Source: Candidatus Schekmanbacteria bacterium | GTDB taxonomy: Bacteria; SZUA-182 | DNA length: 40,659 bases | Direction of reading: 5' to 3' | Assembly (NCBI GenBank): GCA_016235675.1 | Contig: JACRJN010000187.1 | Location: 1 to 40,659, forward strand | In this document: positions 1-40,659 of the stretch, piece by piece | How the letters are laid out: each line of letters begins with the position of its first letter | Position numbering within the stretch: position 1 is the first letter of the stretch | Notes under the pieces: model-generated | What the model was told of the DNA's origin: nothing | The model's database searches: none | The model's input: only the letters and a program-made list of their open reading frames with translations | Made by a program: the position numbers and the translations under genes

Positions 1-2140
1 TATGACCTTCTAAAACAGTTATTATTTCACCGCTGCTCACATCCCAGAGACGAATATTGTGATCCTCTCCGGCTCCGGCTAAAATTGTGCCGTCCGGACT
101 AAAACAGATACACAATACAACGTCACCGTTAAAGGTATTGATCAAATTCCCGCTGTTGCTGTCCCATAACCGGATCGTCTTGTCATAACCGCCGCTGGCC
201 AATATTGATCCGTCATTATTGAAAGCTACGCTCATAACCACATCATCATGCCCGCTCAAAACCCCTTCCACCCTTTTTTGTACCACATCCCACAAGCGCA
301 CGGTTTTATCATCGCCGCCGCTGGCTAATAATGCCCCGTCGGGTGAAAAACATACACCGCGCACCCAATCCTCATGACCTTGCAACGTAGCGATCAGTTC
401 TCCCTGAGGGATGCTCCACAAGCAGACATTCTTATCATCGCCGCCGCTGGCCAATATCGACCCGCCGCAGTTGAAACTCAGACTGTTGACCTGGGCGCTG
501 TGTCCGCTCAGTCGCCGGATTAACCGGCCTGAGGCCGCTTCCCATAAGATAACGGTACTGTTGCTGTAACCTGCGGCTAAGATAGTGCCGTCGGGGGAAA
601 AGGCCAGGCAGCGCGCCGGGCTGTCGAGCGTTTCGATATAAGGGAGATCGACAAATTCCACCTCCTGTAAATAACAATCGGTCAAAACTGCGTCTTTGAG
701 AAAACTGTTTCTCAGGTTAGTACCGGAAAGATTAGCACCGGTTAAATCGGTTTGTTCCAGCATCGCATCGGATAAGTCCGCCCCCGGAATCTGCGCTCCG
801 GCCAGATTCAGGCCGGAAAAGGAAAAATGGGAGGCATTAAGAATGGATGCGGCATTCGCTGATGCCTTGTCTATATCGGTGTTATTTTTAGATTTTTCAA
901 TTATTTGCAACAAATTATCATTGGTGGTTTTCATCTCCGCCATAAAATATATAATGGCCGGGTCTTGAGTCAGCAATTTTTTGTTCAGATTTTCCCATTT
1001 GTTATTGATCGTCTCCGAATATAACTTATGGGCGGCAAAATATTCCTGAAAGGACTGGTGGATAAACCGCAAAGCGTTCTCGCCACATTTTTGAATAGGA
1101 AAAAGAGAGCTTAGGGTATTGTCTAAACTCAATCCATAAGATTCTAAAAGTCCCGGCTCTGCGGTCTGATTTTTACCGGCTAAAAACATGGCAAAAGCCA
1201 AATCCTGCGCCAGGTGGAAAAACTTTTCCCACCCTGACGCCGATTGTCCCAGGGAAAATTGCAGTTCGAAAAAAGCCTGATAGAGTTTATCCCTGGTATA
1301 ATTGTTTAACTGTTCGCCTCTTTCTGACAGCCCAGGCAGGATACTTACAATAAGATACAGCAATAAGGGGTTAGCGGCTTGTCCTTTTAATGTATGGGAG
1401 CTATCGATTTTTTGCAGGTATTGCTTCCAATCTTTCCAGGGACTTTCATCCGCCGCGGCATATTTTTTCAGATATTCCGTTAGTTGGGCAGGGGAAAAAG
1501 AAGCAATGTATAACGGCTTTAATAATTTTCCCTCGTGAACGTTAGTATCAAGGTTCAATGGAGTAAACAGCGAGATTTCTTCGTTGCGGGTTAAATAGCG
1601 ATTCCGGCAAGAGATAATAATTTTAGCCTGCCATTTATCAAATTGATTTAATAGGTTTCCCTTGCTTGCGTATTCATCATAAGCGTCAAGAATGAAAATG
1701 AATTTTTGCTTTTTACGCAGGGATTCTATCTCCGCTTCATTTAACCCCGCCCGGTTTAAGGTAGTTGTGATTAATTGATCTTTCGGCGCTGAGCCTAAAT
1801 CCAGGTAAAGCGGCAAAGGCGCTTGATTATCTGCTAAATAACCGTCGATTAATTTAAGCGTCAAATATCGGCAAAAGGTGGTTTTACCGGCTCCGGAATT
1901 GCCTAATAACAACAATAGCCGGGAATTGTTTTGCAAAAACGCCAGGGCTTTTTCTTCTAAGTCGATGTCGCTATGCTGGCTATAGATGGTATCGGCGCAT
2001 TTTAGGGGGATATAAAATTTTAAGGCCGGATGATTTTGGATAAGCGCCGAATTTTCGGAAATAGTGTACGTTTCCGGTGGATTATTTCCCCAGACGGAGG
2101 AAAAAAGGATGTTGATTATTGGTTCTATATAGTTAATCAT
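1..2140 (-). CDS. STAND NTPase: NACHT-like ATPase, pentapeptide repeats, WD40 repeats (partial, C-terminus off the left edge)
   Basis: An open frame runs without a stop from an ATG at 2140 to the window edge (about 713 codons). The ORF track omits it. An in-frame TAA just upstream of the ATG fixes the start, although no good ribosome binding site is visible. Residues 80-87 (GNSGAGKT) are a Walker A P-loop and about 147-154 (FIFILDAYDE) a Walker B, followed by a helical region ending in HQSFQEYFAAHKL, typical of NACHT/STAND proteins. Residues about 440-490 are pentapeptide repeats (ANLSGTNLRN). From about 490 on there are at least five WD40 blades (FSPDGTILA, DDKTVRLWD). Family knowledge: such proteins are ligand-sensing switches, some in antiphage defence or signalling. 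Only about 75 residues precede the P-loop, so no N-terminal effector domain is recognisable. Function is inferred from architecture only. Confidence 0.88.
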   Translation of the reverse strand, partial: MINYIEPIINILFSSVWGNNPPETYTISENSALIQNHPALKFYIPLKCADTIYSQHSDIDLEEKALAFLQNNSRLLLLLGNSGAGKTTFCRYLTLKLIDGYLADNQAPLPLYLDLGSAPKDQLITTTLNRAGLNEAEIESLRKKQKFIFILDAYDEYASKGNLLNQFDKWQAKIIISCRNRYLTRNEEISLFTPLNLDTNVHEGKLLKPLYIASFSPAQLTEYLKKYAAADESPWKDWKQYLQKIDSSHTLKGQAANPLLLYLIVSILPGLSERGEQLNNYTRDKLYQAFFELQFSLGQSASGWEKFFHLAQDLAFAMFLAGKNQTAEPGLLESYGLSLDNTLSSLFPIQKCGENALRFIHQSFQEYFAAHKLYSETINNKWENLNKKLLTQDPAIIYFMAEMKTTNDNLLQIIEKSKNNTDIDKASANAASILNASHFSFSGLNLAGAQIPGADLSDAMLEQTDLTGANLSGTNLRNSFLKDAVLTDCYLQEVEFVDLPYIETLDSPARCLAFSPDGTILAAGYSNSTVILWEAASGRLIRRLSGHSAQVNSLSFNCGGSILASGGDDKNVCLWSIPQGELIATLQGHEDWVRGVCFSPDGALLASGGDDKTVRLWDVVQKRVEGVLSGHDDVVMSVAFNNDGSILASGGYDKTIRLWDSNSGNLINTFNGDVVLCICFSPDGTILAGAGEDHNIRLWDVSSGEIITVLEGH

Positions 2141-2187
2141 AGGCTTTTATGATTTTGGTCTTTCGGCTTGCCCTCAAAATTAATATC

Positions 2188-2347
2188 GTAGTTCCAGCCC
2201 TTTAGGGCTGATCTTCATGGCATAAAGCCATGCGATAAAGACTTACAAATAGTTTAATTTTCTCAGTTTTAATTCAAGCCTTCCAGACGACCATACCTTT
2301 AGCCTCAGCCTAAGGCTGAAAATGCGTGGCTAAAGCCACGGGACTAC
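2188..2347. repeat. REP/BIME-like pair of GTAG-foot hairpins
   Basis: On the plus strand GTAG at 2188 is followed by a CAGCCCT/AGGGCTG hairpin. At the far end a CGTGGCT/AGCCACG hairpin is followed by CTAC at 2344-2347, so the unit has the inverted form GTAG-hairpin ... hairpin-CTAC. Two more small hairpins (CATGGC.../GCCATG and CAGCCTAAGGCTG) lie between. It fills most of the gap between argB and the NACHT gene. Confidence 0.75.
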
Positions 2348-2374
2348 ATCTTTTATTGAACGTTACCCCTTGGT

Positions 2375-2402
2375 TGTTTCGGCGTGGGAACACGCCGAAA
2401 CA
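2375..2402. repeat. TTTCGGCGTG stem-loop
   Basis: This is a 12-bp perfect stem (TGTTTCGGCGTG with its complement) around a GGAA loop. Related hairpins lie at 12371-12396 and 12425-12450. There is no T-run on either side, so it looks like a dispersed palindrome rather than a classical terminator. Confidence 0.7.
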
Positions 2403-2438
2403 TCAACTTGGTAGCGTTCTCAATAGGAGACCCAAAGC

Positions 2439-2516
2439 GTCATTGCGAGCGGTAGCGAAGCAATCTCCATGCGAGCCTCTGAGATTGCTTCGGCGATAAG
2501 GCTGCCTCGCAATGAC
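2439..2516. repeat. GTCATTGCGAG dispersed palindromic repeat, full copy
   Basis: The element begins GTCATTGCGAG and ends CTCGCAATGAC, with inner arms GAAGCAATCTC and GAGATTGCTTCGGCGATAAG. Other full or partial copies are at 9972-10033, 10738-10825, 32659-32701 and 39150-39236. It ends 6 bp from the argB stop codon. Confidence 0.8.
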
Positions 2517-2522
2517 AATTTT

Positions 2523-3407
2523 TTAACAAGACCTCACAATCTCGGTACCAATCCCTTCATCGGTAAAAATTTCCAGTAACAGCGCATGAGAAATACGCCC
2601 GTCGACGATGTGCGCCTTATTGACACCGGCGCGCAGGGCGTATAGACAGGATTGAATCTTGGGCAGCATTCCTCCGGCAATCGTTCCCTCCAGGATCATG
2701 GCCTGAATTCTTTCCTCGCTGATGCTGGATAAGATCTTTTCATCTTTATCATACACCCCGGCCACATCGGTAAGATAAACCAGCTTTTCCGCCCGCAGCG
2801 CTGCGGCCACCGCTCCGGCCACTTCGTCGCTGTTGATGTTGTAGGTGGTGCGATCATGACCCACCCCGACCGGGGCGATAACCGGGATAAACCGATCGCT
2901 GTCCAATAATTCCAAAACCCTGGTGTTGATATTAATCACCCGTCCTACCAATCCGATATCTATCCCTTTATTATTACCGGAGAAGGGATTTTCTCCCAGA
3001 TAGCGTTTTTCCGCCTGAATCAAATCGCCGTCTTTGCCGCTCAAGCCGATGGCCTTTCCTCCGTGATGATTGATCAGGCTGACCAGGTCTTTGTTGATTT
3101 GACCGGTAAGCACCATCTCCACAACTTCCATAGCCTCAGGAGAGGTGCAGCGCACACCGGAGGCGAATTGGATTTTGATCCCCAGACGGCGCATCAATTC
3201 ATCGATTTGAGGCCCCCCGCCGTGAACTACGATTGGATTTATTCCGATACACTTGAGTAAGACTAGATTGCGGGCGAAATCCTCCTTTAATTGCTCGCTG
3301 AGCATGGCGTTGCCGCCGTATTTGATGACGATGGTTTTACCGGAAAACTTGCGGATGTAAGGTAAAGCTTCCATTAGTACCTGGGCTTTTTCGATTAATG
3401 TTTCCAT
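2523..3407 (-). CDS. argB: Acetylglutamate kinase
   Basis: This enzyme phosphorylates N-acetyl-L-glutamate with ATP, the second step of cyclic or linear arginine biosynthesis, in the cytoplasm. The 294-residue protein has the usual family length and carries the amino-acid-kinase signatures: KYGGNAM near residue 30, VHGGGPQI near 62, a substrate-binding segment around residue 180 (PVIAPVGVG) and a C-terminal GGMLPKI motif. The start ATG at 3407 follows GGGAG about 6 nt upstream. No other arginine genes are in the window, so it is not in an arg operon here. The gene is bordered on both sides by palindromic repeats, which suggests its own transcription unit. Confidence 0.97.
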   Translation of the reverse strand: METLIEKAQVLMEALPYIRKFSGKTIVIKYGGNAMLSEQLKEDFARNLVLLKCIGINPIVVHGGGPQIDELMRRLGIKIQFASGVRCTSPEAMEVVEMVLTGQINKDLVSLINHHGGKAIGLSGKDGDLIQAEKRYLGENPFSGNNKGIDIGLVGRVININTRVLELLDSDRFIPVIAPVGVGHDRTTYNINSDEVAGAVAAALRAEKLVYLTDVAGVYDKDEKILSSISEERIQAMILEGTIAGGMLPKIQSCLYALRAGVNKAHIVDGRISHALLLEIFTDEGIGTEIVRSC

Positions 3408-3497
3408 TTTTTCTCCCGGATTAAAAGGCTATAGAGCTATGCAGTAACTATTAATTACCACGAAGGACACGAAGAAGAAATATTGGGTAGCGTACTC

Positions 3498-3549
3498 GTA
3501 GTGCCAGGGCTTTAGCCCTGGAAATTCAGCCCTAAAGGGCTGGAACTAC
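3498..3549. repeat. REP/BIME-like element with GTAG and CTAC ends
   Basis: Head-to-head hairpins: GTAG at 3498 with a CCAGGGCT/AGCCCTGG stem, then a CAGCCCT/AGGGCTG stem ending in CTAC at 3549. The second arm is the same family as the hairpin at 2188. The unit ends 2 bp from the stop of the 3552-3746 gene. Confidence 0.8.
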
Positions 3550-3551
3550 GA

Positions 3552-3746
3552 TTAAGCTTCTTTAAAGCATTCAATAAAACGCTTATAGGAGCGGTCATAT
3601 GTACGCTCTACTTCTTTTGGGAAAAAACAGGCCGGCAACTGCCGGGCTTGGCGATGATATGAGACACATTCACAGCATTTACCTTTCCGCTCGCAAGACG
3701 GATAACTGCAAGCGCATTTCTGTAAATTAGCTTCGTAACAGTCCAA
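3552..3746 (-). CDS. Small Cys-rich protein, DUF6485-like
   Basis: The ORF encodes a protein of about 64 residues with Cys motifs CACSYPSCERKGKCCEC followed by a conserved-looking SYHRQARQLPACFFP and ERTYDRSYKRF. From memory this matches DUF6485, a small uncharacterised family with clustered cysteines, possibly metal-binding. The ORF track starts at an ATG at 3773, but a strong AGGAGGG lies inside that extension, about 6 nt upstream of an in-frame TTG (LDCYEANLQKC). I therefore place the start at the TTG (3746). The longer reading would begin 7 bp from a repeat edge. Function is unknown; family assignment is moderate. Confidence 0.75.
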   Translation of the reverse strand: MDCYEANLQKCACSYPSCERKGKCCECVSYHRQARQLPACFFPKEVERTYDRSYKRFIECFKEA

Positions 3747-3779
3747 TTTATTCCCTCCTGTTTTATCACACAAAGTTTT

Positions 3780-3881
3780 GTAGGGTGGGCTGTGCCCACC
3801 ACATTTGATGGCCTGACATTATTTATGCCGGTCAAATATTAACCGATAATAGTTTAAAATGGTGGGCAAAGCCCACCCTGC
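3780..3881. repeat. Long inverted-repeat element, GTAGGGTGGGC family, copy 1
   Basis: GTAG plus a GGTGGGC/GCCCACC hairpin at each end, arranged head to head with about 60 bp between. The spacer (TGACATTATTTATGCCGGTC) is shared with the copy at 10111-10203 and partly with 25101-25204, so the whole unit of about 100 bp has been copied, not just its hairpins. Confidence 0.85.
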
Positions 3882-3912
3882 TATTGCTACTTTTTTCCGT
3901 CTTCACCCGTCA

Positions 3913-5160
3913 TCAAAACTCTGCCAAAAAAACAGCATTCCGGCCTTCTTTCTTGGCCTTATAAAGAGCCGTATCCGCCGCCTGAACTACGGTTTCCACG
4001 CTATTGCCGTGTAAGGGAAAAGCGGCTACGCCGATGCTGACCGTAATTTTACTTTTACCGGTAAAAACCGTCTGGACTTGATTGCGAATCCGCTCCGCCA
4101 GGCTAAGAACTCCCTCCAGGGCGATTTTTTTTCTGATTAGTTCCGCCTGCATAACCCCGTAAGAGGGAGAAGATTCCGGGAGGATAATAATAAACTCATC
4201 TCCGCCGTAACGAAAAGGTATGTCCACATTATAAACCGCTAAATTGCAGTCGGCGCGGATATTGTGTTTTAAGATACCGGCTACCCCTTGCAGGAGTTTA
4301 TCGCCTTCCAGATGGCCGAAAGTATCATTAAAGGCTTTAAACCCATCCAGATCGATCAATAACAGCGAAACCAGATGATTGAAGCGGTGCGCCCGCTCGA
4401 TTTCACTCTGCAAACTGTGAAAGAAATGTTTGCGATTATATAATCCGGTCAAATGATCGCGAATAACTTTCTCTTTTAAATTTTCCTGATTGCTTTTATG
4501 CAGCCGCATAAAATAGGTTCCCACCGAAGCGGTGCAAATCGTGATAAAAGCAATCCAGGAAAAAAATACCCAAACCAGATTTTCGCCGTAACCTTGTGCA
4601 TAATCATAAAAAGGCATCTTGACTTGCGGGATTATGCCTCTTGTTTCCAGAGAGAAAAGCCAACCTAAAGAGCAGATAGCAAACAGCGCTACCCCCCAGG
4701 TATCTTTAGCCTGGTCGAAAACCAAAGCCGATTCCAGCACGATCAGCGGACAGATAATCCAGACCCAGCTTATCACCCCTCCGGTATAATGGATCACAAA
4801 AATGACTAAAACAACGTCCAATAAAACATGTAGCTGCCGCAACCCACGCAAATGGGAAAGCCAATGATAGCTATATTGGTACCAGATATTGGATAAAACG
4901 GTGCCAAAAAAAATATAAAATAAGGGTAAGGCAAATTGCCGCACCGCGGTAAATAAATCGGATTTAAAACCAATTATGGAAGTCAGAACAAGTGCATAGG
5001 TTAAACATGTCCCGCTGAAAATCCACCTGGCCCTGATCATTTTTCCCAGATGCTGTTCAAAGCGGGATACCTGTTCGATTTCAGATGTGACCGGGTCGGC
5101 GGAGGTATAAAAACTAAGCGGTTTTATAAATCGATTGATTAAATTAACCAATTTATTCAT
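3913..5160 (-). CDS. Membrane-anchored diguanylate cyclase (GGDEF)
   Basis: The 415-residue protein has about six hydrophobic segments in its first 220 residues (for example WIFSGTCLTYALVLTSIIGF and LLDVVLVIFVIHYTGGVISW), then a complete GGDEF domain with DHLTGLYNRKHF and the catalytic loop FRYGGDEFII near residue 318. The loop is intact, so it should make c-di-GMP from two GTP at the inner membrane. In place of the RxxD inhibitory site usual before the loop the sequence reads YNVD, so product inhibition through a canonical I-site is unlikely. Its ATG overlaps the end of lpxD by 8 bp, which implies co-transcription and coupled translation. The N-terminal sensor has no recognisable ligand motif. 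Confidence 0.93.
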   Translation of the reverse strand: MNKLVNLINRFIKPLSFYTSADPVTSEIEQVSRFEQHLGKMIRARWIFSGTCLTYALVLTSIIGFKSDLFTAVRQFALPLFYIFFGTVLSNIWYQYSYHWLSHLRGLRQLHVLLDVVLVIFVIHYTGGVISWVWIICPLIVLESALVFDQAKDTWGVALFAICSLGWLFSLETRGIIPQVKMPFYDYAQGYGENLVWVFFSWIAFITICTASVGTYFMRLHKSNQENLKEKVIRDHLTGLYNRKHFFHSLQSEIERAHRFNHLVSLLLIDLDGFKAFNDTFGHLEGDKLLQGVAGILKHNIRADCNLAVYNVDIPFRYGGDEFIIILPESSPSYGVMQAELIRKKIALEGVLSLAERIRNQVQTVFTGKSKITVSIGVAAFPLHGNSVETVVQAADTALYKAKKEGRNAVFLAEF

Positions 5161-6199
5161 TGGCTGAATCTTTTAATGGCTTCTTCAATATTTGTATCTC
5201 TTTTTCCAGCAATTTAATTTTTGCGTATAAATCCGGCAATTTTCTGGTTATCGCTTCTGTTTTGCGCCATTCCTGATGGGGGACTCCGATAAAACCCGCT
5301 AAAACAGTTCCCGGCGCGGTGTTTTTGGTTACCCCCGCTTTGGCCGCGACCTTGGTGTCATCAGCCAGTTCGATATGGCCGACTACCCCGACTTGCCCGC
5401 CTAAAACCACCCGTTTCCCCAATTTGGTACTCCCGGAAATGCCAGTTTGGGCGACGATAATAGAATTTTCGCCGATCACCACATTATGGGCGATTTGCAC
5501 CAGGTTGTCGATTTTAGTACACCGTCCGATACAAGTAGCTCCCAGGGCACCGCGGTCGATGGTGACGTTGGCGCCGATTTCCACCTCGTCTTCAATCTCC
5601 ACCGTCCCCACCTGGGGAATTTTTTGCTGCTTGCCCTGGGCGAAAACATAACCGAAACCGTCGCTTCCGATGACGGTTCCGCTGTGGATGATAACCTTGT
5701 TGCCAATACTGACTTTTTGGTAAATGCTTACATTGGCGTGGATGACGCAATTGTCGCCGATACGGCAGTCATTAGCGATAGATACGCCGGGATAGATATA
5801 AGTCCCGTCTCCGATGTAACTATTTTCTCCAATCGCCGTATGGGCGGCCAGATAGACGTTTTGCCCGATTTGGGCGCTTTGGGCGATTACCGCGGTAGGA
5901 TGAATCCCCGGAGCGGGCGGGCGATCAGGATAGATCAGGGTCATTACCAGAGCAAAGGCGGCGTAGGGATTATCGACTTGTAAAAGCGCAACCGGGGCTT
6001 GTTCGATTTGACGGGAGACTATTACGGCCGCGGCTTTGGTGCTTTCTAAGTATTGGGCGTATTTAGGATTAGAGATAAAAGTGATTGATCCGGTATCGGC
6101 GGATTCTATCGGCTTGACGGCTGTGATCATTGTTTGCGGGTCGCCGATTACGCGCCCGCCGGTGATTTGGGCTAATTGTTGCAAAGTATAATTTGGCAT
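5153..6199 (-). CDS. lpxD: UDP-3-O-(3-hydroxyacyl)glucosamine N-acyltransferase
   Basis: LpxD transfers a 3-hydroxyacyl chain from acyl-ACP to UDP-3-O-acyl-glucosamine, the third step of lipid A synthesis. The protein shows the N-terminal uridine-binding domain (LAQITGGRVIGD) followed by a left-handed beta-helix of hexapeptide repeats (IGENSYIGDGTYIYPGVSI) and the catalytic-region motif IAHNVVIGENSIIVAQTGISGS. The track starts at a TTG at 6235; I prefer the ATG at 6199 because MPNYTLQQLAQ aligns with the normal family start, giving 348 residues. The ribosome binding site is weak (CCGGAAAC). The downstream diguanylate cyclase overlaps its stop by 8 bp. In many bacteria skp directly precedes lpxD; here skp lies about 870 bp upstream on the same strand with foreign-looking DNA between. 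Confidence 0.96.
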   Translation of the reverse strand: MPNYTLQQLAQITGGRVIGDPQTMITAVKPIESADTGSITFISNPKYAQYLESTKAAAVIVSRQIEQAPVALLQVDNPYAAFALVMTLIYPDRPPAPGIHPTAVIAQSAQIGQNVYLAAHTAIGENSYIGDGTYIYPGVSIANDCRIGDNCVIHANVSIYQKVSIGNKVIIHSGTVIGSDGFGYVFAQGKQQKIPQVGTVEIEDEVEIGANVTIDRGALGATCIGRCTKIDNLVQIAHNVVIGENSIIVAQTGISGSTKLGKRVVLGGQVGVVGHIELADDTKVAAKAGVTKNTAPGTVLAGFIGVPHQEWRKTEAITRKLPDLYAKIKLLEKEIQILKKPLKDSANE

Positions 6200-6356
6200 T
6201 AATTTGTTTCCGGTTTCATATCGGTTTGAGGACAAACCGAAAGATCGTGAAAAATTTATCGGTGTTTCGGTGAAAATATCCCAAAACCCGAAACAGAAAA
6301 CGCATCATAGTAATTGACAAAGGCTCAATATGGATTTCAGGGGCTTACAACAAAGT

Positions 6357-6431
6357 GTAGGTTGGGTTGAGGAACGAAACCCAACAAAATCAAATAAAAT
6401 CGTTGGGATACACCCGCTCAACCCAACCTAC
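6357..6431. repeat. REP/BIME-like element, GTAGGTTGGGTT family
   Basis: It starts GTAGGTTGGGTTGAGG, has an internal AACCCAAC arm, and ends CTCAACCCAACCTAC. GTAG and CTAC mark its ends. Confidence 0.75.
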
Positions 6432-6433
6432 TT

Positions 6434-6657
6434 AACCTGAGTTCGGGATAACAAGCTGAGTTTTCCCCCTTTAGCAAAGGGGGATTAAGGGGGATTTTCA
6501 TATTATAATCTTCCATAACTTATTGTATTTGAATAATTACTTAAGGTTAGATTCAATTAGAAAATCTCCCCCACCCCTCTTTGCCAAAGAGGGGAAAATT
6601 ATTTACAGATATGTCTAACTTATTGTATTTGCGATGAACTTATCCCGAACTCAGGTT
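6434..6657. mobile_element. MITE-like element A, copy 1 (AACCTGAGTTCGGGATAA termini)
   Basis: Perfect 18-bp terminal inverted repeats AACCTGAGTTCGGGATAA and its complement at 6640-6657. If the ends are trimmed to ACCTGAG...CTCAGGT the element is flanked by a 6-bp direct repeat TACTTA, as expected for a target-site duplication. The interior is itself an imperfect inverted repeat (CCCCCTTTAGCAAAGGGGG opposite CCCCTCTTTGCCAAAGAGGG). It encodes no protein. A second copy with a different interior is at 22005-22169. Confidence 0.8.
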
Positions 6658-6692
6658 ACTTAAGTTCAAGCCCCCGAAATCCATATTGAGCC

Positions 6693-6721
6693 TTGACAAA
6701 AATATTTAAGCCACTTATACT
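6693..6721 (+). promoter_or_regulatory. Sigma-70-type promoter, predicted leaderless
   Basis: TTGACA at 6693, 17-bp spacer, TATACT at 6716. The -10 ends only 6 nt before the ATG at 6728, so transcription would start at or next to the start codon. The -35 overlaps the right arm of the outer inverted repeat. Confidence 0.7.
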
Positions 6722-6727
6722 GAAATT

Positions 6728-6925
6728 ATGAAATTAACCATAAAACAAAAGGAACATTTAGGTAATTTCCTTACCGATATGGTTAAAACCACTATGACAG
6801 TTTTTGTAATTGGAGGTCTTATCCCAGCCGCAAATATCCCAAGAGGTTATATTGTGCTTGGATTTTTTGCGGCTTTCCTTCTGTTAATAATTGGATTAAT
6901 TCTCATTACTGGAGAAACATCATGA
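6728..6925 (+). CDS. Small two-helix membrane protein (DUF6722-like)
   Basis: The 65-residue protein has a charged N-terminus (MKLTIKQKEHLGNF) and two hydrophobic stretches, about residues 20-33 (TTMTVFVIGGLIPA) and 42-60 (IVLGFFAAFLLLIIGLILIT). The N-terminal pattern followed by two helices recalls small membrane proteins annotated as DUF6722, from memory only. No ribosome binding site is present; the promoter -10 lies 6 nt before the ATG, so a leaderless message is likely. It overlaps the next gene by ATGA. It is on the strand opposite to lpxD and skp, between them, and so looks like an insertion. Function unknown. Confidence 0.7.
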   Translation: MKLTIKQKEHLGNFLTDMVKTTMTVFVIGGLIPAANIPRGYIVLGFFAAFLLLIIGLILITGETS

Positions 6926-7026
6926 CTAACCAAACCATAGTAATTATATTTTTATTTCTTCTGGCTCTAGGTGGATTGATTGTCGCACTTACCACCAAGG
7001 AAAAGAAAAATCAGCATAAAAAGTGA
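6922..7026 (+). CDS. 34-residue single-pass membrane peptide
   Basis: This ORF is below the track cutoff. Its ATG overlaps the stop of the previous gene (ATGA), the classical arrangement for translational coupling. The product begins MTNQTIVIIFLFLLALGGL, one transmembrane helix, and ends in a basic tail (KEKKNQHKK), predicting the C-terminus inside. It probably acts together with the 65-residue membrane protein. No family is recognised. Confidence 0.6.
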   Translation: MTNQTIVIIFLFLLALGGLIVALTTKEKKNQHKK

Positions 7027-7035
7027 TACGTACAT

Positions 7036-7067
7036 TTTCTCTCGGCTTGGGGACAAGCCGAGAGAAA
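7036..7067. terminator. Stem-loop between converging genes
   Basis: A 14-bp perfect stem (TTTCTCTCGGCTTG with its complement) and GGGA loop lie between the convergent small-membrane pair and skp. The T/A-rich stem base could serve both strands, but there is no long T-run, so termination is plausible rather than certain. Confidence 0.5.
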
Positions 7068-7073
7068 TAAAGC

Positions 7074-7643
7074 CTACTTCTTCCCCTTCTCTTTGGCCTC
7101 GGATTTATCATAGGCTTCGATCACTTTATCCGTTAAATCGACATGCGGATCGGCATAGAGGACGTTGCTTTCCCGCAGTTCCAATATCAGCAGATATTTT
7201 TCCTCTTCCCCGATTTGTTTAATAATATCCATAGCAGTGTCGTTAATGGTCTTTAGCGCCTCTTTTTCGTAACGCTTTAAGACCAAAAGGGAATCCTCCT
7301 GATAGCGTTTCAAATCTATTTCTTTCTGGCGCAGTTCTTCTTCCATTTTATTTTTAGCATCCAATGATAAGATAAGACGCTTTTTGTTCAAATCCTCTTC
7401 CAGTTTATCCAGTTCGTTTTTCATCATCTCCAGCTTGGTTCTTTTTTCTTTGGCGATGTCATCCAGTTCCTTTTTTATCTTTTTCCCGGCCTTGGTTTCC
7501 TCTAAAATTCGCTGGGCGTAAACATAACCGATTTTAGTCCCTGCCGGTTTTTCGTTGGTGCTTTTTTCAGCCGCCCGGACTAATCCCGCCGTCAGTAAAA
7601 AACTTAAACACCCGGACAAGGCTACGATTTTAACTTTGGACAT
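7074..7643 (-). CDS. OmpH/Skp-family periplasmic chaperone
   Basis: The 189-residue protein has a signal peptide (VALSGCLSFLLTAGLVRAA, cleavage about residue 25), then the Skp-like start IGYVYAQRILEETKAGK and a long charged coiled coil (about residues 65-135) rich in K, E and L heptads. It ends with a short domain (YLLILELRESNVLYADP) typical of OmpH proteins, where the mature N- and C-termini form the trimer body. Skp trimers escort unfolded outer-membrane proteins across the periplasm. The ATG at 7643 follows AAAGGAGGG. The family commonly neighbours lpxD and bamA; lpxD is the next gene on this strand, beyond the inserted small-gene pair. Confidence 0.9.
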   Translation of the reverse strand: MSKVKIVALSGCLSFLLTAGLVRAAEKSTNEKPAGTKIGYVYAQRILEETKAGKKIKKELDDIAKEKRTKLEMMKNELDKLEEDLNKKRLILSLDAKNKMEEELRQKEIDLKRYQEDSLLVLKRYEKEALKTINDTAMDIIKQIGEEEKYLLILELRESNVLYADPHVDLTDKVIEAYDKSEAKEKGKK

Positions 7644-7726
7644 TAAAAAAACCCTCCTTTCTATTTAACCTAAGCTTAACATAAAACCATAAAAATTAAA
7701 ATGCCCACGTTTTGATCATGTCTTTG

Positions 7727-7753
7727 GTAGCACAGGCTTCCAGCCTGTGCTAC
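7727..7753. repeat. Single GTAG/CTAC hairpin, CACAGGCT family
   Basis: GTAG, stem CACAGGCT/AGCCTGTG around TCC, then CTAC: a single palindrome just downstream of the EF-G2 gene. The same family occurs at 29085, 35036 and 38919. Confidence 0.75.
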
Positions 7754-7775
7754 CAAATGGGGGGAGGCAGCTAAG

Positions 7776-9857
7776 TCACTCTTTCCCCTGCTCCTTTTGC
7801 GCCTCGGCGATAATCCTCTCACTCAAATGGGTCGGCACCTCATCGTAATGGGAAAAACTCATACTGAAAAGGCCCCGCTCGCTGGTCATGGAACGCAAGT
7901 CATTGGCATATTGGAGCATTTCCGCCATCGGTACCAGGGCATGGATATTTTGGCTGTTGGCCCGCGGTTCCACTCCGGAAACCCGGCCGCGGCGGGAATT
8001 TAAATCCCCGATGATTTCGCCCATCGCATCTTCGGGCACCGTGATTTCCACATTCATAATCGGTTCCAGGATCACGGGATTCGCCTCAGCCGCAGCCTTT
8101 TTGAAAGCCATGGAGCCGGCAATTTTAAAGGCCATTTCCGAAGAATCGACAGGGTGATAGGAACCGTCATACAGGATAGCGCGCAAATCCACGACCGGGA
8201 AATTTCCTATAATTCCGTTATGCAGGGATTCTGCAATCCCCTTTTCCACCGCCGGTATATATTGCCGCGGAACTACCCCGCCTACAACTTTATCCACAAA
8301 CTCGAAACCGGAGCCGCGCGGCAGCGGTTCGATTTCCAGCCAGGCATCCCCGTATTGACCGTGCCCGCCGGTTTGTTTTTTATACTTGCCTTGAGCTTTG
8401 GCCGGTTTGCGGATGGTTTCCCGATACGGGACATGCGGCGTGCTCATGAGTACATCCACCCCAAACTTGCGTTTAAGTTTATCGACGATGACCTCAAGAT
8501 GAACCTGCCCCATGCCGGCCACTAAAAGCTCATGGGTGTCTTCATCGCGGTGCAAATCAAGCGAAGGGTCTTCTTCCAGAATTCTGTGGAAAGCTAAGCT
8601 GACCTTATCCTCTTCTCCCTTGTTCTTGGGCTTGATGGCATAGGAGATGACCGGTTTGGGGAAATCGATGGGAGGAAGTTGGATGTCGATATTTTCAGCA
8701 CATAGAGTATCGCCGGTCAGCGTGTCCTTGAGTTTGACGGCGGCGGCAATATCCCCGGCTTTAATCCGGTTGACGCCCGTTTGATTTTTCCCTTCCAGGA
8801 AAGAGAGATGACCGATGCGCTCGCTTTTATTCCGGTTAGGATTGTAGACGTTAGTATCCGATCCCAAAGTGCCGGAAAATACCCGGAAGATACTCAATTT
8901 GCCGATATGCTGATCGACGACGGTTTTAAATACCTGCGCAACATATGGCCCGTTCTCGTCGGCGGTCAGTTTTATCTTGCCCTTGTCGGTGTCTATTTCC
9001 AAAACATGACGCTCCAGGGGCGACGGCAGATAAGAGACGATCGCGTCCAGTATGGGTTGTATCCCCGTATTCTGAAGGGCGGAACCGCACAGTACCGGCA
9101 CCAGGCGCGAGGTAACCGTAGCCTCCCGTAAGACTTTAACCAGTTCGTCTGCGGTCAATTCTCCACCGTCCAGGTATTTATTTAACAGATCGTCATTGGT
9201 TTCGGCGATGGCCTCGACTAATTTTCCCCGATATTTTTTCGCTTCCGCTTCAAACTCAGACGGGACGTCTTTTTTCTCGAATTTTCCGCTGCCGTCATTT
9301 TTAAAAAAGCAGGCTTTCATGCTCAGAAGATCGATAACCCCCTGGAATTTTTGTTCGGCACCCATAGGAATTTGGATCGGCAAGGGGGTAATCTTCAGAT
9401 TTTGCTCGATGTCACCCAAGGCGCGTTCGAAGCTGGCGCGCTCTCTGTCGATTTTATTGACAAAGATCAAGCGGGGCAGGGCAAGTTCTACCGCCCATTC
9501 CCAAACCTTTTCCGTCTGCACCTTGACACCGGATATCGCGCTGACGATGACCAGCGCCGCATCCGCTGCCCTCAGACCGGCCTTAGTGTCGGCGATGAAA
9601 TTGGCATAACCGGGGGTATCAATAATGTTGATGCGATGATTGTTCCATTCACAATAGCCCACCGCCGCCGAAATGGTGATCTTGCGTTTGATTTCATCCG
9701 GATCGAAATCCAGACAAGTATTGCCCTCATCCACTTTGCCTAAACGGGTCACATGCCCGCTGTCGAACAGCATACATTCGGCAAGCGTCGTTTTACCGGC
9801 CCCACCGTGAGCGATAATAGCCACATTACGCAACTGGGCTATCTTGAATTCCTTCAT
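7776..9857 (-). CDS. Elongation factor G-like protein (EF-G2 subfamily)
   Basis: This is a 693-residue translational GTPase of full EF-G length. G1 is AHGGAGKTT, then DIEPDE-type switch sequence (FDPDEIKRKITI), G3 DTPGYANF and G4 NKIDRE. Domain IV (GGHGQYGDAWLEIEP) and the C-terminal domain V (GEIIGDLNSRRGRVSGVEPR) are present. The HGGAGKT P-loop, rather than HIDAGKT, marks the EF-G paralogue group often called EF-G2 rather than canonical FusA. Paralogues may lack normal translocase activity or act under special conditions. The track starts at 9899, but AAGGAGGTC 4 nt before the ATG at 9857 (MKEFKIAQLRN) decides the start. No resistance-type Tet(M) features were noted. Confidence 0.93.
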   Translation of the reverse strand: MKEFKIAQLRNVAIIAHGGAGKTTLAECMLFDSGHVTRLGKVDEGNTCLDFDPDEIKRKITISAAVGYCEWNNHRINIIDTPGYANFIADTKAGLRAADAALVIVSAISGVKVQTEKVWEWAVELALPRLIFVNKIDRERASFERALGDIEQNLKITPLPIQIPMGAEQKFQGVIDLLSMKACFFKNDGSGKFEKKDVPSEFEAEAKKYRGKLVEAIAETNDDLLNKYLDGGELTADELVKVLREATVTSRLVPVLCGSALQNTGIQPILDAIVSYLPSPLERHVLEIDTDKGKIKLTADENGPYVAQVFKTVVDQHIGKLSIFRVFSGTLGSDTNVYNPNRNKSERIGHLSFLEGKNQTGVNRIKAGDIAAAVKLKDTLTGDTLCAENIDIQLPPIDFPKPVISYAIKPKNKGEEDKVSLAFHRILEEDPSLDLHRDEDTHELLVAGMGQVHLEVIVDKLKRKFGVDVLMSTPHVPYRETIRKPAKAQGKYKKQTGGHGQYGDAWLEIEPLPRGSGFEFVDKVVGGVVPRQYIPAVEKGIAESLHNGIIGNFPVVDLRAILYDGSYHPVDSSEMAFKIAGSMAFKKAAAEANPVILEPIMNVEITVPEDAMGEIIGDLNSRRGRVSGVEPRANSQNIHALVPMAEMLQYANDLRSMTSERGLFSMSFSHYDEVPTHLSERIIAEAQKEQGKE

Positions 9858-9971
9858 ATTAGACCTCCTTGAGCAATCCAGCAAAAGATGAACTAACATA
9901 CATCGGATATTAATTTATTGGTAGCATAGAAATGCAGAGACTTGAGCAATAATTTTCTTTCGGCTGAGAAA

Positions 9972-10033
9972 TGTCATTGCGAAGCAGCCTTATCGCCGAA
10001 GCAATCTCTACGCACGCATGGAGATTGCTTCGC
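9972..10033. repeat. GTCATTGCGA repeat, truncated copy
   Basis: The left arm (TGTCATTGCGAAGCAGCC...GCAATCTC) and the GAGATTGCTTCG arm are present but the terminal CGCAATGACA is missing. It is a decayed copy upstream of the EF-G2 gene. Confidence 0.65.
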
Positions 10034-10110
10034 TATTTATTTTAACGCAGCGGATGAGGAAAGTAAATGTTTTTATGAATGCCTGACGATAATCAGTAGA
10101 TTAATCCCAA

Positions 10111-10203
10111 GCAATAGCCCACCATTGTAAATTATTCTTGGTTGATATTTGACCGGCATAAATAATGTCAGGCCATCAATTTGGTGGGCACAGCCCACCC
10201 TGC
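10111..10203. repeat. Long inverted-repeat element, GTGGGC family, copy 2
   Basis: This is the reverse-complement orientation of the 3780-3881 element, sharing the spacer GACCGGCATAAATAATGTCA. One terminal hairpin has lost its distal half; the other (GGTGGGCACAGCCCACC) is intact. Confidence 0.8.
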
Positions 10204-10233
10204 AAAACTGGGGAAAACAAATTTCGTGCTTAC

Positions 10234-10272
10234 AAAAAAATCCCCTGCATCTTTTAAACAAAAATGCAGGGG
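10234..10272 (-). terminator. Rho-independent terminator of the ferritin-like gene
   Basis: Read on the minus strand: stem CCCCTGCAT/ATGCAGGGG followed by A and seven T residues, 28 bp beyond the stop of the 10301-10549 gene. It is a convincing intrinsic terminator. Confidence 0.8.
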
Positions 10273-10300
10273 AGGTAAAACTTCAATAACACTAAAAAAA

Positions 10301-10549
10301 CTACATCTCGCGCATAATCTCCCGATCGATCGCTTCCTGTACTCGTTTCACATGGTTCTGTTCTTCTTCGGCTAATTCCCGGAATAAAACCTTTACCCCC
10401 GGATCAGTCACCTTTTTCGCCCCCTCGCGGTAAAACTCCACCGCGGCATGTTCCCTTTTCAAGGCGATTGCTAAGGCCGTTTGCAGATGGGTGGTTTCGT
10501 CGATCGCTTCTTTTTTAACTTCACAATTGCCTTTTTTGGTTTCGCACAC
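10301..10549 (-). CDS. Short ferritin-like (rubrerythrin-type) protein
   Basis: The 82-residue protein has two helices, with REHAAVEFYREG in the first and ELAEEEQNHVKRV in the second. These give one E...ExxH half-site of the ferritin-like di-iron fold. Full rubrerythrin domains carry two such pairs on four helices, so this protein would have to dimerise to build a di-iron centre, as short ferritin-like proteins do. The N-terminus has two Cys (MCETKKGNC). The start is a GTG with GGAGG about 9 nt upstream. It is a single gene with its own terminator. A role in iron or peroxide handling is inference from the fold. Confidence 0.8.
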   Translation of the reverse strand: MCETKKGNCEVKKEAIDETTHLQTALAIALKREHAAVEFYREGAKKVTDPGVKVLFRELAEEEQNHVKRVQEAIDREIMREM

Positions 10550-10605
10550 CTATTGGTTCCTCCCTATGTCCTGTAACAATAACATTACTATTGCGCTGGC
10601 CGCTG

Positions 10606-10634
10606 TTGACATCGGCACCGCAGCTTGGTACTAT
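10606..10634 (+). promoter_or_regulatory. Sigma-70-like promoter upstream of the ExeA-like gene region
   Basis: TTGACA, 17-bp spacer, TACTAT on the plus strand. It points into a 400-bp stretch of repeats with no convincing gene before the ATPase at 11050, so it may drive that gene through a long leader or a decayed short gene. Confidence 0.45.
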
Positions 10635-10697
10635 TTTAATATAGACAGTTTAGTTTTACAAGGGGTTTATTGAGCATCTGTCCCTCCATATATACTT

Positions 10698-10859
10698 TAA
10701 GGGACTTGGAACGTATTAAAATACCGGATACTGAATTGTCAAAAGCGAGGCAGTCTTATCGCCGAAGCAATCTCAGACGCACGGGCAGAGATTGCTTCAC
10801 TCACCTAAAGGTCGCTCGCAATGACATAAACGGTATAATTGAAATTTCTAAGTCCCTAA
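10698..10859. mobile_element. MITE-like element B, copy 1, with nested GTCATTGCGAG repeat
   Basis: Imperfect terminal inverted repeats begin TTTAAGGGACTTGGAACG at the left and end TAAGTCCCTAAA at the right, with ATACCG/CGGTAT inside. The centre is a GTCATTGCGAG repeat (about 10738-10825). A second copy, nearly identical along its whole length, is at 39111-39270. The track ORF 10670-10876 is translated repeat and is not a gene. Confidence 0.8.
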
Positions 10860-10950
10860 AAGGTCATAAATTGTGATTTCTAAAACCGACAAATTAAAAA
10901 TTTAAAAATAAAAATGCAAAATTGCAATTCAAAATTCAAAAAGATTTTTT

Positions 10951-11019
10951 GACAGGATTAACCGGATGGACAGGATAATTAATTTAATTTTTTATCTTGT
11001 AAATCCTGTTTATCCCGTC
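10951..11019. repeat. GACAGGAT inverted repeat
   Basis: Arms GACAGGATTAACCGGATGG and AAATCCTGTTTATCCCGTC face each other across an A/T-rich spacer. The remaining sequence between 10860 and 11049 is A/T-rich and holds nothing else I can recognise. Confidence 0.55.
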
Positions 11020-11049
11020 TAAATAATTCTTCCTTTAAAGATTCGAAAC

Positions 11050-12123
11050 ATGTATAACGATTTTTACGGTTTGAAAGAAAACCCCTTTAGTCCTACCATC
11101 GATCCGCGCTTTTTCTTTAAAAACCAAATTTTTGAAGAAGCGATTAAATACATGAATTACATGGTGGAAAGCCGTCAGGGGTTTTTTGAAATTACCGGGT
11201 CTGGCGGATGCGGCAAAACATTATTGTGTAAAATCTGGATGAAGCAATTGCCTGTCAGCGTAAAAACCCTTTTCTTCTCCCACCCGGAAATAGCGGAACT
11301 GGATTTTTTAGAAGAGGTAGGGGAAAAATTGGGGCTGGTTAATAAAGGCAATACTTACAGCGAATTTATTCGTTACCTAAATGAATATTTATTGAAGCTT
11401 TACAAGAAGGGCGAAAACGTAGTATTTATTTTCGACGACGCCCAAAAAATCCCCCTGGATTTGCTGGAGGCCATCCGTTTATGTTCCAATCTGGAAACGG
11501 AAAAGGAAAAGCTGCTGCAAATTGTATTGGTCGGTTCCAATGAGTTGGATGTGAAATTGCGCCAAAAACATATGCGTCAGTTGGATCAGCGCATCGCTTT
11601 GCGGTATCAGCTTACGCCCCTGAAAAAAACCGAATTGCCGGATTATATAGACATGCATCTGCAATTGGCCGGGCTGGAAGGGGAAATTATTTTTACCAAA
11701 TCTGCCCTAAGAGCGATTTATAATTTTTCCAAAGGTATACCCCGTGAGATCAATAAACTCTGTGATAAGATTTTACTCCTGGGTTATTTTTTCAAAACCC
11801 GCAAGATTAGTGCAAAACTGGTGGATGCAGCCGTCAAGACTACCCAGGGACGCTTCAAGCAATCTCCCGGTTTGTTTTTCCTCTCTTTATCCCGCAGTGC
11901 GGTTTGGGTGATTTTGTTCTTTTTAGGCGTATCGATTATTTTATCCTGGCGTTTTCAGGAACGGATAATCGGCTGGACAAATAAAATTACCCCTACCCTG
12001 TCTGTGATAAAAGTCAGTTTATTGCATCGATTATTTCTTCCACCTGTAGTTCCCCCCCCAAAAAAAGAGCCAGGACAGCCAGCGACTAAAGATGACGGGA
12101 TTAAGGATTCGAAAAAACGATAA
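11050..12123 (+). CDS. ExeA/GspA-like AAA ATPase with C-terminal membrane helix
   Basis: The 357-residue protein opens with the ExeA-family signature MYNDFYGLKENPFSPTIDPRFFF, followed by Walker A GSGGCGKT near residue 56, Walker B VVFIFDDAQ near 126, and the sensor region QRIALRYQLTPL. After the ATPase module comes one transmembrane helix (about residues 278-297, AVWVILFFLGVSIILSW) and a short Pro/Lys-rich tail. ExeA with ExeB helps insert the type II secretion secretin through the peptidoglycan; MshM-type relatives serve pilus systems. Unlike ExeA it has no obvious peptidoglycan-binding C-terminal domain. It converges on the gspC-like/giant-secreted-protein unit, which supports a secretion role. 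No clear ribosome binding site is seen. Confidence 0.85.
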   Translation: MYNDFYGLKENPFSPTIDPRFFFKNQIFEEAIKYMNYMVESRQGFFEITGSGGCGKTLLCKIWMKQLPVSVKTLFFSHPEIAELDFLEEVGEKLGLVNKGNTYSEFIRYLNEYLLKLYKKGENVVFIFDDAQKIPLDLLEAIRLCSNLETEKEKLLQIVLVGSNELDVKLRQKHMRQLDQRIALRYQLTPLKKTELPDYIDMHLQLAGLEGEIIFTKSALRAIYNFSKGIPREINKLCDKILLLGYFFKTRKISAKLVDAAVKTTQGRFKQSPGLFFLSLSRSAVWVILFFLGVSIILSWRFQERIIGWTNKITPTLSVIKVSLLHRLFLPPVVPPPKKEPGQPATKDDGIKDSKKR

Positions 12124-12202
12124 GCCGAAACACACATCTGTGAGGTTTATTTACTTCGAAAAGAGAATTCTTGAATTCCATAGTGTAAAGCCCTTTAGGG
12201 CC

Positions 12203-12313
12203 AATACTGTTCACTTAACGTAGTGCAGACCTTCAGGTCTGCTCCTTCGTTCCTGCCAAAGCCACCCCATAAGCAGGGATAGAAGCCCTGCGCTACGTTA
12301 AGTGAACAATATT
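12203..12313. mobile_element. TIR-bounded unit carrying two GTAG hairpins
   Basis: 17-bp inverted ends (TGTTCACTTAAC core) at 12203-12219 and 12297-12313 enclose GTAGTGCAGACC-hairpin at 12220 and an opposite GCAGGG/CCCTGC hairpin ending GCTAC at 12296. The GTAG-ended pair sits exactly inside the inverted repeat. Confidence 0.65.
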
Positions 12314-12336
12314 GACATTAAACCCGGTAGCCGGTA

Positions 12337-12359
12337 GCAGACCTAAAGGTCTGCGCTAC
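12337..12359. repeat. REP-like hairpin, GCAGACCT family
   Basis: Stem GCAGACCT/AGGTCTGC followed by GCTAC (GTAGC foot on the minus strand). It is the same family as 12220-12242 and the outer arms of 29052-29160. Confidence 0.7.
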
Positions 12360-12370
12360 AAACTTCTGAT

Positions 12371-12450
12371 GTTTCGGCGTGTCCTCACGCCGAAACTCCC
12401 AAGGGGTAACGTTGCCCCTTTACTGTTTCAGTGTGGGGACACACCGAAAC
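12371..12450. repeat. Two tandem TTTCGGCGTG-type stem-loops
   Basis: Hairpins at 12371-12396 (GTTTCGGCGTG/CACGCCGAAAC) and 12425-12450 (GTTTCAGTGTG/CACACCGAAAC), related to 2375-2402. The intervening AAGGGGTAACGTTGCCCCTT is also palindromic. Confidence 0.65.
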
Positions 12451-12508
12451 ATCAATTTTACCTGTAACACATTTTGGCACCAGTTTTAAAATGCAGTGCA
12501 AACCGTAA

Positions 12509-12538
12509 GCGCTGTCAGATGTTGCCACCTGACAGCGC
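12509..12538 (-). terminator. Hairpin just downstream of the giant secreted-protein gene
   Basis: A 10-bp perfect stem GCGCTGTCAG/CTGACAGCGC lies 11 bp beyond the stop of the giant gene. No T-run follows, so it may be a transcript-stabilising hairpin or a Rho-dependent end rather than an intrinsic terminator. Confidence 0.45.
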
Positions 12539-12549
12539 CATGACGGCTT

Positions 12550-15500
12550 TTATCCCTCCTGCTTTTTGGGGATGTAGATAACTGCCTGCCGGTTTGTTTC
12601 CGGTTGTTTGTTTGAATAAGCTTTATCGGCGCTGCCGGTTTCGCCCAAGAAATTCTGCACCAGCCACACCACCGGTCTTAAGCTCGCCCGCACGATCGTT
12701 TTCAGAAACGCGTTCTCTTTGATAAACCCGGCAATGGGCGGGCTTAACTGATAATAAAGAGCAACAAATTTCCGGCCAAACGCGTTAGTTAAAAGGTAAT
12801 CATTCCGGAAATGCCGCAAAATCCGGACTTCACTGGCCATGGGGGTGCCAAAGGCTGCGGTGGCGATAAAACAGCGGGAGTCGCCGCCAGAGCTTTCCGT
12901 ACCGGCATCCTCAACCGGTTCACCTACGGCAAACACAGAAAAACTGCTGGTCTGACCATAGATTATATTATTAGCAGTGTCTCTGACGGTAGTTATCTCA
13001 ACCCATTCGTCATTATCATAATGGTACAACCCCAAAGATTTCTCAGCATCCGCACTCAATCCGGTGTCATCATAGTAAAAACCGACATCGGCGGAATTAA
13101 ACGCAGCCGAGGTTTTAATCTCATAATATTTCCCGATTAATGTAAAACCTCCCAGAGCGGGGTCCGGTCCGGTTTCTGTAACGTTAACATTGGTATATCC
13201 GCTGGTGATGATATTGTCAAAGATTATGGATGTAACGGTAAGTTCCGCTGTCGCACCGGAGAAATACAGCGTCACAGCAGCCCCTGATTGCGTCCACTTG
13301 GTATCTGCCGAATCACAAACATCGCCCACCCCATCCCCGTCCAGATCCGATTGATCGGGATTGGAAACAGCGGGGCAATTATCACAGTTACCGAAGCCAT
13401 CTTCATCGGAATCATCGCCGGTAGCGGGATTGATAGCCGGATCAGTGTCGTCGCAGTCGGTTTTGTCAGTTACATAATCCGCAGGGGCGGAACAAGCCTG
13501 ATCAGATACATCAGGATTGCCGTAACCGTCGTGATCTGCATCCTGATAATAGGTGTTTTTTACACCGTCATCAACCTGTCCGTCGCAATCGTTGTCTATG
13601 TCATCGCAAACCTCAGGTGTCGGATTACCGGCGGTACAAGTATCGACCAGGACGCCGTTGGTACAGCTTTCCGTACCGGTACTGCTGCAAGCCCCTACTC
13701 CGCAGGTAGTGGTACGGGTCAGATTCTCATCGGTCTGCCCGTCACAATTATTATCTATTCCATCGCAAATCTCGGCGGATTGACTACCCTCGGTACAGGT
13801 ATCGCCGCCCCAGACCCCGGCGCTACAGGTTTCGGCTCCCGTTCTGGCACAGGCCCCGGTACCGCAGGCGGTTGCCTGGGTCAGATTTTCATCAATCTGT
13901 CCGTTGCAGTCATTGTCTTTGCCATCGCAAGCTTCTGCGGTGGGATTGCCCTGAACGCATGTTTGCGGCTGGCCGTTCACGCAATTGTCGACCGTCCGCT
14001 GGCATTCACCAGTACCGCAGGTGGTAGTGCCTAATTCTTCATCAGTCTGTCCGTCGCAGTTGTTGTCAATCCCATCGCAAATCTCAGCGCTGGGAGTACA
14101 CTCAGTAGTGATAAACGCGGCATATTTGCTTAAGTGGTTTACGTCAAAGGTAATCGTATAGTTGTTCCAGTTGATCTTGACGTTGGAGATACCGTCGGTG
14201 ACCCAGGTCTGGGAATTGACATTGAAATAGCGCACCTGAAAGGTGTTCTGGAATTCAGCTTGCGTCATGCCCGCCGGAAGTTCAAAACTCATGGTAACGG
14301 TCAGGGTCTTGTTTTCCGCCACCGTAACCCCTGCCTGATCGAAACTGAAATCATAAACCGCGCTGACCGATTTAGCGTTGGTGCCCGCAACAGCATCACC
14401 GGGGTCGCCATAACGCTCGATCTTCAAAGCTATAGCAGTAGTATCACCCGCACCGGCCAAAGCAAAGGGCGGCACATAGACGGCGGTGTCATCCTGAGTG
14501 CCCATCATGGTGGTTTCGCCGCCGGCGGCGTTGGTTACATTGGTGCTGGCGGTCTGCTGCAACTCGCTGCCTACCTCGAAGCTGAAGGTAGCCTCACCCG
14601 CTACAGTATTATGACTGCCCTGAATCTTAATCCGCACCAGGGTATCGCCGGGGTTGGCCGTATAATCGATCCCCCACTGTGTGGCCGAAACTTTATTCAG
14701 CGTACCCAAAGTGCCGTTGCCGGTTACTATATTGAAAACCGGATCACTGTCCAGAGATTCGTCGGCGTAAAAGGTCAAAGACAGCGTCGAGCCGCTTACC
14801 GAAGAGGATACGCTGAATTTGGGGGGAGAACCGGCCAGGGCAAAGTCAATCCCGCCTGGGTTGGGAGTCGTCCCGTTGATCGTAACGTCAGACGGATAAA
14901 CCAGCGTATCGTAACCGGCGGCATTTACCGCCACCTTATAAGTGCCGTAGATCAAATCGGTGATGCTGTAGGCTCCCCCTACCGTAACGGCGGTTTTATG
15001 CTTGCCGCTTGCGGTATTATAGGCTACCACCTTAGCTCCGTTGACATTCACCGCATTGGCGGTAACGACCCCGGAAACAGAGCCTACCTGAGAATTCAAC
15101 CCGACATTCAGGGTAGTGGTGGAGCCGCTGGTAATGGATGCGGTTTGAGTGTTGGTAGCATATCCCGCCGCGCTGACTTCTATAGTGTAACTGCCTGTTC
15201 CCAGACCGGGTATGGTGTATGCTCCGCCGGCGTCGGTAAAAGCAAAGCCGCCGGTTTCCACCACCTTAACCTTGGCGCCGGTTATTGCAGCGCCGCTGCC
15301 GCTTGCGCTGACCGTGCCGGAAAGCGCTCCCCCGGCGATAAAACTGATGTCCAGGGTGGTAGTCTGCCCTTCCGTAACACTCACATGCTGATATACCTGA
15401 GTGACAACACCCTGACTAATCGCCCGGATGGTATAAGTTCCGGCAGGTATTTGGGCAAAATTATAACTATCAGCAAACCGCGGCCAGACAAAGGCATCTA

Positions 15501-17826
15501 CCAAACCGGGACTGGCATCGGCTTCATTGAAGGCCATAATTGTAGTCCTGTTGGGATTCAGACTGCCGCCTGAGATACTGCCTTTTAATGTACCGTAATT
15601 GGTCTGGGCGGTGAAATTCTGCCCTGACAATACCGCCCCCGCTGTCAGCATTAAGCTGTGCCAGTCGTGCAGAATGATGTACTCTCCATCCTCCGTTCTC
15701 ATATAAGAGTACATGGAAATATCGGTTTTGCCTGCCGAGAGTACCAAATTGAAATTCCCGGCGGTTTCTGTCGCACTGATTTTAAAGTAATTCTCATAAC
15801 CGTCATCGGGGGTTCCAAAGCCGGTAATAAACTTATCTATGAACCAATAATCCGCATCGCTGGGGCTGATATTGCCCAAGAACGCGACAAATCCGACACT
15901 CGGATAACCGTAGTTGTCATACTGATTATCGGCCTCTCCAAAAGGCAAAAACACCCCATTTACATCCTTAGCCGCAATAGCGGTAAAATTGGTAATGCTG
16001 CCGGATACGGTAGCCGCGGAAGCCGTACCGCGCATAACCAGGTCGCTGTCAATCTGACTGCCCGCCGTAACCGCTACATCCGCCTTTACCCCATCGCTGA
16101 AGCCATCTTTCATTGCTCTTACGATATATGTACCCGGAGACAGATAATCCAGGGTAAACTGACCGAAGGCGTCCGTATAGACATCCTCTGACCAGACCTC
16201 ATCGCCGTTTAGATCCTGGCCGGAAACCTCCATTTCTGCCCCGACTATGGGTGTTCCGTTTTCATCGGTAACCTGGCCGGTAATCTTGCCGGCTTTAAGC
16301 AGGGTGATGGTCGGAGCCTCGGCAGTCGCGCCGGCGGTAACCGTCAACGGCCCCACAGATATTTCACTCCGGCCATATTTAATATCGCCGTAAATCTCCT
16401 CTATCGACCAATCAGCTACCACGGCAAAAACCTTATTGCTGGCTGGTACGCTGCCTATGGTGTAATAGCCGTCGGCATCAGTCCATGTATCTTCATGACC
16501 GATCGCACCGTTAATCCAAACCCGCGCCCTCATTTTCAGATGTTCTACCGGCTGACCGTCTTGGTTGACCACCCGCCCGTGAATCTTGCCCGCTGCGTTT
16601 AGCGCAAAATCCGGGCCGTGCACTTCATTAGAAGTCGCCTGATACAGCCCAGGGGCGATCTTGGCCTCGTAAAACGCCGGTTCGGCTGGCCGCCCATCAT
16701 TCACAATGTGCACGGTGATCCCGGTATTGCCGGCGCCGGGGTCAAACCTGAGATAGCCGCTCTCATCCTCCTGACCCGGATGTGAATTAATGGAGGCTGC
16801 CTGTCCATCCGGGGAATTGCCGTTAACGCCGCCCCAATCCTCCGTATCCCACCCACACTGCGACCACAAATAAGAACCATTTGAGCCTTGCACCGCATCC
16901 ACCTTGGCCAGGTAGCCGGGTTCGGCCAGGATTATATAATATGGGTAAGCGCCGGAGAAGGTTTTAGTGGCGGTACCGCTGCCTAATAAGGTGTAGCCGT
17001 AGTTCTCCGGGTGTAACCCATCCCGATCGCAGATAGCATTGTTTCCGCCATAAACCTTATAGGCAGTCCCCGGAGTTAAGGCTTCAACTACCTCGATGGG
17101 GTAAAATTTACCCGGCGAGGGCAGTAACCAGAGTTCGTACCTGCCGTTATCTGCCGGTTCTATCCGATCCTCATGCCAGTCATGGTTGTTTTCGGTGTAT
17201 GAAGCGCGGGCTACTACCTTGGCATATTGTACAGGAACACCGGCGGCATCTTTGACGTAGCCCCAGACCAGACCGGCCCGGCGCAGGGCCAGGTTGATAT
17301 TGGGCGTGTTAGCCCCATTAAATACCTGCACCTGAAATTGATCCGCCTCTACATAATGATTGCCCGCACTTTGCTGCCCTTCATAAATGCTTACACGATA
17401 GCGGCGTTCAGTCAAACCGTCAAACCGGTAGGAGCCGTCCGCTCCGGTAGTAGTATTAGCTACATATTCCCAGGATTCGTCGTCAGCCCAGTTGGGGTCC
17501 TCCCCTTGGTTAAGCTGGATTTGAATGTTTGCCAGGGGGGAGCCGTCAACGGGAGTACCGTTCGCATCCTCGGCATAGGCCCTCACCACCCCGGAAATAG
17601 AACCGCTGTCCCCGACAGACTTGGATAGTGACTTTGAAGCGATTGATTTGGCTACAGGCTTTGCCACAGCGGATTTAGGAACCTGCACCTCTTTGGCCGG
17701 GTTATGCCGGTTGGGAATGCGTGTTCCCCGATCAGCAAAAACCCCCGCCTGTACCGGAAAAGCCCCTAAAACAAAACACAGAAACATCAATACGGCTAAT
17801 ACCTTACTGCCTCTACTGCTTTGCAT
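12550..17826 (-). CDS. Giant secreted protein: CarboxypepD-reg-like domains, MopE-like metal motifs, CFI-box C-terminus
   Basis: This is a 1758-residue exported protein. A signal peptide (VLAVLMFLCFVLGAFPVQA) covers residues 1-27. Carboxypeptidase-regulatory-like beta-sandwich domains recur, with starts such as SISGVVRAY (~76), KIHGRVVNQDGQP (~411), KITGQVTDENGTP (~513), LSGTVSASGSG (~832) and SVSGVVTANA (~915). Residues about 1242-1420 hold four MopE-like motifs (CDGIDNNCDGQTDE and variants) interleaved with Cys pairs. Residues about 1448-1505 are Asp-rich and thrombospondin-3-like (DLDGDGVGDVCD), probably Ca-binding. The C-terminus from about 1649 (CFIATAAFGTPMASEVRILR) is a CFI-box, a conserved C-terminal domain of exported bacterial proteins. 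A strong GAGGAGGGG precedes the ATG. It lies 45 bp after gspC, so it may be that system's cargo (inference). Substrate unknown. Confidence 0.92.
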   Translation of the reverse strand: MQSSRGSKVLAVLMFLCFVLGAFPVQAGVFADRGTRIPNRHNPAKEVQVPKSAVAKPVAKSIASKSLSKSVGDSGSISGVVRAYAEDANGTPVDGSPLANIQIQLNQGEDPNWADDESWEYVANTTTGADGSYRFDGLTERRYRVSIYEGQQSAGNHYVEADQFQVQVFNGANTPNINLALRRAGLVWGYVKDAAGVPVQYAKVVARASYTENNHDWHEDRIEPADNGRYELWLLPSPGKFYPIEVVEALTPGTAYKVYGGNNAICDRDGLHPENYGYTLLGSGTATKTFSGAYPYYIILAEPGYLAKVDAVQGSNGSYLWSQCGWDTEDWGGVNGNSPDGQAASINSHPGQEDESGYLRFDPGAGNTGITVHIVNDGRPAEPAFYEAKIAPGLYQATSNEVHGPDFALNAAGKIHGRVVNQDGQPVEHLKMRARVWINGAIGHEDTWTDADGYYTIGSVPASNKVFAVVADWSIEEIYGDIKYGRSEISVGPLTVTAGATAEAPTITLLKAGKITGQVTDENGTPIVGAEMEVSGQDLNGDEVWSEDVYTDAFGQFTLDYLSPGTYIVRAMKDGFSDGVKADVAVTAGSQIDSDLVMRGTASAATVSGSITNFTAIAAKDVNGVFLPFGEADNQYDNYGYPSVGFVAFLGNISPSDADYWFIDKFITGFGTPDDGYENYFKISATETAGNFNLVLSAGKTDISMYSYMRTEDGEYIILHDWHSLMLTAGAVLSGQNFTAQTNYGTLKGSISGGSLNPNRTTIMAFNEADASPGLVDAFVWPRFADSYNFAQIPAGTYTIRAISQGVVTQVYQHVSVTEGQTTTLDISFIAGGALSGTVSASGSGAAITGAKVKVVETGGFAFTDAGGAYTIPGLGTGSYTIEVSAAGYATNTQTASITSGSTTTLNVGLNSQVGSVSGVVTANAVNVNGAKVVAYNTASGKHKTAVTVGGAYSITDLIYGTYKVAVNAAGYDTLVYPSDVTINGTTPNPGGIDFALAGSPPKFSVSSSVSGSTLSLTFYADESLDSDPVFNIVTGNGTLGTLNKVSATQWGIDYTANPGDTLVRIKIQGSHNTVAGEATFSFEVGSELQQTASTNVTNAAGGETTMMGTQDDTAVYVPPFALAGAGDTTAIALKIERYGDPGDAVAGTNAKSVSAVYDFSFDQAGVTVAENKTLTVTMSFELPAGMTQAEFQNTFQVRYFNVNSQTWVTDGISNVKINWNNYTITFDVNHLSKYAAFITTECTPSAEICDGIDNNCDGQTDEELGTTTCGTGECQRTVDNCVNGQPQTCVQGNPTAEACDGKDNDCNGQIDENLTQATACGTGACARTGAETCSAGVWGGDTCTEGSQSAEICDGIDNNCDGQTDENLTRTTTCGVGACSSTGTESCTNGVLVDTCTAGNPTPEVCDDIDNDCDGQVDDGVKNTYYQDADHDGYGNPDVSDQACSAPADYVTDKTDCDDTDPAINPATGDDSDEDGFGNCDNCPAVSNPDQSDLDGDGVGDVCDSADTKWTQSGAAVTLYFSGATAELTVTSIIFDNIITSGYTNVNVTETGPDPALGGFTLIGKYYEIKTSAAFNSADVGFYYDDTGLSADAEKSLGLYHYDNDEWVEITTVRDTANNIIYGQTSSFSVFAVGEPVEDAGTESSGGDSRCFIATAAFGTPMASEVRILRHFRNDYLLTNAFGRKFVALYYQLSPPIAGFIKENAFLKTIVRASLRPVVWLVQNFLGETGSADKAYSNKQPETNRQAVIYIPKKQEG

Positions 17827-17871
17827 ATTACCCCTCCTCGTGTGAAATGTCTTTTGTTATATCTTGAATTT

Positions 17872-18816
17872 TCATTTAAACAATTCAGCCACTTTCGGCG
17901 ATTTCAAGGCATTCTCTACACTGAATTTAGGTATCCCGCTGGGAACTACGTAATACGCCAGGTCAATATCCTGCTGCCGGCGTTTCAGATTCAGATTAAT
18001 CGTCGGCGCCTTTCTGATTTGCTGATAAACTTCATAAGCGGCAGCCAAACTGTCTATAGTCTTGCCGTTGATCGCCGTGATGATATCTCCGTCTTCAATC
18101 CCCAATTCTTTAAACAACGCTCCTTGTTCGATCTCATTTACCATGAAACCCCTGTTTTGCCCGGTATCGGCACAGCGCTGAATACTGGCCTGGGTCAGGA
18201 ATTTAAAGATATTTTCCGTCTTCCCGATCAGATTATTGGGACGGATAAGCCATTCATTTTCATTAACCTGCTTATAGCCTTTTGATCTTAATTGCACCAC
18301 ATTCTCTAAATCGCCGGTCTCTTCCCCGATTTTTAATTGTTTTTGAAAACCGTCTTTTTGCAAAACAACCCCTTTCTCATCAATGCAGATTATCCGGACT
18401 CCGTAAGGGATTTCTGAATCTGTTGCATACGATTTATTGCGCCAAGTCAACAGGTCTTTTATGACGGCTTTATTCTTTTTATGATTGAGTCCCAAAACGG
18501 TTGTTCCGGTCAGTCTTAAATAGCCAAAGAAGACATTTATATGGGAATTTACCGGCAAAGCGGCGGGATTGACTGTCGATACCAAGTTGCGTTCAAAAAT
18601 GTAGTTACCTGATTTATCAGGTTCTTTCTGCCCAATGAATTGGGCAACTACAAAAGATGAACTACAGGCAGGTTGGTCGATAAGATTATTTACGTCGGCG
18701 GCTAAACTCAAATTATCATCAATTGATTGAAAATAATAACAATAAAGACTAAGTACAATTAGTATAAAAAATATTTTAGTCCCAATTAACTGGTGATTAA
18801 TTTGAACAGTGGGCAT
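17872..18816 (-). CDS. gspC: Type II secretion GspC-like protein with PDZ domain
   Basis: The 314-residue bitopic membrane protein has a TM helix at about residues 12-30 (TKIFFILIVLSLYCYYF), a GspC homology region with the characteristic LRLTGTTVLGLNHKKNKAVIKD and YGVRIICIDEKGVVLQKDG, and a C-terminal PDZ domain (about 225-305; LGIEDGDIITAINGKTIDS). GspC links the inner-membrane platform to the outer-membrane secretin and may choose substrates through its PDZ. No other gsp genes are adjacent, so it may be a stand-alone or second GspC dedicated to the downstream giant protein. A consensus promoter lies about 110 bp upstream. The ribosome binding site is weak. Confidence 0.82.
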   Translation of the reverse strand: MPTVQINHQLIGTKIFFILIVLSLYCYYFQSIDDNLSLAADVNNLIDQPACSSSFVVAQFIGQKEPDKSGNYIFERNLVSTVNPAALPVNSHINVFFGYLRLTGTTVLGLNHKKNKAVIKDLLTWRNKSYATDSEIPYGVRIICIDEKGVVLQKDGFQKQLKIGEETGDLENVVQLRSKGYKQVNENEWLIRPNNLIGKTENIFKFLTQASIQRCADTGQNRGFMVNEIEQGALFKELGIEDGDIITAINGKTIDSLAAAYEVYQQIRKAPTINLNLKRRQQDIDLAYYVVPSGIPKFSVENALKSPKVAELFK

Positions 18817-18926
18817 AAATTTAACTATAAATCTGGTTGAAAGATAAGCCTAGTGCTGATATTTTAACCAGTTGGTTATTAATGTGTTCCTAAGCATCCC
18901 CCCTTAAGATGTCATCTATGAAACTG

Positions 18927-18955
18927 ATTATATAGTAACATGAGTGCGGTGTCAA
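18927..18955 (-). promoter_or_regulatory. Consensus sigma-70 promoter for gspC-like and giant gene
   Basis: On the minus strand: TTGACA, 17-bp spacer, TATAAT, an exact consensus match. It lies between the end of the ClpX-like gene and the gspC-like start, predicting a leader of about 100 nt and strong constitutive expression of the pair. Confidence 0.85.
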
Positions 18956-18988
18956 CGGTTGTTTTCAAAAAATCCAAGACGGTGAGGT

Positions 18989-20749
18989 TTATTTTCTGTC
19001 CGCGGTTTTCTCGTTTGGCTTGTGTCCGAAATATTGCTTGACCAAATTGTCCAGATAACCGTCCGGGTTTTCCACCCCTTCTGCGGTGATGGTAAAATCC
19101 TGTTTGCCGGTATTGTTCTTGATCAAGGTCAGTCCGTGTTCGTAGTTGAGCATCACCTGATGACAGATATCGGGAATGGACTTTTGCTCCTCCCAATCCC
19201 GCTGAATAATCAAATCCCGCGCCTGTTGATCGAATCTGATTTTCAACCCGCTTTGTTTGTAGAAGCCCTCTTCCTGCTTATCTATTTCCTGATAAAGTTG
19301 TATCAATTCCCGACAGACGGTTTTTACGCTATAACCCGATTCGCGCACCTTTCCCACAATTCGATTTTCAATGGCGGGATCGAACTGCGCTACCCCGGTT
19401 TGTTTTACAAATTCCTGAATTTCTGAAATCAGGGCGTTATTTTCTTGTGCTATCATGCCTTGGTACAACATTAATTGTTTAGGAGAGGAGGGATCGGTCA
19501 AAAGATTAGCCAGTTCCTGTTCCGGATGCTGTACCATCTCTTTGGTAACCACCAAACGTTGTATTGGGGTGGAAGGCAGTTTCTTTTCGAACTTGAGCAG
19601 GACGCGCTCGACCGCGCTTACCAGCCCGCGGGCGCCGGTTTTTTCCTGATAGGCTTTCTGCGCGATGCCGTGCAGGGCTTCGTCTTCAAATTTAAGGTCG
19701 ATTCCATAAGCCTTGAAATCCAGTTTCTTGCCTTGGATGACGGAACAATTGGGGGCGTTTAAAATCTGATATAAGTCATCGACTTCCAGGCTATCCAAAA
19801 CCGCCCAGACCGGCAGGCGTCCCACAAATTCCGATTCAAAACCATAGGCAATCAAATCCTCAGACTTGACCTCATGTAGATGATCGCCGTCTTTGGCGCT
19901 GACGCTTTCCGATTTGAAGCCGATATTTTGGGTCTGCAAGCGTTTGTTGATAATAGTGTTTAAGCTGTTGAAAGCCCCGCTGACAATAAAGAGTATATTC
20001 TTGGTGTTGATCTTTTTGCGCTCAATCTTGCCGGTTTTCTGAAAGCGCATGGCGGCTTCCAACTGGGAGGCCAAGTCATGGGGGATTTTTAAATCTACCT
20101 CGGTTTCTTCCATCAACTTCAATAAATTACGCTGCACACCGGTACGGGACACATCCGGCCCGATGACCGTATTCCCGGCCGCGATTTTATCGATTTCATC
20201 CAGGTAGATTATCCCGTACTGGGCTAGTTCGATGTTGCCGTCGGCCTCATGCACAAGGTCGCGTACCAATTGCTCCACATCCCCGCCGACATAGCCGGTT
20301 TCGCTGTACTTGGTAGCGTCGCCCTTGACGAAGGGCACCCCGATTTTGTCGGCAATCAGCTTGATGAGGAAGGTTTTACCGACGCCGGTGGGACCGATAA
20401 GAATGATGTTGTTCTTGATGTTGCCCAGCGGCCCGGCCTTTTCCCCAAGTTTGATGCGCTGAAAATGGGTGCAGATTTTGGTGGCCAAAATCTCCTTAGC
20501 CTGCTGCTGTTTGATGACATATTTATCCAGATAGGCTTCCAATTCCTCCGGCAGCATATCGAATTTGATTTCCACCTTCTTTTGGGTGGCGGCTTCTTCC
20601 TCTTCCTCCAGGTTATCTTCTTTGGGAACCGGAAATACGGAGCCGACGCGCACGCTGTCCCCGTATTTCCTGGAGAGGAATTCATTGAAATCGTGCTCCA
20701 GTTCGCTGGGGGAGGGGAATTTGGTGGTTTTATTTTTATCTTTATCCAT
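18989..20749 (-). CDS. ClpX-like AAA+ unfoldase lacking the zinc finger, with C-terminal extension
   Basis: The 586-residue protein follows the ClpX plan: YVIKQQQAKEILATKI, Walker A GPTGVGKT at 119-126, pore-loop region SETGYVGGDVEQLV, Walker B IIYLDEIDKI, a QNIGF segment at the place of the ClpP-docking IGF loop, and the FVGRLPV arginine-finger motif followed by the ClpX small domain (EKTGARGLVSAVERVL). It has no N-terminal four-Cys zinc domain; instead the first 60 residues are acidic. About 170 extra helical residues follow the normal ClpX end. It may recognise different substrates from housekeeping ClpX while still using ClpP (inference). I start it at the ATG at 20749 (AAGGA upstream), which overlaps the 67-residue ORF by 8 bp, rather than the track start at 20839. 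Confidence 0.88.
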   Translation of the reverse strand: MDKDKNKTTKFPSPSELEHDFNEFLSRKYGDSVRVGSVFPVPKEDNLEEEEEAATQKKVEIKFDMLPEELEAYLDKYVIKQQQAKEILATKICTHFQRIKLGEKAGPLGNIKNNIILIGPTGVGKTFLIKLIADKIGVPFVKGDATKYSETGYVGGDVEQLVRDLVHEADGNIELAQYGIIYLDEIDKIAAGNTVIGPDVSRTGVQRNLLKLMEETEVDLKIPHDLASQLEAAMRFQKTGKIERKKINTKNILFIVSGAFNSLNTIINKRLQTQNIGFKSESVSAKDGDHLHEVKSEDLIAYGFESEFVGRLPVWAVLDSLEVDDLYQILNAPNCSVIQGKKLDFKAYGIDLKFEDEALHGIAQKAYQEKTGARGLVSAVERVLLKFEKKLPSTPIQRLVVTKEMVQHPEQELANLLTDPSSPKQLMLYQGMIAQENNALISEIQEFVKQTGVAQFDPAIENRIVGKVRESGYSVKTVCRELIQLYQEIDKQEEGFYKQSGLKIRFDQQARDLIIQRDWEEQKSIPDICHQVMLNYEHGLTLIKNNTGKQDFTITAEGVENPDGYLDNLVKQYFGHKPNEKTADRK

Positions 20750-20945
20750 TATCGTTGTTTTCCTTGCTGTAAAGCCTCTGTTTTTGTTGAAATCGCTCCC
20801 AGGCCCGGCGTTTTTTAGCCGGGACGAAGTTATTGACAAATTCGTTAGCGTCTTTCAGCCACTCTAATTTTTTACGGGCGGAAAGATGGCTGAAATAAAT
20901 TAAATCCTCCAGGCTGGGGGTATGGGTAAAGGGTTTATTTTTCAT
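20742..20945 (-). CDS. 67-residue uncharacterised protein
   Basis: It overlaps the start of the ClpX-like gene by 8 bp, which supports it being translated and coupled. The sequence has a conserved look (SARKKLEWLKDANEFVNNF and KKRRAWERFQQK), helical and basic, with no membrane segment. I have an impression of similar short proteins beside nucleotidyltransferases, but cannot name a family. No strong ribosome binding site is seen at the ATG, and a repeat lies directly upstream. Confidence 0.6.
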   Translation of the reverse strand: MKNKPFTHTPSLEDLIYFSHLSARKKLEWLKDANEFVNNFVPAKKRRAWERFQQKQRLYSKENNDNG

Positions 20946-20954
20946 CTGCTGGGC

Positions 20955-21022
20955 TTTGGGCTTTGGGCAAAAAATGTCTTTTACGCTTGTCTAAAGCCCA
21001 GAGCCTATAGCCTAAAGCCTAT
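20955..21022. repeat. GGCTTTGGGC / AGCCTATAGCC inverted repeat
   Basis: GGGCTTTGGGCTTTGGGC faces TAAAGCCCAGAGCCTATAGCC. The same sequences form a longer inverted repeat around 33563-33684 between ccsA and resB. It separates the nucleotidyltransferase from the 67-residue ORF. Confidence 0.6.
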
Positions 21023-21497
21023 TTATAATTTGTTCCAATGCCGCAATGTCGGCTAAATCCTGAGGACGGCCTGCGAAACGTTTCATTTGAATTAGATCCG
21101 CCGCCGATACGATAGGAATGTTGATCCCTTTAGCCGTGAATGTTTTTTTGTGCTTTGCGCTTGGGGAAAAATCCAATGGCGTATTCAATAAAACATTGAC
21201 AATTTGATAACCGTTGGTATTAACGAAGGAAAAGGCCGAAAGATTTTTTTCCAGAACCCATTTTTGTCTGGTTTGGGAGTCTAAAAAATCGTTTATGGCA
21301 ACAGGCAATTTAGGTTTATAATCCAATGCCTGCATAACTTCTACAAATTTAATCAAATTCGCCGTTTCCATGTCAAGAAGTAAATCAAGATCGGCGGTAA
21401 GTCTCAAAACCCCATGCAATACTAAGGCAACGCCTCCGGCTACCAGGTATTTTATTCGTCGATGGGATAATTCGCGGAAGATTTCTTCATAGTACAT
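21012..21497 (-). CDS. Nucleotidyltransferase-fold protein (DUF6036/MNT-like)
   Basis: The 161-residue protein has the nucleotidyltransferase signature AGGVALVLHG followed by TADLDLLLDM, that is, a G-(G)x9-DxD-type metal site, and a C-terminal KRFAGRPQDLADIAALEQI typical of the DUF6036/AbiEii-like group. Its ATG is 1 bp after the stop of the ParE-like toxin, so the three genes form one unit. Such stand-alone transferases often act as antitoxins or toxins (for example MntA that AMPylates HEPN toxins, AbiEii). No HEPN gene is present; the possible partner is the 67-residue ORF. Role inferred. Confidence 0.8.
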   Translation of the reverse strand: MYYEEIFRELSHRRIKYLVAGGVALVLHGVLRLTADLDLLLDMETANLIKFVEVMQALDYKPKLPVAINDFLDSQTRQKWVLEKNLSAFSFVNTNGYQIVNVLLNTPLDFSPSAKHKKTFTAKGINIPIVSAADLIQMKRFAGRPQDLADIAALEQIINRL

Positions 21498-21498
21498 A

Positions 21499-21813
21499 TT
21501 ATAAATTTCGAGAACTCTTAGTTTTATTAATTTTTAATTTTGAAAATTTACGTTTAGTATGAATTAAGGCCAGGATTTCAATTCTATCGGAAAATATTTC
21601 ATAAATAAGACGATACGAATAAATAATAATTTCCCTTATATTAGAATTTGTTATTTCCGGTACAATTCGTCCAATTTTTGGGAAAATATTTAATTTTTCT
21701 GACTTTTCTACAATTTCTTGCGCAACTTTCTTTGCATAAAGGCTGGAATCTCTCGCGATGTAATCATGAATTGCCTTCAAATCCTCACGAGCGATGGATG
21801 TCCACCTTACCAT
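21499..21813 (-). CDS. ParE/RelE-superfamily toxin
   Basis: The 104-residue protein has the ParE-type start VRWTSIAREDLKAIHDYIARDS, a central helical stretch FPKIGRIVPE and the C-terminal strand pattern REIIIYSYRLIYEI...EILALIHTKRKF. These fit the plasmid-stabilisation ParE family, whose members block gyrase or, in RelE relatives, cleave mRNA. Its start overlaps the upstream antitoxin by 7 bp, the usual antitoxin-first order. The catalytic residues of mRNA-cleaving RelE proteins are not obvious, so the target cannot be told from sequence. Confidence 0.88.
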   Translation of the reverse strand: MVRWTSIAREDLKAIHDYIARDSSLYAKKVAQEIVEKSEKLNIFPKIGRIVPEITNSNIREIIIYSYRLIYEIFSDRIEILALIHTKRKFSKLKINKTKSSRNL

Positions 21814-21986
21814 GTCTGAATTTCCTTTTTCAATTCTTCACTGGATATCGATTTGCCGTATTTAACCGCTTCCCGACCTTTATTGACTTTATCGAGAACA
21901 TAAAGTTCATACATCATATCATCGATATCGGCGGTTTCGGGCAATTGTGCGATTATTTTGATAGCTTCTTTTTTTAAAGTTTCCAT
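21807..21986 (-). CDS. Antitoxin of the ParE/RelE-type pair
   Basis: I start this at the internal ATG at 21986 (METLKKEAIKIIAQLPETAD), with AGGG about 9 nt upstream; the track start at 22082 reads through a mobile element. The 59-residue protein with PETADIDDMMYELYVLDKV and a C-terminal EELKKEIQTW belongs to a short-antitoxin group seen next to ParE-type toxins. It would bind and neutralise the toxin through its C-terminus and repress the operon. A MITE-like element ends 19 bp upstream of the ATG and so occupies the promoter region. Confidence 0.85.
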   Translation of the reverse strand: METLKKEAIKIIAQLPETADIDDMMYELYVLDKVNKGREAVKYGKSISSEELKKEIQTW

Positions 21987-22004
21987 GATAGTTTTCCCTA
22001 TGTT

Positions 22005-22169
22005 AACCTGAGTTCGGGATAATTTCATAAGATTGTGGGCAACAAAACTTGTAGGGGCGGGGTTTCCCCGCCCTTGGTACAATTGTGCGCAAATGGCGCA
22101 TTTCCACCAGGGCGAGGAAACCCCGCCCCTACAATAGATTGCCTTGATACCTTATCCCGAACTCAGGTT
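22005..22169. mobile_element. MITE-like element A, copy 2, with a GTAG-ended pair nested inside
   Basis: The same 18-bp perfect termini as 6434-6657 but a different interior: GTAGGGGCGGGG hairpin at 22051 to CGCCCCTAC at 22132. If trimmed to ACCTGAG...CTCAGGT, flanks TATGTTA and TATGTCA form an imperfect direct repeat. Its right edge coincides with the stop codon of the nitroreductase gene. Confidence 0.8.
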
Positions 22170-22704
22170 ATGTCATGTTATGATAACTAAGAATATTACT
22201 CAGCTCTTTGCGCTGTTTAGTTTCCACCGTCAAGGGGGTGAGCGGATAGCCGACAGCCAGCAGAGTCACTATTTCAAATTCTTCCGGTAATTTGAGAAGT
22301 TTTTTTGCCTGATTGAGGTTGAACGAAGCGACCCAGCAAGTGCCCAAACCCTCGGCGGTAGCGGCGGTAATAAATTCCGTTACCGCGATGGAGACATCCA
22401 CCCAGGCATAATTTTCCCCGTCTTCCTTGCGTACCCAAGCCTCATCAGGTACGGCGCAGGCGACAATTATTATCGGTGCGCTGTGAAAGCCGTCCTTGGT
22501 TAAAACCTCCTGATCGAATTTTTCCCGTCCCTTTTTGGGTAACACGATAAAATGCCAGGGCTGACGGTTAGCCGCACTGGGACTGCTGCGCAGGACTTCC
22601 CAAAGGCGCGCCAGCTTTTCCTCTTCGATCGCTTTGCCTGAAAACTGCCTGATGCTTTTGCGTCGTTTCAGGATGTCGTAAAATGCTTGCAGTCCGGCTT
22701 CCAT
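22168..22704 (-). CDS. Nitroreductase-family FMN oxidoreductase
   Basis: The 178-residue protein has nitroreductase-family features: FMN-binding RRKSIRQFSGKAI at the N-terminus, SPSAANRQPWHFIVL, and GLGTCWVASFN with a terminal LLAVGYPLTP. Members bind FMN as homodimers and use NAD(P)H to reduce nitro compounds, quinones or flavins; the physiological substrate cannot be inferred. AGAGGAG precedes the ATG. It is 21 bp after the coiled-coil gene and probably last in the glgC transcription unit. The final codons (HNMT) and stop run into the edge of MITE A, so the original C-terminus may have been altered. Confidence 0.9.
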   Translation of the reverse strand: MEAGLQAFYDILKRRKSIRQFSGKAIEEEKLARLWEVLRSSPSAANRQPWHFIVLPKKGREKFDQEVLTKDGFHSAPIIIVACAVPDEAWVRKEDGENYAWVDVSIAVTEFITAATAEGLGTCWVASFNLNQAKKLLKLPEEFEIVTLLAVGYPLTPLTVETKQRKELSNILSYHNMT

Positions 22705-22725
22705 GATACGCTCCTCTCATGATTA

Positions 22726-23220
22726 TTATAAGACCCCTTTAGGCTGTACCAGCTTTTCTATCAAGCTTTTGAGAAACTTCATTTCATCTTTCTGCGTTTC
22801 CAGGGCTTCTTCCATGTGTGCCTGGCGCTTGTTCATCTGCCATTGCATACGGATGACGAATCCTAAAATAACAATAGAGATGCTGATATAGAGATGTAAA
22901 TCCCAACGCAGGTCATCAATCCGCTTGTCTAAAGCTTCAAAGCGGGAATCCATGGCTTGGAAACAGTCATCTACTGCTTTGAAGCGGGCGTTCATTTCTG
23001 AGCGTAAGTCGTCAAAACGCCTATCTACATTCTCAAACCGTGCGTTCATTTCCGCTTGTAACGCATCGAAACGTTTGTCGATATTCTTCTGCCCCTCTTC
23101 CAGCCGGGAAAGTTTCTCAATGATTTCCCGATCGGAAATACGCGGGGCAACTTCCACCGCTGAAACCTGAGCAGGTAAAAATAAAGATAAAAACAGCACT
23201 GACAACCCAATCTTTTTCAT
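22726..23220 (-). CDS. Coiled-coil membrane protein with signal sequence
   Basis: The 164-residue protein has a signal peptide (IGLSVLFLSLFLPAQVSA), then a periplasmic coiled coil of 11-residue-like repeats (RFDALQAEMNARFENVDRRF) over about residues 35-105, a transmembrane helix (LHLYISISIVILGFVI) and a second short coiled coil. AAGGA before the ATG at 23220 sets the start rather than the track start at 23250. This type of protein is widespread and uncharacterised. It lies 19 bp after glgC. Confidence 0.8.
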   Translation of the reverse strand: MKKIGLSVLFLSLFLPAQVSAVEVAPRISDREIIEKLSRLEEGQKNIDKRFDALQAEMNARFENVDRRFDDLRSEMNARFKAVDDCFQAMDSRFEALDKRIDDLRWDLHLYISISIVILGFVIRMQWQMNKRQAHMEEALETQKDEMKFLKSLIEKLVQPKGVL

Positions 23221-23239
23221 GCTATGTTCCTTGCTGCTA

Positions 23240-24481
23240 TTAAGGTTCAATCTTCATCCCTTTTGGGATAACAACAATGCCGCCCTCCGAAACAGTATAT
23301 TTCTTGCTGTCTTCTTCCAGATCGAAGCCGATCTTAGTGCCTGGCGGAATTCTTACCTCTTTATCTATTATAGCATTTTTTATCATTGCATGCCGACCGA
23401 TTTCCACCTCTTCAAAAATCACGGATTTATAGACAAAACTATAGCTGTTGATGCGCACATCTGGAGAGAGCACGGAATTTTGCACCCGCCCGCCGCTGAT
23501 AATGCAGCCGTGGGAGATGACCGAATCCAGCGCCACTCCCATCCGGCGCGGTTCCTCAACGCTTTCATCTTCCTGGGCGAAAACCGTTTTGGAGGGGGGG
23601 TATTGCCCCTGATAAGTGCGAATCGGCCAATTCTGGTCATACAGGTTAAAGACAGGGCTGACCGATACCAAATCCATATTGGCTTCCCAGTAGGAATCGA
23701 TAGTTCCTACATCACGCCAATACTTGGCCTCGTTCTTATTTTCATCTTTAAAATTATAGGCGTAAACCCGATAATTATGTTTTATCATAGCGGGGATAAT
23801 GTTTTTCCCGAAGTCGTGTTCGGTGGTGCGCAAAGCGTCATCCTGCAAGACATCGGACAATGTTTCGGTATTGAAGATATAAATCCCCATAGAGGCAAAA
23901 CAATAATCTTTATTAAAAGGCAGCGGCTTGGGATCGGCGGGCTTTTCCGTAAAATCCAGAATATGATATTTCTCATCAACCTCAAATATGCCGAAATGGG
24001 AACCCTGCTTACGCGGTATTTCAATAGATGCAATAGTTAGTTGGGCGTTCCGCTCATGATGGTATTGCAACATATCGGCATAATTCATCTTATAAACATG
24101 GTCACCGGAAAGTATTAAAATATGATCGGGTTTTTCTGCATGGATGGTATAAAAATTCTGATAGATGGCATCGGCTGTACCCTGATACCATTTATCACCG
24201 ATGCGCTGCTGCGGATGCAGCGAGGTTATAAATTCCCCCAGTTCGGAATTAAAAATATGCCAGCCCAGGCGCATGTGCCGGTCTAAGGAAAGGCATTTAT
24301 ATTGCGGCAAAATCAAGATCTTGCGCAAATTGGAATTAACGCAATTACTTAAGGTAAAATCGATTAAGCGATATATCCCGCCGAAGGGTACCGCCGGTTT
24401 AGCCCGATCACGGGTCAGAGGATATAAGCGTTTGCCTTCTCCACCTGCCATAATAATGGCTAACGTTTTTCTCATGAGCAT
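23240..24481 (-). CDS. glgC: Glucose-1-phosphate adenylyltransferase
   Basis: GlgC makes ADP-glucose from ATP and glucose-1-phosphate, the committed step of bacterial glycogen synthesis. The 413-residue protein has the family length. [25 protein letters not shown] is the nucleotide and effector region, [14 protein letters not shown] and [11 protein letters not shown] the active-site signatures, EKPADPKP the glucose-phosphate site, and a C-terminal left-handed beta-helix ([19 protein letters not shown]) the allosteric domain. AAGGA precedes the first of two close ATGs (24481 and 24475). It heads a probable operon with the coiled-coil and nitroreductase genes; no glgA or glgB is in view. Confidence 0.97.
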
Positions 24482-24504
24482 GAGGTCTTTCCTTAATGCG
24501 GGTG

Positions 24505-24632
24505 TTATACCATTTTCCAGTTGTCATTCCCGAATGGTGTTATCGGGAATCTGCTTTTAACTGTTTGAAAAACCATATCCCCGATAAAGGCATTCGGGGA
24601 TGACAATTGTGTCGTATCAACTAAAAATGATC
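24505..24632. mobile_element. MITE-like element C, copy 1, with nested TTGTCATTCCCGAATG palindrome
   Basis: Outer arms resemble TATACCATTTTCCAGTTG and its inverse; inside, TTGTCATTCCCGAATG (24521) faces CATTCGGGGATGACAA (ending 24607). A related element is at 31409-31521, and the inner palindrome resembles the ends of the GIY-YIG cassette. Confidence 0.7.
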
Positions 24633-24649
24633 TTAGGGAAAAAACCTAT

Positions 24650-25015
24650 TTATTTTTTTTTACGATAATCGTCGATAGCTGACTGCAAGGCCTGCTCAGC
24701 CAGGACCGAGCAGTGCATCTTTACCGGCGGCAGACCGTCCAAAGCCTGCGCCACCATTTCATTGGAGATGGTCAAAGCTTCTTCCAGGGTCTTGCCCTTC
24801 ACCATTTCCGTTACCATAGAACTGGTGGCGATGGCTGCCCCGCAGCCGAAGGTCTGGAATTTGGCGTCCACGATGCGGTTATCCTCTACCTTGATAAACA
24901 GCTTCATCATATCCCCGCACTGAGGGTTGCCGACTTCTCCGACACCGCTGGGGTTTTCGATTTCACCCACGTTACGCGGGTTACGAAAATGTTCCATGAC
25001 TTTAGGGCTGTACAT
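24650..25015 (-). CDS. iscU: Fe-S cluster scaffold IscU/NifU N-terminal type
   Basis: The 121-residue protein carries the three scaffold cysteines in their usual contexts: GNPQCGD, FGCGAAIATSS and KMHCSVLAE, beginning MYSPKVMEHFRNPRNVG as in the clostridial and epsilonproteobacterial NifU/IscU group. Clusters are built here with sulfur from a cysteine desulfurase and then handed to apoproteins. AAGGAG lies 8 nt before the ATG. No desulfurase or regulator gene is adjacent; the next gene upstream is a Cys-rich sulfurtransferase-like protein, a likely customer. Confidence 0.95.
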   Translation of the reverse strand: MYSPKVMEHFRNPRNVGEIENPSGVGEVGNPQCGDMMKLFIKVEDNRIVDAKFQTFGCGAAIATSSMVTEMVKGKTLEEALTISNEMVAQALDGLPPVKMHCSVLAEQALQSAIDDYRKKK

Positions 25016-25100
25016 TCGATTAACTCCTTGTTATATTTATTATATAATCCCTTGTTTTTTAGCAGCCATAATCTCGTTATGAATATTGTGAACAGTTAAT

Positions 25101-25204
25101 GTAGGGTGGGCTGTGCCCACCATTTTAAACTATTCTCTATTTAAATTATGCCGCTCATAAATAATGTAATGCCGATCAAATCTGGTGGGCAAAGCCCACC
25201 CTAC
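25101..25204. repeat. Long inverted-repeat element, GTAGGGTGGGC family, copy 3
   Basis: GTAGGGTGGGC-hairpin to GCCCACCCTAC in head-to-head form, with a spacer (TCATAAATAATGTAATGCCG) related to copies at 3780 and 10111. Both ends are intact. Confidence 0.85.
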
Positions 25205-25242
25205 ATTAATATATGATACAACCCGTTGTTCTATAAACATTT

Positions 25243-26238
25243 TTAAATCCGACACTGAGCGATAACCTCATCACCGCCCGGCGCTACGGTTATCTCCTGG
25301 GCATGGTTTTCGCTGAAGCGATTATATTTTACCAGAAGCCGATCGCAGTTTTTCCCGTCGCTGTAACGGGCGGTGATGGAGGCCGCTGGAGTTATGGCGG
25401 CTTGAGCTTCCCCGCGCAACAACGCCAGCGGGCCGGGGTGATCGACTACGGTAAACAGCAAATCGCCCGGATTGGCTAACTGCATGATTTTGGTGTTTTC
25501 GGCTTCATCCCGTCCGACGATTAATTTGGCTTGGGGATTTAGCCGGAAATGACGCCCCACTTTGAGCATTTGCATGTCCCGATTGCTCACCTTATCGCTA
25601 TGATTGAACAAATCCCGGAGTTTTATAGCAAATTGCTGATCGGTTAACAAGCAGCCTCCGGCGGGACAGGGATAATCGTTGATCCCCAATTCCTCGGCCA
25701 TAGCCATCTGAGGTTTGCGGGTGCGGCCCTGCATCTCCAGCAGCTTGCTTCTGTCCACCAGACCATTTTGTTCGGCGATGGTAGGCTCCAGCAATCTGGC
25801 TGATAAGGGGCGCAGCACCTGTCCGATCAAACCGGCTTCCTTTTCAATCAGGTTCATGGCTTGCTTATGTTGGGACATTGGTCGTTGTCCAAGCACCTCC
25901 CCGGTAAAGATAAAGGCCGCTTTCGTTTCATCCATATATTGTTTAGCCTTTTTATACAATAAGATACGGCAATCCAGGCAAGGATTCATATTCCTGCCAT
26001 AGCCGTGCTTGGGGTTGCGCACTATTTCCAGGTACTCGTCGCCGCCGTTGAAAACCTTCAACTCAATACCGAATTGCTCCGCTACATGCTTGGATTCACA
26101 GCGTCCCTGACTGTTGCAGTTACAGAAGGGGGTGACCATGTTGACGGCGGTAACGTTAATACCTTGATCGAGAATCAGCTTGACGGCCAAAGTGCTGTCC
26201 AGACCGCCGGACAATAAGGCGATAGCCTTTGTTTGCAT
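25243..26238 (-). CDS. PP-loop tRNA thiolation-like enzyme with C-terminal NFACT-R-like domain
   Basis: The 331-residue protein starts with the PP-loop ATP-pyrophosphatase motif LLSGGLDSTLA (residues 8-18). Conserved cysteines follow: CNCNSQGRC (~39-47), NPCLDCR (~86) and YPCPAGGC (~194). The N-terminal half resembles ThiI/MnmA-type adenylating sulfurtransferases that activate a tRNA base for sulfur insertion. The last 100 residues (KLIVGRDEAENTKIMQLA...) recall the NFACT-R RNA-binding domain found in this group. The Cys cluster could hold an Fe-S centre as in non-redox thiolases. It neighbours iscU on the same strand, consistent with sulfur delivery. The precise tRNA position is not known. 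Confidence 0.8.
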   Translation of the reverse strand: MQTKAIALLSGGLDSTLAVKLILDQGINVTAVNMVTPFCNCNSQGRCESKHVAEQFGIELKVFNGGDEYLEIVRNPKHGYGRNMNPCLDCRILLYKKAKQYMDETKAAFIFTGEVLGQRPMSQHKQAMNLIEKEAGLIGQVLRPLSARLLEPTIAEQNGLVDRSKLLEMQGRTRKPQMAMAEELGINDYPCPAGGCLLTDQQFAIKLRDLFNHSDKVSNRDMQMLKVGRHFRLNPQAKLIVGRDEAENTKIMQLANPGDLLFTVVDHPGPLALLRGEAQAAITPAASITARYSDGKNCDRLLVKYNRFSENHAQEITVAPGGDEVIAQCRI

Positions 26239-26260
26239 GATATTTCCTTAAATAATGAAC

Positions 26261-26339
26261 GTAGCGTTGGGGTTTATCCCCAACATGGCAGACATAGGGC
26301 TGTCCTATGTCGGAAGCAGGGGATAAACCCCTGCGCTAC
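26261..26339. repeat. REP/BIME-like element, GTAGCG...GGGGTTTATCCCC family
   Basis: GTAGCGTTGGGGTTTATCCC at the left and GGGGATAAACCCCTGCGCTAC at the right form the inverted pair, with an inner palindrome ACATAGGGCTGTCCTATGT. It ends 3 bp from the stop of the PocR-domain gene. Confidence 0.8.
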
Positions 26340-26341
26340 AT

Positions 26342-27367
26342 TTAATTCAGATTAGCCAGGGCTGCCGTCAATAACTCCTGAGCGTTTGCACCCCCGGATT
26401 GGTATTCCGACAAACCTATTTTAATTTCTAATTTTTGTCCCAAATCGACACTATAATTATGACTTTCGAAACTCTCTTTAAATCGCTGCACCGGAAGCGA
26501 TGCTGCTTCTTTATCAGTATAAGGCAAAATAACCCCAAAACGGTTACCGCTCAATCTGGCTATGGTTTCCGAACGCCGGGTATTATTTTGTAATAAGTTG
26601 GCCGTCTCTTGTAAAATTACATCACCGATCTGGTACCCTTGTTCTTGATTTATCGCCGCCAAATTTCCTATTTCCACTACCAGAAAACTTAAAGACTCAT
26701 GATAACGACTGGCGCGGGCGATTTCCTGCTCCAGACGCTGAATAAGATAATGGGGAGAAAAAACGCCGCTTATTTTATCGATGACGTTATCCGCGGCATT
26801 ATCGTAAATCCGGGAACGGATATGGTTTTCCATCTGAATTTGATGCTCTTGGCGCAAAAGATTATTAATAAAAGGCAGGGCTACATTTTGCATGATACGG
26901 GCGATTCCGCGTAATTCATCCTGAGGCATATTTTTGATTTTTTCAACGCTTTTCTTGTTTAGTTCAGTATCTATATGCAATTCTTCTAACAATTTCAGGG
27001 CTTGGTAAATGTCCTTTTTTTCTGCAAAAGCCGCGCCGCCCACAATTGCCCCTAAAATTTTCCCTTCATATTTTAAAGGCAGATAAAAATTGCTCAATCC
27101 GGCATGGCAGCAAAAAATATTGACATCCTCCGTTGAGGGAGTTAAAGCACATAACTGGGCGTAATTCTTACGACAAGAATTTAGTCCGTATTCTGTACTG
27201 TGAATCAAGTTACACAGAGGAAGGGTGGGTTCCTCCCCTACAACAACATTGCCTTCATTATCCAACAGACGCACATTTCCCCCGATTGACCGTTGAACCA
27301 GGGCTTCCAGCCTTTCCCATTCTCCCAGCATAAGCAGCAAATTAGCCGCAGGATTAAATTCCGCCAT
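26342..27367 (-). CDS. PocR-domain sensor with degenerate GGDEF domain
   Basis: Residues about 15-165 form a PocR-type sensory domain (LCNLIHSTEYGLNSCRKNY, then CCHAGLSNFYLPL and ILGAIVGGAAF). After a helical linker, residues about 205-340 form a GGDEF-like domain (LSFLVVEIGNLAAINQEQGY). The catalytic loop reads RLSGNRFGVILP where an active cyclase has RxGGDEF. It is therefore probably not a cyclase and may act as a c-di-GMP or GTP receptor or a protein-interaction module. AAGGAG lies 8 nt before the ATG at 27367; the track start at 27394 has none. A promoter is visible upstream. Ligand unknown; PocR domains are proposed to bind small hydrocarbon-type ligands. Confidence 0.85.
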   Translation of the reverse strand: MAEFNPAANLLLMLGEWERLEALVQRSIGGNVRLLDNEGNVVVGEEPTLPLCNLIHSTEYGLNSCRKNYAQLCALTPSTEDVNIFCCHAGLSNFYLPLKYEGKILGAIVGGAAFAEKKDIYQALKLLEELHIDTELNKKSVEKIKNMPQDELRGIARIMQNVALPFINNLLRQEHQIQMENHIRSRIYDNAADNVIDKISGVFSPHYLIQRLEQEIARASRYHESLSFLVVEIGNLAAINQEQGYQIGDVILQETANLLQNNTRRSETIARLSGNRFGVILPYTDKEAASLPVQRFKESFESHNYSVDLGQKLEIKIGLSEYQSGGANAQELLTAALANLN

Positions 27368-27423
27368 TTTATTTACTCCTTCACATAGCGTCAATTACCG
27401 ATTGGAATAAAGCCCCCCTCCTT

Positions 27424-27452
27424 AATCTAACAAAGTATTGCTTCACTGTCAA
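27424..27452 (-). promoter_or_regulatory. Sigma-70 promoter of the PocR/GGDEF gene
   Basis: Minus strand TTGACA, 17-bp spacer, TAGATT, about 57 bp upstream of the ATG at 27367. Confidence 0.65.
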
Positions 27453-27541
27453 TATAAACGCTCCTTTCTAATAGTTAAAAAAATCTTGAGCTATTGCAAG
27501 AAAAATGTTATTGTTCTGGTTCCATGGTTTTTCACCTGAAG

Positions 27542-27771
27542 GTAGCGCGGGGGTTTATCCCCAATGTTGTTGACTTAAGCTCCTTCTCCCCTTGGGAGAA
27601 GGTCGGGATGAGGGCACAAAAGCTTAAGAAATTTAATTATGGTACCCTCACCCTAGCCCTCTTCCAGAGGGAGAGGGGATGAGTTTTCATAGCCTGTAGA
27701 GCGGGGGTTTATCCCCCGCTTCCGGTGCAAGGTTCCTGCATCTGCATGTTGGGGATGAACCCCAATGCTAC
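27542..27771. repeat. Cluster of palindromic repeats upstream of the sugar nucleotidyltransferase
   Basis: GTAGCGCGGGGGTTTATCCCC (27542) runs into CAATGTTGTTGACTTAAG, a single end of the element seen complete at 32599-32726. Then follow a CTTCTCCC/GGGAGAAG hairpin, a CCCTCTTCCAGAGGG hairpin, and a GTAGAGCGGGGGTT...CAATGCTAC unit (27696-27771). No gene is seen between 27368 and 27967. Confidence 0.7.
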
Positions 27772-27824
27772 GTTGGGGTTTCTTCGCCGGGTTTATTTTA
27801 TTCCGAAAATAGGTGTTCCCATTT

Positions 27825-27900
27825 GTAGGGGCGAGGTCTCCTCGCCCTTGGTACAATTGGTGGAAACGGTACCAAAAGGGCGGGGAAACCCCGTCCCTAC
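27825..27900. repeat. REP/BIME-like element, GTAGGGGCGAGG family
   Basis: GTAG with GGGCGAGG/CCTCGCCC hairpin faces GGGCGGGG/CCCCGTCCCTAC. It is the same family as 22051-22132 and the outer layer of 32541-32742. Confidence 0.8.
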
Positions 27901-27967
27901 AATAAATTTTCATATTTTGTGGCGCCCCGAAGGGGCATGACCGTTTCGTATAAAAATGGAGTTTTAA

Positions 27968-29029
27968 ATGAAAGCTCTTGTTTTGAGCGGCGGAAAAGGA
28001 ACGCGCCTGAGGCCGCTGACTCATACCAGCGCCAAGCAGTTGGTGCCGATTGCCAACAAGTCAATCCTTTTCTACTGTTTGGAATCGATTAGTGAAGCGG
28101 GAATCAAAGACGTCGGAATCATCGTCGGAGATACCCACCAGGAAATCAAAGATGCGGTAAAGGATGGTTCTGTCTGGGGGTTGCAGATCACCTATATCAA
28201 ACAGGACGCCCCCCTGGGGATTGCTCATGCGGTGAAAATCGCCCAGGATTTTATCCAGGATGACGATTTTGTAGTTTTTCTTGGGGACAACCTGATTCGC
28301 GGCGGGATCAAGGGGTTTGTCAACGAATTCTCCGCCCGTAAAAGCAACTGCCAGATTCTTCTGGCCCAGGTCGCCCATCCGCAGGAATATGGGGTGGCCT
28401 ATTTGCAGGAGGGAAGGGTACTTAAGCTGGAAGAGAAGCCCAAAAATCCTAAGACCGATTTGGCTTTAGTCGGCGTCTACATGTTCGATTCCCATATTTT
28501 TGAAGCGGTTGGAGCTATTAAACCCTCCCGGCGCAATGAACTGGAAATTACCGATGCCATCCAATATCTTTTAGACGCTGGCTATCAGGTAAACTCTCAT
28601 ATTATTGATGGCTGGTGGAAGGATACCGGGAAGCTGGAGGATTTGCTGGAAGCAAATCGTCTGATGCTGGACAGCTTTACCGGTTCTATCCAGGGGGAGG
28701 TGGATTCCGATTCGCAAATCGAGGGGCGGGTGGTGATTCAAAAAGGGGCGAAGATCATCAACAGCCGCATCCGCGGCCCGGTGATTATCGGAGAAAATAC
28801 TCAGATTATAAACTCTTATATCGGGCCTTTTACTTCCATAAATTATAATGTAAAAATAGAAAACAGTGAAATCGAGCACAGCGTGATCTTGGAAGAGAGC
28901 GCCATTATGGATATTCCCGCCAAAATAGCGGATACCTTAATCGGGAAAAATGTCCAAATCACCCGTTCCAATCACAAACCGCGTGCTTACCGTTTTATGT
29001 TGGGGGATAACAGTCAGGTTTGGCTTTAA
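27968..29029 (+). CDS. Glucose-1-phosphate thymidylyltransferase (long, LbH-containing form)
   Basis: The 353-residue protein starts MKALVLSGGKGTRLRPLTHTSAKQLVP, the sugar-nucleotidyltransferase signature with GGxGTRLRPxT. It has LGDNLIRGGI for the metal site, EKPKNPKTDLALVGVYMF and GWWKDTGKLEDLLEANRL. The C-terminal part (about 245-350) is a left-handed beta-helix (VIIGENTQIINSYIGPFTSI), the longer architecture found in StrD/RfbA-like enzymes rather than the 290-residue RmlA. It makes dTDP-glucose for deoxysugar or surface polysaccharide synthesis. GGAG is 6 nt before the ATG. No rmlBCD genes follow, so the sugar made cannot be named. Confidence 0.92.
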   Translation: MKALVLSGGKGTRLRPLTHTSAKQLVPIANKSILFYCLESISEAGIKDVGIIVGDTHQEIKDAVKDGSVWGLQITYIKQDAPLGIAHAVKIAQDFIQDDDFVVFLGDNLIRGGIKGFVNEFSARKSNCQILLAQVAHPQEYGVAYLQEGRVLKLEEKPKNPKTDLALVGVYMFDSHIFEAVGAIKPSRRNELEITDAIQYLLDAGYQVNSHIIDGWWKDTGKLEDLLEANRLMLDSFTGSIQGEVDSDSQIEGRVVIQKGAKIINSRIRGPVIIGENTQIINSYIGPFTSINYNVKIENSEIEHSVILEESAIMDIPAKIADTLIGKNVQITRSNHKPRAYRFMLGDNSQVWL

Positions 29030-29051
29030 ACAACCGAATGATCAAAAAAAT

Positions 29052-29160
29052 GTAGTGCAGACCTTTAGGTCTGCCGCTTATTTTGGCAGCACAGGCTGGA
29101 AGCACATGACACAGGCAAGATGCCTGTGCTACCGGAGGCAGACCTAAAGGTCTGCGCTAC
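29052..29160. repeat. Nested REP element: GCAGACCT pair around a CACAGGC pair
   Basis: The outer pair is GTAGTGCAGACC-hairpin ... GCAGACC-hairpin-GCTAC. Inside at about 29085-29132 is a second inverted pair of the CACAGGC family ending TGTGCTACC. One family appears to have inserted into another. Confidence 0.75.
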
Positions 29161-29185
29161 AGGTCTAAAAGGAGGAACAGCAGAA

Positions 29186-30940
29186 ATGAAAAGGTGTTGC
29201 TGCTGGAAAAGCCGTTTATTTATATTGGTTTTTTCAGCGTGTTCTTTGTTGTGGAGTTATCAAAATGCTTTTGCGGGACAAGGCAAGGTAACCGGTATCA
29301 GCGGACGAACTATTGAAATAAATTTAGGCCGGGCGAACGGCTTGAACGAGGGTTCCCAATTGAAGGTAGTCCGCAATGTCGAGATAAAACGCGGCGATAC
29401 GGTTCTTAAGACCGAGCAACTGGTTATCGGAGAAGTTGAGATAGTAACCTTAGAGGAAAACAGCGCCGCGGTAAAGATGTTGCGCAGCTATCGTCCGATT
29501 CAGGCGGAAGATACTGTTTTAGCTCCTTCGGAAGCGCCCAAAACCGTGGTCAAAGCGGGGAAAAAGCCGGCTGCTCCTAAAGTGGAAGAAAAGCCTAAAC
29601 AAGTTGCTAAGGCTGAAGCTAAACCTAAAGCTGCTCCTGTATCTGAACCTCCGGTGCTAAAAGAAGATAAAATCACCCCCAAGCCGGAACTTAAACCGGA
29701 GCCGGTTGTCGCTCCTCCCGCTGAATCTCAAAAAGAAGAGGAAAAGGAAACTAAAGAAGAGGCTGAGGTTGAAGCGCAGCCAGCTTTGGCAGTTACCGGG
29801 AACCTGCCGGAATCCGCAGCAAAACTGCAAGTCAGGGTAAACGGTGAATTGGCCGTTACCTCTGATCCGGCCGACGCCGAGCTATATCTGGACGGCAAAC
29901 ATCTGGGCACGACCCCCAAGACCCTCTTTGATTTGGAGGCTAAAAAATATCAAATAAAGCTAGTTAAAGACCAATATTACCCCTGGTCAGGCGAGGCTCA
30001 GATTGTGGCCGGACAAACCAGGAAACTGGATGTCGATCTCAAAAGATTTGAAGGCAGTTTACAGGTCAATTCCATGCCTTCCGAGGCTGAAATTATCAGC
30101 GATGGCAGCCCCCTGGGAATGACTAATGCACAGGTCTGGCTAAAACCCGGCGAACACTCCCTATTGGTGAAAAAAACCGGTTATAAGACCTTGGAAAAGC
30201 AGGTTAATTTAACGGCGGGAAAACCGCAAACGCTCAATCTGGTGCTGGAACGGGTCGGGGTGGCGGAAATTGCCGATATGATTTTTATCCCCAAAGGGGA
30301 ATTCGGCATGGGCAGCGCCAACGGTTTATTACCTCACGAGTCGCCCAAACATGCGGTAAGTTTAGAGGGATTTTATATCGACAAGCACGAGGTGAGCAAT
30401 GCCCAATATGCCGGGTTTATGAAAGCCACCAGGCGCAATCCTCCCGCTTTCTGGCACGATAACGATTTGAATAAACCCGATCAGCCGGTAGTCGGCGTAT
30501 CCTGGAATGATGCGATGGCTTACGCTAAATGGACCGGCAAGCGTTTGCCCACCGAAGCCGAATGGGAAAAAGCCGCCCGCGGTTTCGATGGCCGCATCTA
30601 TCCCTGGGGGCACGACAAAAGCCGGGAACTGGCTAACGGCGCAGGCAAGGCCGACGGTTATTTGTTTACCGCTCCGGTCAGTTCACTAGCTGCGGGAGCT
30701 AGTCCGTATGGCGTATTGAATCTGGCGGGCAATGTCTGGGAATGGTGCGCCGATTGGTACGGCAAAAATTATTATGCCGACTCCCCGTCCGAGAATCCGC
30801 CCGGCCCGGCCTCCGGCAAGCTTAAGGTTTTACGCGGCGGAGCCTGGGATTCGGGAGACGACAGCCTGCGTACCACCAACCGTTACGCCGAACCTCCGGA
30901 TTTCTGGGGAAATAATGTTGGGTTTCGTTGCGCGAAGTAG
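29186..30940 (+). CDS. Exported PEGA-domain protein with C-terminal FGE-sulfatase (SUMF1-like) domain
   Basis: The 584-residue protein has a signal peptide (residues 1-30, ending QNAFA), a small beta domain (VTGISGRTIEINLGRANGLN), a long Lys/Pro/Glu linker (about 110-205), two PEGA domains (VTSDPADAELYLDGKHLGTT at ~235; VNSMPSEAEIISDGSPLGMT at ~300), and a SUMF1/FGE-type fold from about 370 (MIFIPKGEFGMGS, PVVGVSWNDAMAYAKWTGKR, NLAGNVWEWCADWYG, GFRCAK). PEGA domains usually attach exported proteins to surfaces. Such FGE-like domains often bind ligands without making formylglycine, and no sulfatase is nearby. AGGAGG before the ATG at 29186 fixes the start; the track start at 29120 lies in a repeat. 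Confidence 0.9.
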   Translation: MKRCCCWKSRLFILVFSACSLLWSYQNAFAGQGKVTGISGRTIEINLGRANGLNEGSQLKVVRNVEIKRGDTVLKTEQLVIGEVEIVTLEENSAAVKMLRSYRPIQAEDTVLAPSEAPKTVVKAGKKPAAPKVEEKPKQVAKAEAKPKAAPVSEPPVLKEDKITPKPELKPEPVVAPPAESQKEEEKETKEEAEVEAQPALAVTGNLPESAAKLQVRVNGELAVTSDPADAELYLDGKHLGTTPKTLFDLEAKKYQIKLVKDQYYPWSGEAQIVAGQTRKLDVDLKRFEGSLQVNSMPSEAEIISDGSPLGMTNAQVWLKPGEHSLLVKKTGYKTLEKQVNLTAGKPQTLNLVLERVGVAEIADMIFIPKGEFGMGSANGLLPHESPKHAVSLEGFYIDKHEVSNAQYAGFMKATRRNPPAFWHDNDLNKPDQPVVGVSWNDAMAYAKWTGKRLPTEAEWEKAARGFDGRIYPWGHDKSRELANGAGKADGYLFTAPVSSLAAGASPYGVLNLAGNVWEWCADWYGKNYYADSPSENPPGPASGKLKVLRGGAWDSGDDSLRTTNRYAEPPDFWGNNVGFRCAK

Positions 30941-31019
30941 GCAAGTTAGGGGAGATATTGTTTAATTCTCCCAATTGTCATTCCCGAATGCCGTTATCGG
31001 GAATCTGGTTTTTTAAATT

Positions 31020-31304
31020 ATGAAAAAGCTATATTTTGTTTATATCATGGCAAGTAAACAAAATGGCATACTTTATATTGGTATGACTTCAAACTTAGCA
31101 AAAAGGATTTATGAACATAAAAATGATTTAGCCGAAGGGTTTACAAGTAAATATCATATCCATAACCTCGTTTATTTTGAAGTAATAGAAGATGTAACCA
31201 GCGCTATATCAAGAGAAAAACAACTTAAGAAATGGAATAGAGCCTGGAAAATAGCTTTGATAGAAAAAACAATCCTGAATGGAAGGATTTATATCAAGAT
31301 ATAA
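31020..31304 (+). CDS. GIY-YIG endonuclease-domain protein
   Basis: The 94-residue single-domain protein of the UvrC-like/YhbQ group has FVYIMASKQNGILYIGMTSN, which contains the GIY-YIG strands and catalytic Tyr. LAKRIYEHKND gives the catalytic Arg/His helix, and SAISREKQLKKWNRAWK the downstream basic region including the usual Glu. These small nucleases cut DNA and are often repeat-associated. The ATG follows the left palindrome by about 12 bp and has no clear ribosome binding site. The gene is wholly inside an inverted-repeat-bounded segment. Confidence 0.92.
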   Translation: MKKLYFVYIMASKQNGILYIGMTSNLAKRIYEHKNDLAEGFTSKYHIHNLVYFEVIEDVTSAISREKQLKKWNRAWKIALIEKTILNGRIYIKI

Positions 31305-31408
31305 TAAGTTAGAATAGCTATTCCATTTTGTTTTAACCTTTGTGCCTCTCAACATGTCATCCCCGAATGTTGTTATCTCCGATAAAACCATTTGGGGACG
31401 GATATGGT

Positions 31409-31521
31409 GTTATATCATTTTCTAGTTGTCATTCCCGAATGGTGTTATCCCCGATAAAAACATTCTGGGATAAAGGCATTCGGGAATGACAGCGTGCCAT
31501 ATCAACTAGAAAATGATATTA
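31409..31521. mobile_element. MITE-like element C, copy 2
   Basis: ATATCATTTTCTAGTTG at the left and CAACTAGAAAATGATAT at the right enclose TTGTCATTCCCGAATGG...CATTCGGGAATGACA. It lies within the GIY-YIG cassette, downstream of the ORF. Confidence 0.75.
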
Positions 31522-31578
31522 ATTCCGAAAACAGGATTCCCGATAACGGCGTTCGGGAATGACAAGAAAAACAAATAT

Positions 31579-32532
31579 ATGCAAGCTCTGGTATATCAAA
31601 ACAAGCGCTTAATATTCAAAGATGACTGGCCGAAGCCTCAACCGGTTGCGGGAGAAGCCCTGGTACGGGTACTGATGGCCGGTATCTGTAATACCGATCT
31701 GGAAATCACCAGGGGCTATCTGAATTTTGCCGGTGTTTTGGGGCATGAGTTTGTCGGTGTTGTGGAAGAAAGCTCTAATCCCAGTCTGCTAAGTAAACGG
31801 GTGGTTGGGGAGATCAATTGCGCCTGTGGGGAATGCTCCTGTTGTCAAGTCGGATTAGGTCGCCATTGTCCGCAGCGCAAAGTATTGGGCATCGCCGGAA
31901 AAGACGGGGCTTTTGCCGAATATCTAACCGTTCCCGAACAAAATCTTCATTTGGTAGCGGATAATGTCGCCAATCAGGCTGCGGTTTTCTGCGAACCTTT
32001 AGCCGCCGCCTGGGAGATTTTGGAACAAACTCCGGTAACTCCGCAAGACGATGTTTTGGTTTTAGGCGACGGCAAATTGGGAATGCTGATCGCCCAAGTA
32101 TTGAAAACCACCGGCTGCCGCTTGTTGGCAGTGGGTAAGCATAAAGAGAAATTAGCGCTGTTTGAATCTTGGGGAATACAGACCGGATTACTGACGGATT
32201 TGGGCATGCGCTTATTCGATATAGTTGTGGATGCCACCGGCTCTCCGCAAGGATTGCGAACTGCAATAGAGCATACCAGGCCGCGGGGGAGAATCATTTT
32301 AAAAACTACAGTAGCGGAAAAGCAGCCATTCAGTATGGCTGCCGTAGTGATAAATGAACTGACCATAATAGGTTCCCGCTGCGGGTTGTTCCCTCCAGCG
32401 CTTGAGGCTCTTTCAGGCAGGAAAGTTAGTATAGAATCGTTAATTAGCGCTATTTATCCCTTGGCTAAGGGATTGGAGGCATTTCAAAAGGCGATGCAAC
32501 CCGGTGTATTGAAAGTTTTGTTGCAAACATAG
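31579..32532 (+). CDS. Zinc-type medium-chain dehydrogenase (alcohol/threonine dehydrogenase-like)
   Basis: The 317-residue protein begins MQALVYQNKRLIF; the track extension upstream is translated repeat. MAGICNTDLEITRGY supplies the catalytic zinc Cys and GHEFVGVVEE the zinc His/Glu motif. INCACGECSCCQVGLGRHC is the four-Cys structural zinc lobe, and VLVLGDGKLGMLIAQVL the NAD(P)-binding Rossmann motif. VVDATGSPQGLRTAI and IYPLAKGLEAFQKA complete the MDR fold. It is somewhat shorter than the typical 340-350 residues. The substrate is uncertain; sequence style suggests polyol, threonine or alcohol dehydrogenases. No partner gene gives a pathway. Confidence 0.9.
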   Translation: MQALVYQNKRLIFKDDWPKPQPVAGEALVRVLMAGICNTDLEITRGYLNFAGVLGHEFVGVVEESSNPSLLSKRVVGEINCACGECSCCQVGLGRHCPQRKVLGIAGKDGAFAEYLTVPEQNLHLVADNVANQAAVFCEPLAAAWEILEQTPVTPQDDVLVLGDGKLGMLIAQVLKTTGCRLLAVGKHKEKLALFESWGIQTGLLTDLGMRLFDIVVDATGSPQGLRTAIEHTRPRGRIILKTTVAEKQPFSMAAVVINELTIIGSRCGLFPPALEALSGRKVSIESLISAIYPLAKGLEAFQKAMQPGVLKVLLQT

Positions 32533-32540
32533 AAAATACT

Positions 32541-32742
32541 GTAGGGGCGAGGTTTCCTCGCCCTGCTACATAATATCAATAGGGGCGGGCGGGGAAACCC
32601 CCAATGCTGTTGACTTAAGGAATAATGGGAAGGTTTTTCCATAATCTCTAATTCCGAGCGGCTGGAGATTGCTTCGGCGATAAGACTGCCTCGCAATGAC
32701 AAATCCTTAAGTCAACAGCATTGGGGGAAACCCCGCCCCTAC
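32541..32742. mobile_element. Three-level nested repeat element
   Basis: The outer layer is GTAGGGGCGAGG ... CGCCCCTAC (32541-32742). The middle layer is a perfect 22-23-bp inverted repeat CCCCAATGCTGTTGACTTAA and its complement (32599-32621 and 32704-32726). The inner layer is half a GTCATTGCGAG repeat (32659-32701). A single copy of the middle end is at 27561-27579. Confidence 0.8.
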
Positions 32743-32762
32743 AAATCAGGAGGAATGGATTT

Positions 32763-33560
32763 TTGCAGGACTGGCTCAAATTATTTTGGTATTCTATTCC
32801 TCTATACCTGGTCGCCGCGATAATAGAAATAATCTTCCGCCTTAAACCACATGCGTTTTGGCGCTGGTGCGGGCTGTTATGCGGATGGACAGCCTTTTTT
32901 ACCCATACCGCTTTTTTGACCCTGCGCACCCTGGAATCCCGTCAACCCCCTTTATTCGGCCTTTTTGCCTCCCTTAATGTCTTTATCTGGTGCCTGGGGC
33001 TTTTTTACTTTACCTATTCCCTGCGCTGGCATCTGCGCCAAACCGGAATAATCATCCTGCCGATGATCACCTGGTTGTTGTTTATCGCAGCCAAAGCCCC
33101 GCAGAAAGAAATCACCAGTATGCCTTTGGTTTTAAAAACCGTCTGGTTTTGGATACACGTAGCCTGTGCCTTTATCAGCTATGGCCTGTTTTGTTTGGGA
33201 GGCAGCGCGGCCATACTTTCCCTGATCGGCGGCAAACAGCTTGAAAGTAATCCGGCCTTGTCGGAATTGTGGGACGATTTCACCTACCGTTCCAGCGCCT
33301 GGGGCGTATCGGTTTTTTCGGTGTCGATGGTCAGCGGCGGGATTTGGGCCTATCTGGCCTGGAGCGATTACTGGGTCTGGACGCCCAAGGAACTCTGGTC
33401 AAGCATTATCTGGGTCTATTATTATACTTACCTGCACGCCCGTATCATGCGGGATTGGCAGGGCAAACGGGCGCGGATTATGGCCGTAATCGGCATGATG
33501 ATTGTGCTCTTTACCTATTTGGGGGTGGGGCTGTTGATGAAAAGCTCCCATCCGCTGTAA
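32763..33560 (+). CDS. ccsA: Cytochrome c assembly protein CcsA/ResC family
   Basis: The 265-residue protein has about eight transmembrane helices (for example LFWYSIPLYLVAAIIEIIF, FWIHVACAFISYGLFCLGG, IMAVIGMMIVLFTYLGVGLL) and the tryptophan-rich heme-handling motif WAYLAWSDYWVWTPKELW. The usual family motif has WDPKE; here T replaces D. With ResB it forms the system II heme exporter and ligase for cytochromes c. The start is a TTG at 32763, with AGGAGG 9 nt upstream; the nearby ATG is out of frame and the track start lies in a repeat. resB follows in the same direction. Confidence 0.9.
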   Translation: MQDWLKLFWYSIPLYLVAAIIEIIFRLKPHAFWRWCGLLCGWTAFFTHTAFLTLRTLESRQPPLFGLFASLNVFIWCLGLFYFTYSLRWHLRQTGIIILPMITWLLFIAAKAPQKEITSMPLVLKTVWFWIHVACAFISYGLFCLGGSAAILSLIGGKQLESNPALSELWDDFTYRSSAWGVSVFSVSMVSGGIWAYLAWSDYWVWTPKELWSSIIWVYYYTYLHARIMRDWQGKRARIMAVIGMMIVLFTYLGVGLLMKSSHPL

Positions 33561-33562
33561 GG

Positions 33563-33684
33563 TACAGGCTTCAGGCTATAGGCTTCGGGCTTCAGGTTAA
33601 AAAACATTCGCTGTTTCGGTGTGAAGATATACCAAAACATCAAAAATTGTATTTGTTTTAGCCCAAAGCCCAAAGCCTATAGCC
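33563..33684. repeat. GGCTTCAGGCTATAGGC inverted repeat between ccsA and resB
   Basis: GGCTATAGGCTTCGGGCTT faces AGCCCAAAGCCTATAGCC across a TTTCGGTGTG hairpin. It is related to 20955-21022. It separates ccsA and resB, which would otherwise be adjacent. Confidence 0.6.
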
Positions 33685-33695
33685 AATTAAAAACT

Positions 33696-35039
33696 ATGAA
33701 AAAAATCTGGCAATTTTTTTGTTCACTCAACCTGACCGTCTATCTGGGACTGGCTTTGTGTGTTCTGCTGCTTATCGGCTCTTTCTGCTTCATGCTAAGC
33801 GGGGAGAATCTGGCGGGGTTAAACAGCGAGGTGCTTTTCCCCTGGCTGATTAAATGCGGATGGGCGGGGCTGACTTATACCTGGTGGCTCTGGCTGACCT
33901 TAATCGTGATAGCCTTGATGGGAATCAATACATTTGTTTGCAGTATCGATCGCTTAAGCGTCCTGGTGCCTAAGGTATTGCGCCCCAAGCTGGATGTAAC
34001 CCGGCAATATTTGTCCGGCCTTGCGCTTTCCCAGGAAATGCTTTTGTCCGCACCCGTACCGGAAATCCAGCATCTTTTACAAAAAGCCTTACCTTTTAGC
34101 GGGTTTAAAAAGTTTCAGCAAAAGCAGCAGGCAGACGGAAGTCTGGTAATCTTTGCCCAAAAAGGGCGCTGGGCGGTTTTCGGCCCCTATATCGCCCACT
34201 TGGGATTCTTGTTGGTTTTGACCGGGCATTTAATCGGCAGCATTTTTGGCTACAAGGATTTCGGAGCGCCCGTCACTCATGAGGAAAAATATTTTATTGC
34301 CGACAGTTCGTTGTGGATCAGGTTGTTGGGGATGAATCCCTGTGTTAAAGGGGATAAAACCTCCGGAGATTGCGGGACTATCAATATTGGAGAGAATAAC
34401 ACCTTTTTGCAAAAATTCATGTTCGGCCCCAATCAGCCTTTGTTTTACCGGGGGTTCGCTATTTATCAGGGTGACTGGGAAAGACGGCTTAAAGCGGTTA
34501 ATCTGACGGTTAAACATAAAGACGGCCAGGAAAACCTGCTGATCCGGATGGGGGAGCGGAAAAATTTGAATCCCCAACTCAGCCTCATGCCGTATCTGAT
34601 TTTGCCGGATTTCGCTTTTAGTCCGGAGGGGAGGCCCTCTTCCCTTTCCGAAAAGTTTGATAACCCGGCCTTATATTTATTGGTTTTCCAAAATGGAGCG
34701 CCGGTTAAGCAAGGCTGGCTGTTTTTGCATAATTATAAATTACAAAGCCTGTATTATAATGATTGGGAGATAAAATTCAGCGGACTGAGTACTTATACGG
34801 TGTTATATGTCAACATCGCCCGCAATCCGGGGGCTTATCTGGTTTTAACCGGGGGAATCATCTTTATTTTAGGCAGCGCCTGGTTTTTATTGGGCAATCA
34901 TCGGCGGGTGTGGTTTTATCTCCAGCCTCAGGAAGACAAGACCTTACTCATTCTGGCCGGTTTGGCGGGGCAAAGACGGACTAAATTACGCGCTCAGATG
35001 GAACATATCGGGGAGCGTTTGAAAAGACACTACCGGTAG
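33696..35039 (+). CDS. resB: Cytochrome c biogenesis protein ResB (Ccs1)
   Basis: The 447-residue protein begins MKKIWQFFCSLNLTVYLGLA, the classic ResB N-terminus. It has TM helices at about 15-35, 68-90, 167-187 (PYIAHLGFLLVLTGHLIGSI) and near 385-405 (AYLVLTGGIIFILGSAWFLL), with a large periplasmic domain between the last two (NQPLFYRGFAIYQGDWE). H of AHLGF and other His are candidate heme ligands. It works with CcsA in system II cytochrome c maturation. The TAG stop codon lies inside the GTAG end of a palindromic repeat, so the final residues (RHYR) may derive from the insertion. The track start at 33621 is within a repeat. Confidence 0.93.
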   Translation: MKKIWQFFCSLNLTVYLGLALCVLLLIGSFCFMLSGENLAGLNSEVLFPWLIKCGWAGLTYTWWLWLTLIVIALMGINTFVCSIDRLSVLVPKVLRPKLDVTRQYLSGLALSQEMLLSAPVPEIQHLLQKALPFSGFKKFQQKQQADGSLVIFAQKGRWAVFGPYIAHLGFLLVLTGHLIGSIFGYKDFGAPVTHEEKYFIADSSLWIRLLGMNPCVKGDKTSGDCGTINIGENNTFLQKFMFGPNQPLFYRGFAIYQGDWERRLKAVNLTVKHKDGQENLLIRMGERKNLNPQLSLMPYLILPDFAFSPEGRPSSLSEKFDNPALYLLVFQNGAPVKQGWLFLHNYKLQSLYYNDWEIKFSGLSTYTVLYVNIARNPGAYLVLTGGIIFILGSAWFLLGNHRRVWFYLQPQEDKTLLILAGLAGQRRTKLRAQMEHIGERLKRHYR

Positions 35040-35082
35040 CACAGGCTTCCAGCCTGTGACACAGGCAAGATGCCTGTGCTAC
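35036..35082. repeat. REP/BIME-like element, CACAGGC family, overlapping the resB stop
   Basis: GTAG plus CACAGGCT/AGCCTGTG hairpin, then CACAGGC/GCCTGTG ending CTAC. TAG of GTAG (35037-35039) is the resB stop codon. Confidence 0.85.
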
Positions 35083-35086
35083 CGGT

Positions 35087-35122
35087 AAAAAAACCGGGAG
35101 TTGTTGCCAACTCCCGGTTTTT
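35087..35122. terminator. Bidirectional rho-independent terminator
   Basis: Stem AACCGGGAGTTG with its exact complement around TTGC, flanked by A-run and T-run (AAAAA...TTTTT). It can end both the ccsA-resB transcript and the converging RRM-protein transcript. Confidence 0.92.
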
Positions 35123-35141
35123 GATTTCTGCTTACAGATGA

Positions 35142-35471
35142 TTAATAGCGGTTGCGTCCGCCGCCGAATCCACCTGAGCGACCACCACCACCGCCGCCGA
35201 AACCTTCACGACGATTAGTGCTGCGGGCAGCCTTCGGACGTGCCTCATTTACGGTAATGGTTCTTTCGCAAAGCTCTGTGCCGTTCAATGCTTCAATCGC
35301 GGCTTGTGCTTGCTCTTTTTCAGGCATCTCAACAAAACCAAAACCCTTGGAGCGGCCTGTTTCGCCATCGACGATAATCTTGGCGGTCTGGACTTCTCCG
35401 TATGCCTCAAAGGCTGTTTTCAGGGCGTCTTCAGTCAACTGGTAGCTGAGATTGCCTACATAGATATTCAT
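35142..35471 (-). CDS. RRM-domain RNA-binding protein with glycine-rich tail
   Basis: The 109-residue protein is one RNA-recognition motif: RNP2 IYVGNLSYQ at residues 3-11, RNP1 KGFGFVEMP near 42-50, followed by ALNGTELCERTITVNEARP, then a Gly/Arg tail (FGGGGGGRSGGFGGG). This is the bacterial Rbp type known in cyanobacteria and many other phyla, where some are induced by cold and bind mRNA. The ATG at 35471 is chosen since MNIYVGNL is the usual beginning; the ribosome binding site is a weak GAGAAGAAG. A promoter about 440 bp upstream predicts a long leader. It shares a bidirectional terminator with resB. Confidence 0.95.
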   Translation of the reverse strand: MNIYVGNLSYQLTEDALKTAFEAYGEVQTAKIIVDGETGRSKGFGFVEMPEKEQAQAAIEALNGTELCERTITVNEARPKAARSTNRREGFGGGGGGRSGGFGGGRNRY

Positions 35472-36116
35472 GCTTCTTCTCTTTCTCTTTTGCCATGTTT
35501 TAGTGTTCAATCGAAGGTCTGTCCATGGCATTGTGACATATTTCGATGGTACCTTTTCTTAAGGGATACCAGCCTTTTTCTTGAAAGCCTTTAAATTAAA
35601 TGCCGTTTCCTATATTTGTGTATTTTTTATTCCTAAACAACATAAACCACACATATAGAACTATTACCGGTCTTTTAAACTATTTTAAGCTTTAAGTAGA
35701 TGAAAGAGCAGTTTTCGGAGAGCTTAAAAGGCATTTAATCAATTGGGCGGATAAAAACATCACTCTATGAACGGTAGGAACCTCGCAATAGAGAACTCAC
35801 CAAAAGATAAAATAGACTGCAACTCACTGAAAACACATTTATTACAACAAAACCATAATGTCAGACGTTATGGTCGCCATAATCAAGAAAGTTAGCTTTC
35901 ATATATTTATGAATTAAGTATACTGATTTGTTATAGACTTGTCAATTAAAATTTTAACAATTTTATTTTTTATATAAAAATTCATATCCTTGCCCCTTTA
36001 TATATCCCTTGGCAAAACACCATTATTTTTCTGGTTAATAAATATGTCTTTCATGATACTATAGATTTATAGGTTTGCCAATCCACTTCTATAGCGCGCA
36101 GGAAAAGAGTAACTCT
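35472..36116. other. A/T-rich intergenic region holding the RRM-gene leader
   Basis: No coding frame is convincing here. The minus strand from about 35909 to 35472 should be the 5' leader of the RRM gene. Near the other end the plus-strand sequence before the pentapeptide gene is A/T-rich, with TACTAT at about 36057 but no good -35. No palindromic repeats are seen, unlike most other gaps in the window. Confidence 0.6.
35917..35945 (-). promoter_or_regulatory. Sigma-70 promoter of the RRM RNA-binding protein gene
   Basis: Minus strand TTGACA, 17-bp spacer, TATACT. It is the only strong promoter between the RRM gene and the divergent pentapeptide gene, giving a predicted leader of about 440 nt. 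Confidence 0.75.
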
Positions 36117-38234
36117 ATGTCTCTGTTGTCAATTATAGCCAGAGCCAACAATAAAGACTTAAGTTTGCTGGAATTGCGGGCGATTCTGGATGCCCACGAT
36201 CGTTGGATAAAAACCGAGGGCCGGGAGGGGCAGCGCGCCGATTTACGCTCGGCTGATTTGCGTAAAACCAATTTATGGCGGGCGAATCTGCAAAATGCCG
36301 AATTGCGCTGGGCGAATTTAGAAGGCGCAAATTTGTTTTGCGCCAATTTGCAAGGTGCGGATTTGGGGGAAGTCAAAACAGGGAAAGAAACCGCCTTCGG
36401 CGAGGCGACTAATTTAAAGGACGCTGTTTTACGTGAAGCTGATCTGGAATATGCCGATTTGCGGAACGTCAAAGGCTTTTCGTTAAAACAACTGGCCGGA
36501 GCTAAAACCAGCGGATTGAAATTGCCGGAGAGTATCGGCAGCCTGGATAAGGGATTAGAACGGGCGGCGGAGATTATTAAAAGCGCCCGTCATGTATTCC
36601 ATATACTGCTTTTAGTTTGTATTTATACTGTATTTGTGCTAATCGCCACTAAAGACCTGCATTTAATTTCCCCATCCGCCGCCATCACCTTACCGCTGCT
36701 GGGCACACCTTTATCATTAACGGTTTTTTACCTGGTTGCCCCGTTGATACTGTTTGGCTTAAATATTTATTTTAATCTTTATTTACAGCAGCTTTGGGAG
36801 GAATTAAGTCTACAGCCGGCTGTTTTCCCCGACGGCAAACGGCTTAATGAGCGCGCCTATCCCTGGTTTTTAACCTGCATCGCCTTTACCCGCTTCAAAC
36901 ACCTGCGGGAAAATCCAGCGTCTTTAATCCGATTTCAAAAACCACTGGCGGAATTTTTGGCCTGGGGTACGGCGCCGCTGACTATGGCTATGCTTTGGTG
37001 GCGCTATATGAGCGGCCATGACTGGGCGCTGACGTCTTATCATATTACTGTATTAGCTGTAATCCTTTGGACATGTAAGCGATTCTACGATTTGGCCCTG
37101 GCAACTTTTTCCGGGAAAAAGGGCGATTTTTTCGGATTGAATGGAAAAGAGAAAACACGGTGTGTGCTGCGTAATTTAAGGCTATTTTTTTCTTTGGCCC
37201 TATTCTTTTTATTCCTATCCTTCATATCGATTAATTTTATCATAAATCTCAAGCTACCGAGAGCCGGATTATCCATAAAACCGATTTCATGGAGCACCGG
37301 AGCCAATAACCAGGTAATCGGTATCAATTTAGAGGGCAGAAACTTGCGTAATGCCGACTTAAGAGAATCTTTTTTGGTGCGCGCCCGGCTCAGATTCGCC
37401 AATTTGGAAAAGGCTTGCTTAAATCTGTCCAATATGCAGGAAGCCGATCTACAGGGAGCGAACTTAAAAGAAATTTCCATGCAGGGAGCCGATTTGCACC
37501 AAGCCAATCTGACCGAAGCTAATTTAACCGGCGCTAATCTGGAGAAAGCCAATTTATCTTACGCTGGTTTATCTAAAGCCGAAATGAACTTAGCCATTTG
37601 CTACCAGGCTGATTTGAGAAAAGCCGAATTAAGAAACGCTCAAATGAATAATATTTGTTTGCAGGAGGCAAATTTAACCTCAGCGGATCTCACTTTAGCT
37701 AAAATGATGGCGGGTTTATTTGCTAACGCGGTTTTGATAAAAGCCGATTTGCATGAAGCCGATGCCAGTAACGCTGATTTCCGGGAAGCAGATTTGACTT
37801 TTGCCGATTTGCGGGAAAGCACGCTCATCGGAGCTAATTTTCAAAAGGCAAAACTAGTGGCCGCCGATTTTCAGAAGGCGAATCTGAGTCTGGCTGATTT
37901 TCAAGGCGCGGACTTACGAAGAGCGATATTTCACGGGGCTAAATTAGAGGGAGTAAATTTTAAAGGCGCGGATTTGACCGGTTCCGCAGGCTTGGCTAAA
38001 GAGCATTTAATCAGCGCCCAAATTGATCAGATGACTAAATTACCGGCTGATTTGAATTATATTTTAGCCGAACGGAAAGACAAAAAAATACTGATCGGGA
38101 TCAGGAGCAAAAACCGTAGAAAACGCTACCCAAGTGAACTCCTTGTTTCAGATCAGGAGGACATGGATTACGCCCAAACCCTGGATAATATAAATGTTAT
38201 CGATAAGGTGGACAACAAGGATGTTAACTTTTAG
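36117..38234 (+). CDS. Pentapeptide-repeat membrane protein
   Basis: The 705-residue protein has a tripartite plan. Residues about 45-120 are pentapeptide repeats (ADLRSADLRKTNLWRANLQN). Residues about 160-380 hold five hydrophobic segments (HILLLVCIYTVFVLIA, LTVFYLVAPLILFGLNIYF, ITVLAVILWTC, FFSLALFFLFLSFISINF). Residues about 400-630 are a second, longer quadrilateral helix (ANLTEANLTGANLEKANLSY). The start ATG at 36117 (MSLLSIIARANNKDLSLLELRAIL) matches a small N-terminal helical motif; only a weak GGA lies upstream. Pentapeptide helices are rigid protein-binding rods; flanking a membrane module on both sides suggests a scaffold. No enzymatic motif is seen. The STAND protein at the left edge also carries pentapeptide repeats. 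Confidence 0.88.
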   Translation: MSLLSIIARANNKDLSLLELRAILDAHDRWIKTEGREGQRADLRSADLRKTNLWRANLQNAELRWANLEGANLFCANLQGADLGEVKTGKETAFGEATNLKDAVLREADLEYADLRNVKGFSLKQLAGAKTSGLKLPESIGSLDKGLERAAEIIKSARHVFHILLLVCIYTVFVLIATKDLHLISPSAAITLPLLGTPLSLTVFYLVAPLILFGLNIYFNLYLQQLWEELSLQPAVFPDGKRLNERAYPWFLTCIAFTRFKHLRENPASLIRFQKPLAEFLAWGTAPLTMAMLWWRYMSGHDWALTSYHITVLAVILWTCKRFYDLALATFSGKKGDFFGLNGKEKTRCVLRNLRLFFSLALFFLFLSFISINFIINLKLPRAGLSIKPISWSTGANNQVIGINLEGRNLRNADLRESFLVRARLRFANLEKACLNLSNMQEADLQGANLKEISMQGADLHQANLTEANLTGANLEKANLSYAGLSKAEMNLAICYQADLRKAELRNAQMNNICLQEANLTSADLTLAKMMAGLFANAVLIKADLHEADASNADFREADLTFADLRESTLIGANFQKAKLVAADFQKANLSLADFQGADLRRAIFHGAKLEGVNFKGADLTGSAGLAKEHLISAQIDQMTKLPADLNYILAERKDKKILIGIRSKNRRKRYPSELLVSDQEDMDYAQTLDNINVIDKVDNKDVNF

Positions 38235-38252
38235 GGGGCATAGAAATTTCAA

Positions 38253-38882
38253 TTATACCAGTTTATTTTCCAACATTTTCTTCAACGTCCGGGCAGCCAA
38301 AGTCACATCTTCCGCTTCGCTGATGGCGGAGACGACGGCGATGCGTTTAGCCCCCGCCGCGATAACATCCGCTAAGTTGGATGAATTGATTCCGCCGATG
38401 ATTAGCCAGGGCAGGGCGGTTATTCCGGCGATTTGGGTTAAAAAAGCCGTCCCCAGAGGCGGTGAGGCCATTTTCTTGGTGTTGGTGGAAAAGACGGGGC
38501 CTACGGCCAAGTAATCGATGGGTTCATTTTGCGCCGCTTTGGCCTGCTCCAGGCTATGAGTGGATAAGCCGATGATTTTATTGGCTCCCAGGATTTGACG
38601 CGCCTTTATCGGGGGTATATCCTCCTGTCCCAGATGAACGCCGTCGGCGTCCAATATTTGCGCTACATCCAGGCGATCGTTGATAATCAGAGGGATGTTT
38701 TTAGCCTTTAAAATCGGTTGTATTTTTTGCCCAAGGTCCAATAAAAAACGGATATTTTCTTCTTTATACCGCAACTGGACAATATCCACCCCCCCGGCTA
38801 CTGCCATTTCAATTAGTTGCAGCGGCGGATATTTCATATTGGATTTTATGTCGGCGACAAAATAAAGTTTGAATTCTTGCAT
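38253..38882 (-). CDS. thiE: Thiamine phosphate synthase
   Basis: ThiE couples the thiazole phosphate and pyrimidine (HMP) pyrophosphate to thiamine phosphate. The 209-residue TIM-barrel protein shows GGVDIVQLRYKE near residues 30-41, INDRLDVAQILDADGVHLGQEDIP (pyrophosphate/Mg region), IGLSTHSLEQA, DYLAVGPVFSTNTKK, and the phosphate-binding IIGGINSSN. Its 3' end faces the end of the pentapeptide gene 18 bp away. The thi4 gene lies upstream on the same strand, separated by repeats and a terminator, so the two thiamine genes are neighbours but probably separate transcripts. No TPP riboswitch was recognised. Confidence 0.96.
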   Translation of the reverse strand: MQEFKLYFVADIKSNMKYPPLQLIEMAVAGGVDIVQLRYKEENIRFLLDLGQKIQPILKAKNIPLIINDRLDVAQILDADGVHLGQEDIPPIKARQILGANKIIGLSTHSLEQAKAAQNEPIDYLAVGPVFSTNTKKMASPPLGTAFLTQIAGITALPWLIIGGINSSNLADVIAAGAKRIAVVSAISEAEDVTLAARTLKKMLENKLV

Positions 38883-38918
38883 AATGGTTTGTCAGGTTTT
38901 TCATGACGGTATCTACTG

Positions 38919-39015
38919 GTAGCACAGGCTTCCAGCCTGTGTTTGCGGCGGCTCCAGCGATTGCGCCATTTTTGTGCGGGCGCTGCCCGCATCACAGGCA
39001 AGATGCCTGTGCTAC
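38919..39015. repeat. REP/BIME-like element, CACAGGC family, upstream of thiE
   Basis: GTAGCACAGGCTTCC hairpin at the left and CACAGGC hairpin ending GTGCTAC at the right. The inner spacer holds a second palindrome GCGGGCGCTGCCCGC. Confidence 0.8.
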
Positions 39016-39052
39016 CGTATTGAGGAAGGCAAGCCGTCTCTACAATTCAAAT

Positions 39053-39094
39053 AAAAAGGCTATTTCCGCCCTGTCAGACCGAAATAGCCTTTTT
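39053..39094. terminator. Rho-independent terminator between thi4 and thiE
   Basis: Stem AAAAAGGCTATTTC with exact complement GAAATAGCCTTTTT and a 14-nt loop. On the minus strand it would end the thi4 transcript before thiE. Confidence 0.8.
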
Positions 39095-39110
39095 AATATA
39101 CTGAAATAAC

Positions 39111-39270
39111 TAAGGGACTTGGGACGTATTAAAATACCGTATACTGAATTGTCATTGCGAGGCAGTCTTATCGCCGAAGCAATCTCAGACGCACAGGCAG
39201 AGATTGCTTCGCTCACCTAAAGGTCGCTCGCAATGACATAAACGGTATAATTGAAATTTCCAGGTCCCTA
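39111..39270. mobile_element. MITE-like element B, copy 2, overlapping the thi4 stop
   Basis: Starts TAAGGGACTTGGGACG and ends CCAGGTCCCTA, nearly identical throughout to 10698-10859, with a full GTCATTGCGAG repeat inside. Its last three bases, CTA at 39268-39270, are the TAG stop codon of thi4 on the minus strand. Confidence 0.85.
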
Positions 39271-40059
39271 AGCAATCAATTTGGAAAGTAACGAGTCGAT
39301 AACCAAATCAGCGGCTTTCTTCCCGGATAACAGCATACCGCCGAAGGTCGGGCCCATACGGGGAATACCGTAAGCGGTGGAAACCGACATACCACATACC
39401 ACCAGGCCGGGGAAAATCTGTCCGGTCTTTTCTACAATCCCGTCTTCAGAGGCCATTATATCCATCGCGCCCATGCCTTCCATTTTAAGCAAACCGCGTT
39501 TTTCCAAGGATTTAACTACCCAGGCATCATGACCGGTGGCGTCGATGACTACCTTTGCCTCCAAGGCTATCGGATCGACACAGGTGATAGCGCGGGGCAG
39601 GGCGGAAACCGGCGTCCAATTGACTACGGTGCCTTCGACACGGCCATTACGCAGCACCACATCGTCGAATTTAGTCATGTTGAGAAATTTGGCTCCGGCT
39701 TCACAGGCTGCGGCAATCAATTTGGAACAGGCATAAGGGCCGTCCGCGACATGCAGTCCCGGACTGACTTGTTTCATCGGTACCTTTAATTCTTCCAGAA
39801 CCTTCTGTCCCGGTTCACGTACCGTCAATTTATTCATCAAATAACCGCCGATCCAAAACCCTCCGCCTAAATAATTGTTGGATTCCAGAACCAATACCTT
39901 AACGCCTTGATCGGCCAAATGACGGGCGGCGACCAAACCGCTGGGGCCGGCGCCGACAATAATGACATCATTTCTGATAAAACTCTGTAAATCTTTGGAA
40001 AATTCGCTGACAATCGCCATACTGACATCAGCTTCAGAAGCAGGATGAAATATTGCCAT
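39268..40059 (-). CDS. thi4: Thi4-family thiazole synthase (ADP-thiazole synthase)
   Basis: Thi4 makes the thiazole half of thiamine from NAD and glycine, in place of the ThiG/ThiH/ThiO route. The 263-residue protein has a FAD/NAD-type dinucleotide fold DVIIVGAGPSGLVAARHLA (about 31-49), ESNNYLGGGFWIGGYLMNK, DATGHDAWVVKSLEK and the C-terminal GIPRMGPTFGGMLLSGKKAAD. ITCVDPIALEA places a Cys (about residue 159) directly before VDP, the position of the sulfur-donating Cys205 in yeast THI4 and of a His in sulfide-using archaeal enzymes, by alignment from memory. AAAGGGGG precedes the ATG. The stop codon is supplied by the end of MITE B, so the native C-terminus may differ slightly. Confidence 0.94.
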   Translation of the reverse strand: MAIFHPASEADVSMAIVSEFSKDLQSFIRNDVIIVGAGPSGLVAARHLADQGVKVLVLESNNYLGGGFWIGGYLMNKLTVREPGQKVLEELKVPMKQVSPGLHVADGPYACSKLIAAACEAGAKFLNMTKFDDVVLRNGRVEGTVVNWTPVSALPRAITCVDPIALEAKVVIDATGHDAWVVKSLEKRGLLKMEGMGAMDIMASEDGIVEKTGQIFPGLVVCGMSVSTAYGIPRMGPTFGGMLLSGKKAADLVIDSLLSKLIA

Positions 40060-40111
40060 AAGTAAAAACCCCCTTTCAGTTATTATAAATCGTCATTCAA
40101 AATAATGGGAA

Positions 40112-40140
40112 CTTTAACATATCACTTGTGTATCGGTCAA
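40112..40140 (-). promoter_or_regulatory. Possible promoter of thi4
   Basis: Minus strand TTGACC, 17-bp spacer, TTAAAG. The -10 is poor, so this is tentative; it would give a leader of about 45 nt. Confidence 0.4.
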
Positions 40141-40434
40141 GCAAAAAGCAAAAATCTAGATAGAAATGTCTCTTCAAGGTAGCATTAGCCGGTTGTTTTT
40201 ATGCAACTTTTCTACCCCGTACTCCAATTCTTCAGGGATTGCACAGAAAGCAACCGGACAACATTGGCATAATACACGAAAGAAGAAAGATAAACGGCAA
40301 GAAATTTAAATCAGGGGTCTATGCAATATATTGAGATTTACTAGCGAAAAATATAAACATTCTGAAATATTACTTGACGATAGGTGACTATAAAATAAAC
40401 AAGATAACAAAATATCAATAATTATTTTTCAGTC

Positions 40435-40463
40435 TTGACAAAATAGCTTTAATAGCATATCAT
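40435..40463 (+). promoter_or_regulatory. Sigma-70 promoter of the right-edge secreted protein
   Basis: TTGACA, 17-bp spacer, TATCAT, about 55 bp before the ATG at 40519. Confidence 0.75.
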
Positions 40464-40518
40464 AACATATATGCAATATAGTTGTAAAGCAATTAACATC
40501 TAAACGAGGTATGCTAAC

Positions 40519-40659
40519 ATGAGAAAATTGTTTGGTTTTGCCGCAACGGCCTTATTTATTTTGGGCTTATTTAATTTAGCTTCTGCTGCGGAATTTGCCA
40601 CCGGATTTGAGGAATTTGCCACCGGCAGCTATGCAGCAATCGATTTGCCTTGGGTGAAA
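40519..40659 (+). CDS. Secreted protein, N-terminal fragment (runs off the right edge)
   Basis: ATG at 40519 with GAGGT 8 nt upstream and a good promoter. Residues 1-23 are a clear signal peptide (MRKLFGFAATALFILGLFNL, cleavage after ASA). The mature part begins AEFATGFEEFATGSYAAIDL, a start often seen in extracellular jelly-roll or lectin-like domains, but 47 codons are too few to name the family. No stop within the window. Confidence 0.8.
   Translation, partial: MRKLFGFAATALFILGLFNLASAAEFATGFEEFATGSYAAIDLPWVK

Follow-up and report, generated by a model that had tools for sequence, protein, structure and literature searches.

A conserved pseudoknot leader beside the start codon of bacterial RRM protein genes: a candidate translational operator

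Neither the ligands of bacterial RRM proteins nor the control of their abundance is well understood. In a stretch of 40,659 nucleotides from a Candidatus Schekmanbacteria bacterium (hereafter the window), a minus-strand RRM gene adjoins a 645-nt gap, and a sequence-only reading of this DNA proposed that the gene is transcribed from a distant promoter with a long, constrained leader. Is the leader as long as proposed, and which part of it is constrained? The locus is laid out as follows.

35142-35471, minus strand: RRM protein gene, 109 amino acids, one RRM_1 domain and a glycine-rich tail (open reading frame, Pfam)
35472-35577, minus strand: conserved leader element, made up of the P1 hairpin, an H-type pseudoknot and a purine-rich ribosome-binding region (74-79% DNA identity in relatives G007 and G005; covariance model matches)
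35578-35916, minus strand: unconserved distal stretch of the proposed leader (no match beyond chance in 97 genomes)
35917-35945, minus strand: promoter-like site TTGACA-17-TATACT, 11 of 12 matches (promoter scan)

The gene runs from an ATG at 35471 to a stop at 35142, and the match of its product to Pfam RRM_1 (E=1e-25) bears out the earlier assignment; homologues of the protein occur in 55 of the 97 genomes compared. A longer protein was considered and rejected: the upstream frame is open in the window (a 129-aa ORF), but a stop stands just before the AUG in one relative (G005:C7), and the upstream translations diverge between relatives. On the far side of the gene, a strong terminator-like hairpin that could serve in either direction (35089-35122) separates it from a convergent plus-strand gene ending at 35039.

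Length and conservation of the leader

The promoter-like site some 440 bp from the start codon is present as described, with a predicted transcription start at ~35910 and hence a leader of ~439 nt. Sites of this quality number only 5 in the whole window, both strands included, and shuffling the 645-nt gap produces an equally good one in just 2% of cases, which makes a promoter here plausible. That this site is the only good one depends on the scan: a strict scan finds no site of at least 9/12 near the gene, whereas a relaxed scan yields TACACA-16-TTTAAT (9/12), which would give a leader of ~117 nt and lies just ahead of the conserved part. In a Lentisphaerae relative, GWF2_49_21 (L062), the best promoter (TTGACA-18-TATTAT, 11/12) would leave a leader of only ~138 nt, and in the other relatives the distances of the best promoters are scattered. 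The long leader of ~440 nt is unproven; the short pseudoknot by the start codon is the real feature.

When the 474-nt leader (35472-35945) was compared with 97 genomes, real matches beyond the sequence itself covered only the last ~105 nt. These have 79% DNA identity in G007 and 79% and 74% at two places in G005, and all of them adjoin RRM genes; the distal ~370 nt (35578-35945) find no match in relatives beyond chance. The claimed constraint, and the conservation check that was proposed for it, thus hold for the conserved, structured segment at 35472-35577 and fail for the other ~370 nt. A single structured RNA spanning the whole 440 nt was rejected on the grounds that the folding energy of the whole leader is unremarkable (z = -0.08) and that conservation ends at 35577.

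The observation that the leader is free of repeats proved correct, in that the region holds no direct-repeat family and occurs only once in the genome; dispersed repeats are abundant in the rest of the window. Among these are the palindromes CAGGCTTCCAGCCTG and CAGGCATCTTGCCTG, which occur six times in the window (7733, 29112, 35042, 35062, 38925 and 38995) where none is expected. The distal, unconserved leader contains a 14-nt inverted repeat of 93% identity (35595-35608 and 35726-35739).

Anatomy of the conserved element

Read in the direction of transcription, the element is composed of the following parts.

35547-35571, minus strand: P1 hairpin UGGUA-U-CC ... GG-UACCA, present in the copies of the window's own phylum and weaker elsewhere
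35542-35547, minus strand: P2 5' strand AUCGAA, pairing with 35510-35515 (91.7% of cells paired, 14 sequences)
35535-35538, minus strand: P3 5' strand UGUC, pairing with 35520-35523 (compensatory UGUU/AACA in G005b)
35524-35530, minus strand: pseudoknot strand 1, apical loop UGCCAUG (pairing with 35491-35497 in 94.8% of cells, 14 sequences)
35520-35523, minus strand: P3 3' strand GACA (covariation)
35510-35515, minus strand: P2 3' strand UUCGAU (covariation)
35498-35509, minus strand: L3 linker of 12 nt, A-rich in the family (50 A among 97 bases), with constant spacing
35491-35497, minus strand: pseudoknot strand 2 CAUGGCA, 19 nt before the AUG (complementarity, covariation)
35472-35490, minus strand: purine-rich ribosome-binding region AAAGAGAAAGAGAAGAAGC, read from the sequence

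A comparison of the related copies gives good support for folding the conserved ~105 nt into the hairpin P1 followed by an H-type pseudoknot, in which two helices cross, both with covariation. The loop lengths fit this fold (L1 4 nt, L2 0, L3 12 nt and A-rich), H-type pseudoknots usually having a short L1, an L2 near zero and an often A-rich L3 that spans stem 1. The span that starts one base ahead of P2 and closes with pseudoknot strand 2 measures exactly 58 nt in all 8 copies from the window's own phylum and L062, and the loop sequence GCCAUGGACAG is well conserved. Judged by the reading frames, what is conserved is a non-coding element and not a protein, because the upstream frame is not kept. 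A conserved upstream peptide starting at the AUG within CAUGGC was rejected as well: reading the copies by eye shows that neither its frame nor its spacing from the real start codon (20-27 nt) is constant, and that G003a has CUG instead.

Across all helices 85.7% of cells pair in ten sequences, and in the fourteen core sequences 91.1% of cells pair over P2, P3 and the pseudoknot; the covariance analysis suggested by the sequence-only reading thus came out in support of the helices of the element. In the set of fourteen the covariation score and the number of double changes beat those of 500/500 shuffles, a figure that is not a probability because the shuffles ignore relatedness, and sliding one strand by 1-3 columns lowers pairing to 30-40%. 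Compensatory changes occur in every helix, the replacement of UGUC/GACA by UGUU/AACA in P3 of G005b being among the clearest single cases. P1 has 63% of its cells paired and three pairs with double changes; the pseudoknot helix has two such pairs in the fourteen sequences, its first pair being seen as C-G, U-A, A-U and U-G and its last as G-C, G-U and A-U. In most copies the pseudoknot complementarity exceeds that to shuffled downstream sequence. Many pseudoknot pairs are invariant, and sequence identity also accounts for part of the pairing; the loop strand is shortened in G237, and G441 has one mismatch. A sister version of the element, on paralogous RRM leaders in the phylum of G011, passes from GUGCCAU/AUGGCAC (L241) to GUGUCAU/AUGACAC (L250), with GUGUCAU/AUGGCAC (L249) as an intermediate.

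Taken one by one, the copies mostly have ordinary folding energies; nested folding favours the long-range GCCAUG/CAUGGC helix in the majority of them and, in G003b and G237, P2/P3. This preference would suit a switch between two exclusive folds, in which either the P2/P3 hairpin or the long-range hairpin forms and the two never coexist in a pseudoknot. We consider such a switch unlikely: in the window copy the helices share no base, the loop lengths fit a coexisting H-type fold, and both sets of helices are conserved together. The overall proposal that a structured, constrained leader precedes the RRM gene was right, with the constraint residing in a compact pseudoknot that abuts the ribosome-binding site and not in 440 nt.

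A family of RRM leaders and its relation to known RNAs

The element precedes RRM genes in four genomes of the window's own phylum (7 genes) and in L062, with one element for each RRM gene copy (three in G005, two in G003 and one in G000). A weaker form is found in G011, which lies outside the window's phylum, and in a Desulfobacterales MAG (L065); most members of the family are metagenome assemblies. A covariance model (R1), built from ten sequences using only the bases upstream of the start codon and blind to the pseudoknot, was applied to 386 genomes and three phyla. Outside the training set it gave nine matches at E<=0.01, six of which, all in other phyla, immediately precede an RRM start codon (G237, G382, G397, G398, G399 and G441), and in the genome of the window the RRM leader is its only match. 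All high-confidence matches precede RRM genes. A second model restricted to the core (R2) found no further RRM leader, and weak matches of either model away from RRM genes (E 0.001-0.1) were treated as chance. Since only L062 and L065 match among 80 named RRM loci searched, the exact family is not universal. In a LacPavin MAG (L061), a common leader containing UUCGGGACAG and CCGCGAA precedes both of two neighbouring RRM genes (starts 3001 and 3727); it is perhaps a diverged version of the pseudoknot.

The window matches none of the Rfam families, permissive thresholds reveal nothing related in its leader or in those of the relatives, and no Rfam riboswitch model matches either. The only earlier RRM-leader RNA found in Rfam and the literature is the Chlorobi-RRM RNA motif (RF01697), a conserved RNA assigned to RRM genes and marked as probably cis-regulatory (Weinberg 2010, PMC2864571). 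Like the element described here, it is a conserved structured RNA in the leader of an RRM gene; unlike it, its model consists of two tandem nested hairpins over 73 positions, without a pseudoknot. At the curated threshold of 45 bits Chlorobi-RRM has no match in the window or the 14 member loci, and it rises above its cut-off in none of the 386 genomes; with no model match and a different fold, membership was rejected. A structured leader of an RNA-binding protein gene is of a known kind, and the family is new as far as the comparison with Rfam and the literature shows, the 224-motif survey of Weinberg 2017 lying outside that comparison.

Two protein systems offer parallels. The RbpB protein of Bacteroides thetaiotaomicron, from another phylum, likewise has a single RRM, and its own mRNA contains an RbpB binding site, which makes autoregulation possible; the parts of that report consulted describe no pseudoknot leader (PMC11697453). 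Cyanobacterial rbp genes, which also encode small glycine-rich RRM proteins behind a conserved 5' UTR, carry sequence boxes for cold response and are by that description set apart from the present element (PMC9333190).

A possible translational operator and its putative wider occurrence

Pseudoknot leaders under autogenous control are established for the ribosomal proteins S15 (rpsO) and S4, and S15 acts on the pseudoknot of its own leader. The RRM element resembles these leaders in placing a pseudoknot against the ribosome-binding site of an RNA-binding protein gene, with no terminator; it differs in protein family, sequence and helices. The element accompanies RRM genes copy for copy and the protein they encode binds RNA, which makes autogenous control the leading hypothesis and the autoregulation mentioned by the sequence-only reading a sensible guess; the high-confidence matches, lying before RRM genes only, show the restriction expected of an autogenous operator. 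We infer that it acts on translation, as a repressive site bound by the RRM protein, and a cis-acting translational operator for which this protein is the likeliest stabilising ligand is both the simplest account and, in our judgement, a reasonably probable one.

The last ~105 nt of the mRNA leader would fold into P1 and then the pseudoknot, the apical loop of the P2/P3 stem pairing with the strand just 5' of the Shine-Dalgarno region. Once the pseudoknot is stabilised, its last strand and the junction would occupy the landing ground of the 30S subunit, and initiation would therefore fall; both would lie within the usual 30S footprint, leaving the purine-rich ribosome-binding bases uncovered. 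That the RRM protein itself supplies the stabilisation is suggested by analogy with S15; RRM proteins usually bind single-stranded RNA, which counts against one holding a pseudoknot. Transcription attenuation was rejected, since nothing resembling a terminator is present on this strand of the leader.

A temperature-responsive or cold-shock leader, in which pseudoknot stability sets translation without a protein ligand, has a precedent in the cold-response boxes of cyanobacterial RRM genes (PMC9333190), and the helices are short and A/U-rich in the window's own phylum. The Shine-Dalgarno bases nevertheless stand outside any helix: 19 nt separate the end of the last helix from the AUG, and the purine-rich stretch lies 3' of that helix, unlike in RNA thermometers that hold the Shine-Dalgarno in a weak helix, other thermometer designs being conceivable. 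Nothing in the sequence points to temperature and the members come from many phyla, and we regard thermal control, like the switch above, as improbable. Slightly less probable still is an element that protects or processes the mRNA or serves as a small-RNA target, in place of protein-mediated control of initiation; such targets, too, commonly lie close to the ribosome-binding site, and the loop GCCAUGGACAG is well conserved, but that loop is already used in the pseudoknot. A metabolite riboswitch with a small pseudoknot like those of preQ1 or SAM-II, of similar fold class and likewise beside a ribosome-binding site, is very improbable, given that all confident members precede one type of gene and no riboswitch model matches.

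Does the putative translational operator extend beyond this family? In a scan of 110 RRM leaders for H-type pseudoknots, each against 100 shuffles, 33 reached P<=0.05 (5.5 expected); outside the window's family 17/91 did so, and 13/91 reached P<=0.01. Leaders of other genes, used as controls, gave 10/106 and 3/106 at the same two levels, and two of the latter three appear to overlap RRM leaders. A swap test without folding compared each leader's own pairing of positions -85..-38 with -34..-9 to the pairing after partners were swapped, and placed 15/91 RRM leaders outside the family in the top 1%, as against 3/120 control genes (Fisher P = 3e-4). The trend was weaker in a later set of 30 usable leaders, drawn from forty additional loci (5 at <=0.05, 0 at <=0.01). 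Taken as a lead, these tests suggest a tendency, among the RRM leaders of other phyla, for the strand ahead of the Shine-Dalgarno sequence to pair with a more upstream part of the leader. The swap test reports pairing back and not always a pseudoknot, because one RRM group in the phylum of G059 has a nested hairpin with compensatory changes in its place.

Several leaders were noted individually. In that phylum, MKIYVGNMAFS-type RRM leaders (L296, L297, L298, L301) have a nested two-tier hairpin before the ribosome-binding site, with the compensatory forms GGGUG/CACCC, GGGCG/CGCCC, GGUGA/UCAUC and GCGGAUGA/UCGUCCGU. L255 and L293 (G059:C46) carry GUGUCAUG/CAUGACAC around a hairpin, very like the G011-phylum sister version (L250) though in a different phylum; a search for a larger homologous clade of the GUGUCAUG-type leader reached only five genomes. 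A second RRM subfamily, of the GSKLYVGNLNY type (L149 = G000:C90, L150, L151, L242), seems to have its own leader pattern, CUCCAARAGAAACAUU; in L150, L151 and L242 its CUCC might base-pair with the ribosome-binding GGAG.

That pairing back before the Shine-Dalgarno, often as an H-type pseudoknot, is a general operator of single-RRM glycine-rich protein genes across phyla is a tentative proposal, somewhat more doubtful than the operator itself; if true, bacterial RRM proteins would share one old or repeatedly evolved feedback device. The conserved element probably lets the cell, perhaps through the RRM protein itself, control RRM protein output. A compact conserved RNA at the start of its own mRNA is a ready candidate ligand for the protein, which makes autoregulation testable by a reporter with compensatory mutations in the two strands and provides a defined RNA for binding and structural work, and a cross-phylum family absent from Rfam would let such leaders be annotated.
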